64,000 nucleotides of DNA. Source: Isoetes taiwanensis (lineage: Eukaryota; Streptophyta; Lycopodiopsida; Isoetales; Isoetaceae). Of the stretch, positions 1 to 64,000 are shown in pieces (position 1 is the stretch's first letter; each line of letters opens with the position of its first letter). The notes beneath the pieces were generated by a model. It made no database searches. It was not told where the DNA came from and worked only from the letters and a program-made list of their open reading frames with translations. Made by a program: the position numbers and the translations under genes. The stretch is from positions 921,996-985,995 of the forward strand of contig JAJEKV010000071.1 of the NCBI GenBank assembly GCA_021234155.1. The letters run 5' to 3'.

Positions 1-2040
1 ACACACGTGTCACTACGGAATGCTTCAAACAAAATAGCGGCAAATAAATAGCTTCAAACAAAAATCAAACCGAATTATATATGAGTGATAATGGGTGCAA
101 GGATAAGATCCAACGTCCAAAAAAAAAGGCCAAGGCTTAGAATTAAAGCTTCAAAGCCTTTATGCCATTTATAGAAACATGGGTTATTTTGGAAGAAAAG
201 AGGCGACACCTTTTACGTACACTCTATAAGAGAAACGGACAACACGTAAAAAGGGGCTGAACCGGCGTCAAGGCCAGCTACTCTGATTGCTTTGTGGTCC
301 TAGTCCGACAAACAACAAAACCAATTAGGCCATCAGGAAACCGTTCTTCTGCCTTGCAAGTTCGGATCGACCTCTTTCCCGATCCAACTCCCGAAAATTC
401 TAACTTAAGCCATTCCGTTTACTTGCGGGATAAACCAAGCCCGATTTGTGAAACTCTTGGTTGATTTCGGTGATCTTGTGGAAACTCAAATCCTTAGCCT
501 TTCCTTAAATTTGAGTTAAGCGTATTCTTCATGTTTTCCTTAAGGCATTTAGTCTTAAACCTCTCTAATATTGTCTATCTTGGGGTTTAATTCCCAGTGC
601 TTTGTGGTTGTTTATAATCATATCATGTATGTGGAGCGAGATCAGTAGCCTTTTTCCTTGCAATCACTTGCATCAAATCACACTTGAGTTGTCATCCTTT
701 GGTGACTATAAGTTGAGATGTATTTCAAAGTAAAGCAAAACACACTTGAGTCGTCATTCTTTGTAGAAATTGGTTTCAGAACCTTCGTATAATTGTTGTA
801 AACTTGAGCTACACAATGAATGGACTATTCGGTAAAGAAAACCTTTTGTTCATGTATCTTACCAATTGAAAAGTCTTGGGTCGAGGAAAGAAAAAGAATA
901 TTAGTTACCATATGCTAACAAAACAATTCAACTCTGTGTGAGATGGAATAGTTGGAAAGGTTTTTCTAGCTGACAAATAAACGAAGGAAACAAACACGCT
1001 ACACAAGTTTCTTGGTGTACATTATAAATTCACTCTCAGATACATTGTCCAAGCAAAATTAACAAACTCAACTGGAGAGGCCTGGGCTTTTCTTTTTAAC
1101 GAACAAGCATGGCACACTGCTGACCAACTATGTGTCATTCGAAGCGGAGACCAATCAATATTTCAAATAGAGATACAAAGGCCATTATAAATCCCTCAAG
1201 TATTTCACATCATCATCGTACAAAGTGAGTACATGGACAGAAAAAGACAAAAGATTTTTATACAGGGAATCAATCCTACTGATTGGTGAGAGCAAAACTC
1301 TACTCGACAAAATAGCCAGTTTAAAATTTTCATAAATTACTTCTACAATGTGCATACATATTCGTGATCTTTACATTTGACTTCCCCGCACACTATACCA
1401 ATACCTTACCGATGTTTGCATCTGCCCAATTTTTGTTGCTAGTTCATGGCTATTTCCGTTCGCTCTAATGGAGTTGCATTTCCCGCCCCACTAAAAAGAA
1501 TTGTTGGCGGCGGCGACATTAACTAGGTTGAAGCGAGCATAGATTTAAAGTAGTTGGACTTCTATGACATTAACTAGGTTGGAACGAGCATAGAAAGAGT
1601 CGTTTGCCTACATCAGAACATTGAACTATACCTTATTTGTTGTGTATGTGCTACTCCACCGTAGATCTGGCTTCACCAGCAAGGCAACCATGTAATCTTG
1701 TACATATATCCTGTATTGTATTTTTGCAGGCCACTTGTATTTCTTTTATTCTGCTTAAGTAGTGAAGACCCAAAATTGTAGAGCCAAATCAGCATTTGAC
1801 AAGGTCCTAAAGTGTAGAGCCATGTCACCATTTGACCCTATTGAACACAATGTTGGAAGACCCAGATCTCGTCTGAGTGTACATGCCAAGGAATATGCGG
1901 GCACCCTGTGGATGATAGCGAGCTAGAGGGAGAAACAACATAGCGATATCATGTAGTGCACCTAAGTTGTATGTGCTTGGGGCTATTATTGTCAAACTGA
2001 TGCATTTGGCTTCTCAATCTTATAAAATAAGAAACAGTAT
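1..2040. other. Gene-poor stretch with two small direct repeats
   Basis: I see no supportable gene here; all frames are broken by stops and no protein family is recognisable. Two short direct repeats stand out: a 27-bp unit around GACATTAACTAGGTTG at 1515-1541 and 1566-1592, and an imperfect unit containing TGTAGAGCCA at about 1770-1800 and 1803-1836. AT-rich composition and poly-A/T runs fit decayed intergenic DNA. Confidence 0.5.
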
Positions 2041-2049
2041 TTTAATGAG

Positions 2050-2419
2050 GGGAAAATTACCAAAATACCATTAAAGTTTGCCAAAATTACCAAAATGCCA
2101 CTAAACCCAGTGGTATTTTGGGAAAATTGGCAACAACGCTTTTCCAATGATCTGAATGCAAATGTGCCCTACAGACAAATTGTAGATTAAATCGAGATCT
2201 TTCCAACAAGCATAAGATCATTCAATTCTAAGACCACAATCTCAAGTTATGAGATTTTTCATTTTCAAATTTTGAAGAACTCAAGAGCTTATAACTTGAA
2301 ATTTTCATCTCCAATTAAGGCGATCTTATGCTTGTTGGAAAGATCTCAACTTTTAATCTACAATTCTTTCCAAGGGCACATTTGCATTGGATCATTAATG
2401 GTATTTTGGTAGTTTTCCC
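2050..2419. mobile_element. Mutator-like foldback MITE
   Basis: A 370-bp non-coding element has inverted ends that start GGGAAAATTACCAAAATACC on the left and GGGAAAACTACCAAAATACC on the complement of the right end. It is flanked by a perfect 9-bp direct repeat, TTTAATGAG, at 2041-2049 and 2420-2428. A second inverted segment lies further in (ATGCAAATGTGCCC..., then GATCTTTCCAACAAGCATAA and its complement), so most of the element can fold on itself. A 9-bp target duplication is the hallmark of the Mutator superfamily. It encodes nothing and would need an autonomous relative to move. The element at 39957-40637 has similar ends. Confidence 0.85.
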
Positions 2420-2470
2420 TTTAATGAGTTCGGGCTTTTATACAACATTTTCTTTTCATAAACTTGAGTA

Positions 2471-2634
2471 AAGAGACATTCGAAAATCTAAAGAAAATCT
2501 AAATTTGGTGTTAAAATTAGAAAAGTAAGGAATTACGAAGACATTTTTTCTTTCATTATGCGCAGCTTAAGAGACATTAAAAATCTAAAAAGAAAATCTA
2601 AATTTGGTGTTAAAATTAGAAAAGTAAGGAATTA
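2471..2634. repeat. 64-bp direct repeat, two copies
   Basis: The segment beginning AAGAGACATT and continuing through AAATTTGGTGTTAAAATTAG occurs at about 2471-2534 and again at about 2570-2634 with few differences. It is AT-rich. A small open frame at 2558-2767 lies over the second copy; it is lysine-rich, low complexity and not convincing as a gene. Confidence 0.7.
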
Positions 2635-3256
2635 TGGTTTGAAAAGAAAGGACCGACATCAGATAAATCCTTTTCTAATTCTGAAGTATATACAAGTATC
2701 AAAATCAAGCATCAACAAAATCTCTTTTAAACAAATTCTAAATAAATCGAATCGGAGTTCTCTCTGAATCTGTGACTTCTCCGGGAGCCGTAAGCGGTAG
2801 TTAGGGCTGGGTTTAGCTAATAAGCAGACAAGCATAGCAACAAGAAGAATAAGTGAGAAGGATATACAAGAATTTGGTGAAGGCCAAAGGAAGCGTAAGC
2901 CTTTTCTCGTTGGAACCGATCCTTCGAGAGATGAAGCGGTCCACACTAATGTTGATAATCACCGCATCAAAGAAATGAAAAGGAATTCAAACTATGAGAT
3001 TGAGATCTACTTCTCTATAACATGAGATAGAACATGAAAGTTGCCCTAACCTCCTCTTTGAGATCTAATGGGTGATAAAGCGAAGATTTGAATGATGGAG
3101 GGCTCAATTTCTGAAGGATTGAGATCGAAGGAGGAGGGTCGAGGCGGGGCGGCGGCCGGAGGGAGTGATTTTGATGCGTAATTGCTTTTTTTTTATGCTT
3201 GGGAGGACGAGGGGAGGGGTAGAGTCCGTTGAGCCCGTGGAATATATTGAGGAACG

Positions 3257-3362
3257 ATTTGGGCTCTTTGGATTTGAGGCCAAAACCAAAGGATCTTTCT
3301 GGTTTCTTCCACAACGGATGGAAGTACCATTTGGGCTCTTTGGATTTGAGGCCAAAACCAAA
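3257..3362. repeat. 34-bp direct repeat pair
   Basis: ATTTGGGCTCTTTGGATTTG followed by AGGCCAAAACCAAA occurs at 3257-3290 and 3329-3362. The spacing of 72 bp is a multiple of three, so open frames cross both copies on both strands and give repeated peptides. I do not take these as genes. Confidence 0.7.
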
Positions 3363-3363
3363 G

Positions 3364-3917
3364 AATCTGCTCACCGCTTCCCCATAACGGATGATCTATT
3401 CAAATTCTGATAAGAATTGGGATGGGAATATGAAGGAGGCCAAGCGTCCCCTGTGCAGAAATGTCAACATAACGTTGCCATGGGGCTTGTAACTCCGGAA
3501 GGGGCTGGATACGTGCCTATTGCTTTCCACGTTGCCTTTTCCAAGGTCCCCCTTGGGTTTATCCACCGAATCCGTTCGAGCTCCATGTCCTTTTAGAAAG
3601 TCAGAATTGACTATTTACATAACCGAAAGAACTTAGGCTTAATTTTGACCCGACCTTCTAACCATACTTCGCCACACGTCTGTGGGAATAAGTTTTGATA
3701 TTCCTATGCAGTTATCTAGAGTCTGTCCTAGTTCTGGTGGCCATACAGAGGATCCTTACTAGAAAGGAAGGACCTCTACTTTGATATGGAGGAATAAAAT
3801 TTGGCCTCCACCTCTCATGTTTCAGTCAAAATCTATCAAATGTGCCTTCAATCTGGCATCCTGATACACTCTGCCAATCCAATATGACTAATAATACCTT
3901 GTTGTATCGAACTTGGT
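3364..3917. other. No gene seen
   Basis: Unannotated stretch between the 34-bp repeat pair and the flanking repeat of the next LTR element. No open frame of useful length and no recognisable repeat were found. Confidence 0.4.
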
Positions 3918-4203
3918 AAAAAGGCCAAACGGTGGTGTAATTTTGTAGATGTTGGGCCCTTGTACAGTTCTTTTAGGCAACTTGTTTGCTATTTCTTTTA
4001 GGCTGTTTGAATACAGATCCGTTTTCCTTCCAAATAATTTTAGTGGTCCTCATCACTAAAATTTTAATTTCAAGTACAGATCTACTACAATTCCCTTGAA
4101 TATCTTCGGGGAGAAATTTATCAATAGCTAGTAGGGCACAGAAAGACATGAAGACATACTAGTACTACTTTCCTCCAAAATGCCCAATGCTTCTCTACCA
4201 AAA
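3918..4203. repeat. Outer flanking repeat, left copy
   Basis: About 286 bp, from AAAAAGGCCAAACGG to CTCTACCAAA, recurs almost unchanged at 10314-10588 on the far side of the LTR element, in the same orientation. The left copy has about 11 extra bases after GGGCCC. A duplication this long is not a target-site duplication, so it needs another explanation (see findings). Confidence 0.85.
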
Positions 4204-4388
4204 GTTTAGGAAATCAGAAGATAATACAATGCAAATATATATTGAATAGAAGAAAACTTGGTTGGGAACAAGCCTCCCACTTTCTGTAGCTTCTAATAGA
4301 CACAACTGCTAGTAAGAGACACGACTCTTTTGCCTACATGGATGTCATATCATAGTATATGCTGAGTTGGAGGGTTGTATTTCCAACA
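4204..4388 (-). repeat. 3' LTR of the 4.2-10.3 kb element
   Basis: On the minus strand it starts TGTTGGAAATACAACCCTCC. It matches the repeat at 10163-10313 but has about 32 extra bases (around GAAAACTTGGTTGGGAACAA). The difference shows that the two LTRs have diverged by an indel since insertion. Confidence 0.8.
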
Positions 4389-4400
4389 CCCTCCCTCAAT
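4389..4400 (-). promoter_or_regulatory. Polypurine tract
   Basis: The complement of CCCTCCCTCAAT abuts the internal edge of the 3' LTR. This is the expected place and composition for the plus-strand priming tract of an LTR retrotransposon on the minus strand. Confidence 0.65.
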
Positions 4401-4788
4401 CCTGCAACTCAGCCATGATCGGAATCAGCTTGGTACAGTACTTTGGTACTTGAAGGATTTTATCCTTCCTTAAACATCTTCGTTCATGCCTTACATCTAA
4501 CCGGCATGTCATAATTTCGAGACTTGTATAAAGAATATCATTCTTTTGCTTTTCGCTCTCCTCCAAATTGGCATGTGCTTATTTATGGAGCTCACTAATA
4601 AATCAAGCAAGATAAGCATCTCGAAAGCATCTCAATACTAGTCATTAGAATCATTTAATCTTGTTGTGCATATAAAGCCCATGCTTGCCATATTGTGTGA
4701 TTACCATATGCTTGATCCATAGATCTACTACCCAAAAATCTTCATGCCTTTTCCCTGGCATCGTATGTGATTCAATTAAATTTGCATC

Positions 4789-5424
4789 TCAAACGTTTAT
4801 TTGTACTTCGATCAGCTTCTTTTGGACCACCACATCATAAGCATTTACTAACTGCTCATTCTCTATGCTGCTCATAATCATTATTCCCTCCCTTGAGCAG
4901 CAAGAGTTAGAGCTTATAGGTCCATTATAAATCAAAAGCGTACCTTGTGAACAAACATAATCTCTCTCCTTTGGTAATCCACAATCTTCAATCTTGATAT
5001 GATCTGCATCAGCCTCAACATGTTCTTGTATATTTTTCTCAATCCCTCCCTTAATTTCAACTCCAACTGCATCATGTGCATCAGAGATGGGATAGGGATT
5101 ATGAAATGTGCAGTTCTTTACTAAATGCAACTGGGCTGTTAATTTGGGTGCATCTTCTTTACTTGTATCAAAAGCATCTTTGGAGACTAATTTGTGCTTC
5201 TGGAGCTGCATACTACGCAATGGGTTTTCATCCTTGAAGAATTGGTCTCGCTCTTGGACTGCTTCTGGGAATTGCTCTCCCACTTGGTATTCTGCTCCAT
5301 GTCCCAATAGATCTGCAAACATCTTAATTTCTGTCTCCTTAGCAGTGTTCACAATAGTGGCTGTGTTGAGATCACGCCATCTGTTGTTGGTCTGTTCATC
5401 TGTGGGTCCATCCAGATTCTCCAC
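4789..5424 (-). CDS. Unidentified acidic exon-like ORF inside the LTR element
   Basis: About 211 codons are open on the minus strand, ending in a stop at 4789. The 5' side follows TTGTAG, which would serve as a splice acceptor; the first codon is GTG, not ATG, so it is better read as an internal or last exon than a complete gene. The product is hydrophilic, rich in Glu, Asp, Lys and Asn, with a short Cys-Cys pair near the C-terminus and no membrane segment. I do not recognise a family. It lies next to the polypurine tract, where LTR elements often carry extra or captured sequence. It could also be a chance long frame. Confidence 0.4.
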   Translation of the reverse strand: MENLDGPTDEQTNNRWRDLNTATIVNTAKETEIKMFADLLGHGAEYQVGEQFPEAVQERDQFFKDENPLRSMQLQKHKLVSKDAFDTSKEDAPKLTAQLHLVKNCTFHNPYPISDAHDAVGVEIKGGIEKNIQEHVEADADHIKIEDCGLPKERDYVCSQGTLLIYNGPISSNSCCSREGIMIMSSIENEQLVNAYDVVVQKKLIEVQINV

Positions 5425-5439
5425 TACAAGAGGAAGGGA

Positions 5440-6010
5440 GTATTAGAGTCAGTTTTAGCGTCAGACCTTAGTTATAAACTTAGCGGAAAAAAACCAAAAA
5501 ACCCTTGAATCGACATTATGGTCGACGCTACAATCGACTCCACGTTCGTCGTTTAAACGCGTCAGAATTAGCGTCGAACTTTAGAGTCAGTTTTGCAGCA
5601 GATATAGAGTTACAATTAGAGTCAACCATAGTGTTAGAATTAGAGGCAACTCTACCATCAGCATTAGAGTCAGCATTAGAGTCACAATAAAAGTCAACCA
5701 TAGTGTTAGAATTAGAGGAAAATATATCATCAACATTAGAGTCACAATTAGAGTCAACCATAGTGTTAGAATTAGAGACAACTCTACCATCAACATTAGA
5801 GTCAGTATTAGAGTCAAAGAGTGTTAGAATAGAGTCAACTTTACCATCACAATTAGAGTCGGCATTAGTGTCACAATTAGAGTCATTCATAGCGTTAGAA
5901 TTAGAACTATTTAGACGACCTTAGCATCAACTTTAGGATCGAAGTAGTAGAGTCGAATAGAGTTTCTGTAGCGTTAGAATTAAAGTCAGCCAGTCACAAT
6001 TAGAGTCAAC
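5440..6010. repeat. TTAGAGTC-type degenerate tandem repeat
   Basis: The core (A/T)TTAGAGTCA is repeated dozens of times. A higher-order block starting GTCAACCATAGTGTTAGAAT begins at 5621, 5693 and 5753. On the minus strand the repeat reads as Asp-Ser-Asn codons and leaves a 120-codon open frame (5528-5890). On the plus strand it gives Leu-Glu-Ser codons. Frames are open on both strands because the repeat lacks stop triplets, which argues for a non-coding satellite-like tract. A repeat-encoded low-complexity protein joined to the neighbouring 4789-5424 ORF cannot be excluded. Confidence 0.8.
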
Positions 6011-6060
6011 TCTAACGTCAGGATATAGAAGTCGATCTTTGAGTTAGTTATAACGTCATT

Positions 6061-8200
6061 CCATGCACATACAAGAAAGTCATGTTCGTATCTTTATTTT
6101 ATTGCCAACTAGAAATTCAAAATTCAAAAGAACTCAGTTAATAACATAGAGTATCACCATTTCTATTTCTTCTAGATGAAAGTTACAATAATTTGATTGT
6201 CTTTCAGCATTTCAAGCTTTACAATTTACTTTTGAAATAACTAATACAACCTACTTTTTTTCTTGCAAAAGCTCCATCAAAAGCTTTAACTAGGCAAAGA
6301 AGGTCAAGTAGACCTGCCAGTACAGATTCTTAGTTTCTTTTCTTAACTCTAACATCTCCTAACAATAGCTTTAGTAGACATTTGATATTTCATCTTCAAC
6401 TATAGAAATATTGACAAGCATTACTCTGATATTACTTTTAGAGTTTCACCCTTCTAGAAACCTTCCTACTATAGAAAGCTTCTTCTACGACCACAAAATT
6501 CCATTATCATCTGTATGAACTACAATCGGATTGCTCGCTGCTCAAGCATGCTCAGTTAACATCTTCACTTTGATATTCGCACTCTTCTTTCTGCCCTCTT
6601 GTTAGAGTAGGTAAATGACTAACTTGGAAATGCATCTAATGTCTTAGAATAGATACATATTACCCCTTTAGAAGAGAGGGTCAAGATGTAAGCACTCAAC
6701 TCTCTATATGCAGGTGCCCATTTGCCTAATCCACCACGATATACATGAGTTGGAAACCTTAGAAGAAATTGTTCAGCAACTCATTAGGGAAAGTAATTCC
6801 TTGCTGCCCATTCATGAGACCAGAATTTCAAGCTGTTGCTGCTTGGGCATGCTAATGATCCCCAATACTTGTTCAACTCTGGCCTCATGCCTCTGATCTG
6901 CACACAAATTTTCACCCTGCTTAAGTATGAGACTCTGTAGTTTCCTTGAAACCAACGAACCCGTAACCAAAAAACAAAAACTAAGTTAGACCTTTGAAAC
7001 ATCAAATGATTCGTGTGCCTCGTGAATTCATCGGATAGGTGCCATCGTTGAAGTTTGGCTAGAGACCATGAATGGAAAAATCGCTGCCGGCTTGCCTGTT
7101 GAGGGATAACAAGCAGTTCTCGGTTTGTCACGCAAGAAGCTCGTGCCAACGCAATGAATAAACTTAGTTTTTCTACACTTAGTAGCATTGAACTTACTAA
7201 CACAAAGCATTCCCATACAGGTTTTTGAAGACAGCACATTCCCATACAGCATTAAAATTTGCTATAACAATAGAGAAAGCTTTCCAAACAGATTCAGACA
7301 ATCAATTTCCTTTTGTGCTCACCTGTACAACAAAGTAGAAGAAATCGAAGCCCCCAGAGTGGGATTTAATAGAAGATTGAGGAGAATTATGGTTATGGTG
7401 GGACTTGGCCTGCACCATAAGAACTTGGCATACAACAATGCATATTGACGCAATGCTTGCCCTCTTCATCGCCATCCCCGCTCGATAACTTTTAGCTTGC
7501 TCGCCATAGACTCTGGCTCAGAATAAATATCATTTGTAGATGTTGCTTTTCCATGAACCCACTAAGGCATCTTCTTTCTCTTCAACTTCATCAAAATATC
7601 AAGGCTCTACTAACCATTTCTCTCAGATAATGGAGCTCTTCTCCATAAGTTCTGTAACGTAACCAACTCCAGTTGTTAGATTACTTTGTGATTCTAAATG
7701 GCATTCATTTTTGTAATATCAAACTTGAAACGTTGCATGCGACTGACAAAGATGGGAGCAAGGGTGTGTACAAGAGCAAGGATAGACAAGAGCGTACAAA
7801 AGCAAAGAGCGAAGTAGATATAATTAACATCATCTACTATATTCATTTGAACTTTAAGAAGACTAAATATTCCAGATCAGGACAACGTGATATTTTAGCA
7901 AATTGGCGAGTTCCATCTTTCTTCACAAATACCACGAAAACGACCGAAAATCTAATATGCCTAGATATTCCAGGTCGGGTGACCTTACAGGACATTTATG
8001 AAGTTGATAAGTAGGAGATATCAGTTATGAAGGGATACTGAGATCAGTCAGAATTGAATAATAAGAATGAGAGCAGTGTAAGAATAGCAAGATTAAAAGC
8101 AAAGATCATCTTTTATTTAATTGAGTGTAGACATCATATGTCCTATAAATTAAGTGCAGAAATACTTCAAAGCTCAATAGTTTTATGCATAAAGATAAAA
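6061..8200. other. Interior of LTR element, no gene seen
   Basis: About 2.1 kb of AT-rich sequence between the TTAGAGTC tract and the next exon-like pieces. Several short open frames occur on both strands at 6.7-7.4 kb and 7.67-8.01 kb, but none has a recognisable motif, splice sites or codon pattern. Confidence 0.4.
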
Positions 8201-8211
8201 AAAGAAAGATA

Positions 8212-8312
8212 AGACTAAGACGTGTAGAGATATATCATACCAGAGATATGACTAAGACGTGTATGAGAAGCCTATTTATGAATCTCTTGTAAGACTAAGA
8301 CGTGTATGAGAC
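8212..8312. repeat. Short direct repeats (GACTAAGACGTGTA)
   Basis: GACTAAGACGTGTA occurs three times, at about 8213, 8249 and 8293, the last two followed by TGAGA. This is a small spaced tandem array just beside the exon-like ORF on the minus strand. Confidence 0.65.
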
Positions 8313-8354
8313 GTTTACGGTATTATCTTTTACGACATTCCATTCAACCTTCCT

Positions 8355-9250
8355 CCTAAGATCAAACACATACCAGAGAACTAGTATTCTCATTTCCATT
8401 GGTAGCCTCGGTTCCATCCAGATATCCACCAAAACAACTTGGGGCTTTAGGTTTAACCCTAACGGGATCTTGTGCGGCAATGGCTTTTGAAGCATCCTTC
8501 TCAACGAAAACATCTGCTGCAGCATCTACAATCTCAGAATTCTTCTCTGCAACGTTTCTTGGCATCCATGGGTCTTCATGGGCATGATCAACAATCCGAT
8601 TTCCAAGCAATGGGTCTTCAATTTCGACCTCATTCTGCTCTTCTGACATGATTTTTGCAGCCCTATTCTTGGCCTTATATTTATGAGGGCATGTTCGCAA
8701 TCTTTTCTTCAATTGTGTCCCCTCTTAGACAAATTCCAATGCAGCGGCTTCAACAGCCATGGGATTTTTGTCTTCGGAATAGATTTCATCATATAACTAT
8801 CTTTTTTGGATCATTTTTGAAGAATTGGGTCTGCAAACATCAAAATTATCTTGTTGCAATCTCAACGACCTTTATGCCCTTCATTTCTAGAGGCGTCCCT
8901 TCCTTTTTACAAATCCATTCTTCTTCGGAATTTTCCTTACTTGAGCAAGCGACATCATTTCGCCATCTCCAACGACTGTTCTCCATCTCTCGCTTCTATG
9001 ACCTCGCAACCGACCCCAAAGATCGGTTCTCAATTGCTTCAACGACATTCGAACAGGTATCAATTTTTGCCGAGCTTTTGGCTTCAACCGCAATACTAAT
9101 CTTGGCTTTTGCAGAAGTCTTCACAAAATGAAAATCATTGTCACCAATAAAAGCCTCTTTTAACTGGGGTTTCCTTCTCTTCTTGGCCGCGTTCTTGGTC
9201 TTGAGAACCTTTTGTAAGCCCGTCATCAACGGGCTCCACTTGGTCTCCAT
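8355..9250 (-). pseudogene. Exon-like fragments of an unidentified gene
   Basis: Two minus-strand open segments, 9250-8996 and 8712-8362, read as lysine-rich, low-hydrophobicity sequence. The second starts near a CPHKYKAKNRAAK stretch and ends at a good donor, CTG|GTATGT, near 8362-8373. Frames between the two segments are broken. No domain is recognisable. The plausible donor suggests exons of a host gene carried inside the LTR element, now decayed. Confidence that this was ever coding is moderate at best. Confidence 0.3.
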
Positions 9251-9359
9251 AATTGGCCTTTTGCATTTCTTCGAGAGATATGAGCATCATAGCGTATTCT
9301 CTTGCAAGTCTTGCTTCTTCTTCATGAATAGCGGTCCGTCCAGAAAAATCTGATTATCA

Positions 9360-10140
9360 CGGGCTTTAATTTTTTTTTAATTTTGAAATCACACTACCGC
9401 CTAAACTCGAAAAAATAAAACTAAATAACCAACAAATTTGTGACATGTGTACATTGGGCATCTTTGCACCTATCACATCTAGGATGCCCAAAGCCCGGTC
9501 GGCGTTTTGGCATGCACTATTTTTTTTTTTGGGGAATTTTCATCCATACTTTTGGCGGACAAACACGCCGGATAATGCTTGGAAGAACGGCACCTTCAGC
9601 AAGAAAAACTCGGAAGAGCTTCAATCCGGTTCATATTCGGTGCGGATCTCTCAAATTGATGCCAAAACCCTCAAATGTTGGATTTTTGTCAAAGAAAAAC
9701 CTAGAAGAGCTTTAATCCGGTTCAAATCATTGGATTTTTGAGAAAGAAAAAGCCAAGAGAGGTTTAATCCAGTTCAAATCCGGCCCTGCAGTGATCAATC
9801 GGTTAAAAATGCTGGCAGATCTCTCAAATTTGGTGGCAAAGCTCTCATAAATCGATAGGTTTTGGCTGGATTAGGTCTCTGTTCTTGCTTGTGTGGCACA
9901 CATTTCTCTGGTTTGGACCCTGATAATGTGATATGAACTGAGCGGCACAAAATTTTCAGTGCCAAACGCATGCCTAATTGTGCCACGTAATTAATTTGGG
10001 TCAGCCATGGTGTGATTTCACCCTTAGTTGAAACCTTTAAAATATTTCTTCAACCGGAGTCTTTTCTTCTTTCTCAATATCTTCTCAGGAGGAGGTTCTC
10101 CTACTTCCTCCTTCATCCCTACGTCCCAGGCTCAAGAGCA
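9360..10140. other. 5' internal part of the LTR element, no gene
   Basis: This part (minus strand, just after the primer-binding site) should hold gag in an autonomous element, but no gag-like frame is visible. A short phrase, (A/G)AGCTTTAATCCGGTTCA, recurs at about 9617, 9706 and, as a variant, 9757. The open frames on the plus strand at 9440-9741 overlap each other in different phases and are not supported. Confidence 0.4.
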
Positions 10141-10144
10141 CGCA

Positions 10145-10157
10145 GGCTCTGATACCA
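10145..10157 (-). promoter_or_regulatory. Primer-binding site (initiator tRNA-Met)
   Basis: The minus strand reads TGGTATCAGAGCC a few bases inside the 5' LTR. This is the canonical complement of the plant initiator tRNA-Met 3' end used by Ty1/copia elements, and it fixes the orientation of this LTR element as minus. Confidence 0.85.
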
Positions 10158-10162
10158 TTTAA

Positions 10163-10313
10163 GTTAGGAAATCAGAAGATAATACAATGCAAATATATAT
10201 TGAATACCACCGTAGCTTCTAATAGACACAACTGCTAGTAAGAGACACGACTCTTTGCCTACGTGGATGCCATATCATAGTATATGCTGAGTTGGAGGGT
10301 TGTATTTCCAACA
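10163..10313 (-). repeat. 5' LTR of the 4.2-10.3 kb element
   Basis: 151 bp, minus strand, beginning TGTTGGAAATACAACCCTCC and ending TTTCCTAAC. It matches the 3' LTR at 4204-4388 apart from a 32-bp deletion and single-base changes. It is short for a copia LTR and typical of small non-autonomous elements. Confidence 0.8.
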
Positions 10314-10588
10314 AAAAAGGCCAAACGGTGGTGTAATTTTGTACATGTTGGGCCCTTTTAGGCAACTTGTTTGCTATTTCTTTTAGGCTGTTTGAATACA
10401 GATCCGTTTTCCTTCCAAATAATTTTAGTGGTCCTCATCACTAAAATTTAAATTTCAAGTACATCATCTACTACAATTCCCTTGAATATCTTCTCAGAGA
10501 AATTTATCAATAGCTAGTAGGGCACAGAAAGACATGAAGACATACTAGTACTACTTTCCTCCAAAATGCCCAATGCTTCTCTACCAAA
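10314..10588. repeat. Outer flanking repeat, right copy
   Basis: Same-orientation copy of 3918-4203, directly abutting the outer edge of the 5' LTR. Thereafter the sequence is unique (CAGTTTAATGCG...). Confidence 0.85.
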
Positions 10589-10858
10589 CAGTTTAATGCG
10601 CTAAAGCTTATGCTTAAACTGAAAATGAGAAAATTTAGAAAAAGGTTAAATCTCTGGACACACTAAACTGTTCCTTCATCAAACTATTTCTTAATGGACA
10701 CTTCTCTGCAATAGGTTTGACATGTCAGAACATATTTATCGTCAGAGTACAAGGTACAAAAGAAGATGGCAAAATGAAAGACAAGAGAGCACCTGAATGT
10801 AAGAATGGATACTCAACAAGGCGACTCTAAGATAGCAATTGCCTGTTCGGTACCATTG

Positions 10859-12020
10859 CTACAACATATATGCTGTTTTTGGCAATTGTTGCATGACACT
10901 GTGACATGGTCCCTTACCCTGATAGCATGTGAACTTTACACAGTTATCGAACTGGTGCAAGTCTAGCAATCCCCCAGGACTATCTCCATCAAGATTTTGT
11001 TTGCCATAAAATATGCTTAGCTTCTCTAATGCTACGCAGTAAGATAACAAAACTCGTAGTTTACTAAGCATATAATGATCCAGAATATCTACAGTCACAT
11101 AAACGTGTTTAAGATGAGCCAGAAACACTCCACCATTGTTTACTCCAACTCTCAAAGCCTGAAATATGCAGAGTCATAAGTGAATCAAATACTCATAAAC
11201 TTCATCCAAAAATTCAAATGTTGACTTACCTTCATAACAGCATCTGATACCCAGAGCGTATGAACCAACGTGATGTTTTGGATTATATCTGCCATCAAAT
11301 ATTTTGAAGCAATGTTTCCACATACTAGGTCTAGGTGCTGAATGTGGATATTAGGAATACATTTCAGAATTTCTAGAGGGCAGCGAATTTTAACTTCCCT
11401 CAAGTTTGGAGAATTGACAATGGTGAAATGGGTGCGACCCAAATGAGTAAAAACCAGGTGAGTAAGACTTGGGCAATCTATTTTCAAGAACTGATTAGTA
11501 CGCCGAACGCTGATCTTTACATCAAAATATTGGAGCAAAGGGCACAAGCGCAAAAATGCAGCCAAGGCTTCATCACTTATACGAACGTCCACGAATTGGC
11601 AAGTGCGCAGACAGGGTAGTCCAAAAAAAACCTCTCCAATCTTGCAACATCCAAATCTTAGAATCACAAGTTTGTTGCAACTTATTACTGATGGAAAAAA
11701 CATTGAGCATTGGACAGTTAAGTACCGAAGAGAATGACGGACAAGGCTGATCCAACATGAAAACCATTTTATCTTGGTCTTGGTTCTGTCAAGTGCAACA
11801 ATGTCCAGCTTCTGTATATTGCGGTTAAAGAAAAGAAACCGCCACACTATGTTTTCATTGTCCTGATCAGAAAGTGAAAGCTTATCTACCCGCTTACACA
11901 ACGTGCTCCATTTCTTGCATACAAGCTCACATTGTGCCAGATTCTCCACAGATAGCTTAGAAAAAATGGTGGTGATATCGAGTCTGGAAGCAAATCAAAG
12001 AGGTCGGCCATTGGCGCCAT
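10859..12020 (-). CDS. F-box/leucine-rich-repeat (RNI-like) protein, F-box frame-shifted
   Basis: F-box/LRR proteins are substrate-recognition parts of SCF ubiquitin ligases. Exon 1 (12020-11230) could start at the ATG at 12020 and reads MAPMADLFDLLPD. The F-box then continues in a different phase as ITTIFSKLSVENLAQCELVC, followed by KKW, so one indel near 11990 breaks it. From 11949 the frame is open and holds irregular leucine-rich repeats (CPLLQYFDVKI, CPSLTHLVF, SPNLREVKIRCPL). A 71-bp intron (11229-11159) has a GTAAGT donor and TTTCAG acceptor in phase 0. Exon 2 (11158-10859) continues the repeats with C(V)ALEKLSIFYG and ends in a stop. About 360 residues is normal for the family. The minus-strand order and clean intron argue for a recent gene with one lesion, or for an assembly indel in an intact gene. 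Confidence 0.8.
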
Positions 12021-12738
12021 AACTTCGAAGCTAGTTTCTGTGCTTGCCCTAATGATGTTTTAGCCCATTATAGTTATTTGGCTTTAATAAGCGGAAATTC
12101 CACGTCATAATTCCACTTCAGCTTCATCATGGGAATGCTGCCTTCTTCCCAAAGAACTCAGTCTTGCTAATTTAAGAAGTCTTACAGAGTCACATTCATA
12201 TTTCTTGGTAGAATATGGCAGCCCTTACCTACAAGCGGCATTAGTCACATGGCCATGTTGATGTGGCTGCGATGACATGGCATCATGCAGTCACGTCCTA
12301 TATGAATAGTTGTGCCTATTACTCTATTCATGTCAGTATATCTAGGTGCTGGCTTGAGGCCTGTTCAACCACTTTTCTATTTCAATATTCAAAGCTCATA
12401 TTAACTTAACATGGTATTAGGGCCTATGTACTCTTAAACAGATCCGATGAGAGAACACCTCTGGTAAGTTTCTGCTTTGCATTTTTGAGTCTTTAGCAAC
12501 ATCAGAGGAATTTGCATCTAAGGGATTTGTAGGATCGGCAACAACCATTATACTTTCTTTGACATAATAATTTGCTCTAATAGTTACAGATTGGGTTCCT
12601 TCTGGTTCTTGCGCCATGGCCCCTCCTTCTTGTTAAGGGTAAGCCAGCGCCCGAGCAAGCCAGAGCAAACAGAGCAGAGGCAATGTCAGAGGACAGGAAG
12701 CAAGGGGCAGAACATTATCTGTTTCAATCTAGGCCTGA
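12021..12738. other. Intergenic, with a possible decayed copia LTR end
   Basis: TAACATGGTATTAGGGCC at about 12407-12424 resembles an LTR end (ACA) followed by a tRNA-Met primer-binding site with one or two changes, read on the plus strand. A minus-strand 66-codon frame at 12417-12617 starts MAQEPEGTQS but matches nothing I know. No matching second LTR was found, so this is only a hint of an old element. Confidence 0.3.
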
Positions 12739-12740
12739 AA

Positions 12741-12797
12741 TAGAATAGAATAGAATAGAATAGAATAGAATAGAATAGAATAGAATAGAATAGAATA
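12741..12797. repeat. (TAGAA)n microsatellite, LINE tail
   Basis: About eleven perfect tandem copies of the pentamer TAGAA. On the minus strand this is (TTCTA)n and sits exactly at the 3' end of the LINE that starts at about 12798. Simple-repeat 3' tails are common in non-LTR retrotransposons, so I read it as the element's tail. Confidence 0.85.
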
Positions 12798-14149
12798 CAT
12801 TATCGTCCCTTGTGCCCTGAGGCCACTGGACTTGTGTAGCATGGGCGAGCTCCCTGACGGGGGCTACTAGCTCATCACGTTTTATTGTAGCCTTTTCCAA
12901 GGCTTACTTTTTCTATTAATGCCCGGCACCCTACTTTGATTCGGCGTCTAGGCCGTGCGGTATCGTCTATATCAAAGCGACTTTAAAAGGCGTACATTTA
13001 ATGGGCATCTATGATTAGCCTCTTGACTTTCATATCGTAAGCCCTTTTGTTAGGTGCACTTCGATTAATGCGGTCAACATCTCATTATTGCATCGCCGGT
13101 TCTTTCATTATTTACGTCTTTGCCATCATGGCGTATGTCTTGGTTGTCCCCATCTTACGCTTCTGTATTTATCCACGATGTCTACGTATCTTTGGGCACT
13201 TATTGAGCATGTGGTTTTAGATCCTCCACTTCCCTTACATCCGCAGTCTGCATATACATTGTCGTGTTTTCTATTTTCCTCCACGTCCTTTTCAATTCTT
13301 AAATCATGGCACCCCATCCTAAATTTTGCTAGGATATCTCTTCTCTTTTTTCAGGCATGTTATCTTGGTACATCATTTGCCCTATCATCAGCTCTGGGTT
13401 GAAGGCGCCTATAAGCGGCGGTGTTTTAGGTCCTGTGTGTTTTGCAACCATGCTTTCGCGTAGCTTTGTTTGCCCGGGGCCCTCCCATTCCATTGGCCTT
13501 CATTGATGGATTAAACTTCGGATTCATCCCCATTTCTACGGTCCATATTGCTACATCCCTGAACCATCCATTTTGCTTTGCGGTGATATGTGACTTTATT
13601 GATTAGTTGATCGTGATGCTTCGCTAATTTATCGACTTCCACTTTGCATTATTTCTTATGATGTATCACATTGGTCTTTTCCCATGCTCTCACCTCCATA
13701 GGTTTCGACTGTCTCATACTATGTTTTGTCGGTAGGTGTGTTTGCTCTCGTTTGAATTCCTGTTTATAAATTTGTCGAGAATTCCTTCTTGTTTTTCCAT
13801 TTCTTGTCTGTTAGCCCGGTCCCCAAGCTTCCGCCCCATATAGGCTGCGTTATTAACGACTTGCACTAAATAGGTAGCATTTGATTTCCAGATCTATTAT
13901 TACATTTTCTATTGCGTAAATTTTCATGTTGTAGTAGCTCCCAATATTTTGATTGGAATCTAGCATCTGCTTCTTTAAGCCCATTTCCCTGTGCCATGTG
14001 TATCATACCCTAGATATTTGTACTCTGTTGCTTCTTCTAATTCTGTCCCCAAGTATTTGAGCGGCTTGTGATTGTTCTGTTACCAAAAGACTATTTTGGT
14101 TTTGTAAGATTCACTTAGCCCTGTCTTTTCCTGAGAAGGTCTCTAGCAG

Positions 14150-14770
14150 GTTTGATTAGCATGTGCATTCCCTTGTTCTTTGTGGCCATCATGCCCAAAT
14201 CATCGACATATAACATGATAGGTACCTTGGTTCCCCGAGTATGGGAGCATCCACATCCCCTTGTTGTTCGGCTATGAAATCTTTGTAGAGCATCTATGTA
14301 TATTCCAAAGCGGTGTTGGGGATAAAGGACATCCCCTGTTTGACTCGGTGTCGCGGTTTATTGCCTTTCCTTCTTCTTCTATTTTTGCATATACATTGTA
14401 GTATAACCTTGCAATTGCCCTTACCATGTCTCTCGGTTACTGCATGTCTATGAATCTCGTATGAGCTTTTCCCTTGGTACCCGTGTCAAAGCCTTCTTGA
14501 GAAGTCCGCGAGCTTGACATATTACTTTCTTCGTGGCCTCTATTATGTTCTATCGATTATCCAGGAGGGTTTACTAGGTGGTCCGGTTGTTGAGTGTTCT
14601 GGTCTGAAACCACGCCCTCTGTGCTCTCAAATTCCACATCTCGCCCATTGCTTTAATTTATTGTCTAAGACCTTCCCGTACCACTTTGCGAAAATGGAGC
14701 TTACCATTATTGTCCTGTAGTTCCCGGGTTCTGTTTACTCCCCCCCTTTGTGTAGGGGTATGACCTGTTA
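14150..14770 (-). pseudogene. LINE reverse transcriptase core remnant
   Basis: The minus strand reads QVIPLHKGG then GNYRTIMVSSIFAKWYGKVL at 14.77-14.66 kb, followed by GFRPEHSTT at about 14.6 kb. This is the palm entry segment typical of LINE RTs. Further on, VPIMLYVDDLGMMAT at 14.23-14.19 kb contains the catalytic YVDD, with its codons at 14220-14209. In-frame stops between the motifs show the copy is dead. YVDD rather than FADD places it outside the commonest plant L1 form, but the clade cannot be named from this. Confidence 0.75.
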
Positions 14771-16260
14771 TGCATGCCCATCCGTAAGGAGCCATTATTG
14801 TATTATACCATTGAATATATCGTCACTGTTTTTTTCCTATCATGGTATCGCACATTTTAGTACTTCCACGCGGTTAATCCATATAAGTCACGGGGCTTTG
14901 TTATTGGCCATCCATTTAGCGCTATCATCACTTCACGTATATTGAAAACGGGTGGGTCCATCATCTGCGATTCGGTATTGATGTTGGAGATGCCCCCATC
15001 TTATATAATTTTCAAGATAACTCTCCCCCCGGCTGTTCAATGTCGCCTTTGTGTTTCACTTCCCTATTCCCTGTCCCTTCCTTTAAATCCATCCCAAAAT
15101 TTGGGGTTGTTTTTTAAATAGTTTGTGATCCCCATTGGTGTTGCATCGGGTTTTTGTTTCTCTTTGCTTTCGGTAACCTCGGATATGTCGGCTCTTTCAT
15201 TCTGATATGTTTCCTTGCCTCTGGCCTTGACTTTTCATTTTTTACGTTCTCTGCATTCATTGTGGTACTAGATTGGAGGCCTTAAAGGCATTGTTTCCCT
15301 TTCTCTTCCTTCTTTTTCGAAAATTTCTAATGCCACTTTCCTTTGTTATGTCATTGAGCGCATCCCCATTTCCATTTGCTCTGTGCTCCTCCCCTTCCAT
15401 TTTCCCATTTCTTCTTTGATGGATTGGCCAAAAGCGTGTCTGGCGTGTTTGTTGCGGAAATGTATTTTCAGCTTTCCTTGTCTCTTTCCTTTCTCTATTG
15501 TCGCCCGGTTTTAGGTTGTTCCCCTTTGTAATTGTCGGTTGCATGGGTCTATGACTTTTCCTCTTCGATTGGCCATTCTAGGGTCACGATTTCCGATCAT
15601 TAATCCGTTGCATGCTCATTGATTATTACGTATCTACTATACTTCTCCCGTGTATGTTGGCTCGTGAACTTCCCGATCCTGCCCATACGTACCCCGTGGC
15701 TATGATGGCCCTGTGGCGGGTGCACACCTCGGCGGCGGTTCTCCCTTCGCGTTGATTTACGCCTTGTCCTGAGTTTATGCGATTTCCATTCTTGTGATCT
15801 TCTGTGTGAATCCCTTTGTCCATTTTGTTTCATCTATGCACGTATATTGCACTTGCTCCTGCTTTGTCCTGGCATTTAGATCTCCCTATTAGTATCATTG
15901 GTCCTGTTCCTTCCACTTCATCATGGTCTCCCCTAATTCTAACAGTTCTAGCTTGTCACTACTTTCGGTGGGTAATACGCTATGATCAGAATTAGATCTT
16001 TTTTATTTTGTAATTGAATACTTAGTACCATGTATCTCTTATTGACATCGAATGTAAAATACATGTACCATTTGCTACATTTTCCTTGACATAGCGAGGC
16101 TAGGCTGCACTCCCTCTTCCTACTTTAAAATTTTTATCTTTCCAACAAGTGAATAGGCGATAGCCCTCCTCCTCCATTAGCCTCTTTATATTTGTGTTCC
16201 CCATGTTTCTACTAGGCATATTATGTCACGGTATTGTGTGCTCCCTCAAGCCTTTCTCCG

Positions 16261-16605
16261 TCATCCCATGGGTATCGGTTGCAGTTCGATTACTATATCT
16301 TCGGCGTCTCCTCCCTCGGGGTTGCCCTCTCGGGGTTTTACGTTTTTACATTCCTCGTTTACCATTCTTCCGGTCGTCCCCGGTCTTTTTGCGGCCGGGG
16401 GTTGGACTCTTCCGGTAGGGGTGCTTTCGGTTTGCGCCTTCCCTTTTTCGTTTCTTTCTCCCTCTACGTGTTGGCTCACCTCGAGAGCTATTGTTGTTGT
16501 TGCCCTAGAGGTGTCTGTTTTCACGCCCGGCCGACATCCGCCGATTGGATTGATGTTCTCCTTCCCCACATCCATCGCTTTTTCCACGGTTCCGGTGCCC
16601 CTCAT
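16261..16605 (-). pseudogene. Possible LINE ORF1 fragment
   Basis: A 114-codon minus-strand frame, hydrophilic with Pro, Gly, Glu and Arg, sits upstream of the RT in the LINE's orientation, where an RNA-binding ORF1 is expected. No zinc knuckle is visible in it. Overlapping plus-strand frames are longer but hydrophobic and cysteine-rich in the manner of an antisense shadow. Confidence 0.35.
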
Positions 16606-16960
16606 ACGTCCTTGTCACGGACGGTTGAGTTCTCATCTCCTTTTTTGTGTAGAAACACCTTGCTATTCTTGACTCACTTTTGTATTCCTGCTGATTCAAT
16701 TCCACGGCTTTGGTTGGTTATCGTGTAATCCTTTGGCGTTGCATGGTTAGAGCTTCTGCACTATGATCCTATTCCCTCGGCTGGACCAGATGCGCAATAT
16801 TCTCTCCTTGGTTGTCCGGGGTCTGCGAGTCGGTTATGTGCCTCGCCCGCCCCTCCATTGACGGCCCGTACTGCTTTGACAATGGCGCTCCGATGCTCCT
16901 TGAAGACCGTCTCTATCACCTGCGGTAACTTCGATAGGAGGAAATCACCCCCCCTAACTT

Positions 16961-18015
16961 TACGTTCAAGGATGCATGCGAAAGAATAACATCAATTATG
17001 TTAATTTTTGCTTTTGATATGAATACCTTCCTCTTTTCTTCAATCTAGTAAATCGCTTTTTCTTTCTTGATGGCGGAGACTCTCCAACTTCTTCCTCAAT
17101 AAACAACCCTTAAGGATGCCATTATAGAAGAACCCATTTTAGGTAGCGAATTCGGATGGGCTCATTAGTTTGTAAGGCTCAAGAGAAAGGATTGTAGCCC
17201 AAGATGCAGCTATTGATGGAACAATAAACTCTAGCTATAATGGACTAAAATTGATGCCTCAAAATTCAAGATGTTTTTTTAAGCAGCCCAAGATAATGTT
17301 AGGGTTCAGCGTAGAGATATGGCCATTGAAATTGTTTCAAAAAGCGTCTGTATTTAGCTGTTTGATTAAATCGATGAAGACCAATCGTCAAATAAAGATA
17401 AAGATAAATATTTTAACGTCATGCCACTAGGCAGCGTGAGGTTGTCAGTGAAGATCAAATGCCCTTGCGACAATCAATTTAGGGACAAATTTATGCCCTT
17501 AGAGGTGATTTCATACACCTCGTCATATATAACATAACAATGTTTTTTCCTAACTATCGGCATAAGATATCCCAAATTTATGCCCTTAGAGGTGATTTTA
17601 TACACCTCGTCATATATTCTTACTGCGACTCGCATGAAACCAACAACATCCCATAGATAGGCTTTTCATTCATCTCAGCAGTTTTTTCTACAATGGTATA
17701 GGGTGGGTAGGCGCACATCCGGACTACCCAAAAAATAAAAACATAGGGAATATCCGGTTATAACACACGGACCCCAAATAAAATTGTATTGCTACAGGAT
17801 GTTGGCTAGTGTATCTACCGAGAGCTTATCCGCGGGATTAGAAAACCACGCCCGCTTCGGGTTTCGAGGAAAAACCCTAGCGATAAGATCACCAACGAAC
17901 TTGGACAACGCGGGGCTGCTAAGCGTTCCCACAAAAACCCGCTCTCGAGGAGAGAATACGGAAGTCGCACATCACTCCTAGACCTACACATCACCAAATG
18001 AGGAAAAACAATAGA
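16961..18015. repeat. Target DNA of the copia element, with direct repeats
   Basis: No gene is seen. A 42-bp unit, TTTATGCCCTTAGAGGTGAT plus ATACACCTCGTCATAT, occurs at about 17489-17530 and 17575-17616. The phrases CATAACAATGTTTTTTCC and TGCGACTCGCATGAAACCAA recur at 43.6-43.9 and 43.26 kb beyond the far end of the copia element. The DNA on both sides of the copia element is therefore of one repeat family. Confidence 0.65.
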
Positions 18016-18020
18016 GAAAA

Positions 18021-18589
18021 TGTTGTGAATCATGTCATGATGTTATGCAAGCAAAGGTTCAATGGTGGAGACTTGGTTAGAACCTAACTGACATCATAAG
18101 GTTAATTGATTAAGCTTATTTCTATGGTTCAATGGTTAACCAAAGGGGTTACGAGAGTTAAAGGGACCAAATCGACATCTAATGGTATAAGGCCTAGCAA
18201 GATTATTTCTAAGTTTATCTTGTAATTTGGCCTCCAATATTCGAACCCGACATAGCGTGAATCCCGATCGGTCTGCTAGGCAAAGCGGATCTTTGAGATT
18301 TACATACAGATAATTAAAAGTGTGGTCGGCATCACCATGCTGAATCCGATCAAAATAAAGATGTAAGGTTGCAGATATTTCGTTGATACTAGAGTCAAAG
18401 GGTGAAGCGATTAGCGAGGGTCAATCGCCTTTACTCACGATACTTTTTATAATGGTTCTCATAATATTTGGCGATGGTTCATGTTTTGTTTAAGTCTGCT
18501 GGCAAGTATTAAATCTAGTTAAAAGTTTAACTAGTTGAACATTGTTCTAAAGGCATTATGATCTACAAACAAGTGATTATTTCACTTCA
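18021..18589 (+). repeat. 5' LTR of the copia element
   Basis: 569 bp, TG...CA. Compared with the 3' LTR (554 bp) it has many single-base and short indel differences, for example around 18240-18310 and 18400-18450. The insertion is therefore not recent, or one copy suffers from assembly errors. Confidence 0.92.
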
Positions 18590-18603
18590 TCGGTATCGAG
18601 GCT
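18590..18603 (+). promoter_or_regulatory. Degenerate tRNA-Met primer-binding site
   Basis: TCGGTATCGAGGCT lies immediately inside the 5' LTR and resembles TGGTATCAGAGC, the initiator tRNA-Met complement, with changes. The position is exact, so the identification rests on context. Confidence 0.7.
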
Positions 18604-18612
18604 TGATTCATA

Positions 18613-19330
18613 ATGGCTAGCGGTGGGAACAACATTGCTAAGTGGAATTGATGTATACAAAGGAGGCTCACGGATTCCAAGTTTGGAAAGAAGATTGAAG
18701 AAGTATTGAGTAGAAGGATTGTGGGAAATTATAGAAGAAGAAGAGCATGGCCCTGTTATCAGTTCAACTAATAGCAGAGGTAAAACTTATGCTAGTGCGG
18801 CCCGGCATCGAACTGGCTTGGGAAGTCCGGCTAAAGATGCGGTGGAGGATCTAGCTCCTGAGAAGTGACAAGTGCCTCACCAGATGCCTCTCACAAGGCA
18901 AAAATTCTGGAAGCAAAGGCAGTCATAAAAAGCAAACTAAGCTCAAGTATTCTGCTAAGAATGAGGGGTTTATCCCCAAAGGAAATGTGGTCTTACTTGT
19001 TGAGACCTATCGGGTTAAAACTTCTTCTCAATTGGATGTCTTGGACAAGGAATTGAGAGAATTGAAGTATAAAGAAGGAGAAGATATTAAAGATTTCTTT
19101 GAAAAATTTGATAATGTCATTGCTGACCTTACTGCTGCAGGAGTGCCTATAACAAATGAGTATCAGATCCTATATCACGGCAAGAGCTTTTTTCAAAATA
19201 TAGGAAACACATCCCACCTTGGTGGGGCGTAGCTAAAAGCAGGGGAAGATCTTTGAAACCATGATAAAAGCGGAGTTAGAATAGCATAATCAATGCGGTG
19301 AAAATGAAGAGGAGCAAAGTGAAGTGCGTA
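18613..19330 (+). pseudogene. Copia gag remnant
   Basis: The region starts with ATGGCTAGCGGTGGGAACAA, a plausible gag start, but the frame closes within a few codons and reopens in other phases. A recognisable stretch (18987-19230) reads TSSQLDVLDKELRELKYKEG and EDIKDFFEKFDNVIADL, typical of the copia gag (UBN2-like) domain. Stops and frameshifts separate it from the downstream zinc knuckles. Confidence 0.75.
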
Positions 19331-19337
19331 CACCTCG

Positions 19338-21401
19338 GTGGAAAAGACGAGGGAGGACAAAGGTAAACTAGGGCCCTGCTTCATATGTAATGCTTATGGA
19401 CATCTTAAAGCCAATTGTCCTAAAAATAAAGGGAATAAATGTTATAATTGCGAGGGATTTGGTCATGTAGCCTCTAATTGCTCAAGTCCAAGGGATTTCT
19501 CAAAAAGGCAAGAAGAAAACACGTCTAAGGCTGGCAGGAGCAGAGGCTATAACATTAGAGGGAGAGCAGCTCGAGGAAGAGGAAGAGGCAGATCTGCTGA
19601 GCTCAATGTGGCCACTGAAAAAGTTACTGAACTAGCAGAAGAACTTGATGAAAATGCTGAGGTAAGTTGCTCTAAATTGCTAGCAGTAGTTTCAGATTTC
19701 AAACTAAAAGATGTTCACAATTTCTATGTGTTAGATAGTGGAGCTGAGAGAAGCGTGATCAAGTCACCTTCTATGCTCAGAGAAAAGATCCACAAGTCAT
19801 CAAGCTTTGTGCAGATGGGGGATGGCAATTTGCAAAAGGTGGATCAAGCAGGATTACTAGAAATATTCGATCTCAAAGGGAATCCAGTCATTCTAGAGAA
19901 TGTACTGTGTGTACCCAATCTAGTTAGAAATTTAATTTCTGTAACACAGTTAGTAGATCTGGGTTATCATGTTCATTTTGAAACTCATCAATGCAAAGTA
20001 CTTTTGAATAATGAAGTCAAATTTCTAGCAAAAAGAGTTGGCAGACTTTTTGCATTTCAGAATAAAATGCATGAGACTATTAATGCTGTCATGACACCAT
20101 CAATTCAATTGTGGCATGAAAGGCTAGGACATACCCATGCAAATAATCTAAATTTCATGGCCAAACATGGGCAAATCATGACAGAAAACAAAGGAAAGGA
20201 AAATCTGAATTGTGCTGGCTGTTTCAAAGGGAAATCCAGCAGACTTCCATTTCCCAAGCAAGGCAAAAGAGCTAAGAAAGTGATTGAGTTAGTGCATAGT
20301 GATCTCTGTGGTCCCCTGAATGTAAGAAGCATCCATGGAAAAAGATATTTCATCACTTTTACTGACGATTTTTCCAGGAAAACTAAATGCTATACATTAA
20401 GGACCAAGGATCAGGCTTTTGATGCATTCAAATTATACCAAGCTGAAGTAGAAAGACAAACAGGTATGAAACTAAAATGTCTAAGAACTGACAGAGGAGG
20501 AGAATTTGTTTCTGGCAGGTTCAATAGCTATTGTTTCAAAAATGGGATTAGGAGACAAGTCACATGCTCACACACACCTCAGCAAAATGGAGTCTCAAAG
20601 AGGAAAAACAGGTCTATTCTAAATGCAGTTAGAGCCATGATCAAACATGCAGGATTGCCCAATTTCTTATGGGAGGAAGCAGTCAAGGCTGCAGTGGATA
20701 TTCTAAACAAGCTGCCATCTAGAAGCATTAATGGAAAGACCCCAGATGAATTATGGTATGGCATCAAACCCTCATATGATAAATTTAAAGCATATGGTTG
20801 TCTTGCTTATGCATTAGTCCCAGAAGAGGAAAGGAAAAAATTGGATGACAGAGCTATTGAATGCTATCTAATTGGTTATGATGAAAAATCAAAGGGTTAT
20901 CAGCTCTATGATCCTTCAAGAAAAAGAATTATTGTCAGCAGGGATGTATACTTCATTGAAGATAAACTCTATAAAGACAGGAAATTAGACAGTCTAAGTA
21001 GACAAACAAATGGAGATGCTCATAAGGAAGGGAAAGTTACATTTGCTGATTTAGACAATGATGACTCCAAGGCTGAACCACCAGTAATTGAAGATAAAGA
21101 AAATAGAGCTGAAAATTCAGAAGTTGAAGGCTTTGAGGAACAAAATGCACTTGAAACAAATATGGAAAAAGCTCAGAGGAAAGCAAGGAAAACAGAAATA
21201 GAGAAGTTAATGAGGGACACTATGGTTGACATAGATCACTATGGCAGGTCCAAGGAAGGGAAAAGCAGAAGGTTAAATGCTATAGAGGATCCAGAAGCCA
21301 TTATAATGGCAATTATAGAGCCAAACGTGCCACAAAGCTATGATGAAGTTGAGAAAGTTTTCAAACTTCTCAATATTATGCACCCTCATACAATGATATA
21401 G
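19338..21401 (+). pseudogene. Copia gag-pol, left part: zinc knuckles, protease, integrase
   Basis: One 687-codon open frame. In order: two CCHC zinc knuckles (CFICNAYGHLKANC and CYNCEGFGHVASNC, residues 14-50); aspartic protease YVLDSGAERSVI at about 130; the GAG-pre-integrase HERLGHTHANNL...CAGCFKG at about 265; integrase core with HSDLCGP (about 315), the middle catalytic D in RTDRGGEF (about 387), then QQNGVSKRKN (about 420); and the integrase C-terminal GYDEKSKGYQLYDP. The usual catalytic glutamate of QQNGVAERKN is lysine here, so the integrase should be dead even without the split. The copia frame ends at about 21357 (YDEVEK); the last 14 codons come from the insert. Confidence 0.93.
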
Positions 21402-22220
21402 CATGGAGGTTGCTCATGGCCTTGTCCATCTCCTTTCTTGGGATCTTGTGTGTGTTGTCTTTTGCAATGTGAGAACTTGGATATGACCATACCACACATT
21501 CCACCAATTCCCCTCCTTTGAGGGGTCGGCATGGTGGCCTCACTTCTTCTCCCGGCTGGTCGGTGTATTGCTCCTTCAAGTTGCCCTTCTTGTGCCTCCC
21601 AATGGGCTCCCAATATTGAATTTGGAATCAGGGCCCAACTCCTCTCCATCGGGCATAGTGGTGGTCACATGGAGAGTGCCACCCCTAACCATATTGGACA
21701 GTCCTCATCATCGGGCCTTACTAGCACAAAGTATCCTTCATTGATGTCCTCAAAGGGATCCCACTTTCGGGAAGATCAAACCACCCGGCTTTGAGGCCTT
21801 ACTTCCCAAAACCACTTGGGACCCAAGTGAGCATTCTTAGGCGTGCTTGCACCTTGAGAACCCTCCCATCTTGACTGCGGCAAGAACCAGTCTCTTAGCT
21901 CCCTCCCACATGGCTGTTGGGTTTCTAAGCATGTTACAACTTTCTCCCGATTGCTTGATTAGGGAGTCCATTTGATTTTTCTTAAGAGTGGAGGTGTGCT
22001 TTCCATTTGAACATCATCCCGGTCGTTATGTAATCCTTGATGCCCTTCACCGGTTGGCTAGAGTCTTTTGGACTGTCTTGAAGGGAGGTAGTGGTTTTAG
22101 GCGCCCTTTAGGAATGAGAACTTCACCCGGCAACACCCCTTTGCCACAACTTCGATACCTTGTACAGGGCATCCACAACTTGTCACTGGTCTCCACTTAT
22201 ATTGCATGATTGGTATTCCA
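21402..22220. other. Left part of the insert, no gene recognised
   Basis: Several short frames on both strands, none recognisable. The DUF7869-type gene on the minus strand would end in this area, so part may be its 3' end or decayed C-terminal exon. CCCGGCT/CGGT-type words recur, but no clear tandem array is visible. Confidence 0.35.
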
Positions 22221-22223
22221 TCC

Positions 22224-23175
22224 CTAACCCAAAACTTGAATTGAAGTGGCTTTTTGTGTCACCATCTCGGGGTCCTTGCCATCTAGCAAGTATCCTTCTA
22301 CAAATGATTTCCAATCTGCAACCTCATCCATCAAGAAAGCCATTGGGTTGGGGTCAATGCGGCTCTCAAACACATCCATTGAGTTAAAGGGGAGAGTGGT
22401 CCGTTTTTTCTCTCTTGAGCTTGGTGGAGAAAGTTCAAAGAATCCATCAATATCATCATCGTATGCCCAACCATCATGAATCCCACTTTCACAACTTTGA
22501 ATACTCCCCACTGGCGTCAAGTATGACATTGCCCCAAACATCCATCTATTCTTGTTTTCTTTCCACGGTTGTCCAATTTGAACACATAGCTCCTCGAGGC
22601 GGTGATTTCTCTAGTAAGGGGAAATCATCCCAAGTCCTCCTTGATTCACTAGGCACCTTGGATGTGAGCTTTTTATCTGCCTTTGGTAACAAAGCGGTTG
22701 ATCATCCATCAAAGCCTCAAAATGGGTCTTTGAAGGGGAATACCTCCTCCCCCTTCTCTCGATCCTTTCTCTAGTGTTCTCAAGCACTTGAAAATAGAGC
22801 TCACATGGAAGTTTGGATCATCTCTCCATAGATCAAGCACAAAATGACCATATGTTCGGTTCCATGACCATGTGTTAATACACCCGCCCGGACTTACTTT
22901 CATCGAAAAGCGTTTTGACAAGCAGCTTGGGTAAAGGATCTAGCTTTGGCAAAGAAAGTCTTGTGTTGGTCCATCTTATCATGAATTATACACAAAAATT
23001 TGTCGGTGCATCTCGAGAAAATGTTCTCCCTTTGCCAATACAAGCTGTCTACATGATATTTGGTCTCTTTGGTGATCGCAAATTGCTCCCTAATTGCCAT
23101 TCTTTCTTTCTCTATTGCAGTTGATGCAAGTGTATCCTTGAGTTGAATGCAAGTGTTGCACTTTGAGAATGGCAT
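22224..23175 (-). pseudogene. DUF7869-type transposase-like protein, broken
   Basis: Minus-strand segments in three phases follow the order I know for DUF7869 proteins. Segment 23175-22900 begins MPFSKCNTCIQLKDTLA and contains HVDSLYWQRENIFSR and FLCIIHDKMDQHKTF, where DKMDQ would be the first acidic residue of an RNase H-like fold. Segment 22921-22709 has GCINTWSWNRTYGHFVLD and VSSIFKCLRTLE. Segment 22541-22224 has DIDGFF, TLPFNSMDVFESRIDPNPMA and VADWKSFVEGY. The expected LQLDN...ENKN block between the last two is not visible in frame. DUF7869 is a eukaryotic domain of unknown function; a DDE-type transposase role is inference. The 57-kb gene is a better preserved member. Confidence 0.6.
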
Positions 23176-23179
23176 GTGT

Positions 23180-24290
23180 TGTAGGACACTCCGTCCAGAA
23201 GTGAGTGCTCCATAACTGCTGAAATGTGATTGAGAAAAGAGGCCTACCTCCGGTAGTTTCTAGGATGGAGTTGACCTCCTTAAGGCACTCCTTTTGGATA
23301 TAGTGTTGTGGCAACACTCTTTTGCACCACTACTACACCGTGCTTTCGTTCTGCTCGACTTGTGGGGCATAGATTGAGACATGTATCTCACAAAGCTCTC
23401 GAAGGCGCAATGGCCTTTAGAGTATTTGCTCTAGGTTTCAAAGTGAGTGCATTACCATGTTGGAACAAAGTGTGCCCTTTTCTAACCTGCTCCGATTATC
23501 ACGTAAAATGAAGACTTGCTCACCCCAAGAATCCATCTCAATGCTCTCATACATACCTTCATTCCCCTCAATTGATATAGCTTGGCCGTCACGTGTTTTC
23601 ATCATATTTGGAATTCCTACACAAGGAGTAAATGAAATTAATCCTATCTTTTTGAAGCTGTCAATGTATTGGGACCTTATCACCGCCGAGGGTCATCCAC
23701 ATTGTAATGCTTTGTGCAATCTAGGTTTGCAACACTCTTGTCCCCTAATTGCCTCGGGGTTTTTCTTTGGTTGGTGCCATACTTTCCATCCTTTCTAAAT
23801 ATTTGTCACTTCTAGGCCTCTTGGGCACCTTTGGCTGCCTTTTATGAAAGACATGGCGTCTCTTCCTTGTGATCAAGGATGCTCATCGACCACCAAATCT
23901 TCCACATGGCCTTGGGTGGGCCTTGGGGTGTGTAGTTGATGGGGCATTCTAGAGTATCACCATTCTTGTGTGTAATAAATCTAATTGGCCATCTCAAAGC
24001 GAGCTTGGGACTCCCAGCCACGAGCACACAATGCAATCACTAGAGCTTCCACGGGACATGATAGTATCAACCCGATAAAGAAGCTTCACAATACCAACTC
24101 CAAGATGTTCATCTCCCGGCCTCTCATCATTCACACTATCAAATGGATCAGCTGCGGTTATTATGCCCTCTGCAAATACCATCAGTTTGCAAGGGTGCAA
24201 CAAAGGCAACCCATCCTCCTCCATTGGAGCCTAGGGCAATGGCCTCCTTTGGACTTCCCCTGGCTCCATTTTACTCATCTCACATGCTCC
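23180..24290. other. Probable 5' part of the DUF7869-type locus
   Basis: Upstream (minus strand) of the broken DUF7869 gene. Minus-strand frames such as 23683-23438 and 24224-23994 contain plausible protein-like stretches but nothing I can assign. A plus-strand frame at 23985-24416 is the shadow of these plus the repeat that follows. Confidence 0.3.
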
Positions 24291-24295
24291 CTGAA

Positions 24296-24570
24296 TGAAA
24301 AGCTCACATTAAAACCATATAGCCCCAAACACCACAAATATGACCATATGAACCATATAAAACCATACAAACATATTAAATATAACCATATTAAATCATA
24401 CAACCATATTAACTAAAATCATATAACCATATTAAAGGATACAACCACACTCATTCTAAACCATATGTGAACATTGTAACCATATATACCATTGATACTA
24501 TTCAACCATTTGAAACCTTATTAAATACATAAGACAACATATATAAACATATAACCAACCCTTTCATATC
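24296..24570. repeat. ACCATAT-rich degenerate repeat
   Basis: AACCATAT or close variants (ACCATATTAAA, ACCATACA, ACCATATGAA) occur more than fifteen times over 270 bp with irregular 10-25 bp spacing. It lies at the 5' side of the DUF7869-type locus. Confidence 0.75.
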
Positions 24571-25088
24571 TTGGCATGGCCGCGTGGCCTCTTGAGGGCT
24601 GAACGGCATTAACCCGCGTCTAATCCCGCCTTACCCGTCATGGAGGGCATGGCCCTGCGTGACAGAAGTATATTATTGTGCACTTTTCGAGGTTTGAGGG
24701 TGCAGCGAGTGCTGCACCCTCTTCCTCTCCCAAACCATTCTTCCTCCCACTTTTTTCACGATCAGTCTTGAGCTCCTGTTTCCTTAGCGCCGCTTTTACC
24801 GATCGGCGATCGATCAAACCGGCGATTCAGTAGCCATCTTATGACAGCAGCTTGGTATTGTCGGGGGCGGCTTCAGCGCCCGAAGTTCTCGTAGCGGAGT
24901 TCATTGTTCGAGCGGGCGTTACCGCCTGAGAAGAAAGTGAGGCCCTTTTTTGTGCTGCTTTTTAGTTTTCTGTAAGTCTTTTAGTGCATTTTTTCTTATA
25001 TTCTGTTGTTAGAGGCTCTTATTAATCCCTGATACAATTTACGGTAGAACAAATCCTTATTCCGCGCTTTGTCAACGACTATACCCAC
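24571..25088. other. Upstream region of the FCP1-like gene with an 11-bp-arm hairpin
   Basis: A perfect hairpin with arms GAGGGTGCAGC and GCTGCACCCTC and a GAGT loop spans 24696-24721. GC content rises around it. The first plausible coding exon on the plus strand starts at 25089, so this is a candidate promoter or 5' leader. No TATA box is obvious. Confidence 0.45.
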
Positions 25089-25377
25089 ATGGAATCGAAG
25101 TCGGAAGCCTCCTCCTCATCCAGCAAATCTTCCAGGTATGTTTTTGTAATATCATACCCTTTTTTAATCTCATTTTTCTGTACTGTTCTCCACTTTTCTC
25201 TGTACTGTTCTCCACTTTTCTCTGTTTTCTCATTAATCTTAATAATCTTTGTATTGTTTTCTGTTTTTTGTTATCTTTTTCTTGCTTGTGGTTGAATTGA
25301 ATACATTGTACATGCACAAGTGAGAATAGTGGTTATAGTAGCAAACAGCAGAGAGAAATCATCGGTGGTGTTAGGAA
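25089..25377 (+). CDS. N-terminal exons of the FCP1-like gene (predicted)
   Basis: An ATG at 25089 opens a serine-rich start (MESKSEASSSSSKSS) that ends at a good donor, CCAG|GTATGT, near 25135. A pyrimidine-rich intron follows. The frame can resume after ACAAG at about 25320 and reads SENSGYSSKQQREIIGGVRK up to a GTAAGA donor near 25377. The phases agree. The intron contains a 23-bp tandem duplication (CTCCACTTTTCTCTGTACTG). No domain is recognised in this stretch. It is the first of several open segments on the plus strand that lead to the FCP1 domain at 31.4 kb; linking them into one gene is inference. Confidence 0.45.
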
Positions 25378-25439
25378 GTAAGATATTGCGAGCATTATGA
25401 GAAAATAACTAGGAATATCTTTCTCCGGCCAAGAATTCA

Positions 25440-26830
25440 GAATAGGAATTGCTTCGGAGAATCTCCATTTCTAACTCCGCAGCCGTCCAACTGCGAGGAG
25501 ACATGCGAGGAAGGGAGTGGCGAGTTGAGAATACTTCAGCTTGCCAGCGATCAAGAAGTACAGGCCTTCTTCTACCGACTCGCTGAGTCGAGAACTTCGA
25601 CTTTCAGCGGGCAAAGAAGAGTGTACACTCTGAATTTGTTGGCAGGTTGAGGATTCTCGACTTCATGGTCAGAGATTACCGCGACTGCCAATATCTTCAT
25701 TCTTTGGAACCTGTGACCTTCTCGAAGTGAATGAAATGTGACTCTGCCAATGGCTCTTTGTGCGTCGCGCTGAGGTGCCTCCACCGATGCAGAGCCACTC
25801 TCCTTGAACCATGCTCGCCGAATATTGCGAAGGGTGGCTCCGACTGGGTGGAGGCCTCGGCGGCAACAACCTTCAAGGTGCTGGCCGCTTTCACCGACTT
25901 CGTGAGTCAGAAATATGAAACTCTAATGCACTTTCGAGCTGGCTGCGGACGGTGATCTCAACCACTCTCCTTCTATCTTCCTCGGATATTGCGAAGGGGA
26001 AGTGGTTTTATTTGTCTGGTCTCTCTAGCACAACAATTCTCACATTGTGTGGTGCGATGGCCTCTACCCAATCAAAGACCGTCTCCCTTGAGACCATCTT
26101 AGCGAATATTGCGAAGGGATGGGCTCGATTGGGTGGAGGCCCTCGGCACTAACCTGAGGATTGCTGCTTTGCTTTCGACTTTCATTGAGTCGGCTTAGCG
26201 AGCTCAAGTGCACTCTAGAGCTGGCGCTTGAGGCGATGATTATTAAACCTCTCCTTCTATCTTCCTCGGACATTGCGAGAGGAAGTGTTTTCTTGTCTGG
26301 GGCCAACTCTTCTTTCTTAATTCTAATTAGTGCCGGGAATGCATGCATTCCACGATTGCTTCTTTGTATGCATTCTGGACTCCTTGAGAGTCCGGAATGC
26401 CTTGCAACGGCACTCCATGTGTATTAGCCACGGAGTTACGGATGGCCAAAGGCATTCGACTTGCGAGTGAAAATGTGAAACGGAAGCCAAGCATTCAGAG
26501 CTGCGCCAAATTCGAGAATCCCTTAGCCGAGCCAATTCTCAAGTATGCAGTAGCGATTAGCCTCGACCCGTCCAAGTCACTCTCGCCGAACCATCTTCGT
26601 CGAATATGATGCGAAGGGAGGGCTTGGGGGGTGGAGCTATCTGCCCGACCAGGGGAAAAAACCCTGAGAGGAAGCCAAGGCTTGCATTCTTTACAAGTAA
26701 TCTTGACTTTCTATTCTCCTGTTTTTAGTCCCAAGTGCCTCTAGCACCTGCGAAAGCCACTCTCCTTGAACCATCTTCCTCGAATATTGCGAAGAGGAGT
26801 GGTTCTGGGGCGAGGTGGAGGCCCCTCAGA
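25440..26830. repeat. Dispersed GAACCATCTTCCTCGAATATTGCGAAG-type repeat and GACTC palindromes
   Basis: A degenerate unit with CACTCTCCTTGAACCATCTT then CGAATATTGCGAAG recurs at about 25796, 25967, 26085, 26253, 26577 and 26757, often followed by GGTGGAGGCC. Palindromes of the type CGACTCGCTGAGTCG occur at 25576-25590, with decayed forms near 25893 and 26174. If the FCP1-like gene is real, most of this is intronic. The open frames here run in every phase and are not supported as exons. Confidence 0.6.
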
Positions 26831-27689
26831 CTAACACAAGAGGATGCATTTGAACCGCACCCATCTCGGGCCTTAGTCCTAGCCGATCTATGTACAACAT
26901 TCCAAGTAAGCGGTCCATGGAAAACAGACCTAAAAACTAATCGTTCTTTTACCCCGATCAATGTTTCCTTGCCGGGCATCTATCAACCTAGAGGTAAATC
27001 ATCTCACCGAGAAATCTTTGGACAAGGAAACAACGGAATCCGTCGAGCTTATCGGCGGTTCCATTATTTAAACACATACGGCATGTTCTACAAGCCGAAA
27101 TAACATAGGCATCCTCAAACTCACCTCTTCCTTGTTGATTAATTCCTTGGGCCAGCGTATCCGCGGATCCCCAGCCTCACCGAGTCTTTTGCTTCTTGGG
27201 GGTCTCTTCAAGAGTGTATTCGCATCTATTACTCGTATCAACGCGGGCGATTCAGCGTATCCCCTTTCCATGGGCCGTGTAGAGTTCCGATAGAGTTCAG
27301 CAGCTCCTCTCTTCCTACCTTAGCTCAGGTGCTCATCGATCAATTCAACTGTTTGCATAGGGGCCAGCGGGGAAAAACACACATATGCAATACAGTTAGC
27401 GGCTTACCGCGTCGTGGCGCCATTCGGAAAGTCGCTCCGCGATTCGATGATCCCCTCCGACCTCGAAGTTCCCCAATGCCGAGGGGAAGATAAACTACGC
27501 TCCACTCACTTAGTCCCTTGATGTGATTCAATTTGAAATAGTGTTTGGGCGGGCTAAAGCCGGCCAAATGTACTTTTTAGCCCCGCTTTTTCATAAATGA
27601 TTGCATGTCCTTAACTTCAAATTAAAGAACACGCCCATCTTTTTACATGCAGTCCTAAAACTCACAACGCGGAGGAAACTTAATTTACG

Positions 27690-28113
27690 TAGTCGTCAAA
27701 GGCGGATGAGAGGGCATATAGAAATGACTCCGTCCAAGAAGCGGAGGAGGATGGGGATGCTTCCCCGGCGGCGAAGAAGAAGAAGACAAACACGAGGTGA
27801 GCTCGAGGTTTTTCTTTGTTCGAATACCTTAAGCCCGATCCATCCGTTCTTCTTAAAGATTCACCTCGGACTCACCGGGTGATCACCGGGCGAACTCCAT
27901 TCTTTGTCATCGAGAATTTGGAGACAGAGCTTCTTGAAACGGCAGATTCTTGGTGGTATGTCGAGGTATCGACAAGTGGGAAGGAGAAAGACTGTTTCTA
28001 CACCAAAGGGACAAGAAGAGCTCAGGAGACAAGTACAAAAAAATCGGTGTTGTGCTCTCCGCCTCGCCCGCATTCAAGCATTTAACACTACATGTCGAAA
28101 TTTTGCCGGAAGA
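27690..28113 (+). CDS. Middle exons of the FCP1-like gene (predicted)
   Basis: An acidic-then-basic open segment (DERAYRNDSVQEAEEDGDAS, then PAAKKKK) ends at CGAG|GTGAGC near 27799. The next segment reads YLKPDPSVLLKDSP...TPFFVIENLETELLETADSWWYV and, after a one-base phase change near 28010, DKYKKIGVVLSASPAFKHLTL up to a GTAAGT donor at about 28112. Codon use and the lack of stops support coding. I do not recognise the domain. The phase change implies an indel. Confidence 0.4.
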
Positions 28114-28119
28114 GTAAGT

Positions 28120-29500
28120 TCTATCGCACCAAAAATTGGCGATTTCAAATTATTCTCACTCTTCCATGAGCAAGGCTAAAGGCCCGAAAAAGGCCGGCGC
28201 CTTTAAATTGTCGAACCTTGGGTGGAAGGATCCGGAAGGGATGAAGGAGGCGGAACCCTAACATCCGGGAGCTTGGTATGGAGATTTCGTGAGTCGGGAA
28301 AAAGCGTTCATCACGGGGAGCTTCACATCTAAATGGCGAAGACTCTACAACACTCGGATTGGGGAATGTTGTGGTTCATACACAAAAAGTCCACCAAAAA
28401 CAAAGATGGGGATGATGACACCACACGGAGGAGTCGGATGACGAAGGAGCGAAGATAGATATGGTCGACTCCCCAAACCTCGATCCGGATGATCGGATCA
28501 GGATTTCGGAGAGGCACTGAAAAATGGAGCGTCTAGCTCGGTATTATCCGTTGGGAATATCACACAAATGTCGCTGCTTGGACATTAGGCCGGCTGAAGG
28601 TTTGCGCGGGAGATGCCGTCTTGTTCAACCACGTGGAATTTAATCCGGCACATCTTTGGAGATTCCGAACTTGATGGTGCGACATAATTCTGCAGATCAA
28701 TGCCCCGGATGTCATACCTTTTAAGCGGTATCGGCAGTGAGTTGTTCAATTTGGAAGTCCGAGGAAGATCGAAGGGAAAAGACGTCCGGTTAACGGGTTG
28801 TAGGCGGTCAGCATTGAGTTAAGGGGCTCAAGTATTGGGTGCCACGGAGAAGGAGGTGCCGCAAGCGATCAAGGATAGATATGCAATAAAGGTGAGTGCA
28901 GAGTTCTTTCGGGCGGAGACGCCAAAGAACCGAATCGGCAAAGATTAGCCTTTGCGCGGAGAACACAATAGCAAAGGATGTGGAGCTTTCCAGCCTCGTA
29001 AAGGTAAAAATAACTCTAGACATTGAATCTTTCCATTCGACTCGCGAAGTCGAGAAAGCCCCGCCATCTAACATTTGATTATCAACCGGGTTTTCGACTC
29101 GCGAGTCGAGAAAGTTCGGAGAAAACACGTAAAATCAAAGGATGTGGAGCTTTCGACGACTCGCGAAGCCGAGAAAATTATAACCCGAAAAGAAAAATAG
29201 ACATTGAATGGGTCTTTCTGCAGTCGTCAGGAAAGCCCCGCCATCCTAACATTTTGCCGATTATCATCGGGTTTCGACTCAGCGAGTCCGAAAGAAAGGA
29301 TATCGCAAGAAAAATCAAAGGATGCGAGAGCTTTCGACCGCGAAGCCGAGAAACCCCGCAGAAGTAAAAAAAGAAAATTAGACATTCAAGGGACTTTCGA
29401 CTCGAAGTCGAGAAACCCGGCTACATTTTACTGTTTATTCCTGGGTGTTTGTAGATACTTTCATGCTCTGACATTGGTACATTGTCTGAATGCAGCCCTT
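28120..29500. repeat. Intronic region with GACTC/GAGTC palindromes
   Basis: Copies of TTTCGACTC...GAGTCGAGAAA and decayed variants occur at about 29036, 29092-29113, 29148, 29272, 29332 and 29395. The 29092-29113 copy is nearly perfect, with the arms meeting at GCGC. Flanking phrases (GAAAATCAAAGGATG, CCCGCCATC) repeat with them, so some expansion is by local duplication. Broken coding-like segments occur between 28200 and 28700. Confidence 0.7.
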
Positions 29501-29589
29501 ATCCTGACCAGATCATACACGCTAGGCAACAGTGGAAAGCATTGGGTTGTCCTCGGCGTCCTAAAGGAAACAGGGCTCCTCGGATAGAA

Positions 29590-31090
29590 GTGGAAGACCT
29601 TTGAGAAACTATGCAGATATGTTCTGCTGGAGGGACAGGAAGATGACGAGGGAGAGGAAGAAGAGGAGAAGAAGAAGAGAACACCAAGGAAAGGCAGGGA
29701 GTCTCTCTCAGACCAATACGACCTCATTCTAGCATCGAAAGGCCTCCGGGAGAAATGGACTGTAAATATGGGCTCAATGGACAAGAGGCAAGCCGAAGGA
29801 CAAAGAATGGAGAATTTCAAGCAGCCCGGACCCCAAGTTGTTTGACAAGCTGTTCATGAAGAGGATCACCGAGGCCTCACGGACAAAGAAACGCTTGACC
29901 TACAAGGCAAAATCTTGGAGGGAACAATCCTGGCGAGGAAGACCAGGAGTTCTAAATTGCGGGACGCAAAGGATTATGCCACGCCCTAAAGCGGCAGTCG
30001 CGTTAGAAAGAAGGCATCAATGAAAGTTTACGAACGTTGCATCTAATGAATACCATGAATTTGATTATTACAAGGAAAAGGCTGCCCTTGATGAGGAAGA
30101 CATGAAGGAATTGAACCGCCTATGTCAACCCTACATCAACACCAAGCTGGCGCATCGTCAAAACCCTTCCTTTCCACGAACGCGTGCTATGGCAATTCAC
30201 GAAAAGGAAGCTTGATTCGGGTGGTCCCATTTAAAAGCGCACGATAGCTCCCCATTTTGGTTACTTTGGGACACAAGGGATTTGGAACCGAGGCTGGCAC
30301 TGGACCCCGGCACTATTTGCCATCAATATGATCGAAGACCCTACCCTTTTTATGACAAAGCTGACATAGAGCGGTGGTACAAGGCGATGTACGACATGAC
30401 CGACCTGATACTTTTCGGTTCCTTGTCTTTTGCATCGGGCAATCAAACAATCGGCCATCTCCCAATGGGCAAACTGATATTAACTTCACCAACAAGATCA
30501 TGCACTCCATATAACGAACTTGATCATGAGGTGCGGACTTGGCTTGCCGAAGGCACCAAGCTTTGCCAACATAGTTTTGGTTTTGATTTCAAGATCGGCT
30601 GGTCGACACGGATAAGTGGTGGTCTAGCGAGCATCATTATCTCGACAAGTTCATGATCTCTCAAGAGCAGATGGAACCCGGAAGGGGCGGGTTTATGGAG
30701 GATGTTCCATCGATGGACAAGGTCAGCAAGGATGGTGCGACCGGGTCCTATACATAGAATTCCTATCGGCCAAAGAGTTATCAAGTACTTCATAACCAGC
30801 TTTTCCAGGAAGATCAAAATTGTATGAAAGTGGTACATGAATGGCCTCGTTTCTCGTGGGGGCTATCTTTGTTTGGAATGAAACCTATATCCGTGGTTGG
30901 AAATAAGGACATGGTTGAAACCATTCACCATACTTGGATCCGCTTCATGAGCATTTCAAGGGAGGAAGACAAATGGAAGCGGTAAAGAGGACGCGAGGGG
31001 ACGAGGGAGACAAACCTCCGACGGAGACGAGGATGTCGGCGATTGGACCGAACGCTGTAGAAAACATTATTGAAAACCCGAGATTGAGGT
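29590..31090 (+). pseudogene. Broken coding segments upstream of the FCP1 domain
   Basis: Protein-like segments in changing phases include WKTFEKLCRYVLLEGQEDDE followed by a Glu/Lys run (29.59-29.69 kb), DQYDLILASKGLREKW (29.72 kb), LFDKLFMKRITEASRTKKR (29.84 kb) and a longer open frame at about 30.6-30.98 kb with DKWWSSEHHYLDKFM, GGFMEDVPSMDKVSKDG, KVVHEWPRFSWGLSLFGMKP and VETIHHTWIRFMSI. A further exon ends at GATTGAG|GTGAGT near 31088. I do not recognise these domains. Several indels would be needed to join them. Confidence 0.45.
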
Positions 31091-31224
31091 GAGTTTATTT
31101 TTGTTTAGCGGTGTTTCTCGACTCGCTGAGTCGAGAAAAACTCGTTCCTTTCAATACCTTTTCTTGTCATTCTCATTTCGCGAAGTCGAGAATACTCGTT
31201 CCTTCGGCGGTTGTCATCATTTCA
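31089..31224. repeat. Intron with a perfect GACTC palindrome
   Basis: The interval has a GTGAGT donor and TTTCAG acceptor. Inside it, arms TTTCTCGACTC and GAGTCGAGAAA are separated by GCT (31114-31138), and a decayed copy with GCGAAGTCGAGAA follows at about 31176-31196. Both are followed by ACTCGTTCC, so they are a local duplication. Confidence 0.7.
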
Positions 31225-32068
31225 GGGAATTCGAAGCTCAACGAGTCCGGGATCATTGTCAATGGATTCCAACGGTTCCGTCACGTCGAGGAGAATGCGA
31301 ATGAAAATCCGAGCAAGACACGCTCCACCGCCGGAAAAGAACCTGAAAAGTTAATGATCCCGCATTTGGATCCCCGATGAACCGGAAATATGGTCGAGCC
31401 AAACTCCAATGGGGGATCCGGTGGTCCCACCAAGCTTGTAATATTTGACGTCAATGGAGTATTAGCTGCGGTATACCACGACAAAGACGCCCCGAGATTA
31501 ACACCTCGCGGATCCCGGTGAAAGCGAGCATAAAATAGTGTATCCCGAGGCCCGAGCTAAGGAAATTATTGAATGGTGCCTGGCACGGGGATTCGAAGTG
31601 GCCATATGGTCTTGTATGGCAAAGAAAAATATTGTCAATGTTCTTGGTGTTCTCGGCATTTCAGTTTTGAAGTTCAAGTTCGTTTGGGGAAACGAAAGGG
31701 TCGAGCATGTGAAGGACCTCGATCCAGCCATCACAAAGGGGAAGCCTATAATGGTGAAAAGGCTGGACAGTGTTTATGAGCAATTCCAGGACTTTGGCAA
31801 ACACAACACGCTGATCATAGACGACTCCGCCTACAAGTGCTATCATAACGCGCAAAATACAATCATTGCTAAGCCATATCGACCGAAGAATATGAGGCAG
31901 ATAGGTGGTTGTCCTTAGGACTCATCCCGTCTTGGCGGAATCCTCTTTGCCATTCTTGTCGCCGATGTGCTTACTACGAACTATCCGAACCTCACGGAAC
32001 CCGATCTGGAGAGCAAGCCGATCATGAAAGCTATGGACGACAAATACTTTGGTGAACAAGAAGAGTGA
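31225..32068 (+). CDS. FCP1/NLI-interacting-factor-like HAD phosphatase domain
   Basis: Proteins of this family are HAD-fold phosphatases, many acting on phosphoserine in the RNA polymerase II tail, others diverged. The exon begins after TTTCAG at 31224. HAD motif I reads KLVIFDVNGVLAAVY (Asp codon at 31447; the DxNGxL form is seen in plant members in place of DxDxT). After one frameshift near 31515 the domain continues: YPEARAKEIIEWCLARGFEV, AIWSCMAKKN (motif II region), FKFVWGNERVEHVKDLDP, the lysine segment ITKGKPIMVKRL, then TLIIDDSAYKCYHN (motif III) and NTIIAKPYRPKNM. A TAG at about 31917 and one phase change separate the C-terminal piece GGILFAILVADVLTTNYPNL...MDDKYFGEQEE, which ends in TGA at 32066. 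Key residues are present, lesions are few, and the family call is secure; the function in this context is unknown. Confidence 0.8.
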
Positions 32069-32440
32069 CCCCTGCTTTCAGATAGTCAAATTGTGTGAAT
32101 ATTGTAATCGAACTTGAACACATGTATTGACCATTTTGTAATGAATATACTTGTATATTGAGTTTTCGATGCCTTTCTCGACTCACGAGTCGAGAAAGGC
32201 ATGCTTGTCGTGTTGATGAAATGCTTGTACAATCTATTATGATAATGCTTGTACATTGGGTTTTCTGGACTTTCTCATTTCGCTTGAGTCGAGAAAGGCA
32301 TGCTAGTTGTCTCGTTGACAAAAGCATTTGTATGCTTCCGTGTGTGATTGGATGCAACCATATTCTAATGAGAATGGTTGTACTTTGACTTTATGGGCCT
32401 TTCTCAACTCGCTTGAGTCGAGAAAAAGACACTACTCGAG
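32069..32440. repeat. 3' flank of the FCP1-like gene with GACTC palindromes
   Basis: A perfect palindrome with 14-bp arms (GCCTTTCTCGACTC, AC, GAGTCGAGAAAGGC) spans 32171-32200. Further copies with one decayed arm lie at about 32270-32297 and 32398-32426. The unit between copies (ATGCTTGT... and TTGTACAT/TTGAGT) is also repeated, so this is a short array of about 110-bp units. Confidence 0.8.
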
Positions 32441-33800
32441 CGTCATTGGATGCGGTTGTATGGAATGAATGTTCTCCGTTGTAATTTGATTTCAGCGTTC
32501 TTTTTGACTAATGACACCGTAATTGTTAATCATACTCTCCTTGCTCCGGTGGTTCCGCACGGTTCCGAACACCGGCCGCAGATCCGCTCGGGCATCCGCG
32601 AGACCGCTCAGGCCGGCACGGATCCGCTCAAAGGCGGAAGAAATACCGTTACAGCACGGATCCGGTCACGCTACACTCTTGCCCGGCCTTTGGGACAAAG
32701 GTTGCTCGCGAATTGAGGTTGCTCGCTACACCACAGGAATAAAGAAACGTGAAGAACAAAGAGAAAGTCCAGGAAGCTCAAGGCATATTGCAAGCATTGC
32801 ATAACATCCGCGGAGGTTGGGAAGGAGCATATTCGATGAAAGGTTTGCGGGGGCGAGTGGAGAAGTCGGGTGGACAGTCGGCCGGTAGCTCCGAGGCACC
32901 TCCCGTGAGGCATTCCACACTCTTGAGGTTGCCCCCAAGGCTTACAGACGGCATGAAGAAGCGCCACAAGTTAATCCCCTAAGGTGGACCACCTACCAAG
33001 ATGATGTGACTGTAGTGACAGCAAGACCGCCATGGTCTCTGCGTCCGATGTAAAATACATTGTATCTGTTCAATTTATTAATAAAAATTCTTTTTCAACT
33101 ACATCTTTGGTTTCAAACTTTAATGAATTTCCTTTGTTTCAGTTGCATTGTTTTTTGTTCTCGACTTCGCGAACACAGGAAAAGCTGCAGCCGCAGCTCG
33201 GATTGAGAGTTTTATTCAAAAATTCGAATTAAGGATAGTTTTCGGGTCGGGGTGCTACTTTTTATGTAAATTAACCGGGTTCCGAAAAAAAATGGGAATG
33301 GAATGAGTCCCACTTTAATTAAATACGACTTTAGATCTTTACTTGTAATCTATTATTTGTATTATTGTAACCAAAGAGGTTATTCTTGTAACCTATTCTT
33401 TCATTGACATTCTAATGTACATTGTTGTATACTATTGTATACAATAGACTTTTCTGGCTGACCAGAGCAACACTCTGGTGGAGTTCAAGTCTCCAGAAGA
33501 AATTGATGTAAATTAAAGTATCTTGGAATAAAAAGCTAAAGATGTATTCAAAGAGACATCTAGATGAAAAGGTTATATTCATACCATATTCAAAAGAAAT
33601 ACAGAAGCAACATAAATCCGTGAAGTTTGCAAACTGAAAAAAAAAACACAGAATCCCTGAAGCAAAAGTTAGTGGCCTTGCAAGAATCTTTGCAGAAAGC
33701 AGAGCTTAATGAAATTTTGCCTCAAATCAATTCAGGGACCTAGTTTGGGGTCGATATATTGTTATCACCAAAATCAGTCAGGATACTGTGAGGAATCTGA
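32441..33800. other. Spacer with a possible exon, otherwise no gene
   Basis: A plus-strand frame at 32749-32982 (ending HKLIP, stop) begins with a lysine-rich stretch after a GTG and could be an exon, but it has no recognised domain. GGATCCG occurs several times at 32.56-32.67 kb. From 33.03 kb onward the sequence is AT-rich with short palindromic words (TATACTATTGTATACAATAG). Confidence 0.35.
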
Positions 33801-33808
33801 GAGCTATT

Positions 33809-33835
33809 CCATTTTTTGACCGGGTCAAAAAATGG
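33809..33835. repeat. Perfect 13-bp-arm hairpin
   Basis: Arms CCATTTTTTGACC and GGTCAAAAAATGG are separated by one G. It stands alone between the FCP1-like locus and the TGTGGTGA repeats of the next locus. Confidence 0.85.
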
Positions 33836-33840
33836 TCAAT

Positions 33841-33965
33841 GCCCCTGCCTAATTGTGGTGACAATGTGGTGATACATGTGGTGATAGATGTGGTGATGCA
33901 AATGGTACATGTGGTGAATCATGTGGTGACATGTGGTACATGTGGTGAATCATGCGGTGAATGAT
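33841..33965. repeat. TGTGGTGA repeat cluster (downstream flank)
   Basis: ACATGTGGTGA, TCATGTGGTGA and close forms occur about nine times in 120 bp. ACATGT is itself a palindrome. The same word family appears at 35393-35480 and, as the complement TCACCACA, in the intron of the DFAENY gene. Confidence 0.85.
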
Positions 33966-34250
33966 GTCGGAGAAATTCTCAATTCTCAATTCCTTTCACC
34001 ATTTAAACCCTAAAAATTTGGCATTTCTTCACGCTTTTGCAAATCTCCCGAGCTCTGCATCGCTCTCCTCTGATTCAGCCTCCTTCCTTCACGAAAAGTG
34101 CCCAATGGATCCTATCTGCCATAAAGTTCCCATGTGGGACAACCTTTCTGTTGATCCGGATCATCGTGGACGCTACCATAATATTGATCCCACCAAATCC
34201 AGCCACTGTACCTTTCCCCTTAGTCTATTAAAGAGTGAAGATTGAAGAGT
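33966..34250 (+). CDS. Small unidentified ORF
   Basis: An ATG-started frame of 94 codons (33961-34245) overlaps the end of the TGTGGTGA cluster. Its second half (MDPICHKVPMWDNLSVDPDH then RGRYHNIDP) looks protein-like in composition. No family is recognised and it may be a shadow or an exon fragment. Confidence 0.25.
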
Positions 34251-34575
34251 GAAGATTTATATTAAACATATAAAATGATTACATAAGGTAGAGCGAGGAT
34301 TTGTATTAAACATTTCAGATTACATGAGAAACAAAAGCAGACTTCTGCACAACTTCTTATATACATTGCTTTCGAACTTAAGATGACAAAATTCATTCCT
34401 GGTCCTTGCCTTACTGTGCTTCTATCAAAAAGAGATCTGGGTCCAGCTCCTCCTCGTCCTCTTCTATGATCACCAGATCAGTGGCCACCGGGTCAACTTG
34501 CCAGCCTATTTCATCCCATTCTAGAGGGAAAGCAAAAAACTATAATGTGACAGTGTCACCAAACAGAATAACAGC

Positions 34576-35043
34576 TTATCTATGTGCATCCTGCTTGGCC
34601 TTGTGATGATAGAACATATCCCTGAAGTGAAGGAATTGGCCCTCTGTAAACAACCCATCATAATTAAACAAGAACCTGTCTAGCATAAAGGCTTGGTAGC
34701 CATTAAGGAGAAAAGGTTTCAACCTTTGCAGATCCTGGTCAACAGTATGAGAAAGAGGCCAAAGATGCTTGTTAGTAAAAATTTCAGTGGCAGCAGAGTA
34801 AGGAGAGAGGTCTGGGAGGTTCGGTGTACAATTCATCCTCTTGGTGAGAGCTTTCAGCATTTCTGTGGTTATATCTTCATCCGATGAATAGAGAAATTTC
34901 TGTTGTCTGAGGATGTTCATCCATTCTGCATTGGTGAAAATCGGGACAGCAGACCTAGGTATTAGCGGCCCTTCTTCTCTGGTCACATTGTCACATTCCG
35001 GTACTCCTTGGTTTTGCAGCATCCAAGAGGTGAAGTTGGCCAT
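34576..35043 (-). CDS. Unidentified 155-codon ORF downstream of the DFAENY gene
   Basis: A minus-strand frame starting at an ATG at 35043 contains PRSAVPIFTNAEWMNILRQQ, KALTKRMNCTPNLPDLSPYS and FMLDRFLFNYDGLFTEGQFL. Composition is soluble-protein-like with no membrane segment. It lies 0.8 kb downstream of the DFAENY gene on the same strand, so it could be a further exon or a second gene of the same element. I do not recognise the family. Confidence 0.45.
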   Translation of the reverse strand: MANFTSWMLQNQGVPECDNVTREEGPLIPRSAVPIFTNAEWMNILRQQKFLYSSDEDITTEMLKALTKRMNCTPNLPDLSPYSAATEIFTNKHLWPLSHTVDQDLQRLKPFLLNGYQAFMLDRFLFNYDGLFTEGQFLHFRDMFYHHKAKQDAHR

Positions 35044-35175
35044 GTCGAAGCTCCCGAACTGTAGCTGCTGTAAACCGTAAACTGCTTCCCAACTGTAAAC
35101 TGTAAACTGCTTCCGAAGTAGCTGCTGCTGTAAGCTGCTCCCGAGCTGCTGTAAACTGTAAACTGGCTTCGGGAG
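35044..35175. repeat. AACTGTAAACTG tandem-like repeat
   Basis: CTGTAAACTG and GCTGCTGTAA variants alternate at about 35061-35168. It precedes the ATG of the 34576-35043 frame and gives overlapping open frames on the minus strand that are not credible genes. Confidence 0.7.
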
Positions 35176-35389
35176 GGGGCTTCGGTCGGGAACCAGAAGA
35201 AAGGCACCTCGGGCCTTTTGGGTTGCCCGAGGTCATTAATTTTTGCCATCCCCTAATGATCTTCGGGTACGACTGTCAGCCAAAGGATGATGAGGGGAAT
35301 AGATGGGACCGAGAGAATTTAAGGAAAAGGAAAGGAAAAGTGAAAAGCTATTCAGAAGGATCTATCTGGCTCGGGGGAAGAGCCAGAAA

Positions 35390-35482
35390 GTGACACATGT
35401 GGTGAAACATGTGGTGACACATGTGGTGAACCTGACATGGTGACTCATGTGGTGAAACATGTGGTAACATGTGGTGAACCTG
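35390..35482. repeat. TGTGGTGA repeat cluster, second
   Basis: ACATGTGGTGA recurs five to six times (TGACACATGTGGTGAAACA and variants). Same family as 33841-33965. It lies 3' of the DFAENY gene on the minus strand. Confidence 0.85.
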
Positions 35483-35844
35483 GCGCTTGTTACATCAGGG
35501 ACATCAAAATACAATTATATATTACATCAAAAGCAAACATATTATATTGAAACAAGGGACATCAAAATACAATTGAGCATGGAATTGAGTTTCTTATATT
35601 ATTCCCAAACAAGGCAAGACACAACAACATATATTCAAAATTTCTGAATCATTTCCTAACATGTAAGAATGTGTTCAACGATGAACTTAGGATCTCAGCT
35701 GACGTCATACTGTAGCTCCAGAAAAAACTATTCTTCATCAGACATGCTAACTTCATCAGATAAAACCTCGGGCAAGTTTTCTAAAATCTTTTCCTCATCT
35801 GCCTGGTCTAGCCTGTAAACAGTTCGAGCACCTTTCTTGATCTG

Positions 35845-36342
35845 CTACATGGGAACTCGAATAGCACAAATTTGAGTAGAGAATACAAGTGACTTTGGCT
35901 CGTTTGCGCACAACTCATACATAACCTTTGAACGAGGCTTCTTTCTATAGTAAATGCCCTCCACAACGGTTTCACCTCTCACAAACCAGTTTCTGTTCTG
36001 CTTGAAGTCATTTTCAACTTCAAATTTTGGCTTGGTGCATAGCACCATCCAAAATACAGAATCCCCCTCATTCCCTTTAGGTGCAGCAACAACAAAGTTG
36101 TCTCCTTCTCTGAGTGCTTCTGCAAGTACATTTGCCGAGGTTGAGTATAGTGGCCTGGTAGACTTGCGGGTGTCTTCCACATCTGCATGAACATTGGAGG
36201 ATGGTTCAATGACTACAAGGTTCCATTCATCTACATACAATTTGTTCTCACACATGTCCCATTTTCCATCCAAACAATTCTTTGCCAAAAACATGATAGC
36301 TTTCGGTATGTAGTCGTGTTGGATTTCTGTCTTTGAATCCAT
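35845..36342 (-). pseudogene. C-terminal exon of the DFAENY transposase-like gene
   Basis: A 165-codon minus-strand frame beginning MDSKTEIQHDYIPKA. It contains EALREGDNFVVAAPKGNEGD then SVFWMVLC, NWFVRGETVVEGIYYRKKPR and KVMYELCANEPKSLVFSTQI, a C-terminal module that in my recollection follows the catalytic core in these proteins. It lies 3' of the core segment on the same strand. Confidence 0.55.
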
Positions 36343-36589
36343 GGATTTGAATGAATTTGCTGGTTTCTAGAATTGTCTCGCACCCCAAGCCTTTTTCCTG
36401 TTGATATCCTCAGGTTTTATTTCCCATAAGTATCTCCGAATTATTCTTCCATTTTCAGTCCACTCAGATGTACCATATTGAAATTGTTCCTCTACAATTT
36501 TCACCACATCATGGGCATTATCTAGTTTAATGTCGAGGGATGTTTTAGCTGTAAACCTCGTGATCCATCTTTTTCAATTCTGCTGCCTT

Positions 36590-37609
36590 CCCATCATGTT
36601 CACCTTTTCTATGGTTTGATGCAAAGAAGTTCCACATCATGTTGACCTCTCAGATCACAACCGCCTTCCAACAAAATAAAATGGTCCGGATGGTTTGAAT
36701 TGTGATGCAGCACCATCGGAAAATACATGTCTTTGTTTGGGGACATTGCCTTTCGCTTTAAAGTACTCAAAATGTTTCATAAAACAATGTTGAACAGAAA
36801 GTGTGTCATGTTCCCTATCATCTGACACATAGTAGTGTGTTTCCTTCTCAATGGCGTCTGTCCGTGGATCAACCTAATAGGTTATTTGAACAAATATAGT
36901 TATCTGGTTGTTGACCAAATAGCATGGGTGAACTTCATTCTCGCTCCTTAAAAGTATAATTCTCTGCGAAGTCAACCACGGATAGGTAAGCATCTCCAGG
37001 CAAGTTATCAAGGAGTTCTTTGTATTGGCCTGCCTGCCACTTATATCTAAAGTTGTGTAAAGGAAATTTTGGAAGCTTCTCCAACATTTTGTTCACCAGT
37101 GGAAGACTTGCAGTTTCATTGTGTTGGTGAACAAGCTTAGACTTCTTGCTGCCATCTCTGAATTCAGTTTTTTCATAGTCTAGGTATTCCCACTTCACCA
37201 TGCCACTATCACTAGATTGTTCATGTGGGCAGATAGAAAACTTCTTAATCCCACACTCTTCACACTTACCCAGAATGCATTCCTTCTTATGGTAAGGTTG
37301 GAAGCTAGTTTTCTCACATAAAGTTCCCTGCCACAGACTTCTTGTGCTACTTATTTTGTATTCAGACGCCTTGCATTCACCATATATGTCTGACCTGCAA
37401 AGTTGACAAGTGCAGCTGCAGCTGTTTGGGTGCTTAGTTCTCATACTATTGAAGCCATCTATTAGCATCTGCATTCTAACATAGTATATACAGCAGCAAC
37501 TATTGAAGTCCTTTAATTTTACAATAAACCATGGTTTCAGCTTTTCAAACATCCTCTGTTTGATCATAACACTAGGATGATCCGTCTTGAATTTCCTGAA
37601 CAATTGCAA
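36590..37609 (-). pseudogene. DDE-transposase-like core with DFAENY and SDGAASQFK motifs
   Basis: Minus strand from 37609: a cysteine-rich region with CSCTCQLC and CILGKCEECGIKKFSIC (zinc-binding), then VKWEYLDYE, FPLHNFRYKWQAGQYKELLD and YLSVVDFAENYTFKERENEV. The frame runs on past 36935 through HPCYLVNNQITIFVQITY to a TAG, then HYYVSDDREHDTLSVQHCF and HVFSDGAASQFK. It shifts phase and ends with MWNFFASNHRKGEHDGKAAE near 36590. The D of DFAENY, the D of SDGAASQ and an acidic or lysine residue after the HxKGxxDG block would form an RNase H-like DDE site. I know similar proteins as uncharacterised multi-copy ORFs in invertebrates and seed-free plants; calling it a transposase is inference. At least one stop and one frameshift break it. 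Confidence 0.65.
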
Positions 37610-37671
37610 TTACAAGGAAGATAACAAGGTGATCAGCATATATTACATAATTTATTGTACACTACATTTTC

Positions 37672-38130
37672 CACCACACTAGGCACCACATAGCATATAT
37701 TACAGCATTTATTTACACCACGTTATTCACCACACTAGGCACCACATAGCATATATTACAGACATTCATCTTACACCTCGTTATTCACCACACTAGGCAC
37801 CACAAAGCATATATTATATAATTTATTGTACACCATAATTTTCACCACACTAGGCACCACATAGCATATATTACAGCATTTATTTTACACCATGTTATTC
37901 ACCACACTAGGCACCACAAAGCATATATTTACAGCATTTATTTTACACCATATTTTTCATCACACTAGGCACCACATAACATATATTACAGCATGTATTT
38001 TACACCATGTTATTCACCACACTAGGCACCATAAAGCATATATTTACAGCATTTATTTTACACCACGTGCTTCACCACACTAGGCACCACATATCATATA
38101 TCACAGCATTAATAGGCACCACATACCACA
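37672..38130. repeat. 57-bp tandem array inside an intron
   Basis: Eight units start with CACCACACTAGGCACCACA at 37672, 37728, 37786, 37843, 37900, 37958, 38015 and 38073, a period of 56-58 bp. The rest of each unit is AGCATATATTACAGCATTTA and TTTTACACCATGTTATT with small changes. Each unit holds two or three TCACCAC/CACCACA words, the complement of the TGTGGTGA words in the flanks. The array lies between two coding segments of the DFAENY gene, so it is intronic. Confidence 0.9.
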
Positions 38131-38194
38131 AGCAATCACTAACCACACCAACCACATATCACAAGCAATCACTAACCACATACCACATACCATA

Positions 38195-38659
38195 TTAACA
38201 ATAAAAAATGTGGTGAAGATGAAGAAATGAAATAACCTGTGATTCTTCCAGATAGTGAGTGGCATGATCCTGTCTTACATTTCGTTCCAATCTTCTGAAC
38301 TTGACATCCTTTGCATTTGGAGAGACCCTACCGTTTTCAGTCCAAAATTGCTGCACAAGTTCTATGACAGAATTGGGAATTGCATCTGCTCTTCTAACTC
38401 TTTTGTACAAAACCCATTTCCCCCCTTTGTAATCTATCTCTTCCCTCTTCAATTTTGCTTTGGTAAGATTCCTAGGATGAACACCCAGCAGTTTACCAAA
38501 ACCCCAAGCACTGACAGGATTAGCATTTTCGGTAATGCTTCCTCTTACGGCCATAGCAAGGCAACTACTCTTGGCTGCTAAACTGTCATTGCTGTTAGAC
38601 TTCTTCACAAGTTGAATGGAAGCCCTGAGGTTGCTGACCACAATGCTCTTGGCTTGCAA
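38195..38659 (-). pseudogene. N-terminal coding segment 2 of the DFAENY gene
   Basis: A 154-codon minus-strand frame: ENANPVSAWGFGKLLGVHPR, then NLTKAKLKREEIDYKG, DAIPNSVIELVQQFWTENGR and VSPNAKDVKFRR. The FW...SPNAKD phrase is the usual N-terminal signature before the zinc-binding part in this family as I recall it. The frame continues upstream through LGEELKDL, after a TTTCATAG that can act as an acceptor. Confidence 0.6.
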
Positions 38660-38672
38660 ATCTTTCAGCTCT

Positions 38673-39047
38673 TCACCAAGTGCTATGAAATGAAGATAAT
38701 AATTTCAACACCATCCGACGCCTAGTAGAGGCCGTTCTGGTGGATCCTCCCTCTGCTGATGCAATTTTTGCTAATTCTTCTTTGGCTTCCCGTTTTCTTT
38801 TCCTTTGGCGTCTTTTATGATCCCGTTCTTGTTCTGGAGTTCTCTTTCTCACACCTGTGCTCCGGTTTGAGATTTTAGGCAGATTTGCTTCCAAATCAAA
38901 TGATTCAAAGTATGAACCGGATTGATCCACAACCGGATTAAGCGCCATAGCCATGTGCTTCAGGAAAGGCGCGGGTGGGTTTAGGCATCGGTTAGGTGGA
39001 AATTGGAATGGGGCGGGTGGTTTAGGAATCGGGTTGTTGTAGTTCAA
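38673..39047 (-). pseudogene. N-terminal coding segment 1 of the DFAENY gene
   Basis: A 124-codon minus-strand frame starting MNYNNPIPKPPAPFQFPPNR, with a proline-rich head and a highly basic stretch (RKRTPEQERDHKRRQRKRKR, followed by EAKEE) that could be a nuclear localisation or DNA-binding region. It overruns into the next segment with a phase change. This is the likely protein start. Confidence 0.5.
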
Positions 39048-39089
39048 GAAATGATTGAATCCGGGCAGTTATGCACTAGGTGCCAAACA

Positions 39090-39956
39090 AACATTTAAAA
39101 TCGCACCACAAATTTGATATCTCCCACCACATTTTTAGGGGGGACAGGGGGGACACCCAGGGTATTCCACTACACCATGCTTTCACCCTATGGCACAGTC
39201 TTTTCTTTGAATGCTTGCACCTATCTAGGGCTATATTGTCTGCCAGCGCGATGTTGAGGTATGAAAATGGAACGAATTCCTTATATACAACACCGCTTTT
39301 GCTTTTTTGGCCACTTTTCCAGATCCCATTGAGAACACTCGGCCAGAAGCCTAAAGGGTTTTCAAGTACAGAAATGAAAATGATATGATACTGCTGCCAA
39401 ATCAATGAATACCAATGTAAGGCATATCGATTTTATGAATCTGAACTCAAACAAAATGTACTTACGGCATGTTGTGGCAGCCAGCTCGCCGGAATTGGCT
39501 ATGGCCTCTAAAAAGGGTCATTCATGCTTTGGGGCAAAGATCAACACATTTAGCCCAATCTGTATGTGTGCCACTGCAGCATCATGCTTATGGTTTCATA
39601 GAGCTTGAATGCTTGAACGCCATAGCAGGAGTTGCAAAACACTTGGAGCACCATAGCCAAAGATGGAAGAGCTTAGTGGCGAAAACAGGGGAGAGCTCAG
39701 CGGGGCCGCTCCGCCAATGTCGGGGATGATTACATGGTTTAAAATAAGCGTAATCTAATAGTAATTTCAACCTCTTGTTTATTACAGTGTATATTATCGT
39801 CGAACTCTTGTATGATGGCCAGTGAGCCGTAGGATCCTAGCATATTCCAGATGCGAAGATATGCAATCTTGGCCCTGCAACCTAGCATTTGAAGAGGTCA
39901 ACGCTGTTGTGGCTCTACAATTTCAGGATCTTCACAACCTTAGCAGAAAAAATGAA
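39090..39956. other. Upstream of the DFAENY gene, no gene seen
   Basis: CACCACAAATT and CCCACCACATTTTT at 39106-39136 continue the element-specific TCACCAC words. Short frames on both strands at 39076-39405 mirror each other and are unsupported. GGGGGGACAGGGGGGACA at about 39138 is a short G-rich run. Confidence 0.4.
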
Positions 39957-40637
39957 GGGAAAAACTACAAAATGCCCTTATATTTTGATGAATTTCACCA
40001 GATGCCCCTATTTTCATAATTTCACCAAATGCCCCTGGTCAACGTATATCTTTTTGTAACATTTCAAGTTTCACAAAATGCCCTTCAGTTTTTCGTATTC
40101 AACAAAATGCCCTTTTCAATGGATAGTTTTTGGCGCCATTTTTGGATCATTGCCTACTTTTGTGCTCTTCAAAATGACAAAGGAAGGCACAGGATCGATT
40201 GAATTTGCTCCATCAAATTTGTTGCTGATCAAATTCAATCTGCTCCATTGATGTTTACCTGCTCCATCAATTTTTGCTCACAGCCTCCTCTACGATTCTT
40301 CACCAATTCTATTTCCTCAAAACTTTCTAAAGGATCAGTCTCTCATGATTCTGAAGCACAGGCTTTTACAATTCTAGAGGCACATGCTCGACCAAATGCA
40401 CTCCATCGTAATTCCTTTTTATCAAAATTCATTCTACTCCATCTATTTTTGCATGGGTCCATCGATTTGTCCTCACAAGCTCTCAAGGGCATTTGATGAA
40501 TTAATGTAAATCTTAAGGGTATTTGAATAAGTTTCAAAATATGTTATACGTTGACCACAGGCATTTGGTGAAATTATGAAAATTTGGGGGCATCTGGTGA
40601 AATTCATCAAAACATAAGGTTATTTTGTAGTTTTTCC
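39957..40637. mobile_element. Mutator-like MITE with 95-bp inverted ends
   Basis: The left end starts GGGAAAAACTACAAAATGCC and continues for about 95 bp (AATTTCACCAGATGCCCC, CAAATGCCCCTGGTCAACGT). The complement of the right end follows it closely for the same length. Flanks AAAAATGAA (39948-39956) and AAAAAGGAA (40638-40646) match at 8 of 9 positions, fitting a 9-bp Mutator-type target duplication. No transposase. The end sequence resembles the 2.05-kb element, so both belong to one superfamily. Confidence 0.85.
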
Positions 40638-40756
40638 AAAAAGGAATACAAGCTTGACTGGCAGATACACAATACATGATATGTGTACAAGATCAAGATG
40701 CAACCGAAGGCCTCTATTGGGTCAAGACTGAAGTACTCAGTTGTATCACACTCAAA

Positions 40757-42303
40757 AATGTGCTGCAAGAGGAGGACAAGCTATGGAAGAAGCATGTGCC
40801 TTAAAGTGGAGACAAGCTATGGAAGAAGAGTTAAATGCTTTCAAAAGAACTGGTACATATGAACTAGTTAAGAAACCAGAGGGGAAAAACATTGTTGCCA
40901 ACAAATGGATATTTAAAAATAAGCTTGGATCTGATGGTAAATCAACAGTGCACAAGGCCAGACTTGTTGCAAAAGGATATTCTCAGAAAAAGGGGCTAGA
41001 CTATGATGAAACATTCTCTCCCATAGTTAAACTTGCAAGCATTAGGATACTCTTGGCATATGCAAATGCAAATGATTTGGAAATTCACCATATGGATGTC
41101 AGCACAGCATTTCTGAATGCTAAACTTGAGGAGGATATTTTCATGCAACAAGCAGAAGGGTTTGAAGAAGGAACAGGAATGGTATAGAAATTAAAACGTG
41201 CAGTCTATGGACTCAAGCAATCTCCCAGAGAATGGTATAAGTGCATGGATGGTTTTTTGAGAACAAGTGGATTCAAGAAACTTGAAAGTGATGGAAATAT
41301 ATACTTATTCAAGGAAAAACAGAATTTTTGCATCATTGCATTATATGTAGATGATTGTATTATGGTTGCTAATGATATTACATGGTTGAATGGTGCAAGC
41401 ATATTCTCAAGTCTAAATTCAAGATGACTGATCCGGGAGAGCTTAAAAGGTTTTGGGAATTGAAGTAACGAGAAACAAAAAGTGAGAAAAAAGACTAGTC
41501 CTTACTCAAACCATGAACATTCATAATATCCTTGATAGATTTGGAATGGCAAGTTGCAATAGTCGCCACTCCCCTTATAACAGGACATAAATTATCTGCC
41601 AACATGTGTCCAAAACCAGAGGATGAAGTTATTGAAATGTTAGATATTCCATACAGGGAACTAATAGTCGTCTATTATGCGTGGCTACTTGTACACGCAT
41701 ACAGTATTGCATTTTTACGTAAGCTTACTAAGCAGATATTGTAATAATTAGGGGAAGAGTCCTTTGGTATTTTGCAAAAAGAGAGTTTTAAGATTTCTCA
41801 AGGGAACACAAAATGAAGGCATTTGTTTCTCTAACAATTGATTTGAAATTGCAGCTTCTTGTGATCTTGATTGGGCTTGATCCGGACCAAAGGAAATCAA
41901 CATCGGGGTTTACCTTAATGCTATCTGGAGGTTCGGTTGCATGGAAATCAAAAAAGCAAAACAGCATGGCAATGTCCTCTGTTGAAGCAGAGTATGTTGC
42001 CACATCACTAGCTGCCAAGGAAATAGTTTGGGCAAGGAGACTTCTCAATGAGTTAGGATTGATTCAAAGTTGTCCTACTATATTGCTAAGTGATAGTCTA
42101 AGTTGCATAGCTATCACTAAAAATCCAGTGATGCATCAGAGGACCAAGCATATTGAGACACATATGCACTTCATCAGGGAGCAGGTTGCTAAAAAGATTA
42201 TTTCTGTTGAATATGTAAGAACACAAAAATAGACTGCAGATATTTTAACCAAATCCTTGCCTCAAGTTAAGTTTGACAGGTTCAGGTCTATGCTGGGAAT
42301 ATA
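40757..42303 (+). pseudogene. Copia pol, right part: reverse transcriptase and RNase H
   Basis: Plus strand. It starts with KWRQAMEEELNAFKRTGTYE and continues NKWIFKNKLGSDGKSTVHKA, ARLVAKGYSQ, the first catalytic segment HHMDVSTAFLNAKLEEDIFM, a TAG at about 41186, then KRAVYGLKQSPREWYK and the catalytic LYVDDCIMVAND at about 41345. Frames break between 41.4 and 41.8 kb. RNase H then reads STSGFTLMLSGGSVAWKSKK, SSVEAEYVATSLAAKEIVWA and TKHIETHMHFIREQV, with a TAG before TADILTKSLPQVKF. The order and motifs are textbook copia; the interior stops show it is dead. Confidence 0.92.
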
Positions 42304-42363
42304 GGAAAAACAATGAATTGGTATATCAGACAAATTATGTTAAACCTGTTCAGAATCATGACA

Positions 42364-42373
42364 TGAAGGAGGA
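42364..42373 (+). promoter_or_regulatory. Polypurine tract of the copia element
   Basis: TGAAGGAGGA lies directly before the TG of the 3' LTR, the expected position for plus-strand priming. Confidence 0.7.
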
Positions 42374-42927
42374 TGTTGTGAATCATGTCATGATGTTATG
42401 CAAGCAAGGTTCAATGGTGGATACTTGGTTAGAACCTAACGACATCATAAGGTTAAATGATTAAGCTTATTTCTATGGTTCAATGGTTAACCAAAGGGTT
42501 AACGAGTTAAAGGGCCAAATCGACATCTAATGGTATAAGGCCTGGCAAGATTATTTCTAAGTTTATCTTGTAAGTTGGCCTCGAATATTTCGAGCCAGCA
42601 TAACTGTGAATCCGATCGGTCCTGCTAGACCGACGGATCTCTGAGTTTTTATACAGTAATTAAAGTGTGGTCCGGCATCACCTGTGCTGGATCCGATCAA
42701 AATAAAGATGTAAGGTTGCAGATATTTCGTTGATACTAGAGTCAAAGGGTGAACAGTAGCAGGGTCAATCCCATTGCTACAGTACTTTTATAATGGTTCT
42801 CATAATATTTGACGATGGTTCATGTTTTGTTTAAGTCTGCTTAAGTATTAAATCTAGTTAAAAGTTTAACTAGTTGAACATTGTTCTAAGGCATTATGAT
42901 CTACTAACAAGTGATTATTTCACTTCA
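42374..42927 (+). repeat. 3' LTR of the copia element
   Basis: 554 bp, TG...CA, collinear with 18021-18589. It is followed by GAAAA, the right copy of the target duplication. Confidence 0.92.
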
Positions 42928-42934
42928 GAAAAAA

Positions 42935-43024
42935 CCTCGAAAAGGCTGGTCACGCGTGCCACGCGACAAAAAACAACATTTACACCTCGAAAAAGCGAGG
43001 GGCTGGTCACGCGTGCCACGCGAC
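42935..43024. repeat. GGCTGGTCACGCGTGCCACGCGAC direct repeat
   Basis: CCTCGAAAA, then GGCTGGTCACGCGTGCCACG and CGAC, occurs at about 42935-42967 and 42985-43024. ACGCGT inside it is a palindrome. It is the first of several local duplications in the copia target DNA. Confidence 0.8.
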
Positions 43025-43071
43025 AATTATAACAAATATGAACATATAAATAACAATCTAAGGGGTGGGAG

Positions 43072-43640
43072 CCATGGATACTGGCGAGAGAGATGAGAAA
43101 GCGCCGATGAAACATCGATGAAGAACTCTGCAATAAGTAGCTATCCCCCACCTAATGAACGGCCTAAAATTGCATGCGATGCATGCATGCGGCGCATGCA
43201 ATGCATGCATGCTCGTCTTGTGCAAGAATGTCGATTCGCTATGCGAATCGATGACATTCTTGCACTGCGACTCGCATGAAACCAACAACATCCCGATACC
43301 AGAGAACTTCAAATACTAGATCCGAGGAGAAAGGTTGAAGATTGTCCTATGCAGACAAAAAAGCAAAGATAGAAGAGGTTAGAAAGGATATGAATGGCCA
43401 AGAAAGAGTAGCTCATGCAAGAAGTAGCCCCTCCTCCGCATGAGATCAAAGAAGAGAAGCCATGGATACTGCTGAGAGATGAGAAAGCGCCGATGAAACA
43501 TCGATGAAGAACTCTGCAATAAGTAGCGATCCCCCACCTGATGAACGGCCTAAAAATGCATGCGATGCATGCATGCGACGCATGCATGCTTGTCATGTGC
43601 AAGAATGTCGATTCGCTATTCGAATCGATGACATAGCATA
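43072..43640. repeat. Tandem 180-bp duplication, GCATGC-rich with a long hairpin
   Basis: A unit from CATGGATACTG through GAACGGCCTAAAA to CGAATCGATGACAT is present at 43072-43257 and 43461-43635. Each unit has a run of GCATGC/ATGCATGC palindromes (about 43169-43212 and 43557-43590) and then a hairpin. In copy 1 the hairpin arms TGCAAGAATGTC and GATTCGC pair with GCGAATC and GACATTCTTGCA over 43221-43265. Copy 2 is truncated on its right side. Antisense frames are duplicated too and are not genes. Confidence 0.85.
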
Positions 43641-43975
43641 ACAATGTTTTTTCTAACTATCCAGACAAGATATCCCAACGATACCAAAACAACAACAATA
43701 CCTTTAGCATCACCATTATGATGACCATAGGGGTATTCGTATCATATGAGCATTATACTCGTATATGGTCATCACATGAATGCAAATGGTTATAGATGAT
43801 TTCATACACCTCGTCATACATAGCATAACAATGTTTTTCCTAACTATCCAGACAAGATATCCAACGATACCAAAACAACAACAACAATACCTTTAGCATC
43901 ACCATTGTGATGACCATAGGGGTATTCGTATCATATAAGTATTATACTCGTATATGGTCATCACATGAATGAAAA
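43634..43975. repeat. 187-bp tandem duplication
   Basis: TAGCATAACAATG starts at 43634 and 43821. Each copy continues through CCTTTAGCATCACCATT, ATGACCATAGGGGTATTCGT and TATGGTCATCACATGAATG, with small indels. Part of the same sequence exists at 17.52-17.58 kb on the far side of the copia element. Confidence 0.85.
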
Positions 43976-43982
43976 CGGGTAG

Positions 43983-44057
43983 TTGCACGAAGCAAGGTTT
44001 GAACTCGCAACCTTCTAGTTGGGAGTCAAGCAGCTTTGCCAAGTGCGCTACCAATAC
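43983..44057 (-). tRNA. tRNA-like sequence, possibly tRNA-Gly(CCC) pseudogene
   Basis: The minus strand shows an A-box-like TAGCGCACTTGG, an anticodon-loop-like CTCCCAA (anticodon CCC), and a B-box-like GAGTTCAAACC with correct spacing for a tRNA of about 70 nt. The acceptor and anticodon stems do not pair well by eye. It lies just outside the 5' part of the chromovirus. It could be a decayed tRNA, the head of a tRNA-derived SINE, or an insertion hotspot. Confidence 0.45.
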
Positions 44058-44079
44058 TTATTGAAGACATTCCCTCACA

Positions 44080-44477
44080 TCTTTCTTATATGCAGGGCTG
44101 TTCCCAGGAAATTCTATTCTAGAACCTACATGCATGCACGACACTTGGCACGATCTCATCCATTAGAGTGGCGCGATCCTGACCATCGGCCTAGATATAT
44201 AAGGAGGCACCTCCTTCTTGTCAAACCATTCCGGTTCAACGCCAGTCTTGAGCCTTCTAGGCATCTGTCTCGTATTCCTGCTTGCCTTCGGGCCATTTTA
44301 CTCTTTATTCCTTTTCATATATCAGATTCTTTGCCGATCTTGGCATATTTCTTCCGTATTTCTTGCGTATTTTTCACGTATTTTCCTTGTTCTCGCGTAG
44401 GTTCATGACAGTTTGAACTGGAATCCCTTACCGGTTCTTGCCTGCTCTTTTATCTATATTGAGCAATTCCTGTCTCT
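44080..44477 (+). promoter_or_regulatory. Probable 5' LTR/leader of the chromovirus
   Basis: GATATATAAGGAGG (TATA-like, about 44194-44207) is followed by a long pyrimidine-rich leader up to the gag start at 44478. No second copy of this segment was found after 56160, so its identity as an LTR is from position only. Confidence 0.45.
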
Positions 44478-45060
44478 ATGGAGGAGGTTTCATCCTTATT
44501 ACAGCAGGTCCAACAACTTGTTCAAGTATGCCAGCAGTTGCAGTTGGATAATAAGGAGTTCCAGGATTGAGTAGCTTCTCGTGAATCAACCTCTAGTTCT
44601 GGGAGGAGGTCATCGAAGATCAGCCTATCAGAAAATTTTGATGGCACTAGATCCAAGCTCCGAGGTTTTTTGAATCAGATTCTGCTTGTTATTTGGCTCC
44701 ACCCTCACAGGTATCCTACAGATTGGGAACAGGTCGGTCTAGTTGGCTCTCTTTTTTCTGGGTCAGCCTTGAGTTGATTTGCCCCCCCGAGTTGCAAAAT
44801 TTTGCTTTATTTACTGCAGACTTTGAGGCATGTTTTGGAGACACTGATTGGCAATGTACAACAGTAACCAAGCTTGGCAACCTCAGGCGAGGTTCTCGTC
44901 TGGCTTCAGTTTATGCTTCTGAGTTTTGACATATTGCCGTAGACACAGTCTGGGACGATGCGGCTCTTTGGGACTGTTTTCAAAGAGGGCTCCGTGAGGA
45001 TGTCTTTATTATAATGTTTTGGCGTGGGTCTTCAATGGAGACCTAATTTGGACGGCTAGG
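44478..45060 (+). pseudogene. Chromovirus gag, N-terminal part
   Basis: Starts with ATG at 44478: MEEVSSLLQQVQQLVQ, then SRESTSSSGRRSSKISLS, FDGTRSKLRGFLNQI, HPHRYPTDWEQVGLVGSLFS, TLRHVLETLIGN and, in another phase, GLREDVF. This is the capsid part of a Tcn1-like Ty3/gypsy element. It carries several stops and a phase change. Homology ends near 45010-45060 and picks up again at about 52110 with TKFAVRCDNRLL, so gag is interrupted by about 7 kb. Confidence 0.75.
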
Positions 45061-45688
45061 ATTTGATATGTTGTCGTATGGTTGAGATTTGATGCAGCAC
45101 AATTTCGTGTTTAGGGTTATAGCGCTCGATGGATTTTCTCTTACAGAAGCAGGGGTTTTCTGCCTGCTTCCTGGCATCGGCTATTAGTTTTCTTCCCGTT
45201 GTTGCGATTCTTGGGGCCGCTGCTTTAGAGAAGGAGCTATAAACTTGAGTGATCCTGTCATTGACCAAGCATGGCCTCTGGACATCCTTCCGCCAGTTAG
45301 AGCATTCTCAGACCGAAAAACGGTGTCTGTGTCTGGCATTCTCAGACCGAAGTAGGGTTTTCTTTGGATGTGTGGAGCGGGAAACATATGGTTCTTGGCC
45401 GTGGTTTTTTGGCTGTTCCTTAGAAATCTAAGAAGAAAGCAAAGCTTGGTTGAGTATGTCCGTGAAAGGGATGTGAGTCATGTCGTGGTAAGCCGCCGAT
45501 CAAAGCTTACTTTCACGCAGCCTTGGTATGCTTACGTATTTGTGGACTGATAGGTATGCTTATCGATTCTAGATTTTTGTTCTTGGGCCATTTGCAAGTA
45601 ATTGCTTGGAAACTGTTTGCTAAAAGCTAGATTTTTATGGGATGTTATGCTTTTAATCAGTAATCTTTAGAGAGAGCCGTGAGCATTG
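45061..45688. other. Insert in the chromovirus gag, left part
   Basis: No recognisable gene. The 5-bp target CATTG at 45684-45688 is the left flank of the next LTR element. It continues on the right side of that element at 48666, so the 45061-45688 and 48666-52110 pieces were once joined. Confidence 0.5.
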
Positions 45689-46040
45689 TGTTTAGATTCT
45701 TGGCATACACCCTGCAACAGCAGTCCATGACTGCCGGATGCTACAAAGCTGCCATGCTCAGGATCACAAAACAAGAACAAGAGAAAGAAAAATGTACAAA
45801 GAATGAAGGAAACTTGAGCTAATGAGGCTCTCCAAATTTGAGATAAAACCTGAGTACATCTGAAGAGGCTCCGGTCTAATATAGTGTAGACCGCAAATCT
45901 GAGCCGTACATCTAACTAAATCTAATCCCTACACTTATGTTAACCTAATCATGCCAAGTGTCAGTCTGCCACCACTGACACCTAACATGTGCATGCATCT
46001 AACATGTGCATGCACAATGTTAACCACTAGGTGGTTAACA
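45689..46040 (-). repeat. 3' LTR of the young element
   Basis: 352 bp. On the minus strand it begins TGTTAACCACCTAGTGGTTA, a perfect palindrome around CTAG at the LTR tip. Inside are CATGTGCATGCA words repeated twice. Confidence 0.95.
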
Positions 46041-46056
46041 CTGCCTCCCCCTAAAA
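46041..46056 (-). promoter_or_regulatory. Polypurine tract of the young element
   Basis: Complement reads TTTTAGGGGGAGGCAG directly before the TG of the 3' LTR. Confidence 0.8.
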
Positions 46057-46389
46057 GTTTTTAGCACAAAAACATGTACAGACTTTTATAAGACAAGTCC
46101 GACAATTACAACATGGTGCCAAAAATTTTAGGGGCGAAAATGATGGTAATGGTTGGGTTGTGTTGCCGAAAGATCTTCAAGAAGGCATTGATGACGAAGA
46201 GGATCCGAAGGAATGTCGATGCAGAACATGGATCATAGGAATTTTGGGCCAAAAAAACATGAAGACCATCCCCTTATATTATGGGGAAGTCCATTGTAAC
46301 AAAGATTGCCCCAAAATTGCACTTAAAAACAAGTATAATAGGGGGTCTTAAAAACATAAGCACGAGGAAAGTGTCCCCCGTGATCAGCC

Positions 46390-46650
46390 ATAGAAGAGTG
46401 TGACTATGCGTGACAATATTTTTGAAGAGCGTGGATCGTGAGCTAGGAGCGTGGCCATGAACATGCGTGAGCAAGCGTGGGTGCAGCGTGGCTCTGTGGG
46501 CATGGGCGTGAGTATGGCTGGTGAGGCGTGAGTGTGGAAAGAAAAAGCGTGAGCAGCGTGGCTTAGGCGTGGACAAGCGTGGGCAAGCGTGGGTTAGCGT
46601 GGGCTCAGGCGTGGGTTAGCGTGGGCAAGCATAAATAACGGCGTGGGTCA
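46390..46650. repeat. AGCGTGG degenerate repeat in the LTR element interior
   Basis: GCGTGAGC, AGCGTGGG and GGCGTGGG words recur about twenty times in 260 bp, with short linkers (CAA, TTA, CTCAG). It lies near the 3' end of the interior (minus orientation). Antisense frames of His/Ala/Thr codons result from it. Confidence 0.85.
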
Positions 46651-48289
46651 ACGTTGCGTGGAAGATATCTGCGCTGGTCCACGGCACGGACCCCGGGAGC
46701 GCAAACAGAGCAGGCGTGAAGCAATTTTAATTGAAGTGTCGACGGCCGTGAGCCAGGAAAACGTCAAATTCATCTGGGCCATAGATACAAGCTGCCAAAT
46801 CACAGCCGTTGGAAAAAACCCTAGCCTGAGCTGCAACCCTAGCCGAAAATGCTCTGCACTGACCGGATTTGAAGGCGAAATAGCCGCTTCTTGCTTAACA
46901 TAGATGCAAGCTGGAAATTACGAATCTGGTAAAGGCGAGAGATGATCTTAGAAATATGAGCTGCTATGGATAGGAGTGGGCCCGGAAGTGATGGAACGAG
47001 CTATGTAGAAAAATAGATGGGGTTGTTTGCAAGAAGAGGGACTGCTATTGCTTCACCTTTGCAGGATGGAGAGTAAAGAGATATGGGAAGCTGTGGTTTG
47101 AAGCCGATCGATCTTTGGCTAGAAAAACTTTGGTGCGTAAGCGTTTTTAGCGATTTGAATAGATAGGCATTTGTTGGATAAACTTCGAATAGAAAAATAG
47201 CCTGAAAAGCTGTGCGGGAGAGATAAAATATTTAACTCTGCTCAACAAAGATGTTCAAAGTGAATCTTCTTGACTGATGAAAAGATTTGGTTTATTTGCA
47301 GATGATCGAGACCAAGGAGCTTAAGAAATCCGACCCAGAGGCTGCGAAAATTTCTTTCACGATGATGGCTTCTTCAAAAAATGGCTCTAAAAATCACGTA
47401 TATCCGAGGCGAGAGAGGTGGGGGCTAAGCGAAATGCTGGTCCTCTTAAAAAATTCAATGAGTATACAATTTGGAAGCCGAAATCTTTGGAAGAAAATCC
47501 TTCTCTTTCCATGTTCGAAAAAAAGCGAGTGTTTGTGCTTGAAATGGGTCTGGCGAACTAGATAGAGCGTCAAAGAACTTAGAATATCCGGTGTGATGCA
47601 AAGGCTCTCGTGGAGGTAGAAAGGAAATGAATCAAGGTAACGGTGATGAAAAATCATATTTGCTTGAATCACCGCACCAACTCTGGCTATATGCTGCGGT
47701 AATGTATAAGCTCAAGAAACATCTGGAACTCTTGTATTTGCGGGGAGCTATGGAGACAAAAATCGGCTTTTGCGTAAGAAAACCTTGAAATCAAGCAACT
47801 AGGAACGTGAACATATGGGCTCAAAGGGGCTAGCCAAGTCTTGGGCCCTCTATAAATAAACTGAAGAAGAAATGATAGAGAATATTTTTGGTGTGCAAGA
47901 GCACGATTTTTGATAGAGGATAATGAAAAAGAGCATGATATTTGGACATTTTTTCAGCAGTGAGAAGAGAAAAGAGGATCAAACTTTTGATTTTTCTGAA
48001 AATCTTAGAGGAGAGTCTTTGTCACCACTCGTAAATCCCCATCAGAAAAGCGGCTTTGTCGCTGTAGAAAAAAACAGAGTTTTTGAAAACGATTTTCATA
48101 ACAAACTAAGGGCTAAGGAATTGATTGACAAAGGGGCCTCCAGCCGGACCATTTCAACAACTGGTTGGGCCAAATAAAGGGATTGAAGGGTTGAGAGTAG
48201 TGTACAAGAAGTATTCAAGAACTGACGATGATGAGAGCAGCAAGAACAACAGCAAAACAGCAAGGCTGAAGCAAGTGATCACGAGCGAA
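46651..48289. other. Interior of the young LTR element, no coding potential recognised
   Basis: Frames on both strands are short. The longest, at 47923-48177 plus, is antisense to the element and unrecognised. There is no zinc knuckle, protease, integrase or reverse transcriptase. Confidence 0.6.
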
Positions 48290-48308
48290 CCCGGCATAAC
48301 GGCGCCAA
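48290..48308 (-). promoter_or_regulatory. Primer-binding site of the young element
   Basis: The minus strand reads TTGGCGCCGTTATGCCGGG immediately inside the 5' LTR. It resembles the plant tRNA-Asp complement with a small insertion (TAT). Confidence 0.75.
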
Positions 48309-48660
48309 TGTTTGGATTCTTGGCATACACCCTGCAACAGCAGTCCATGACTGCCGGATGCTACAAAGCTGCCATGCTCAGGATCACAAAACAAGAACAA
48401 GAGAAAGAAAAATGTACAAAGAATGAAGGAAACTTGAGCTAATGAGGCTCTCCAAATTTGAGATAAAACCTGAGTACATCTGAAGAGGCTCCGGTCTAAT
48501 ATAGTGTAGACCGCAAATCTGAGCCGTACATCTAACTAAATCTAATCCCTACACTTATGTTAACCTAATCATGCCAAGTGTCAGTCTGCCACCACTGACA
48601 CCTAACATGTGCATGCATCTAACATGTGCATGCACAATGTTAACCACTAGGTGGTTAACA
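48309..48660 (-). repeat. 5' LTR of the young element
   Basis: 352 bp, essentially the same sequence as 45689-46040. The plus-strand frame 48125-48442 that crosses its edge is not a gene. Confidence 0.95.
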
Positions 48661-48665
48661 CATTG

Positions 48666-49300
48666 GCATGTTTTCTACTGCCTGGCACACAGTTGACAGT
48701 TTCTTCATCATCAGTAATATTTAGAAAGAACTGCAAAAACATCAAGGTAGGCCATTTGCATATTTTCTACTGCATATTTTCTACTGCCATTTGCATATTT
48801 GCATCAAGGTTACAGAGTGGTCAATTTCCAAATTCAGCTCATAAAGAAGTATCTCAATTGTCATGCTTCTCAGTGTGTGTGCATAACAATGCTATAGGTA
48901 GGCACTGTTATAAGTTTATGACTCTGTTTACACTTCCTACTTCATTAAAGACAAAGAAAGAAAATCAAATGGAAATGTTGGCATTGTTTCCCCATTTCTG
49001 TGTATGATAAGATTGAAAATTCTATTTCCTTAGTGTGTTAAATTATGTTCTTAAGCTGTTTGTTAGCTGTGTAATACCATTAAATTTAGTGGGTTGATGC
49101 AGGCTGGGACATTCTTTGACATGGCTTGGAATAATGCAAATACATGTCAATGAGGACTCATGAGGCAAATAGTGGAGATGGCTCTCTTGAGCAACCCCTT
49201 CTAGAGCAAGTGAGTCTCTGGTGTGAATGGTTGAGGGCCAATCTGGTGCACATATTTTTGTTAGTCGTATAAACATATGGCCATGTAGGAGATGCAGACA
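48666..49300. other. Insert in the chromovirus gag, middle, no gene
   Basis: CATATTTTCTACTGC and GCCATTTGCATATTT words are repeated at 48757-48805. No coding segment is recognised. Confidence 0.4.
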
Positions 49301-49334
49301 GCACCTTCGAAATGAATAAAGTTGGGGTTTATTG

Positions 49335-50180
49335 CAGGGTTAATAGAAAGCCCGAAGCTGCATCTGAAGTCTGAACGGATTCTTTTCGGAGCTACATGTA
49401 GGAACCTTTTCTACAAACGAATGGATGTTAATGGTCCAGTGACTGACCCTTTAACTGGTCAAAAGGTATAATATCCCGTCCATTTGATGGAATGCAATCT
49501 TTACATTTACCTTCATGTGCACGTGACTTGCAGGTGGAGAAAATCGGTTTTGTGATATCTCTTGAAAAATTCGTTAGGACCACAATGCTGCAGCCACTGC
49601 ACAGGCCCCAAATTCACTGCCAAAGTGATGGAAAATACAAAGGCAGTGCTTGAAGAAGCTGGTACATTTGGAGAAACAAAGTAAGATTCTTTTTTCAACA
49701 GCTTTTGTATACATCAATTTACTTTTCCTACAGCATTCAACCCGAACCAATGTTTACAGGATGCATTGCATGCCTTGAAATGCTCTTTGAAGGGTGAAGA
49801 AGCTCTTCTATATGCAACACATGTACGTTTCTATATTTTGGAATTATCGGGTTCTCATGTGTTTCCTCATTTCATTTGCATACATCTAAATTATTTTCCA
49901 CTTTAGATTATTAGATGGGAAAAGCTGCCTCCATATGAGAGGGCCATGTTCCAAGCTGAGCGTCAGGTATAACATTTTAGGTATACCCATTTTATGGGTA
50001 TTATTAACTTGCGCTGATAAGAATATGGTTTCGTTTGCAGGAACACTTTCAATAGCAGAGCAGTGAACGTGCAATGGCGGTATGGAAAATACAAAGGCAG
50101 TGCTTGAAGAAGCTGGTACATTTGGAGAATTTGAAAATAAGGCCATTGAAGATTTTCAAAAGTTATTTGAAGATTGAACT
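49335..50180 (+). pseudogene. Exon-like fragments of an unidentified host-type gene
   Basis: Plus-strand open segments are bounded by plausible splice sites. Segment a (49335-49466) reads KLHLKSERILFGATCRNLFY and DVNGPVTDPLTGQK before a GTATAA. Segment b (after TTGCAG at about 49533) starts VEKIGFVISLEKFVRTT and shifts phase to VMENTKAVLEEAGTFGETK before GTAAGA at about 49680. Segment c (about 49760) reads DALHALKCSLKGEEALLYAT. Segment d (about 49908-49968) reads IIRWEKLPPYERAMFQAERQ before GTATAAC, and a TTGCAG precedes a last piece at about 50040. Segment b's MENTKAV block is repeated at 50078. I do not recognise the protein. The order and splice sites suggest captured or decayed host exons. 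Confidence 0.5.
49626..50127. repeat. 50-bp duplication of an exon piece
   Basis: ATGGAAAATACAAAGGCAGT and the following GCTTGAAGAAGCTGGTACATTTGGAGAA occur at 49628-49676 and 50078-50126 without visible differences. In the second copy the frame continues FENKAIEDFQKLFED before a stop. Confidence 0.85.
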
Positions 50181-50329
50181 TTGCTACCAAAAACTGGTAC
50201 ACTTTACTGCCGGAGACGGACATGCCGCCATAGCCATCCTCTGTCCTAACTTCGTGGTTGGAGAATCAGAAAGAGCAGGTCAGGATTTGATGATCGATTT
50301 TATGGCAGAGATTCAATGTTGAGGTAAGG

Positions 50330-52100
50330 TCTACGATAGCAACACTCTTTTACAATTGGGCGCTTTCCAACAACAACTCTCTATAACCTGATTCAAAATG
50401 TGGAAGTGGATCATGTATGTGGGCAATAATTGCCAGGCATTAAGATCGAGTGAATATGCAATAATTCAAAAAAGCATTGAATTAACACCTCCAATAGTTG
50501 TAAGAGATATTGTGCTTAAGGTTCCAGTTGCTTATCTTGGGAGACTTATCATGATATGAACAGAGTTAATTCAGAATCCCCGCATCTGGAGTTGCTGGTT
50601 CATTGGTGTCAGGTCTGTATTTGTAGATTATTGTTAACCAATTGCTCAAGTTTAACTGTGAAATACAGTATATTTGCATTGTACATGGGACCATCCAGCT
50701 TTTGCCAACTCTTAAGGCCTTCTCAAAAGGACTTTGCATGAATGTGTGAAGAACTCGGAAGGGCGTGCACAACTAATCAGTACCTACTGGAATATCTACG
50801 TTGTGCTCCGCCAGTTAATAAGTGGAAGATACAACTGACAACAACAATGTAGACGATTGTAAGTTAAGTAGATTGATAAATTTGCATAAGAATGGGCATC
50901 TTTTTCATTGGGATGTATATAAGTTCTTGTAGGGTTGCTTGAATCCTAATTGACGCCAGATCAATTGCTTTAACTCTAAATTCTATCATCCTAATCTTCT
51001 TTCCCAATTTAACACACACAGAACGCTACAATGCCATCAGCCAAACCGGGTATATCAGCCCCCGGTGATTGGCTATAAACTGGCATTTCGTTTTTGAATT
51101 TGTTGGTTGAAAGCTATATCGTGTGTTTTAGTTTTATCTTCTTTTTTATAGCATTGAAGCTAGCCTCCTCTGATCCTTTGCATACTGTCTTAAGAAATTA
51201 GAAGAAGAGGATGCTTCAATGAATAACATTAACATGGTTGTCTTAATTATATGTACATGATTTGCAACCATGCCCTTTGAAATAATGATAATGTCAGAAC
51301 TCACCTTATGCCAGGCCAATAGGCCATTGTATAACTGAAGGCTGGCTTCTTAAAACACAATACAAATTGTGCAATCTAAGGTCTGTGATACGTGTTCTCT
51401 TAGACAAACTTTTGCAAAACTATTAACCTATATATGAACCAACTTTGACATTCACAATCAGGATGCATTAAGGCTGATTAATAATCATGCAGGAACCTAT
51501 GGGATAAAATCAATTGATCAATATTTTCATGTCCAATAAATGATGAAAGCGAATTAATGTATTGCCTATATTGCCCTAGCATTACTAAGTATCATTCCCT
51601 CACATAGGTTTAGCACACTAAAATTAAGAGATGTTTGTCATTTAAAACCTTGGGGCTAACCTTGCTGGGAGATAAGGTATGCAATATTTGGTACTAAAAG
51701 GCCCAATGTTATGTTGGGTTTCCTAAGCACATTCCCTGTGCAAACAATTTTGCGCCCAATGTTATGTTGTGTTTCTTAAACCCATGCCAAGTTGTTCACT
51801 AGCCAATTGCATGTTGGGTTTCTATTCCCTATTTTCCCAACTGCATGTTATATTCGGTTTCCTTAATATTTACCATGATCCATTGTAACACTCCCGTGTT
51901 ACCACGGCTTCCGGTCAGAACATTGATTTCGGCCATCATTAATGGGGCATGCTAATACCCAGCAGCACTGGGCACTATAACTATGTTTGAATATTTCTCT
52001 CTTCCAATAATAAAAGCTTATTGCACACATTTCTTATTGCAATAAAAACATTTACAAACTTCCAACGAATGCCCAGCAACGGCCAAGGCAAATTAGTAAA
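50330..52100. other. Insert in the chromovirus gag, right part, no gene
   Basis: AT-rich, short frames only. TGTTATGTTGGGTTTC/TGTTATGTTGTGTTTC phrases repeat at 51710-51775. TGTAACACTCCCGTGTTACC at 51885 resembles the start of some chromovirus LTRs, but no partner copy was found. Confidence 0.4.
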
Positions 52101-52109
52101 AGGATATGT

Positions 52110-53050
52110 TGTTGACTATGAAGGATCCGAATCTTGGATGAAGCTACAAAGTTTGCGGTTCGTTGTGATAACCGTCTTTTGGCGTGAGGCAAGAAAAACG
52201 AAATCAGCATGTTTCTTTACTTCCCCAAGCTCCAGTGATCACACCAGTTTTTGCACTGCCCACGTCTCCGGAAGGCCCAGTGCTTATATAAATTGATGGT
52301 GTGGTTCAAGTGCCCTTGTCTGCAGCTGAGAAGCAACGCCAAAGAGAGGCTAATTTTTTCCTCTATTGTGGAGGAGCTGGCCATATTGCTTGTGGATGTC
52401 CTATTAAGCGATCAAACTGTTCGAGCCCCGTCCGAATAGTAGGAGTCTCTCGACGGTTGCCTGACATTCCTTCAACTCCCCCTACATGTGACGAAGGTTT
52501 TATTCCCTCAGACAAGGTCAATAAAGAATGTTTTTTCTCTATTTCATTGGAGTCGGAGATTGGGAGGATAGTGACGCTGACACAACTTGATTGTGGTGCG
52601 AATGCCTCCTTCATAGATAGTATGTTTGCTACTAAGCATGCCATTCCTAGAAGCAGGTTCGAGCATCCTAGCTCTATTAATGTGATTGATGAAGCGCGTG
52701 AGATAAGCGCGGTATGGACACAAAATGTCTTTGCACCTCTTCACGTTTTGTTCGGAGGAGCTTCTTGTAGCATTTTCTTCAATCTCATCGCTAGCCCACA
52801 TGCGCCAGTAGTCTTGGGTGGCTCGAGCGACATAACCCACAGATTGATTGACGTATTAGATCCATTCGGTTTGCTGGTTCGAGCTTTAGTTCCAATTCAT
52901 CTACGATTCGGGCCTCGCATCAATATCTATTTCGGTCCGCATGCGGTATCGTGGGCTTACGATTACGTCCTTGCTATTCTGTTTTACGCTCCACATCCCT
53001 ATTCGACTCTTGTCTCTACTCGGTTCATGTTTGATTCGACCATGTTCTAG
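52110..53050 (+). pseudogene. Chromovirus gag C-terminus, zinc knuckle and protease
   Basis: DEATKFAVRCDNRLL (about 52140) is followed by a TGA and phase changes. The 52301-53050 frame then reads PLSAAEKQRQREANFF and the zinc knuckle region LYCGGAGHIACGCP. The aspartic protease follows with TLTQLDCGANASFID, where the usual DSGA is DCGA. Later SIFFNLIASPHAPVVLG belongs to the protease C-terminal region. After about 52990 the frame is open but no longer recognisable. Confidence 0.8.
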
Positions 53051-53380
53051 ATGATGTCGGCTCGAGTTCTTGTTCGGTTCTGCTCTAGTTCTGCTCCGGT
53101 TCTGTTCGGTTGCTCCTACTTACGCTCCCGTTCTGCTCTCGCTCCCCGTTCTTGTTCACATTTTACGTAGAGGTTTCTTCCGGCCTCGGAGCCAGTATCT
53201 CGAAGATCTCTCTTCACAAGTTTATCAAATCTAGTAGGCAAGATCGAGTTCAACATTTACAATCCAAAGCTCATCCTTGACTAGCTGCGCCCGAAGCGTC
53301 ACGCTCATGTCCTTCCCGATAAGTACAAGGATTTTAGCGATGTTTTTGATAAGGTCAAAAGCCGATAAGCTTCGAAGCAT
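53051..53380. other. Pyrimidine-rich linker between protease and RT
   Basis: GTTCTGCTC and GTTCTTGTTC words repeat at 53060-53155. This corresponds to the linker of the polyprotein, which is often low complexity. Confidence 0.4.
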
Positions 53381-53691
53381 CGTTCCTATGACCGCCCCAT
53401 TGATTTTCAGCTAGGGACAACCCCACCATTTGGTTCTATCTATGGCTTATCGCTAACAGAATTGGAGACTTTGCGGACCTATATCGAGGAGAATCTTGTG
53501 ACTGATTTTCAATCACCCGCATGAGCTGTCATCTTCTTTGTTTCCAAGAAAGATGGTTCTTTGCTACTAGTTGTGGATTATCGCGACCCCAACAAGATCA
53601 CTGTGTGTAATCGATATCCTCTCCCTCTGATTCCAGAGTTACTTGAGCGGCTATAAGGTGCATGATACTTCACGAAAATAGATCTTCGAGG
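53381..53691 (+). pseudogene. Chromovirus reverse transcriptase, N-terminal part
   Basis: Reads FGSIYGLSLTELETLRTYIE, then [40 protein letters not shown] and YFTKIDLR, the first part of a Ty3 RT up to the first catalytic Asp (KIDLR). Two or more stops interrupt it. The sequence breaks off at CTTCGAGG, where a hAT-type element has inserted. Confidence 0.88.
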
Positions 53692-54319
53692 CTAAGTTCA
53701 TAAGATGTGCGCATCTTAAAATAAGATGCTTAGATGTAGATGTGTGCGCATCGACACCCGCATCTGACATAGATGCTTCACCTTATTTTTTTCAATTTTT
53801 TTTTTTTGCCAAAAACATTTAGATTAGGTTGCCTGATATCGATGACCCTAAAATAGGTGTAGTTTGTTGCCTCTTTGGCCTTCTGTAACATTTTCTCTTC
53901 AAAGCTCTTTGTTGACGATGGGCAAGTGATAAATCGGGTATGTAGGGTCTATAAGGAGGTCGAGAGTTAGGCCAGAAGTTTGCATCTGGATTGAGAGGTC
54001 AGCAACAGAGAAAAAAGGTATGTTGCAGCCGATCAGGAGGCCTGCAATAATGCAAAAGGATCTGCAGCAAGAAACCTGTAAAAGCAAGATCTGTAACAGT
54101 TTTCTCTTCTATTATTCATAAATATTCTGTATTTTAATTCTAAAAGTCTCTATATATCAAAGGTATTTAAGGCTCCAATGGAGTGGAGGTATTTTTTGAC
54201 AATTTAAAATTTTTTCAAACGCATCTTAACCGCATCTTAAAACTTAGATGCTTCGATGCTTTAGATGCTTTCGATGTGTCGCATCTGACGCATCTCTCGT
54301 AAGATGCTTTTGAACTTAG
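53692..54319. mobile_element. hAT-type non-autonomous element in the RT
   Basis: A 628-bp element sits between two perfect 8-bp copies of CTTCGAGG (53684-53691 and 54320-54327), the length typical of hAT. Its ends are CTAAGTTCATAAG and, on the complement, CTAAGTTCAAAAG. Both subterminal regions are full of AAGATGC/GCATCTT/GATGC words, the usual clustered binding sites of hAT transposases. No transposase gene is present. Excision would restore the RT reading context. Confidence 0.92.
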
Positions 54320-54327
54320 CTTCGAGG

Positions 54328-54662
54328 TGCCTATTATCCGGATCAGGGAAGGTGACGAGTGGAAAACAACCTTTCGAACTCGGTATGGTCATTTTGAGTA
54401 TACCGCCATGCCTTTCGGCCTTACCAATGCTTTGGCGGTCTTTCAGCATATGGTTAACGATGTTTTTTGGGAGTTTTTGGATCTGTTTATTATCATCTAT
54501 CCAGATGATATTCTAGATTATTCGAAAAGGCTCGATAGCATACACAGGTGCTATCCCGCTTTGATTTCGTCGTTAAATTTCGGCTTGACATGCTTTAAGG
54601 GAAACCAGATGCTATTTCTCGCAGATCTTATTTCGAACCTGAGGCGGTGGAGCCAGCATTAA
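54328..54662 (+). pseudogene. Chromovirus reverse transcriptase, C-terminal part
   Basis: Reads [20 protein letters not shown], then [20 protein letters not shown] and [18 protein letters not shown]. The catalytic YxDD is YPDD in place of the usual YLDD. After that the frame changes phase and the RT/RNase H part is shortened, with [13 protein letters not shown] remnants before the integrase. Confidence 0.88.
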
Positions 54663-54779
54663 ATCAACAATCACAGGTTATTCTAGGACGATCAAGCATG
54701 ACTTATGGCCATCACTTTGTTCGAGAGGCCTCATGATACATCCTTGTTGGAGTCCTGTTAGGTACATCTCTTTCTTCCG

Positions 54780-55601
54780 ATCCATTGGCACGGGGATGTA
54801 ATATCACATCTTGGATTAGCATCATCTTCCCGGCAAATGAGGTTGGACTATGATCATTTTGAGGTTCGAGATGGACTTCTATTTCATGATGGACTTTCAG
54901 ATATTCCGGTTGGTGCCCTTCTCAAGTTCTGCGATCCTGTCGCCATGATTCTCCTCTCGCCGCCATTTTGGCATTGCCAAGACTCTAGAACTTATTGCTC
55001 GAGATGATTGGTGTCCAGGTCTCCGCCGCACTGTTGAGACTTTTTTACGCTCATGTGATATTTGTTGTCCTGCAAAAGCTCTCAAGCGCCGTCCATATGG
55101 TTGCTTCAATCTTTACCAGTTCCAGCCGGTCCTTGGAAGAGCATTTTGGTGCTTTTATTGTTGAGCTTCCATCCTCCCAGGGCCATGATGCCATCCTTCT
55201 TGTTGTTGACCGTTTTTCCAAGATGGTGCATTTCATTCCTTGCAGCACTTCTATCTCCAGTGAAGCCACAGCAGTTCTCTTGCTTTGAGAGGTGGTTCAA
55301 CTCCATGACTTACCAGATTGTCAGTAACCGTGGCCCCCAGTTTATTGCCAGCTTTTGGAAGCGTCTTTTGCAACTCTTGCGTGTGGAATGTTCGCTCTCT
55401 TCTAGACATCACCCAGAGACTAATGGACAGGTGGAGCGCACTAATCAAACACTTGAGCAATATTTGCGATATTTCATCAATTATCAGCAGGATGACTGGG
55501 TTGATTGCCTACCCCTGACAGAATTTACTTACAATAATTCTGTCCATGCTTCCATAGGCCAGACTCCATTCTTTATTAATTTCGGCATGCATCCCCAGTG
55601 A
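54780..55601 (+). pseudogene. Chromovirus integrase
   Basis: The HHCC zinc domain reads SRRHFGIAKTLELIARDDW, then ETFLRSCDICCPAK (about 54955-55080). The catalytic core has LLVVDRFSKMVHFIP (about 55200), SNRGPQFIASFWKRLL (about 55325) in which the usual SDRG is SNRG, and SRHHPETNGQVERTNQTLEQ (about 55410) with the catalytic Glu of QVERTNQ, then EFTYNNSVHASIGQTPFFI. Three phases are used. The Asp-to-Asn change at SNRG would remove the middle catalytic residue. Confidence 0.9.
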
Positions 55602-55617
55602 TTTTTCATTCCTGGAT

Positions 55618-56163
55618 ATGACTCAGTCAATCCCAGTGTCGACGACAGGCTCGAGAAGCTTCATAGGCTCCAGGACGATCTTCAGCATCATCTCCTCCAG
55701 GCCCAAGCACATTATCGGTATCATGCAGATCAGCACCGTCAGGATGCTCCTCATTTTGCAGTTGGTGATCTTGTTTGGCTCTTGCGTCGAGATTTACCGA
55801 AAGCTCGCCCTTGTAACAAGCTCGACTACCGGCACTTAGGTCCCTATCAGATCATTGAACATGTTGGTGATGTTGCTTTCCGTCTTGAGCTTCCGCCATC
55901 AGTTCGACTTCACCCAGTGTTCCATGTATCTTTGTTGGAAACCTATATGGTGAATCCATTTCCAGATCGAGTATCTCCACCTCCAACACCAGTTGAGATG
56001 GATGATCATGAGGAATTTGAAGTTCGAGAAATTTTGGACTCCAAGTTTCTACGACGTCGTCTTTATTATTTGGTCGATTGGGAAGGTTACTAACCAAGTG
56101 TTAGAACCTGGGAGCCTGCTGTGAATCTGACTATTGCTTCTGATAAAGTTTCGAAGTTTCACT
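55618..56163 (+). pseudogene. Chromovirus integrase tail and chromodomain
   Basis: Reads KARPCNKLDYRHLGPYQIIE, then FRLELPPSVRLHPVFHVSLL (the GPF/Y-like region), and a chromodomain EVREILDSKFLRRRLYYLVD followed by WEGY, a stop and TWEPAVNL. Chromodomains target these elements to heterochromatin. The usual WKGY is WEGY. No 3' LTR follows: a purine-rich tract (GGGAGCAAATCATCGAAACG) is followed by unrelated AT-rich DNA, so the element is truncated. Confidence 0.92.
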
Positions 56164-56169
56164 GACGTT

Positions 56170-56540
56170 AAACAAGATTGCGTATTAAACGGGAGCAAAT
56201 CATCGAAACGAGAGCAAAAGGAATATTCCTAAAAGATTCCCTTTTTTTTACAAAAAGAGGGTAAAATGAGGTTTAAAAAAAAAGGTTGCATGAAATTCAA
56301 TTTTGAACCACCCCAAATGACTAGTTTTTTGTGGAACTTAAAGAATTGACTTTTTAAAGTGACACTTTTCAGAGCAAATAGAATGTTCTTGAGTATGTTT
56401 TTAGAGAGAGACTCTAATTTCAAAGGATAAAAATATTTAACAAAAAATTGAAGTAAAGTCTGTAACTGATACTGTAGTATTCTCAAAATTTGAAGATAAA
56501 ATCTTCATATTCACACGCAAAATTTACAGTCCTTTTCTTA
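56170..56540. other. AT-rich spacer, no gene
   Basis: Lies between the truncated chromovirus and the DUF7869 gene. The minus-strand frame at 56229-56486 is Lys/Phe/Leu-rich and not convincing. It may hold the polyadenylation region of the DUF7869 gene. Confidence 0.4.
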
Positions 56541-56543
56541 GAC

Positions 56544-57050
56544 TCAGTTATGTGCAAAAGTGTGAGGAGTGATGAAGGAGGGATCCAGAACGTCATCATG
56601 TTCATTTATGCCATCCTCATCTCCTTCACTTCTTTCACTGTCACTCGAGGAAGTGCTTGAGTTGTCTTCCTCATCACTATCAACAGATGGTGAAGCATTG
56701 CCACCACCACTCCCTTCTTCATCCTCTTCCTCGTAATTACAAGCCTTTTTAAGCAAATTAACAGTTTTTTGGCGCAGACGATTGTCTGATTTCAATTTGA
56801 AATCATAGCATAATATAGTCACATCATTCAAGTTCAGCTCATCCCTACAACCCACTTTCTTAGACTTCCTCCCTTTTCCTTGACTTCTCATTTCTAATTC
56901 ATACCTACCTTCAAAAGCATTTTCTGAATGTGTCACCAGCCAGTGAATCTTGAGTTTAGTTACTAAGCCTTCCTCCTTGATTGTATCAAGAACTTTTGCT
57001 GTCCAAAAGGGTCGACCTTTGTCATCTTCCTCAGTTGGAAGAGCAATCAA
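56544..57050 (-). CDS. DUF7869 gene, C-terminal exon
   Basis: A 168-codon minus-strand frame: PTEEDDKGRPFWTAKVLDTI, then VTKLKIHWLVTHSENAFEGR and, after a basic patch, a long acidic/serine tail (DSDEEDNSSTSSSDSERSEG) before the stop at 56544. The W..H/W pattern resembles a chromatin-reader-like beta-barrel, but I cannot name it. It lies downstream of the DUF7869 core on the same strand. Confidence 0.5.
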   Translation of the reverse strand: MIALPTEEDDKGRPFWTAKVLDTIKEEGLVTKLKIHWLVTHSENAFEGRYELEMRSQGKGRKSKKVGCRDELNLNDVTILCYDFKLKSDNRLRQKTVNLLKKACNYEEEDEEGSGGGNASPSVDSDEEDNSSTSSSDSERSEGDEDGINEHDDVLDPSFITPHTFAHN

Positions 57051-57228
57051 GATACCTTTGGCAATTTCGTGATATTGCCTTGAGGCTCATTCCTACGCCT
57101 TGGTCCAAGGTACATGACTCTGGGTCCTCGCCTTCCTCTCAAGCATAAAGGTGCTATTGTAGCATTGCTTGGACTGTTTGGTTCTGGGGTTGATAGAAGG
57201 TATCAGGCCATTGAAACGGTTCTTGCAA

Positions 57229-57462
57229 CTATCTTAGAGCTAGATCTTGCAAGACCTCTTTCTGGTCAAGAAAGAAATTTGTCCACCACAATTGATCTTC
57301 TTCTGAGAAGTACTTGAAGCCCGAGGAAATGCCATTTTCAATGGCTTTTAAGGATGTCAATGGGGTACTTTTCTTCTGCTTGGACTCCTTAGGATTTTTG
57401 AGAGGAAGTTGCTCAGCATGCTCTATGAGGCAATGGTCTGGAACAAATTTAAGGAAGTGCAA
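57229..57462 (-). CDS. DUF7869 gene, exon between the core and the C-terminus
   Basis: A 77-codon minus-strand frame: MHFLKFVPDHCLIEHAEQLP, TSLKAIENGISSGFKYFSEE, then QLWWTNFFLDQKEVLQDL. The trailing WW..F phrase is the helical tail I associate with these proteins. Boundaries are approximate. Confidence 0.45.
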   Translation of the reverse strand: MHFLKFVPDHCLIEHAEQLPLKNPKESKQKKSTPLTSLKAIENGISSGFKYFSEEDQLWWTNFFLDQKEVLQDLALR

Positions 57463-57682
57463 TCCCTCCTATTTGGACTCCAATCCTTAGTTGTGGTGTA
57501 CTTCTTCCTCTCAGAAGAAGCTTTGTCCATCCTTCAAGTAGAACTTGATGTGATGTTGAAAGGTAAGATCATTCAACTTGTTCACAAAGAAGTTCTCTAT
57601 CCGAACGCTTGAGGAAAACAAACTCTAAAGTCCGGCAGCCTCTTTAAGAAGCTCGACCACTGGAATAGGAGTGTAAGAATCT

Positions 57683-58295
57683 TCAATGACTCGAACTAAA
57701 AGCTTTCTTCCTTCTAAGGCGCACAGAAAATCTGCTGAACATCTGGTCAATCTGATCATGGGTGTGCCCTACAAGTAAAAATTCGAGCTTTACTTTTCTG
57801 AAGATCCTTAGCTCCACTAGCATAGCACAATAAGCAAAGAGTGTTTGATTCTTGTTCTCTCTTGTAGTGTTGTCAAGTTGCAAGTAGAGCACAGGTGGTA
57901 GTTGCTCTTGCTCGCACAGGACCTTATTAAGGATTGTAATTGTCAGGTTTGGGTCAACATGCAAGTTTGGATACATCAAAAATACTTTGCACTTTAGACT
58001 TCCTTTAAAGACCATGGCTCCTACAAGGTGGACGTTAACAAAACATTCCTCTGGCACATCTTTTGGAATATTTAGGAAATGGGGTAGAGTTGTCTTTTTT
58101 TTAATACAAAAATGGCCTTTTGGAAAGCAGTGGACGTTAGAGAGCTTTTTTCGTGGTTTGGCGAGCTTTTCTTCTCTCACTTTGGTTGTTGTTCACGATG
58201 TCTGACAAGATTCTGTTGCACAATCTCTGTAAAAGAAATCAGGTTAAAATTTTTTCTTCAAAGCAAGTGATAGGATGGAGGACATGAGCTTACTT
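57683..58295 (-). CDS. DUF7869 domain (RNase H-like, transposase-like)
   Basis: The exon follows a TTTTACAG acceptor near 58239 and, from 58180, is open for 165 codons. It reads CFVNVHLVGAMVFKGSLKCK, PNLTITILNKVLCEQEQLPP, then the block VLYLQLDNTTRENKNQTLFA and YCAMLVELRIFRKVKLEFLL, VGHTHDQIDQMFSRFSVRLR. The QLDN...ENKN and GHTHDQID blocks define DUF7869 in eukaryotic multi-copy genes. Acidic residues in both would suit a two-metal nuclease fold, so a DDE-like transposase is plausible but unproven. The upstream intron has a GAA|GTAAGC donor. A phase change near 58190 suggests one indel. This copy is less broken than the 22-kb copy. Confidence 0.75.
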
Positions 58296-58299
58296 CTTT

Positions 58300-59177
58300 C
58301 GACCTCTGTCTTTGCAGTTTCTCGTTGACTTTTTAATTCTGCACCGGAATTTTCACAAGGCCAAATTCACTTTTCCACAGTCTGGTGAAGTGTGAGTAAG
58401 AGATGTGCTGAAACTGAATGCATGTCTCTTTGTATTCTTTGAAGACGTCTTTTTTTGTAATATTGTCTTGAGATGATACATGTTGCTATTAGGCAACTTC
58501 TCACATGTCTCTCTAAAATATTTCTCCATCCATGTAACAGCAGCCAGGGCATGCATAGTTACAACTCTTCTTGGTCCACAGTGATCATCAATTGCTGGGT
58601 TTTTGTCCAGTCTTTTGTGTATTCGAGACATTCTTGTGGACCCTAGACGGTGGACAACCATGAAGCATTTTTGACAGACTTGTTCACAGTTAATGTAGTG
58701 CAAGAAGGTGTTGCGGTCTGGTCTTACACGATAAGCTAAGTAGGCATTCTGGTCTGCCAATGTCATTGAATTGTAGTTGTCTCTAACTGCTCGTAGTTTG
58801 GCCATGTTAAATCTGTTGATGCAACCCAATGAGCAGCATTTAGTTCTCAGGAGTCTTCTCATTTTGTGTTTATCCATAAGGTTTCTTCTTCTTACAGAGG
58901 AGCATGCTCTCAAACCAAAATCCACCTTGAATTTCTTTGAAGATTGGCTGGAGAACATGTAATCTCCTTGTTCCTCGTTGGTGTCATCATCTTCTGATGA
59001 AACTTCTACTCTAGGGGTAACCTCCTCTGTCCTAAGTGGTGTATTTGTAGAGGAAAACAGACCCCGTGAAGTTGTTCCTGGAAAAGGCGGTAGTACAGTG
59101 TTAAAGGATGGTGGATGGCCCATAAGAGGTTGTAGCATCAGCTGTTCTTGTACCGCCTTGAAAAGGAGTTCTTGCAA
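58300..59177 (-). CDS. DUF7869 gene, N-terminal exon with zinc-binding cysteines
   Basis: A 274-codon minus-strand frame (59177-58353) starting MQELLFKAVQEQLMLQPL. It holds an acidic segment (SSEDDDTNEEQGDY), the cysteine cluster LRTKCCSLGCINRF, a tyrosine-rich helix (DQNAYLAYRVRPDRNTFLHY), INCEQVCQKCFMVVHRLGST (a second Cys pair before a GxS turn) and ALAAVTWMEKYFRETCEKLP. This cysteine arrangement ahead of a DUF7869 domain is the usual layout. The frame stops at 58353 shortly before the intron donor at about 58295, again a small phase fault. Divergent from the methyltransferase gene, with about 1.2 kb between. Confidence 0.65.
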
Positions 59178-59361
59178 ACATCTCCTTTAGAGCGGACTGG
59201 AATTATGCAAATCCATGTGTCACAACCGTTGTGTGAAGAGGAGTACATGCTGCAGCTTCGTCCTCATTTGTAGTGAAGTCCTGGTGAGAGAAATTGTAGT
59301 AAATCTCACGCCTTCTCGTGGTTTTCTACGTGGTTCCTTGTATGTTTGCAACGAAGGGGGC

Positions 59362-59727
59362 TTAAACTACAAAAAGGGAGGGGAGGAGGGCATAGCTTGT
59401 TCTTGAGCACCCACCGCTGTGGAGCATCCAGAGGTCCGGGATGGAACGAAGGGTGGTGGCAGATGCTCTAACGGGTGGTGATGCTTTGGAAGGAGATCCC
59501 AGTGTCATGTCCACCGGACTTGGTGACGGTTGGAAGGGTGGTGGAAGTATGTTATGTGGCCGGACTCTGTCTCTTCGAGAAGCAACAACGATGAAGTAGA
59601 GGTAGGAGTTGGAGAATACCGGTCTTCTAAGAAGAAAAGACGTTGTTCCCGCCGCGTGTCTTCTAACTAGACGAAGCTTGAGACAACTAAAGGTGGTGGA
59701 AGTCCGCTTGACTAAGCGGTTTGTCAT
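59362..59727 (-). CDS. Possible first exon of the DUF7869 gene
   Basis: A minus-strand frame of 121 codons whose second half is Pro/Ser-rich (NILPPPFQPSPSPVDMTLGS, then PSKASPPVRASATTLRSIPD). Low-complexity heads are common in such genes. No splice site was verified. Confidence 0.3.
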   Translation of the reverse strand: MTNRLVKRTSTTFSCLKLRLVRRHAAGTTSFLLRRPVFSNSYLYFIVVASRRDRVRPHNILPPPFQPSPSPVDMTLGSPSKASPPVRASATTLRSIPDLWMLHSGGCSRTSYALLPSLFVV

Positions 59728-59787
59728 CTTAAGAACTGCAAAACAGTGTAGAGATTTGAGAAACTTTCTATCGCAGCAGAGCTTTCC

Positions 59788-60352
59788 TTATTCGAATACA
59801 AGCCCACCAAGTACAAGTAGAAGTTCCCCTGAATAATTAAGTGAAAGGCAAACTAAAAGCTATTCGAATATACCGAAAGGTAATCAGAAGGCTAAATGTA
59901 TTCCACTTCACATAGAAAACGAAAGCAAGACCTAAATGGATACATTTAAAAGGAAGTTTTGGCGCCTTCGGGCCATGCAGATTCCGGGCCTCGAGCTCGT
60001 CGCCAGCCAAAGACTCGAATATAATATTCGTAGAGATCAGATTCGATCCACATAGAGAAGACATGGACATGTGAGCAACAAAGTACAACGTACAATCATT
60101 TTTAGTTTGTTTCTTATTTCGAATACATTTTCGCAAGTGGAAGGCAAAAGTGTATTCGGAATACACTTTGGCTTACACCAAAGCCAAAGTGTATTCCGAA
60201 TACATTTTGACCGACGCGACCAAGCCAAAGTGTATTCCTGAAGGAAGTAAAAGTGTATTCCCTAATACACTTTTTATTTATGTCACCAAAGTTTATTCCG
60301 AATACACTTTCGCTTTTAGGCGAAGGCTTAAAGTGTATTCTAATACACTTTC
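59788..60352. repeat. Palindrome cluster 1 (TATTC/GAATA family), divergent promoter region
   Basis: Arms AAAGTGTATTC and GAATACACTTT with a 1-nt spacer occur at 60147-60169 (perfect). Near-perfect copies lie at 60186-60208 and 60288-60310, decayed ones at 60249-60272 and 60330-60352, and a half site at 60227. Shorter copies with no spacer (TATTCGAATA) lie at 59789-59798 and 59861-59870. The cluster lies between the divergent DUF7869 and methyltransferase genes. Such sites could be protein-binding operators, transposon subterminal sites or cruciform-forming repeats. Confidence 0.9.
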
Positions 60353-60592
60353 GTGACTTTAGGTTTTAAAAGGATAATTCTTTCAATTTTTTCGTGAATT
60401 TTTAGGCTTTTTTTTTTCGCTTTTTAGACTTGTTTGGGCCTGTTTTTTTTTGTCAAGGGCGCGTTGTTGTTTTGGCCTTTTTGTCCTCTTTTTATACTCT
60501 TTTTATCATTTGTTTAAGACATTTTGTATTCTGGAATAGTTTTATGCCAATGTTTTCACTAAAAAGGTCGTGTTTATACACATTGTGTACAG

Positions 60593-61130
60593 GCAGGAAG
60601 GCAGCAAGAAACATCACAAGAAGACCATCAAACTCTCTCAGAAACCGCACCCACAAAGAAGGGTTGGTGATACTGCTGCACCTGGGATTTACGAGAACTT
60701 TCAAACTCAGTGGTTCTTCACAAGGTACAAATTGGAAAGTACAAAGACCTTTACTTTCTTACATGTCCGCTCTGAGTCCTGGTGCAAAAAGGTACGATGA
60801 CAGAGAATTTGTCTGCATGGGCACCATACAAGCTGTGAATGAAGTAGCTGGGGAGTCGGGACAACGAGGGAGACTATCTTTTGCGACATCCCAAGGTTTC
60901 ATTCATGTTGATGAAGCCTTTTTTAGATTGGTCAAAGTAAACCCACCGGCACTTTACAAGTATGTTTCTCACTATATCAACAAGAGATCGCTCAGCGCCA
61001 TAATCAACGACGCTAGAAGCACACAAAGCTTTAAGACTTAGCCCACGCCGAAGTCGAAAGGTGGGGAAGAGGAAGAGCAAGTGAGCCCATCAGGGAGTCC
61101 ATCAGGTTCTCGCGAGCCCATCGTGGAGTC
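60593..61130 (+). CDS. ParB/methyltransferase gene, first recognised exon (unassigned domain)
   Basis: The segment follows GTGTACAG (acceptor, 60592). Two phases look coding: one gives GIYENFQTQWFFTRYKLEST then LHVRSESWCKK up to about 60795. The other, open to 61041, gives YDDREFVCMGTIQAVNEVAG, RLSFATSQGFIHVDEAFFRL and YKYVSHYINKRSLSAIINDA. After a TAG at 61039 the sequence runs on as TPKSKGGEEEEQVSPSGSPS in the same phase. The simplest reading is one long exon with a few indels. I do not recognise the domain; a basic head and a compact alpha/beta body are visible. Start codon not determined. Confidence 0.5.
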
Positions 61131-61138
61131 CATCGGAA

Positions 61139-61915
61139 ATGGAAGAGCAGCCACCATCACCACCGCCAAAGAAGCAGAGAGGCAAACCAGTAGTCGCTAA
61201 AGAGCCTAAAAAAAGGAAAATGGCTTTAATTGCAACAGAAGATGCTCCTGAGGAAGCACCCAAGAAGAAGAAGGGGAAGGGCAAAGCACCTGGTTTTGCC
61301 ATTAAAGAGAACAAGGTTGATAAAACATCAGAGAAAATGGAAGAGATTAACCTGCACAAGTTTGTGCAAGGTGTCATTTATTTGCCAGTCACATCAATGA
61401 AGCTTCCTCCAAAAAATGAAGCTGGAGAACGACCATTGCAGGTTCGAAAGATATATGCAGATCATCTAAGGAACCTCAAGGACAGAATTCGGAGCAATCC
61501 AAACGCCCATGTTGCTCCTATTGTTGTTCTTGTTGATAGAGAGCAGTGCAAAACTCCTGCAGAGTACGATAGAGAAAATGCAGACACATATGCGCATTAT
61601 GTTTTGGGTGGGAACCACAGCTTCAAGGCAAGGAGACAATTATACAAAGAAAAAAACAATTTAGGTAATTTGTCCATTTCTCAGGCAGCCTATTGTGGTT
61701 TGACCGAGGAAGAAGCCAAAATCGCTTGCCAACACTCATAAGGTCGACAACGCAGTATGGGTTAAAATGAGCTTAAATCCAACAAAATTAGATTTATGCA
61801 CAAAGAATATGTCATATTCAAGGAAAAGTACCGGAGAGGATTTAAAAAGCCACAAGATTCCTTTGAACTTAAAGAAGCTTTGTGCCATTGAGTGTTGCCT
61901 TTAACACGACGAGGC
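61139..61915 (+). CDS. ParB-like domain segment
   Basis: From an ATG at 61139: a proline- and lysine-rich head with likely nuclear-localisation sequence (PPKKQRGKP, EPKKRK, KKKKGKGK). A ParB/sulfiredoxin-fold-like module follows: RPLQVRKIYADHLRNLKDRI, VAPIVVLVD and YAHYVLGGNHSFKARRQLYK. The GGNHSFKA block corresponds to the GxxR/H-type active or nucleotide-binding segment of ParB-N domains fused to bacterial and phage DNA methyltransferases. The frame stops at 61739. Shifting one phase at about 61728 continues with HKVDNAVWVKM... for some 60 codons, as expected for the ParB tail, so one indel is likely. Confidence 0.65.
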
Positions 61916-61976
61916 TTAACAAAACCAAGCGCCACTCATTGGTCATGACAACCGGTTTCAATTTTACGTCAAACCG

Positions 61977-61988
61977 TATTCCAGAATA
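61977..61988. repeat. Intronic palindrome TATTCCAGAATA
   Basis: A single copy of the 12-bp palindrome core with 2-nt spacer lies in the intron before the exon at 62035. Confidence 0.85.
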
Positions 61989-62034
61989 AGATTTAGTGTA
62001 CAACTAGCTTCTGAGTTTCTTATTTTGTTTGCAG

Positions 62035-62264
62035 ATCTGGGAGCTTCAAAATGAAATATTTAATATGTTTGAGCGTGGTGAGCTAAAAAGTAAGGACAAG
62101 GTCTCGGAGAAGAAGAAAGGCACCAACGTGCCAAAGAAAGAAATGACTATCACTGTCTGGAGGGAGATTCAGGGGTTTACTGACACAGAGTTACTAGAAC
62201 GGCTTCTGCAGAAGGTGGTGGACAAGGAGTTCACACTTGAAGAAATGTCAAAGGAGTTGCACAA
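62035..62264 (+). CDS. ParB/methyltransferase gene, helical linker exon
   Basis: Bounded by a TTTGTTTGCAG acceptor (AG at 62033-62034) and a CAA|GTAAGC donor at 62265. It reads WELQNEIFNMFERGELKSKD, a lysine-rich loop, MTITVWREIQGFTDTELLER and KVVDKEFTLEEMSKELHK. Helical and charged. Similar helical stretches lie between ParB-like and catalytic parts in fused enzymes. Clean splice sites on both sides argue for a real, spliced gene. Confidence 0.65.
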
Positions 62265-62371
62265 GTAAGCATTACCATCATTGCTGCCTTTTCACTTGTA
62301 AAATTCTACAACTACCTCAAGATAACAAAGAACGGTACTCCTCAAAATGCTTTCTCACCCTCGAGGGATCG

Positions 62372-62612
62372 AAAGTGTATTCCAGAATACACCTTCACAC
62401 TTCCTGTAGTGTAAAAGTGTATTCCAGAATACACTTTCGATCCTTTGAGTCAGCGAAAAACGTATTCTGGAATACACACTCTAACTTGTTGCGTTGTAGA
62501 AGTGTATTCCGGAATACACTTTCGCTCCTTCTCTGCAGTTAAAGTGTATTCTGGAATACACTGCTGCAACAACAAAAAAGTTGTCTAAGGCACTTGTATT
62601 CTAGAATAAGTG
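62372..62612. repeat. Palindrome cluster 2 (AAAGTGTATTC-nn-GAATACACTTT)
   Basis: Six copies in one intron, all with a 2-nt spacer: 62372-62395 (CA), 62414-62437 (CA, perfect 11-bp arms), 62461-62480 (TG, left arm shortened), 62499-62522 (CG), 62541-62562 (TG) and 62591-62612 (TA, changed outer arms). Flanking words TTCG(A/C)TCCTT and GTTGT also recur. The core TTCnnGAA is also the dyad bound by heat-shock factors, an alternative reading. Confidence 0.92.
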
Positions 62613-62726
62613 TACGTGGCAAGAAGATACTTTACTTTACGTTTTCACTTTTCAACTGCTAAAACGGTTGTGGTTTTCTTTCAAGCCAAAAAAATGTTAT
62701 CACCTGCCAGACATGTCTGATGGAGC

Positions 62727-62816
62727 AACTTAACGTGGGAGAGGTGCAAGGAGCTTTATCCCATAGCTTCATCCGACGAGCGTATTGTTCAGTACGCTCC
62801 AAATTTTGAAGGATGG
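62727..62816 (+). CDS. ParB/methyltransferase gene, small exon
   Basis: An open segment reading LTWERCKELYPIASSDERIV followed by QYAPNFEGW ends at TGG|GTATGC. A possible acceptor (GATGGAG) precedes it. It joins in phase to the next exon. Short, but the frame looks like protein; boundaries are uncertain. Confidence 0.45.
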
Positions 62817-62878
62817 GTATGCTGACTAAACACGTCATACTTAACTTGTCTCTATCTCAATCTCCCCTTTGTTTGCAG

Positions 62879-63307
62879 AACAAGAAGAAAAATAAGGACC
62901 TGCCAGAAGGTTTCATGCACCTCGTGAGACTGGCATGAGAAGAAAGAACACTGGCAGATAGGAGGACTCTAGAAGTGGAGCCTTCTGATTATGAAACGTT
63001 TAGTTTGTACGACCAAAATAATCCACGGGGACTGCACTAAACTGGTTGGAACAGTAAAGCCACAGGATTTTACACTGGTCATAGCGGACCTTCCTTATGG
63101 CTTTAAACTAAAGGACAGCCGTTACGACGATCAGCCTTTTAAAAATTCAGAGTTTAACGCTTTCGTCGACGACATCAAACAAGTCATAACGGCCAAGCAC
63201 TGGCGTCTTGTCGTGTTTCATTCGAGCATGCAATCCGGCCTTGTGGAGTCCACATTCAAAAATCATTTCGGATCCCCAGTGCAAGCTGGTTATGAGAATT
63301 TGGTTTG
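62879..63307 (+). CDS. Beta-class DNA methyltransferase, motif IV half
   Basis: After GTTTGCAG (62878) the segment reads NKKKNKDLPEGFMHLVRLA, then breaks phase (TGA at 62937). From 62991 it is open: KRLVCTTKIIHGDCTKL, DFTLVIADLPYGFKLKDSRY, NAFVDDIKQVITAKHWRLVV and NHFGSPVQAGYENLVW, ending at the donor TTTG|GTGAGT (63308). ADLPYG is the catalytic motif IV (DPPY/SPPY class; DLPY is an accepted variant) and IIHGDC is the strand before it. Motif IV ahead of motif I means the beta class of N4-cytosine/N6-adenine methyltransferases (N6_N4_Mtase family). An aspartate at the first position leans to N6-adenine, but the family does not separate cleanly on this. Confidence 0.85.
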
Positions 63308-63315
63308 GTGAGTAC

Positions 63316-63375
63316 TTATACTGGAATACGTTGGGCTTCTTTCTTCTTTCTGTTTTAGTTTTCTATTCCAGAATA
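63316..63375. repeat. Intronic palindrome copies in the methyltransferase intron
   Basis: TATTCCAGAATA at 63364-63375 and a half-decayed TATACTGGAATA at about 63317-63328 lie inside the 143-bp intron (63308-63450). Confidence 0.85.
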
Positions 63376-63450
63376 TGATTGCCTTTTACTTGTTCTCTTT
63401 GTTTGTTTCTTGTTCTGTTTCCGTTAGTGACATGACTCTAATTTCTACAG

Positions 63451-64000
63451 GTACAAAACAAATATAAACTACCATGGCGGCGGGCCGAGGTTGCCGAGTA
63501 AGGTTGAATACCTCCATCTTGCTTACTGGAGTTTCGATGGCAAACGCACCATGGAGCATTTTAACACAGCAGCATGCCATAAGTTTTCTAATGTTTTGGA
63601 ATTTCCAGTTGTGCTTCAAAAGCTACAAGACCCTAGTGCACAAGGTAGAATTGTTAATCACTACCAGAAGCCTCAAAAGCTAATCAACCATCTCCTAGAC
63701 ATGTTTTCACGTCCAGGAGATTGGGTGCTTGGTGCCTTCTCTGGCTCTGGTACAACAATAGCTTGTGCACTTAAGAAGGCCCGGAATTGTGTAGCAGTGG
63801 ACATTGATAAAGAAGCTGTGCAATTCATCAAGATGAGACTGGAAGCCTTGCCTACCCTACCAGATGAGCACCAAGAGTTAGGCGCCAGATCCTCATCCGA
63901 TTTTGCCAAGCTGACCTCTTCTGAGATACAGCCTCCATTCACTAGCTCTTTAGAGGATGAAGCTACTTTTGCAGAGATGAAAGAAGTGGCACTAGCTACC
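63451..64000 (+). CDS. Beta-class DNA methyltransferase, motif I half (runs off the window)
   Basis: Acceptor ATTTCTACAG at 63450; the codon for Trp is split across the intron. The frame is open for more than 180 codons to the window end. It reads YKTNINYHGGGPRLPSKVEY, LHLAYWSFDGKRTMEHFNTA, RIVNHYQKPQKLINHLLDMF (motif X), then SRPGDWVLGAFSGSGTTIAC (motif I, FxGxGTT, the AdoMet loop) and ALKKARNCVAVDIDKEAVQF (the acidic VDID that binds the ribose), followed by a Ser/Glu-rich tail. H-x-x-x-KP in motif X is typical of beta-class enzymes, which use it to enclose AdoMet. All AdoMet-binding residues are present, so this half looks functional. The stop codon is beyond 64000. Confidence 0.9.

Follow-up and report, generated by a model that had tools for sequence, protein, structure and literature searches.

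A putative plant DNA transposon in Isoetes taiwanensis carrying a bacterial-type methyltransferase gene with a ParB-like part, a DUF7869 gene and palindrome arrays

The window, that is the whole stretch of 64,000 nucleotides of Isoetes taiwanensis DNA that was analysed, contains towards its right end two divergent genes accompanied by palindromes (Table 1). The minus-strand gene encodes a DUF7869 protein, and the plus-strand gene encodes a ParB-like part followed by a DNA methyltransferase (MTase) and is truncated by the window end, the exon from 63451 extending past 64000.

Table 1. Coordinates of the two genes and the palindromes in the window.
Feature	Position	Strand	Evidence
C-terminal exon, DUF7869 gene	56547..57086	-	40% identity to L027, E 1e-22, one of seven loci
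DUF7869 domain exon, partner gene, transposase candidate	57686..58192	-	PF25273, 147.6 bits, E 4.1e-43
N-terminal exon, DUF7869 gene	58356..59186	-	26–30% identity to five of seven probable Azolla loci, E 6e-14 to 3e-17
Palindromes TATTC(N0-2)GAATA, 6 copies, divergent intergenic region	59789..60538	.	Count against shuffles
Tentative N-terminal exon(s), ParB-MTase gene	60593..61041	+	Open frame
ParB-like exon, GGNHSFKARR motif, frame changes at ~61735 and ~61770	61085..61890	+	Homology to all seven probable Azolla loci
Intronic palindromes, 7 copies	61977..62608	.	Count against shuffles
Middle exon (IWELQ...SKELHK), acceptor 62034, donor 62265	62035..62264	+	Matches in probable Azolla loci
Small exon (TWERCKELYPIASSDERIVQY..W), donor 62817, approximate 5' edge	62728..62816	+	L025 counterpart NWEKVQEQYPITSS..FRDW
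MTase exon, motif IV (IADLPYGF), with TGA at 62936–62938 and deletion near 63019	62879..63307	+	P0005, P0006, all seven probable Azolla loci
Palindrome in last intron	63364..63375	.	Count against shuffles
MTase exon, motif I (FSGSGTT), Gly for the motif-I Asp	63451..64000	+	PF01555, alignment A1

A scan of genome contigs with the motif-IV exons (alignment A3) gave seven loci encoding the same protein, on contigs L025–L031, which are catalogued within a MAG of Trichormus, the cyanobiont of Azolla, and a scan with the motif-I exons gave none. These contigs carry introns and are therefore probably DNA of the Azolla fern. All seven loci match the motif-IV exon of the window. Among the copies the ParB-like and middle regions are 85–91% identical in protein and 73–80% identical in DNA over the same codons. 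Out of 72 pairs, drawn from five gene parts, 17 had a computable dS and gave dN/dS of 0–0.08, the synonymous sites of the remaining 55 pairs being saturated.

The ParB-like exon of the window is 32–33% identical to the seven loci (E 7e-35 to 2e-39), and the open frame preceding it resembles their N-terminal ORF by eye only, with no tblastn match at E ≤ 1. The MTase gene has introns, two of which recur at matching positions in its relatives: the intron 63308/63450 is found at the identical site, splitting the same Trp codon (W/KT), in all five probable Azolla loci that span it, and the donor at 62265 is the counterpart of a GT donor after LSK in the five loci listed. Both had been proposed in the sequence-only reading together with the acceptor at 62034, which has no counterpart in the relatives; the probable Azolla loci have no intron there, and its support comes from the window sequence itself. 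The small exon was absent from the list of that reading.

The MTase half is by homology a genuine beta-class N6/N4 amino-methyltransferase of bacterial type. Positions 63452–64000 match N6_N4_Mtase (PF01555) in Pfam with 54.9 bits and E 1.5e-14 (curated cut-off 26.7), the public protein P0003 scores 59.5 bits against the same profile, and the motif-IV exon by itself has no PF01555 match in Pfam. The motifs that were first noticed are all located where they had been placed, i.e. YVLGGNHSFKA in 61085–61738, ADLPYG in the motif-IV exon and GAFSGSGTT and VDID in the following one, with motif IV N-terminal to motif I. With both exons joined, alignments to phage and plasmid MTases cover 87–98% of the length with 20.7–28.0% identity over the whole core in the best-covered among the matches listed, and the top matches of solved structure are of the CcrM/RsrI type over the motif-I half (CcrM, E 1.4e-06). 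A search of public proteins with the MTase core gave P0002–P0010, of which P0002–P0006 are five short proteins, 67–89% identical, each spanning just one of the two MTase exons; a protein search with the full-length conceptual protein was without any match. The canonical catalytic tetrad of beta-class amino-MTases is (D/N/S)PPY, with DPPY as the usual motif IV. Unlike this usual motif of the CcrM/RsrI-type enzymes, motif IV is DLPY in the window and P0005, and DIPY in P0006 and all seven probable Azolla loci.

The window copy of the gene is broken. The in-frame TGA occupies a site that is Arg in both P0005 and P0006, the deletion near 63019 changes the frame with a loss of about four residues, two frame changes fall at about 61735–61770 in the ParB-like exon, and the Asp of motif I, which is kept in all four aligned relatives (alignment A1), is replaced by Gly. 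Downstream of the break in the motif-IV exon the identity is 75% to P0005 and 66% to P0006. A working enzyme at this locus, as had been implied by the suggestion that it could write 4mC or 6mA, is therefore unsupported. Of the five lesions, three alter the reading frame, a typical fault of some long-read assemblies, and the spliced frames are still recognisable, so the lesions might be assembly errors in a copy that is really intact and active; this is unlikely, since both the TGA and the motif-I Gly arise by substitution, residues are missing near 63019, and frame breaks are seen by eye in the DUF7869 gene of the window too.

The DUF7869 protein is a candidate, and probably the actual, transposase. 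Its homologues (51–60% identical) are divergent to the ParB-MTase gene in five of the seven loci, like the arrangement in the window, and in L026 and L028, with little or no DNA upstream, no DUF7869 gene was seen. The element in L027 is flanked by 34-nt inverted repeats (506–539/6516–6549, 94% complementary), and the two genes inside them take up most of its approximately 6 kb. L025, L026, L028 and L029 have counterparts of the right-hand repeat at their right ends, with 6–8 mismatches of 34, and this repeat is thus present in all five loci reaching beyond the MTase gene, L030 and L031 stopping short of that point. At L027, the sole locus with both ends, no target-site duplication could be recognised, and the window, which lacks the right end, yielded no inverted repeats of this type. 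The protein model of the DUF7869 protein (pLDDT 35.5) was too poor to search, and the name DUF7869 is absent from the open-licence literature searched. Because of the divergent DUF7869 gene in five of seven loci and the inverted repeats, the ParB-MTase gene is most likely an accessory gene of a DNA transposon, and the link to a DUF7869 transposon, at first guessed from proximity, is strengthened by the same divergent pairing in five other loci, one of them bounded by inverted repeats.

The introns and the strong conservation of the gene would also suit a domesticated host gene derived from a bacterial MTase, comparable to those of bdelloid rotifers and Marchantia and merely near a transposon in the window, and the N6_N4 MTase of bdelloids gives a precedent for such domestication (PMC8885841). 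The seven divergent copies within one metagenome bin, the recurrent DUF7869 linkage, the inverted repeats and the broken copies make it distinctly improbable here. Bacterial contamination, raised beforehand as what might undo the whole proposal, is very unlikely because the introns are shared and the window also holds a plant-type F-box ORF (FBD-associated LRR match) and Copia ORFs. Of the idea of a captured bacterial or viral enzyme, the part that holds is a bacterial-type beta-class MTase in an intron-bearing eukaryotic gene, while for a phage or viral donor no relative was found in viral contigs scanned with MTase and DUF7869 queries, and phage and plasmid searches yielded distant MTases only. 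Viruses are known to carry ParB-like and N4/N6 MTase genes, which would favour integrated giant-virus or virophage-like DNA instead of a transposon; the empty viral-contig scans and an L027 element largely filled by two genes between inverted repeats leave this hardly credible.

For the ParB-like part the kinship rests on the shape of a motif as judged by eye, GGNHSFKARR in the window, GGSHSAEARR in six and GGSHSAELRR in one of the probable Azolla loci, a GxxRxxA-like motif after a strand being a ParB/sulfiredoxin-like signature. There is no significant match in Pfam, PHROGs, NCBIfam, PDB sequences or phage tblastn, and a protein search with this part as query returned nothing; weak matches were obtained to a PHROG 'ParB-like partition protein' (E 0.13, one of six members) and, over the GGSH motif, to DUF6551 (E 0.076, one of five members). 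In hhalign of the ParB-like profile against 81 plasmid proteins, a weak test since the templates were single sequences, the two proteins annotated as ParB/RepB ranked 66th and 21st and the top rank went to an unrelated sigma-region-4 protein with 26% probability. A single-sequence AlphaFold model (pLDDT 40.9) was too poor for use. Among the distant MTases, no ParB part was seen in eight phage proteins (Pfam) or seven plasmid proteins (first 200 residues, by eye). The proposed two-domain assignment is thus borne out by profile for N6_N4_Mtase and not for ParB, and the plasmid comparison went against the latter.

The palindrome TATTC(N0-2)GAATA occurs 14 times in the window versus 0.25 expected (100 shuffles, maximum 3), and six centres from 62378 to 62597 follow each other in steps of 42, 43, 42, 42 and 50 bp. 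In the probable Azolla loci the pattern is GTCGAT[GA]C-N0-4-G[CT]ATCGAC, counted with at most one mismatch per arm 15 times in L030, 10 in L031, 5 in L025, 3 in L029 and once in L028; all 34 are upstream of the ParB-MTase frame and 33 have a 3-nt centre. Exact palindromes number 8 in L030 and 10 in L031 versus means of 0.055 and 0.14 (200 Markov sequences each), and in both loci the array lies between the DUF7869 and ParB-MTase genes with a spacing of about 51 bp (50–52 bp throughout in L031). L026 and L027 have no array, the region being off the contig or missing. The window palindrome is found in none of the seven loci and theirs not in the window, and the site is therefore not conserved in sequence. 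GTCGATGCNNNGCATCGAC is a putative binding sequence for the Azolla protein. The arrays may be self-recognition sites of the element. It is quite possible, if short of probable, that they are instead operators or enhancers bound by another protein, either a transcription factor of the host or the DUF7869 transposase, with the MTase acting elsewhere: the probable Azolla arrays occupy the divergent promoter region, location is the sole tie between arrays and ParB-like part, and transposases often bind internal repeats. However, 8 of the 14 window palindromes are inside introns of the MTase gene and not between the two genes, and the arrays are central, away from the inverted repeats that the sites of end-binding transposases usually adjoin.

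The reading that we favour, and hold to be somewhat probable, is that the segment starting near 56.5 kb and running past the window end at 64 kb represents a decayed two-gene plant DNA transposon, the MTase fusion of which would mark the element as self via the palindromes. The minus-strand gene would give the DUF7869 protein, the probable transposase, and the divergent gene a single protein in which a conserved ParB-like domain is followed by a middle region and then by the beta-class amino-methyltransferase. This fusion protein would dimerise through the ParB-like part on the element's own palindrome array, the spacing of which is near whole helical turns, and would methylate the transposon DNA to 4mC or 6mA; the self mark might, for example, keep the divergent promoter open, or guide or limit the transposase. 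More tentatively, and with doubt outweighing confidence, the recognition may be plasmid-centromere-like, the ParB-like MTase reading phased element-specific palindromes and writing 4mC or 6mA there, with protein and palindrome changing together between lineages. Such co-change, if true, would let each family recognise its copies as distinct from those of other families and from host silencing marks.

PMC12477816 describes a protein with a ParB-like part and an N4/N6 MTase from Sola1-1_Ec32, a transposon of Ectocarpus, and mentions red and green algae as further hosts of such proteins; the novelty of a transposon-borne fusion had accordingly been estimated too high. Likened by that description, the two have in common a two-part protein encoded opposite to the transposase strand inside a DNA transposon; both inverted repeats of this layout are present at L027 and the partner is on the opposite strand in five of seven loci, the window's own ends not being found. 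Unlike the 21.5 kb algal element, the present one has a plant host, a DUF7869 partner, about 6 kb (L027) and palindrome arrays, and host, partner and arrays are what is new relative to the algal cases. The bdelloid N4CMT is likewise a PF01555 enzyme of bacterial beta subtype encoded by a eukaryotic gene with introns, but according to PMC8885841 it has a C-terminal chromodomain and is a host gene acting against transposons, whereas the plant protein has an N-terminal ParB-like part and is carried in a transposon. DIRS and the charophyte and dinoflagellate retrotransposons are also mobile elements with their own DNA methyltransferase (PMC5890265), but are retroelements with C5 or Dam-like enzymes; the enzyme here is a beta-class amino-MTase and its carrier most likely a DNA transposon. 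The word 'ParB' does not appear in the 10 papers listed out of 93 matching fern and transposon papers in the open-licence literature searched.

The loci extend ParB-MTase transposon genes beyond algae to a probable vascular plant. The arrays offer a defined candidate binding site in vitro and a defined place in Azolla long-read data, and self-deposition of bacterial-type methylation by a transposon, and its purpose, would become directly testable. If the favoured reading is true, ferns or their relatives would harbour mobile elements that label their own DNA with a non-canonical mark, the target sequence of which could be read directly from the DNA.

The window was inspected over 59.5–64 kb, translated in every frame. 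In a profile search the last exon matched PF01555 with 54.9 bits against a curated cut-off of 26.7, identifying a beta-class amino-methyltransferase (MTase) as the sequence-only reading had claimed. Among solved structures, CcrM, MboIIA and RsrI match the motif-I half best, and motif IV reads DLPY and lies 5' of motif I, the beta-class order. By homology the identity of the enzyme is secure; its activity is putative. The ParB-like domain claimed for the gene stood by its motif, GGNHSFKARR resembling the ParB signature as judged by eye, but not by profile, with no significant match to this stretch in Pfam, PHROGs, NCBIfam, PDB sequences or phage records. A weak profile test of the ParB reading against 81 plasmid proteins also went against it (RepB ranked 21st, ParB 66th), and ParB membership is plausible and unconfirmed.

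The MTase core retrieved nine public proteins, of which P0002–P0006 show 67–89% identity and each cover one MTase exon and no more. Where P0005 and P0006 have arginine, the window copy carries a stop (62936–62938), and near 63019 it lacks about four residues and changes frame relative to the same proteins. The motif-I Asp of P0002, P0003, P0004 and P0007 is replaced by Gly, and two frame changes lie within the ParB-like exon near 61735–61770. Assembly error could account for the frame changes, but the substitutions are not easily put down to it, and the window copy is most likely dead.

By its ORFs the window DNA is eukaryotic and plant-like. It contains Copia ORFs (RVT_2, rve) and an F-box ORF matching an FBD-associated LRR, and near 55 kb there is a weak match to an integrase. 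Scanning genome contigs with the motif-IV alignment gave seven loci (L025–L031) encoding the same protein, all in one metagenome bin named Trichormus, a name in use for the cyanobiont of Azolla. Their genes contain GT-AG introns; these and the label make it most likely that the contigs come from the fern and were binned together with the cyanobacterium. The GTDB bin in question is probably contaminated with Azolla fern DNA, since seven of its contigs (CAKZGI010000142/204/294/358/433/437/447) carry intron-bearing transposon genes.

All seven loci encode the motif-IV exon and the ParB-like and middle region, the latter 32–33% identical to that of the window; five also have the motif-I exon, the L030 and L031 contigs stopping short of it. 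The gene had been proposed to be spliced, and two intron positions recur in Azolla, one after LSK/LHK (five loci printed) and one within the Trp codon before KTN (all five loci covering the site). The Azolla genes have an extra intron inside motif I and lack the window's intron ending at 62034.

The suggested transposon next to a DUF7869 gene is supported by the relatives. In five of the seven loci this gene lies upstream on the opposite strand, as in the window, and in L027 both genes are enclosed by 34-nt inverted repeats, 94% complementary and about 6.0 kb apart. The right-hand repeat is recognisable with 6–8 mismatches in L025, L026, L028 and L029, and is thus found in all five loci reaching past the MTase gene. 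A search for a target-site duplication recognised none, and the window yielded no inverted repeat of the L027 type. Compared codon for codon, the ParB-like and middle region is 85–91% identical in protein and 73–80% in DNA; dN/dS is 0–0.08 in the 17 of 72 pairs with computable dS, the remainder being saturated at synonymous sites. Some copies are damaged: two stops occur in the L028 ParB region, and L027 has one in the MT4b part of the MTase gene and one in the N-terminal part of DUF7869. Through these relatives, the identification as a transposon accessory gene is well supported.

Such a protein is of a kind already known, because in Ectocarpus a Sola1 transposon of 21.5 kb encodes a 1104-residue protein with ParB-like and N4/N6 MTase parts, its gene and that of the transposase lying on opposite strands, and similar green and red algal cases are cited (PMC12477816, in part). 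The same source proposes that proteins of this type bind the transposon encoding them and modify it, and the part of it consulted makes no mention of palindrome arrays.

Repeats, ORFs and palindromes in the window and the Azolla loci
Sequence	Feature	Position	Remarks
Window	Repeats, 91% identical	18020–18589 / 42373–42927	Near Copia ORFs (19.3–21.4 kb, 40.7–41.2 kb); possibly LTRs
Window	NLI-interacting-factor-like phosphatase ORF	31502–31915	25.0 bits, cut-off 21.8
Window	224-residue Cys-rich ORF (-)	36938–37609	No convincing Pfam match; possibly from another unclassified mobile element
Window	57-nt tandem unit	37635–38110	8.3 copies, 86% matches
Window	353-nt direct repeat, 99.7% identity	45689–46041 / 48309–48661	Perhaps the termini of an LTR element of very recent origin
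Window	TATTC(N0-2)GAATA	59789–63375	14 copies (0.25 expected; maximum 3 in 100 shuffles)
L030	Azolla palindrome, TCGA in most arms	1884–2643	15 copies
L031	Azolla palindrome, TCGA in most arms	2092–2572	10 copies
L025	Azolla palindrome		5 copies
L029	Azolla palindrome		3 copies, one with 4-nt centre
L028	Azolla palindrome		1 copy, at contig edge
L026	Azolla palindrome		0 copies; contig begins at gene
L027	Azolla palindrome		0 copies; short stretch between genes

All window palindromes lie in the stretch listed, six between the genes and eight in introns, none in exons as modelled. The Azolla palindrome, GTCGAT[GA]C-NNN-G[CT]ATCGAC, counted with each arm allowed at most one mismatch, has no copy in the window at that tolerance; its copies are all upstream of the ParB-MTase frame, and between the genes wherever both are present. 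Centres are 50–52 bp apart in L031, alternate between 31 and 50 in L025, and in L030 follow steps of 52, 51, 52, 54, 50, 51, 51, 50, 51, 51, 43, 50, 63 and 72 bp, 11 of 14 being 50–54 bp with 43, 63 and 72 bp near the end. In the main window cluster they are 42, 43, 42, 42 and 50 apart, and the spacings met most often come close to five and four turns of the helix. The arms are constant and the centre variable, the pattern expected of dimer-binding sites. TCGA is a known methylation target, and its occurrences in the arms could be what the MTase modifies. The most interesting reading, which we consider less likely than not, is that the transposon would target itself through these palindromes.
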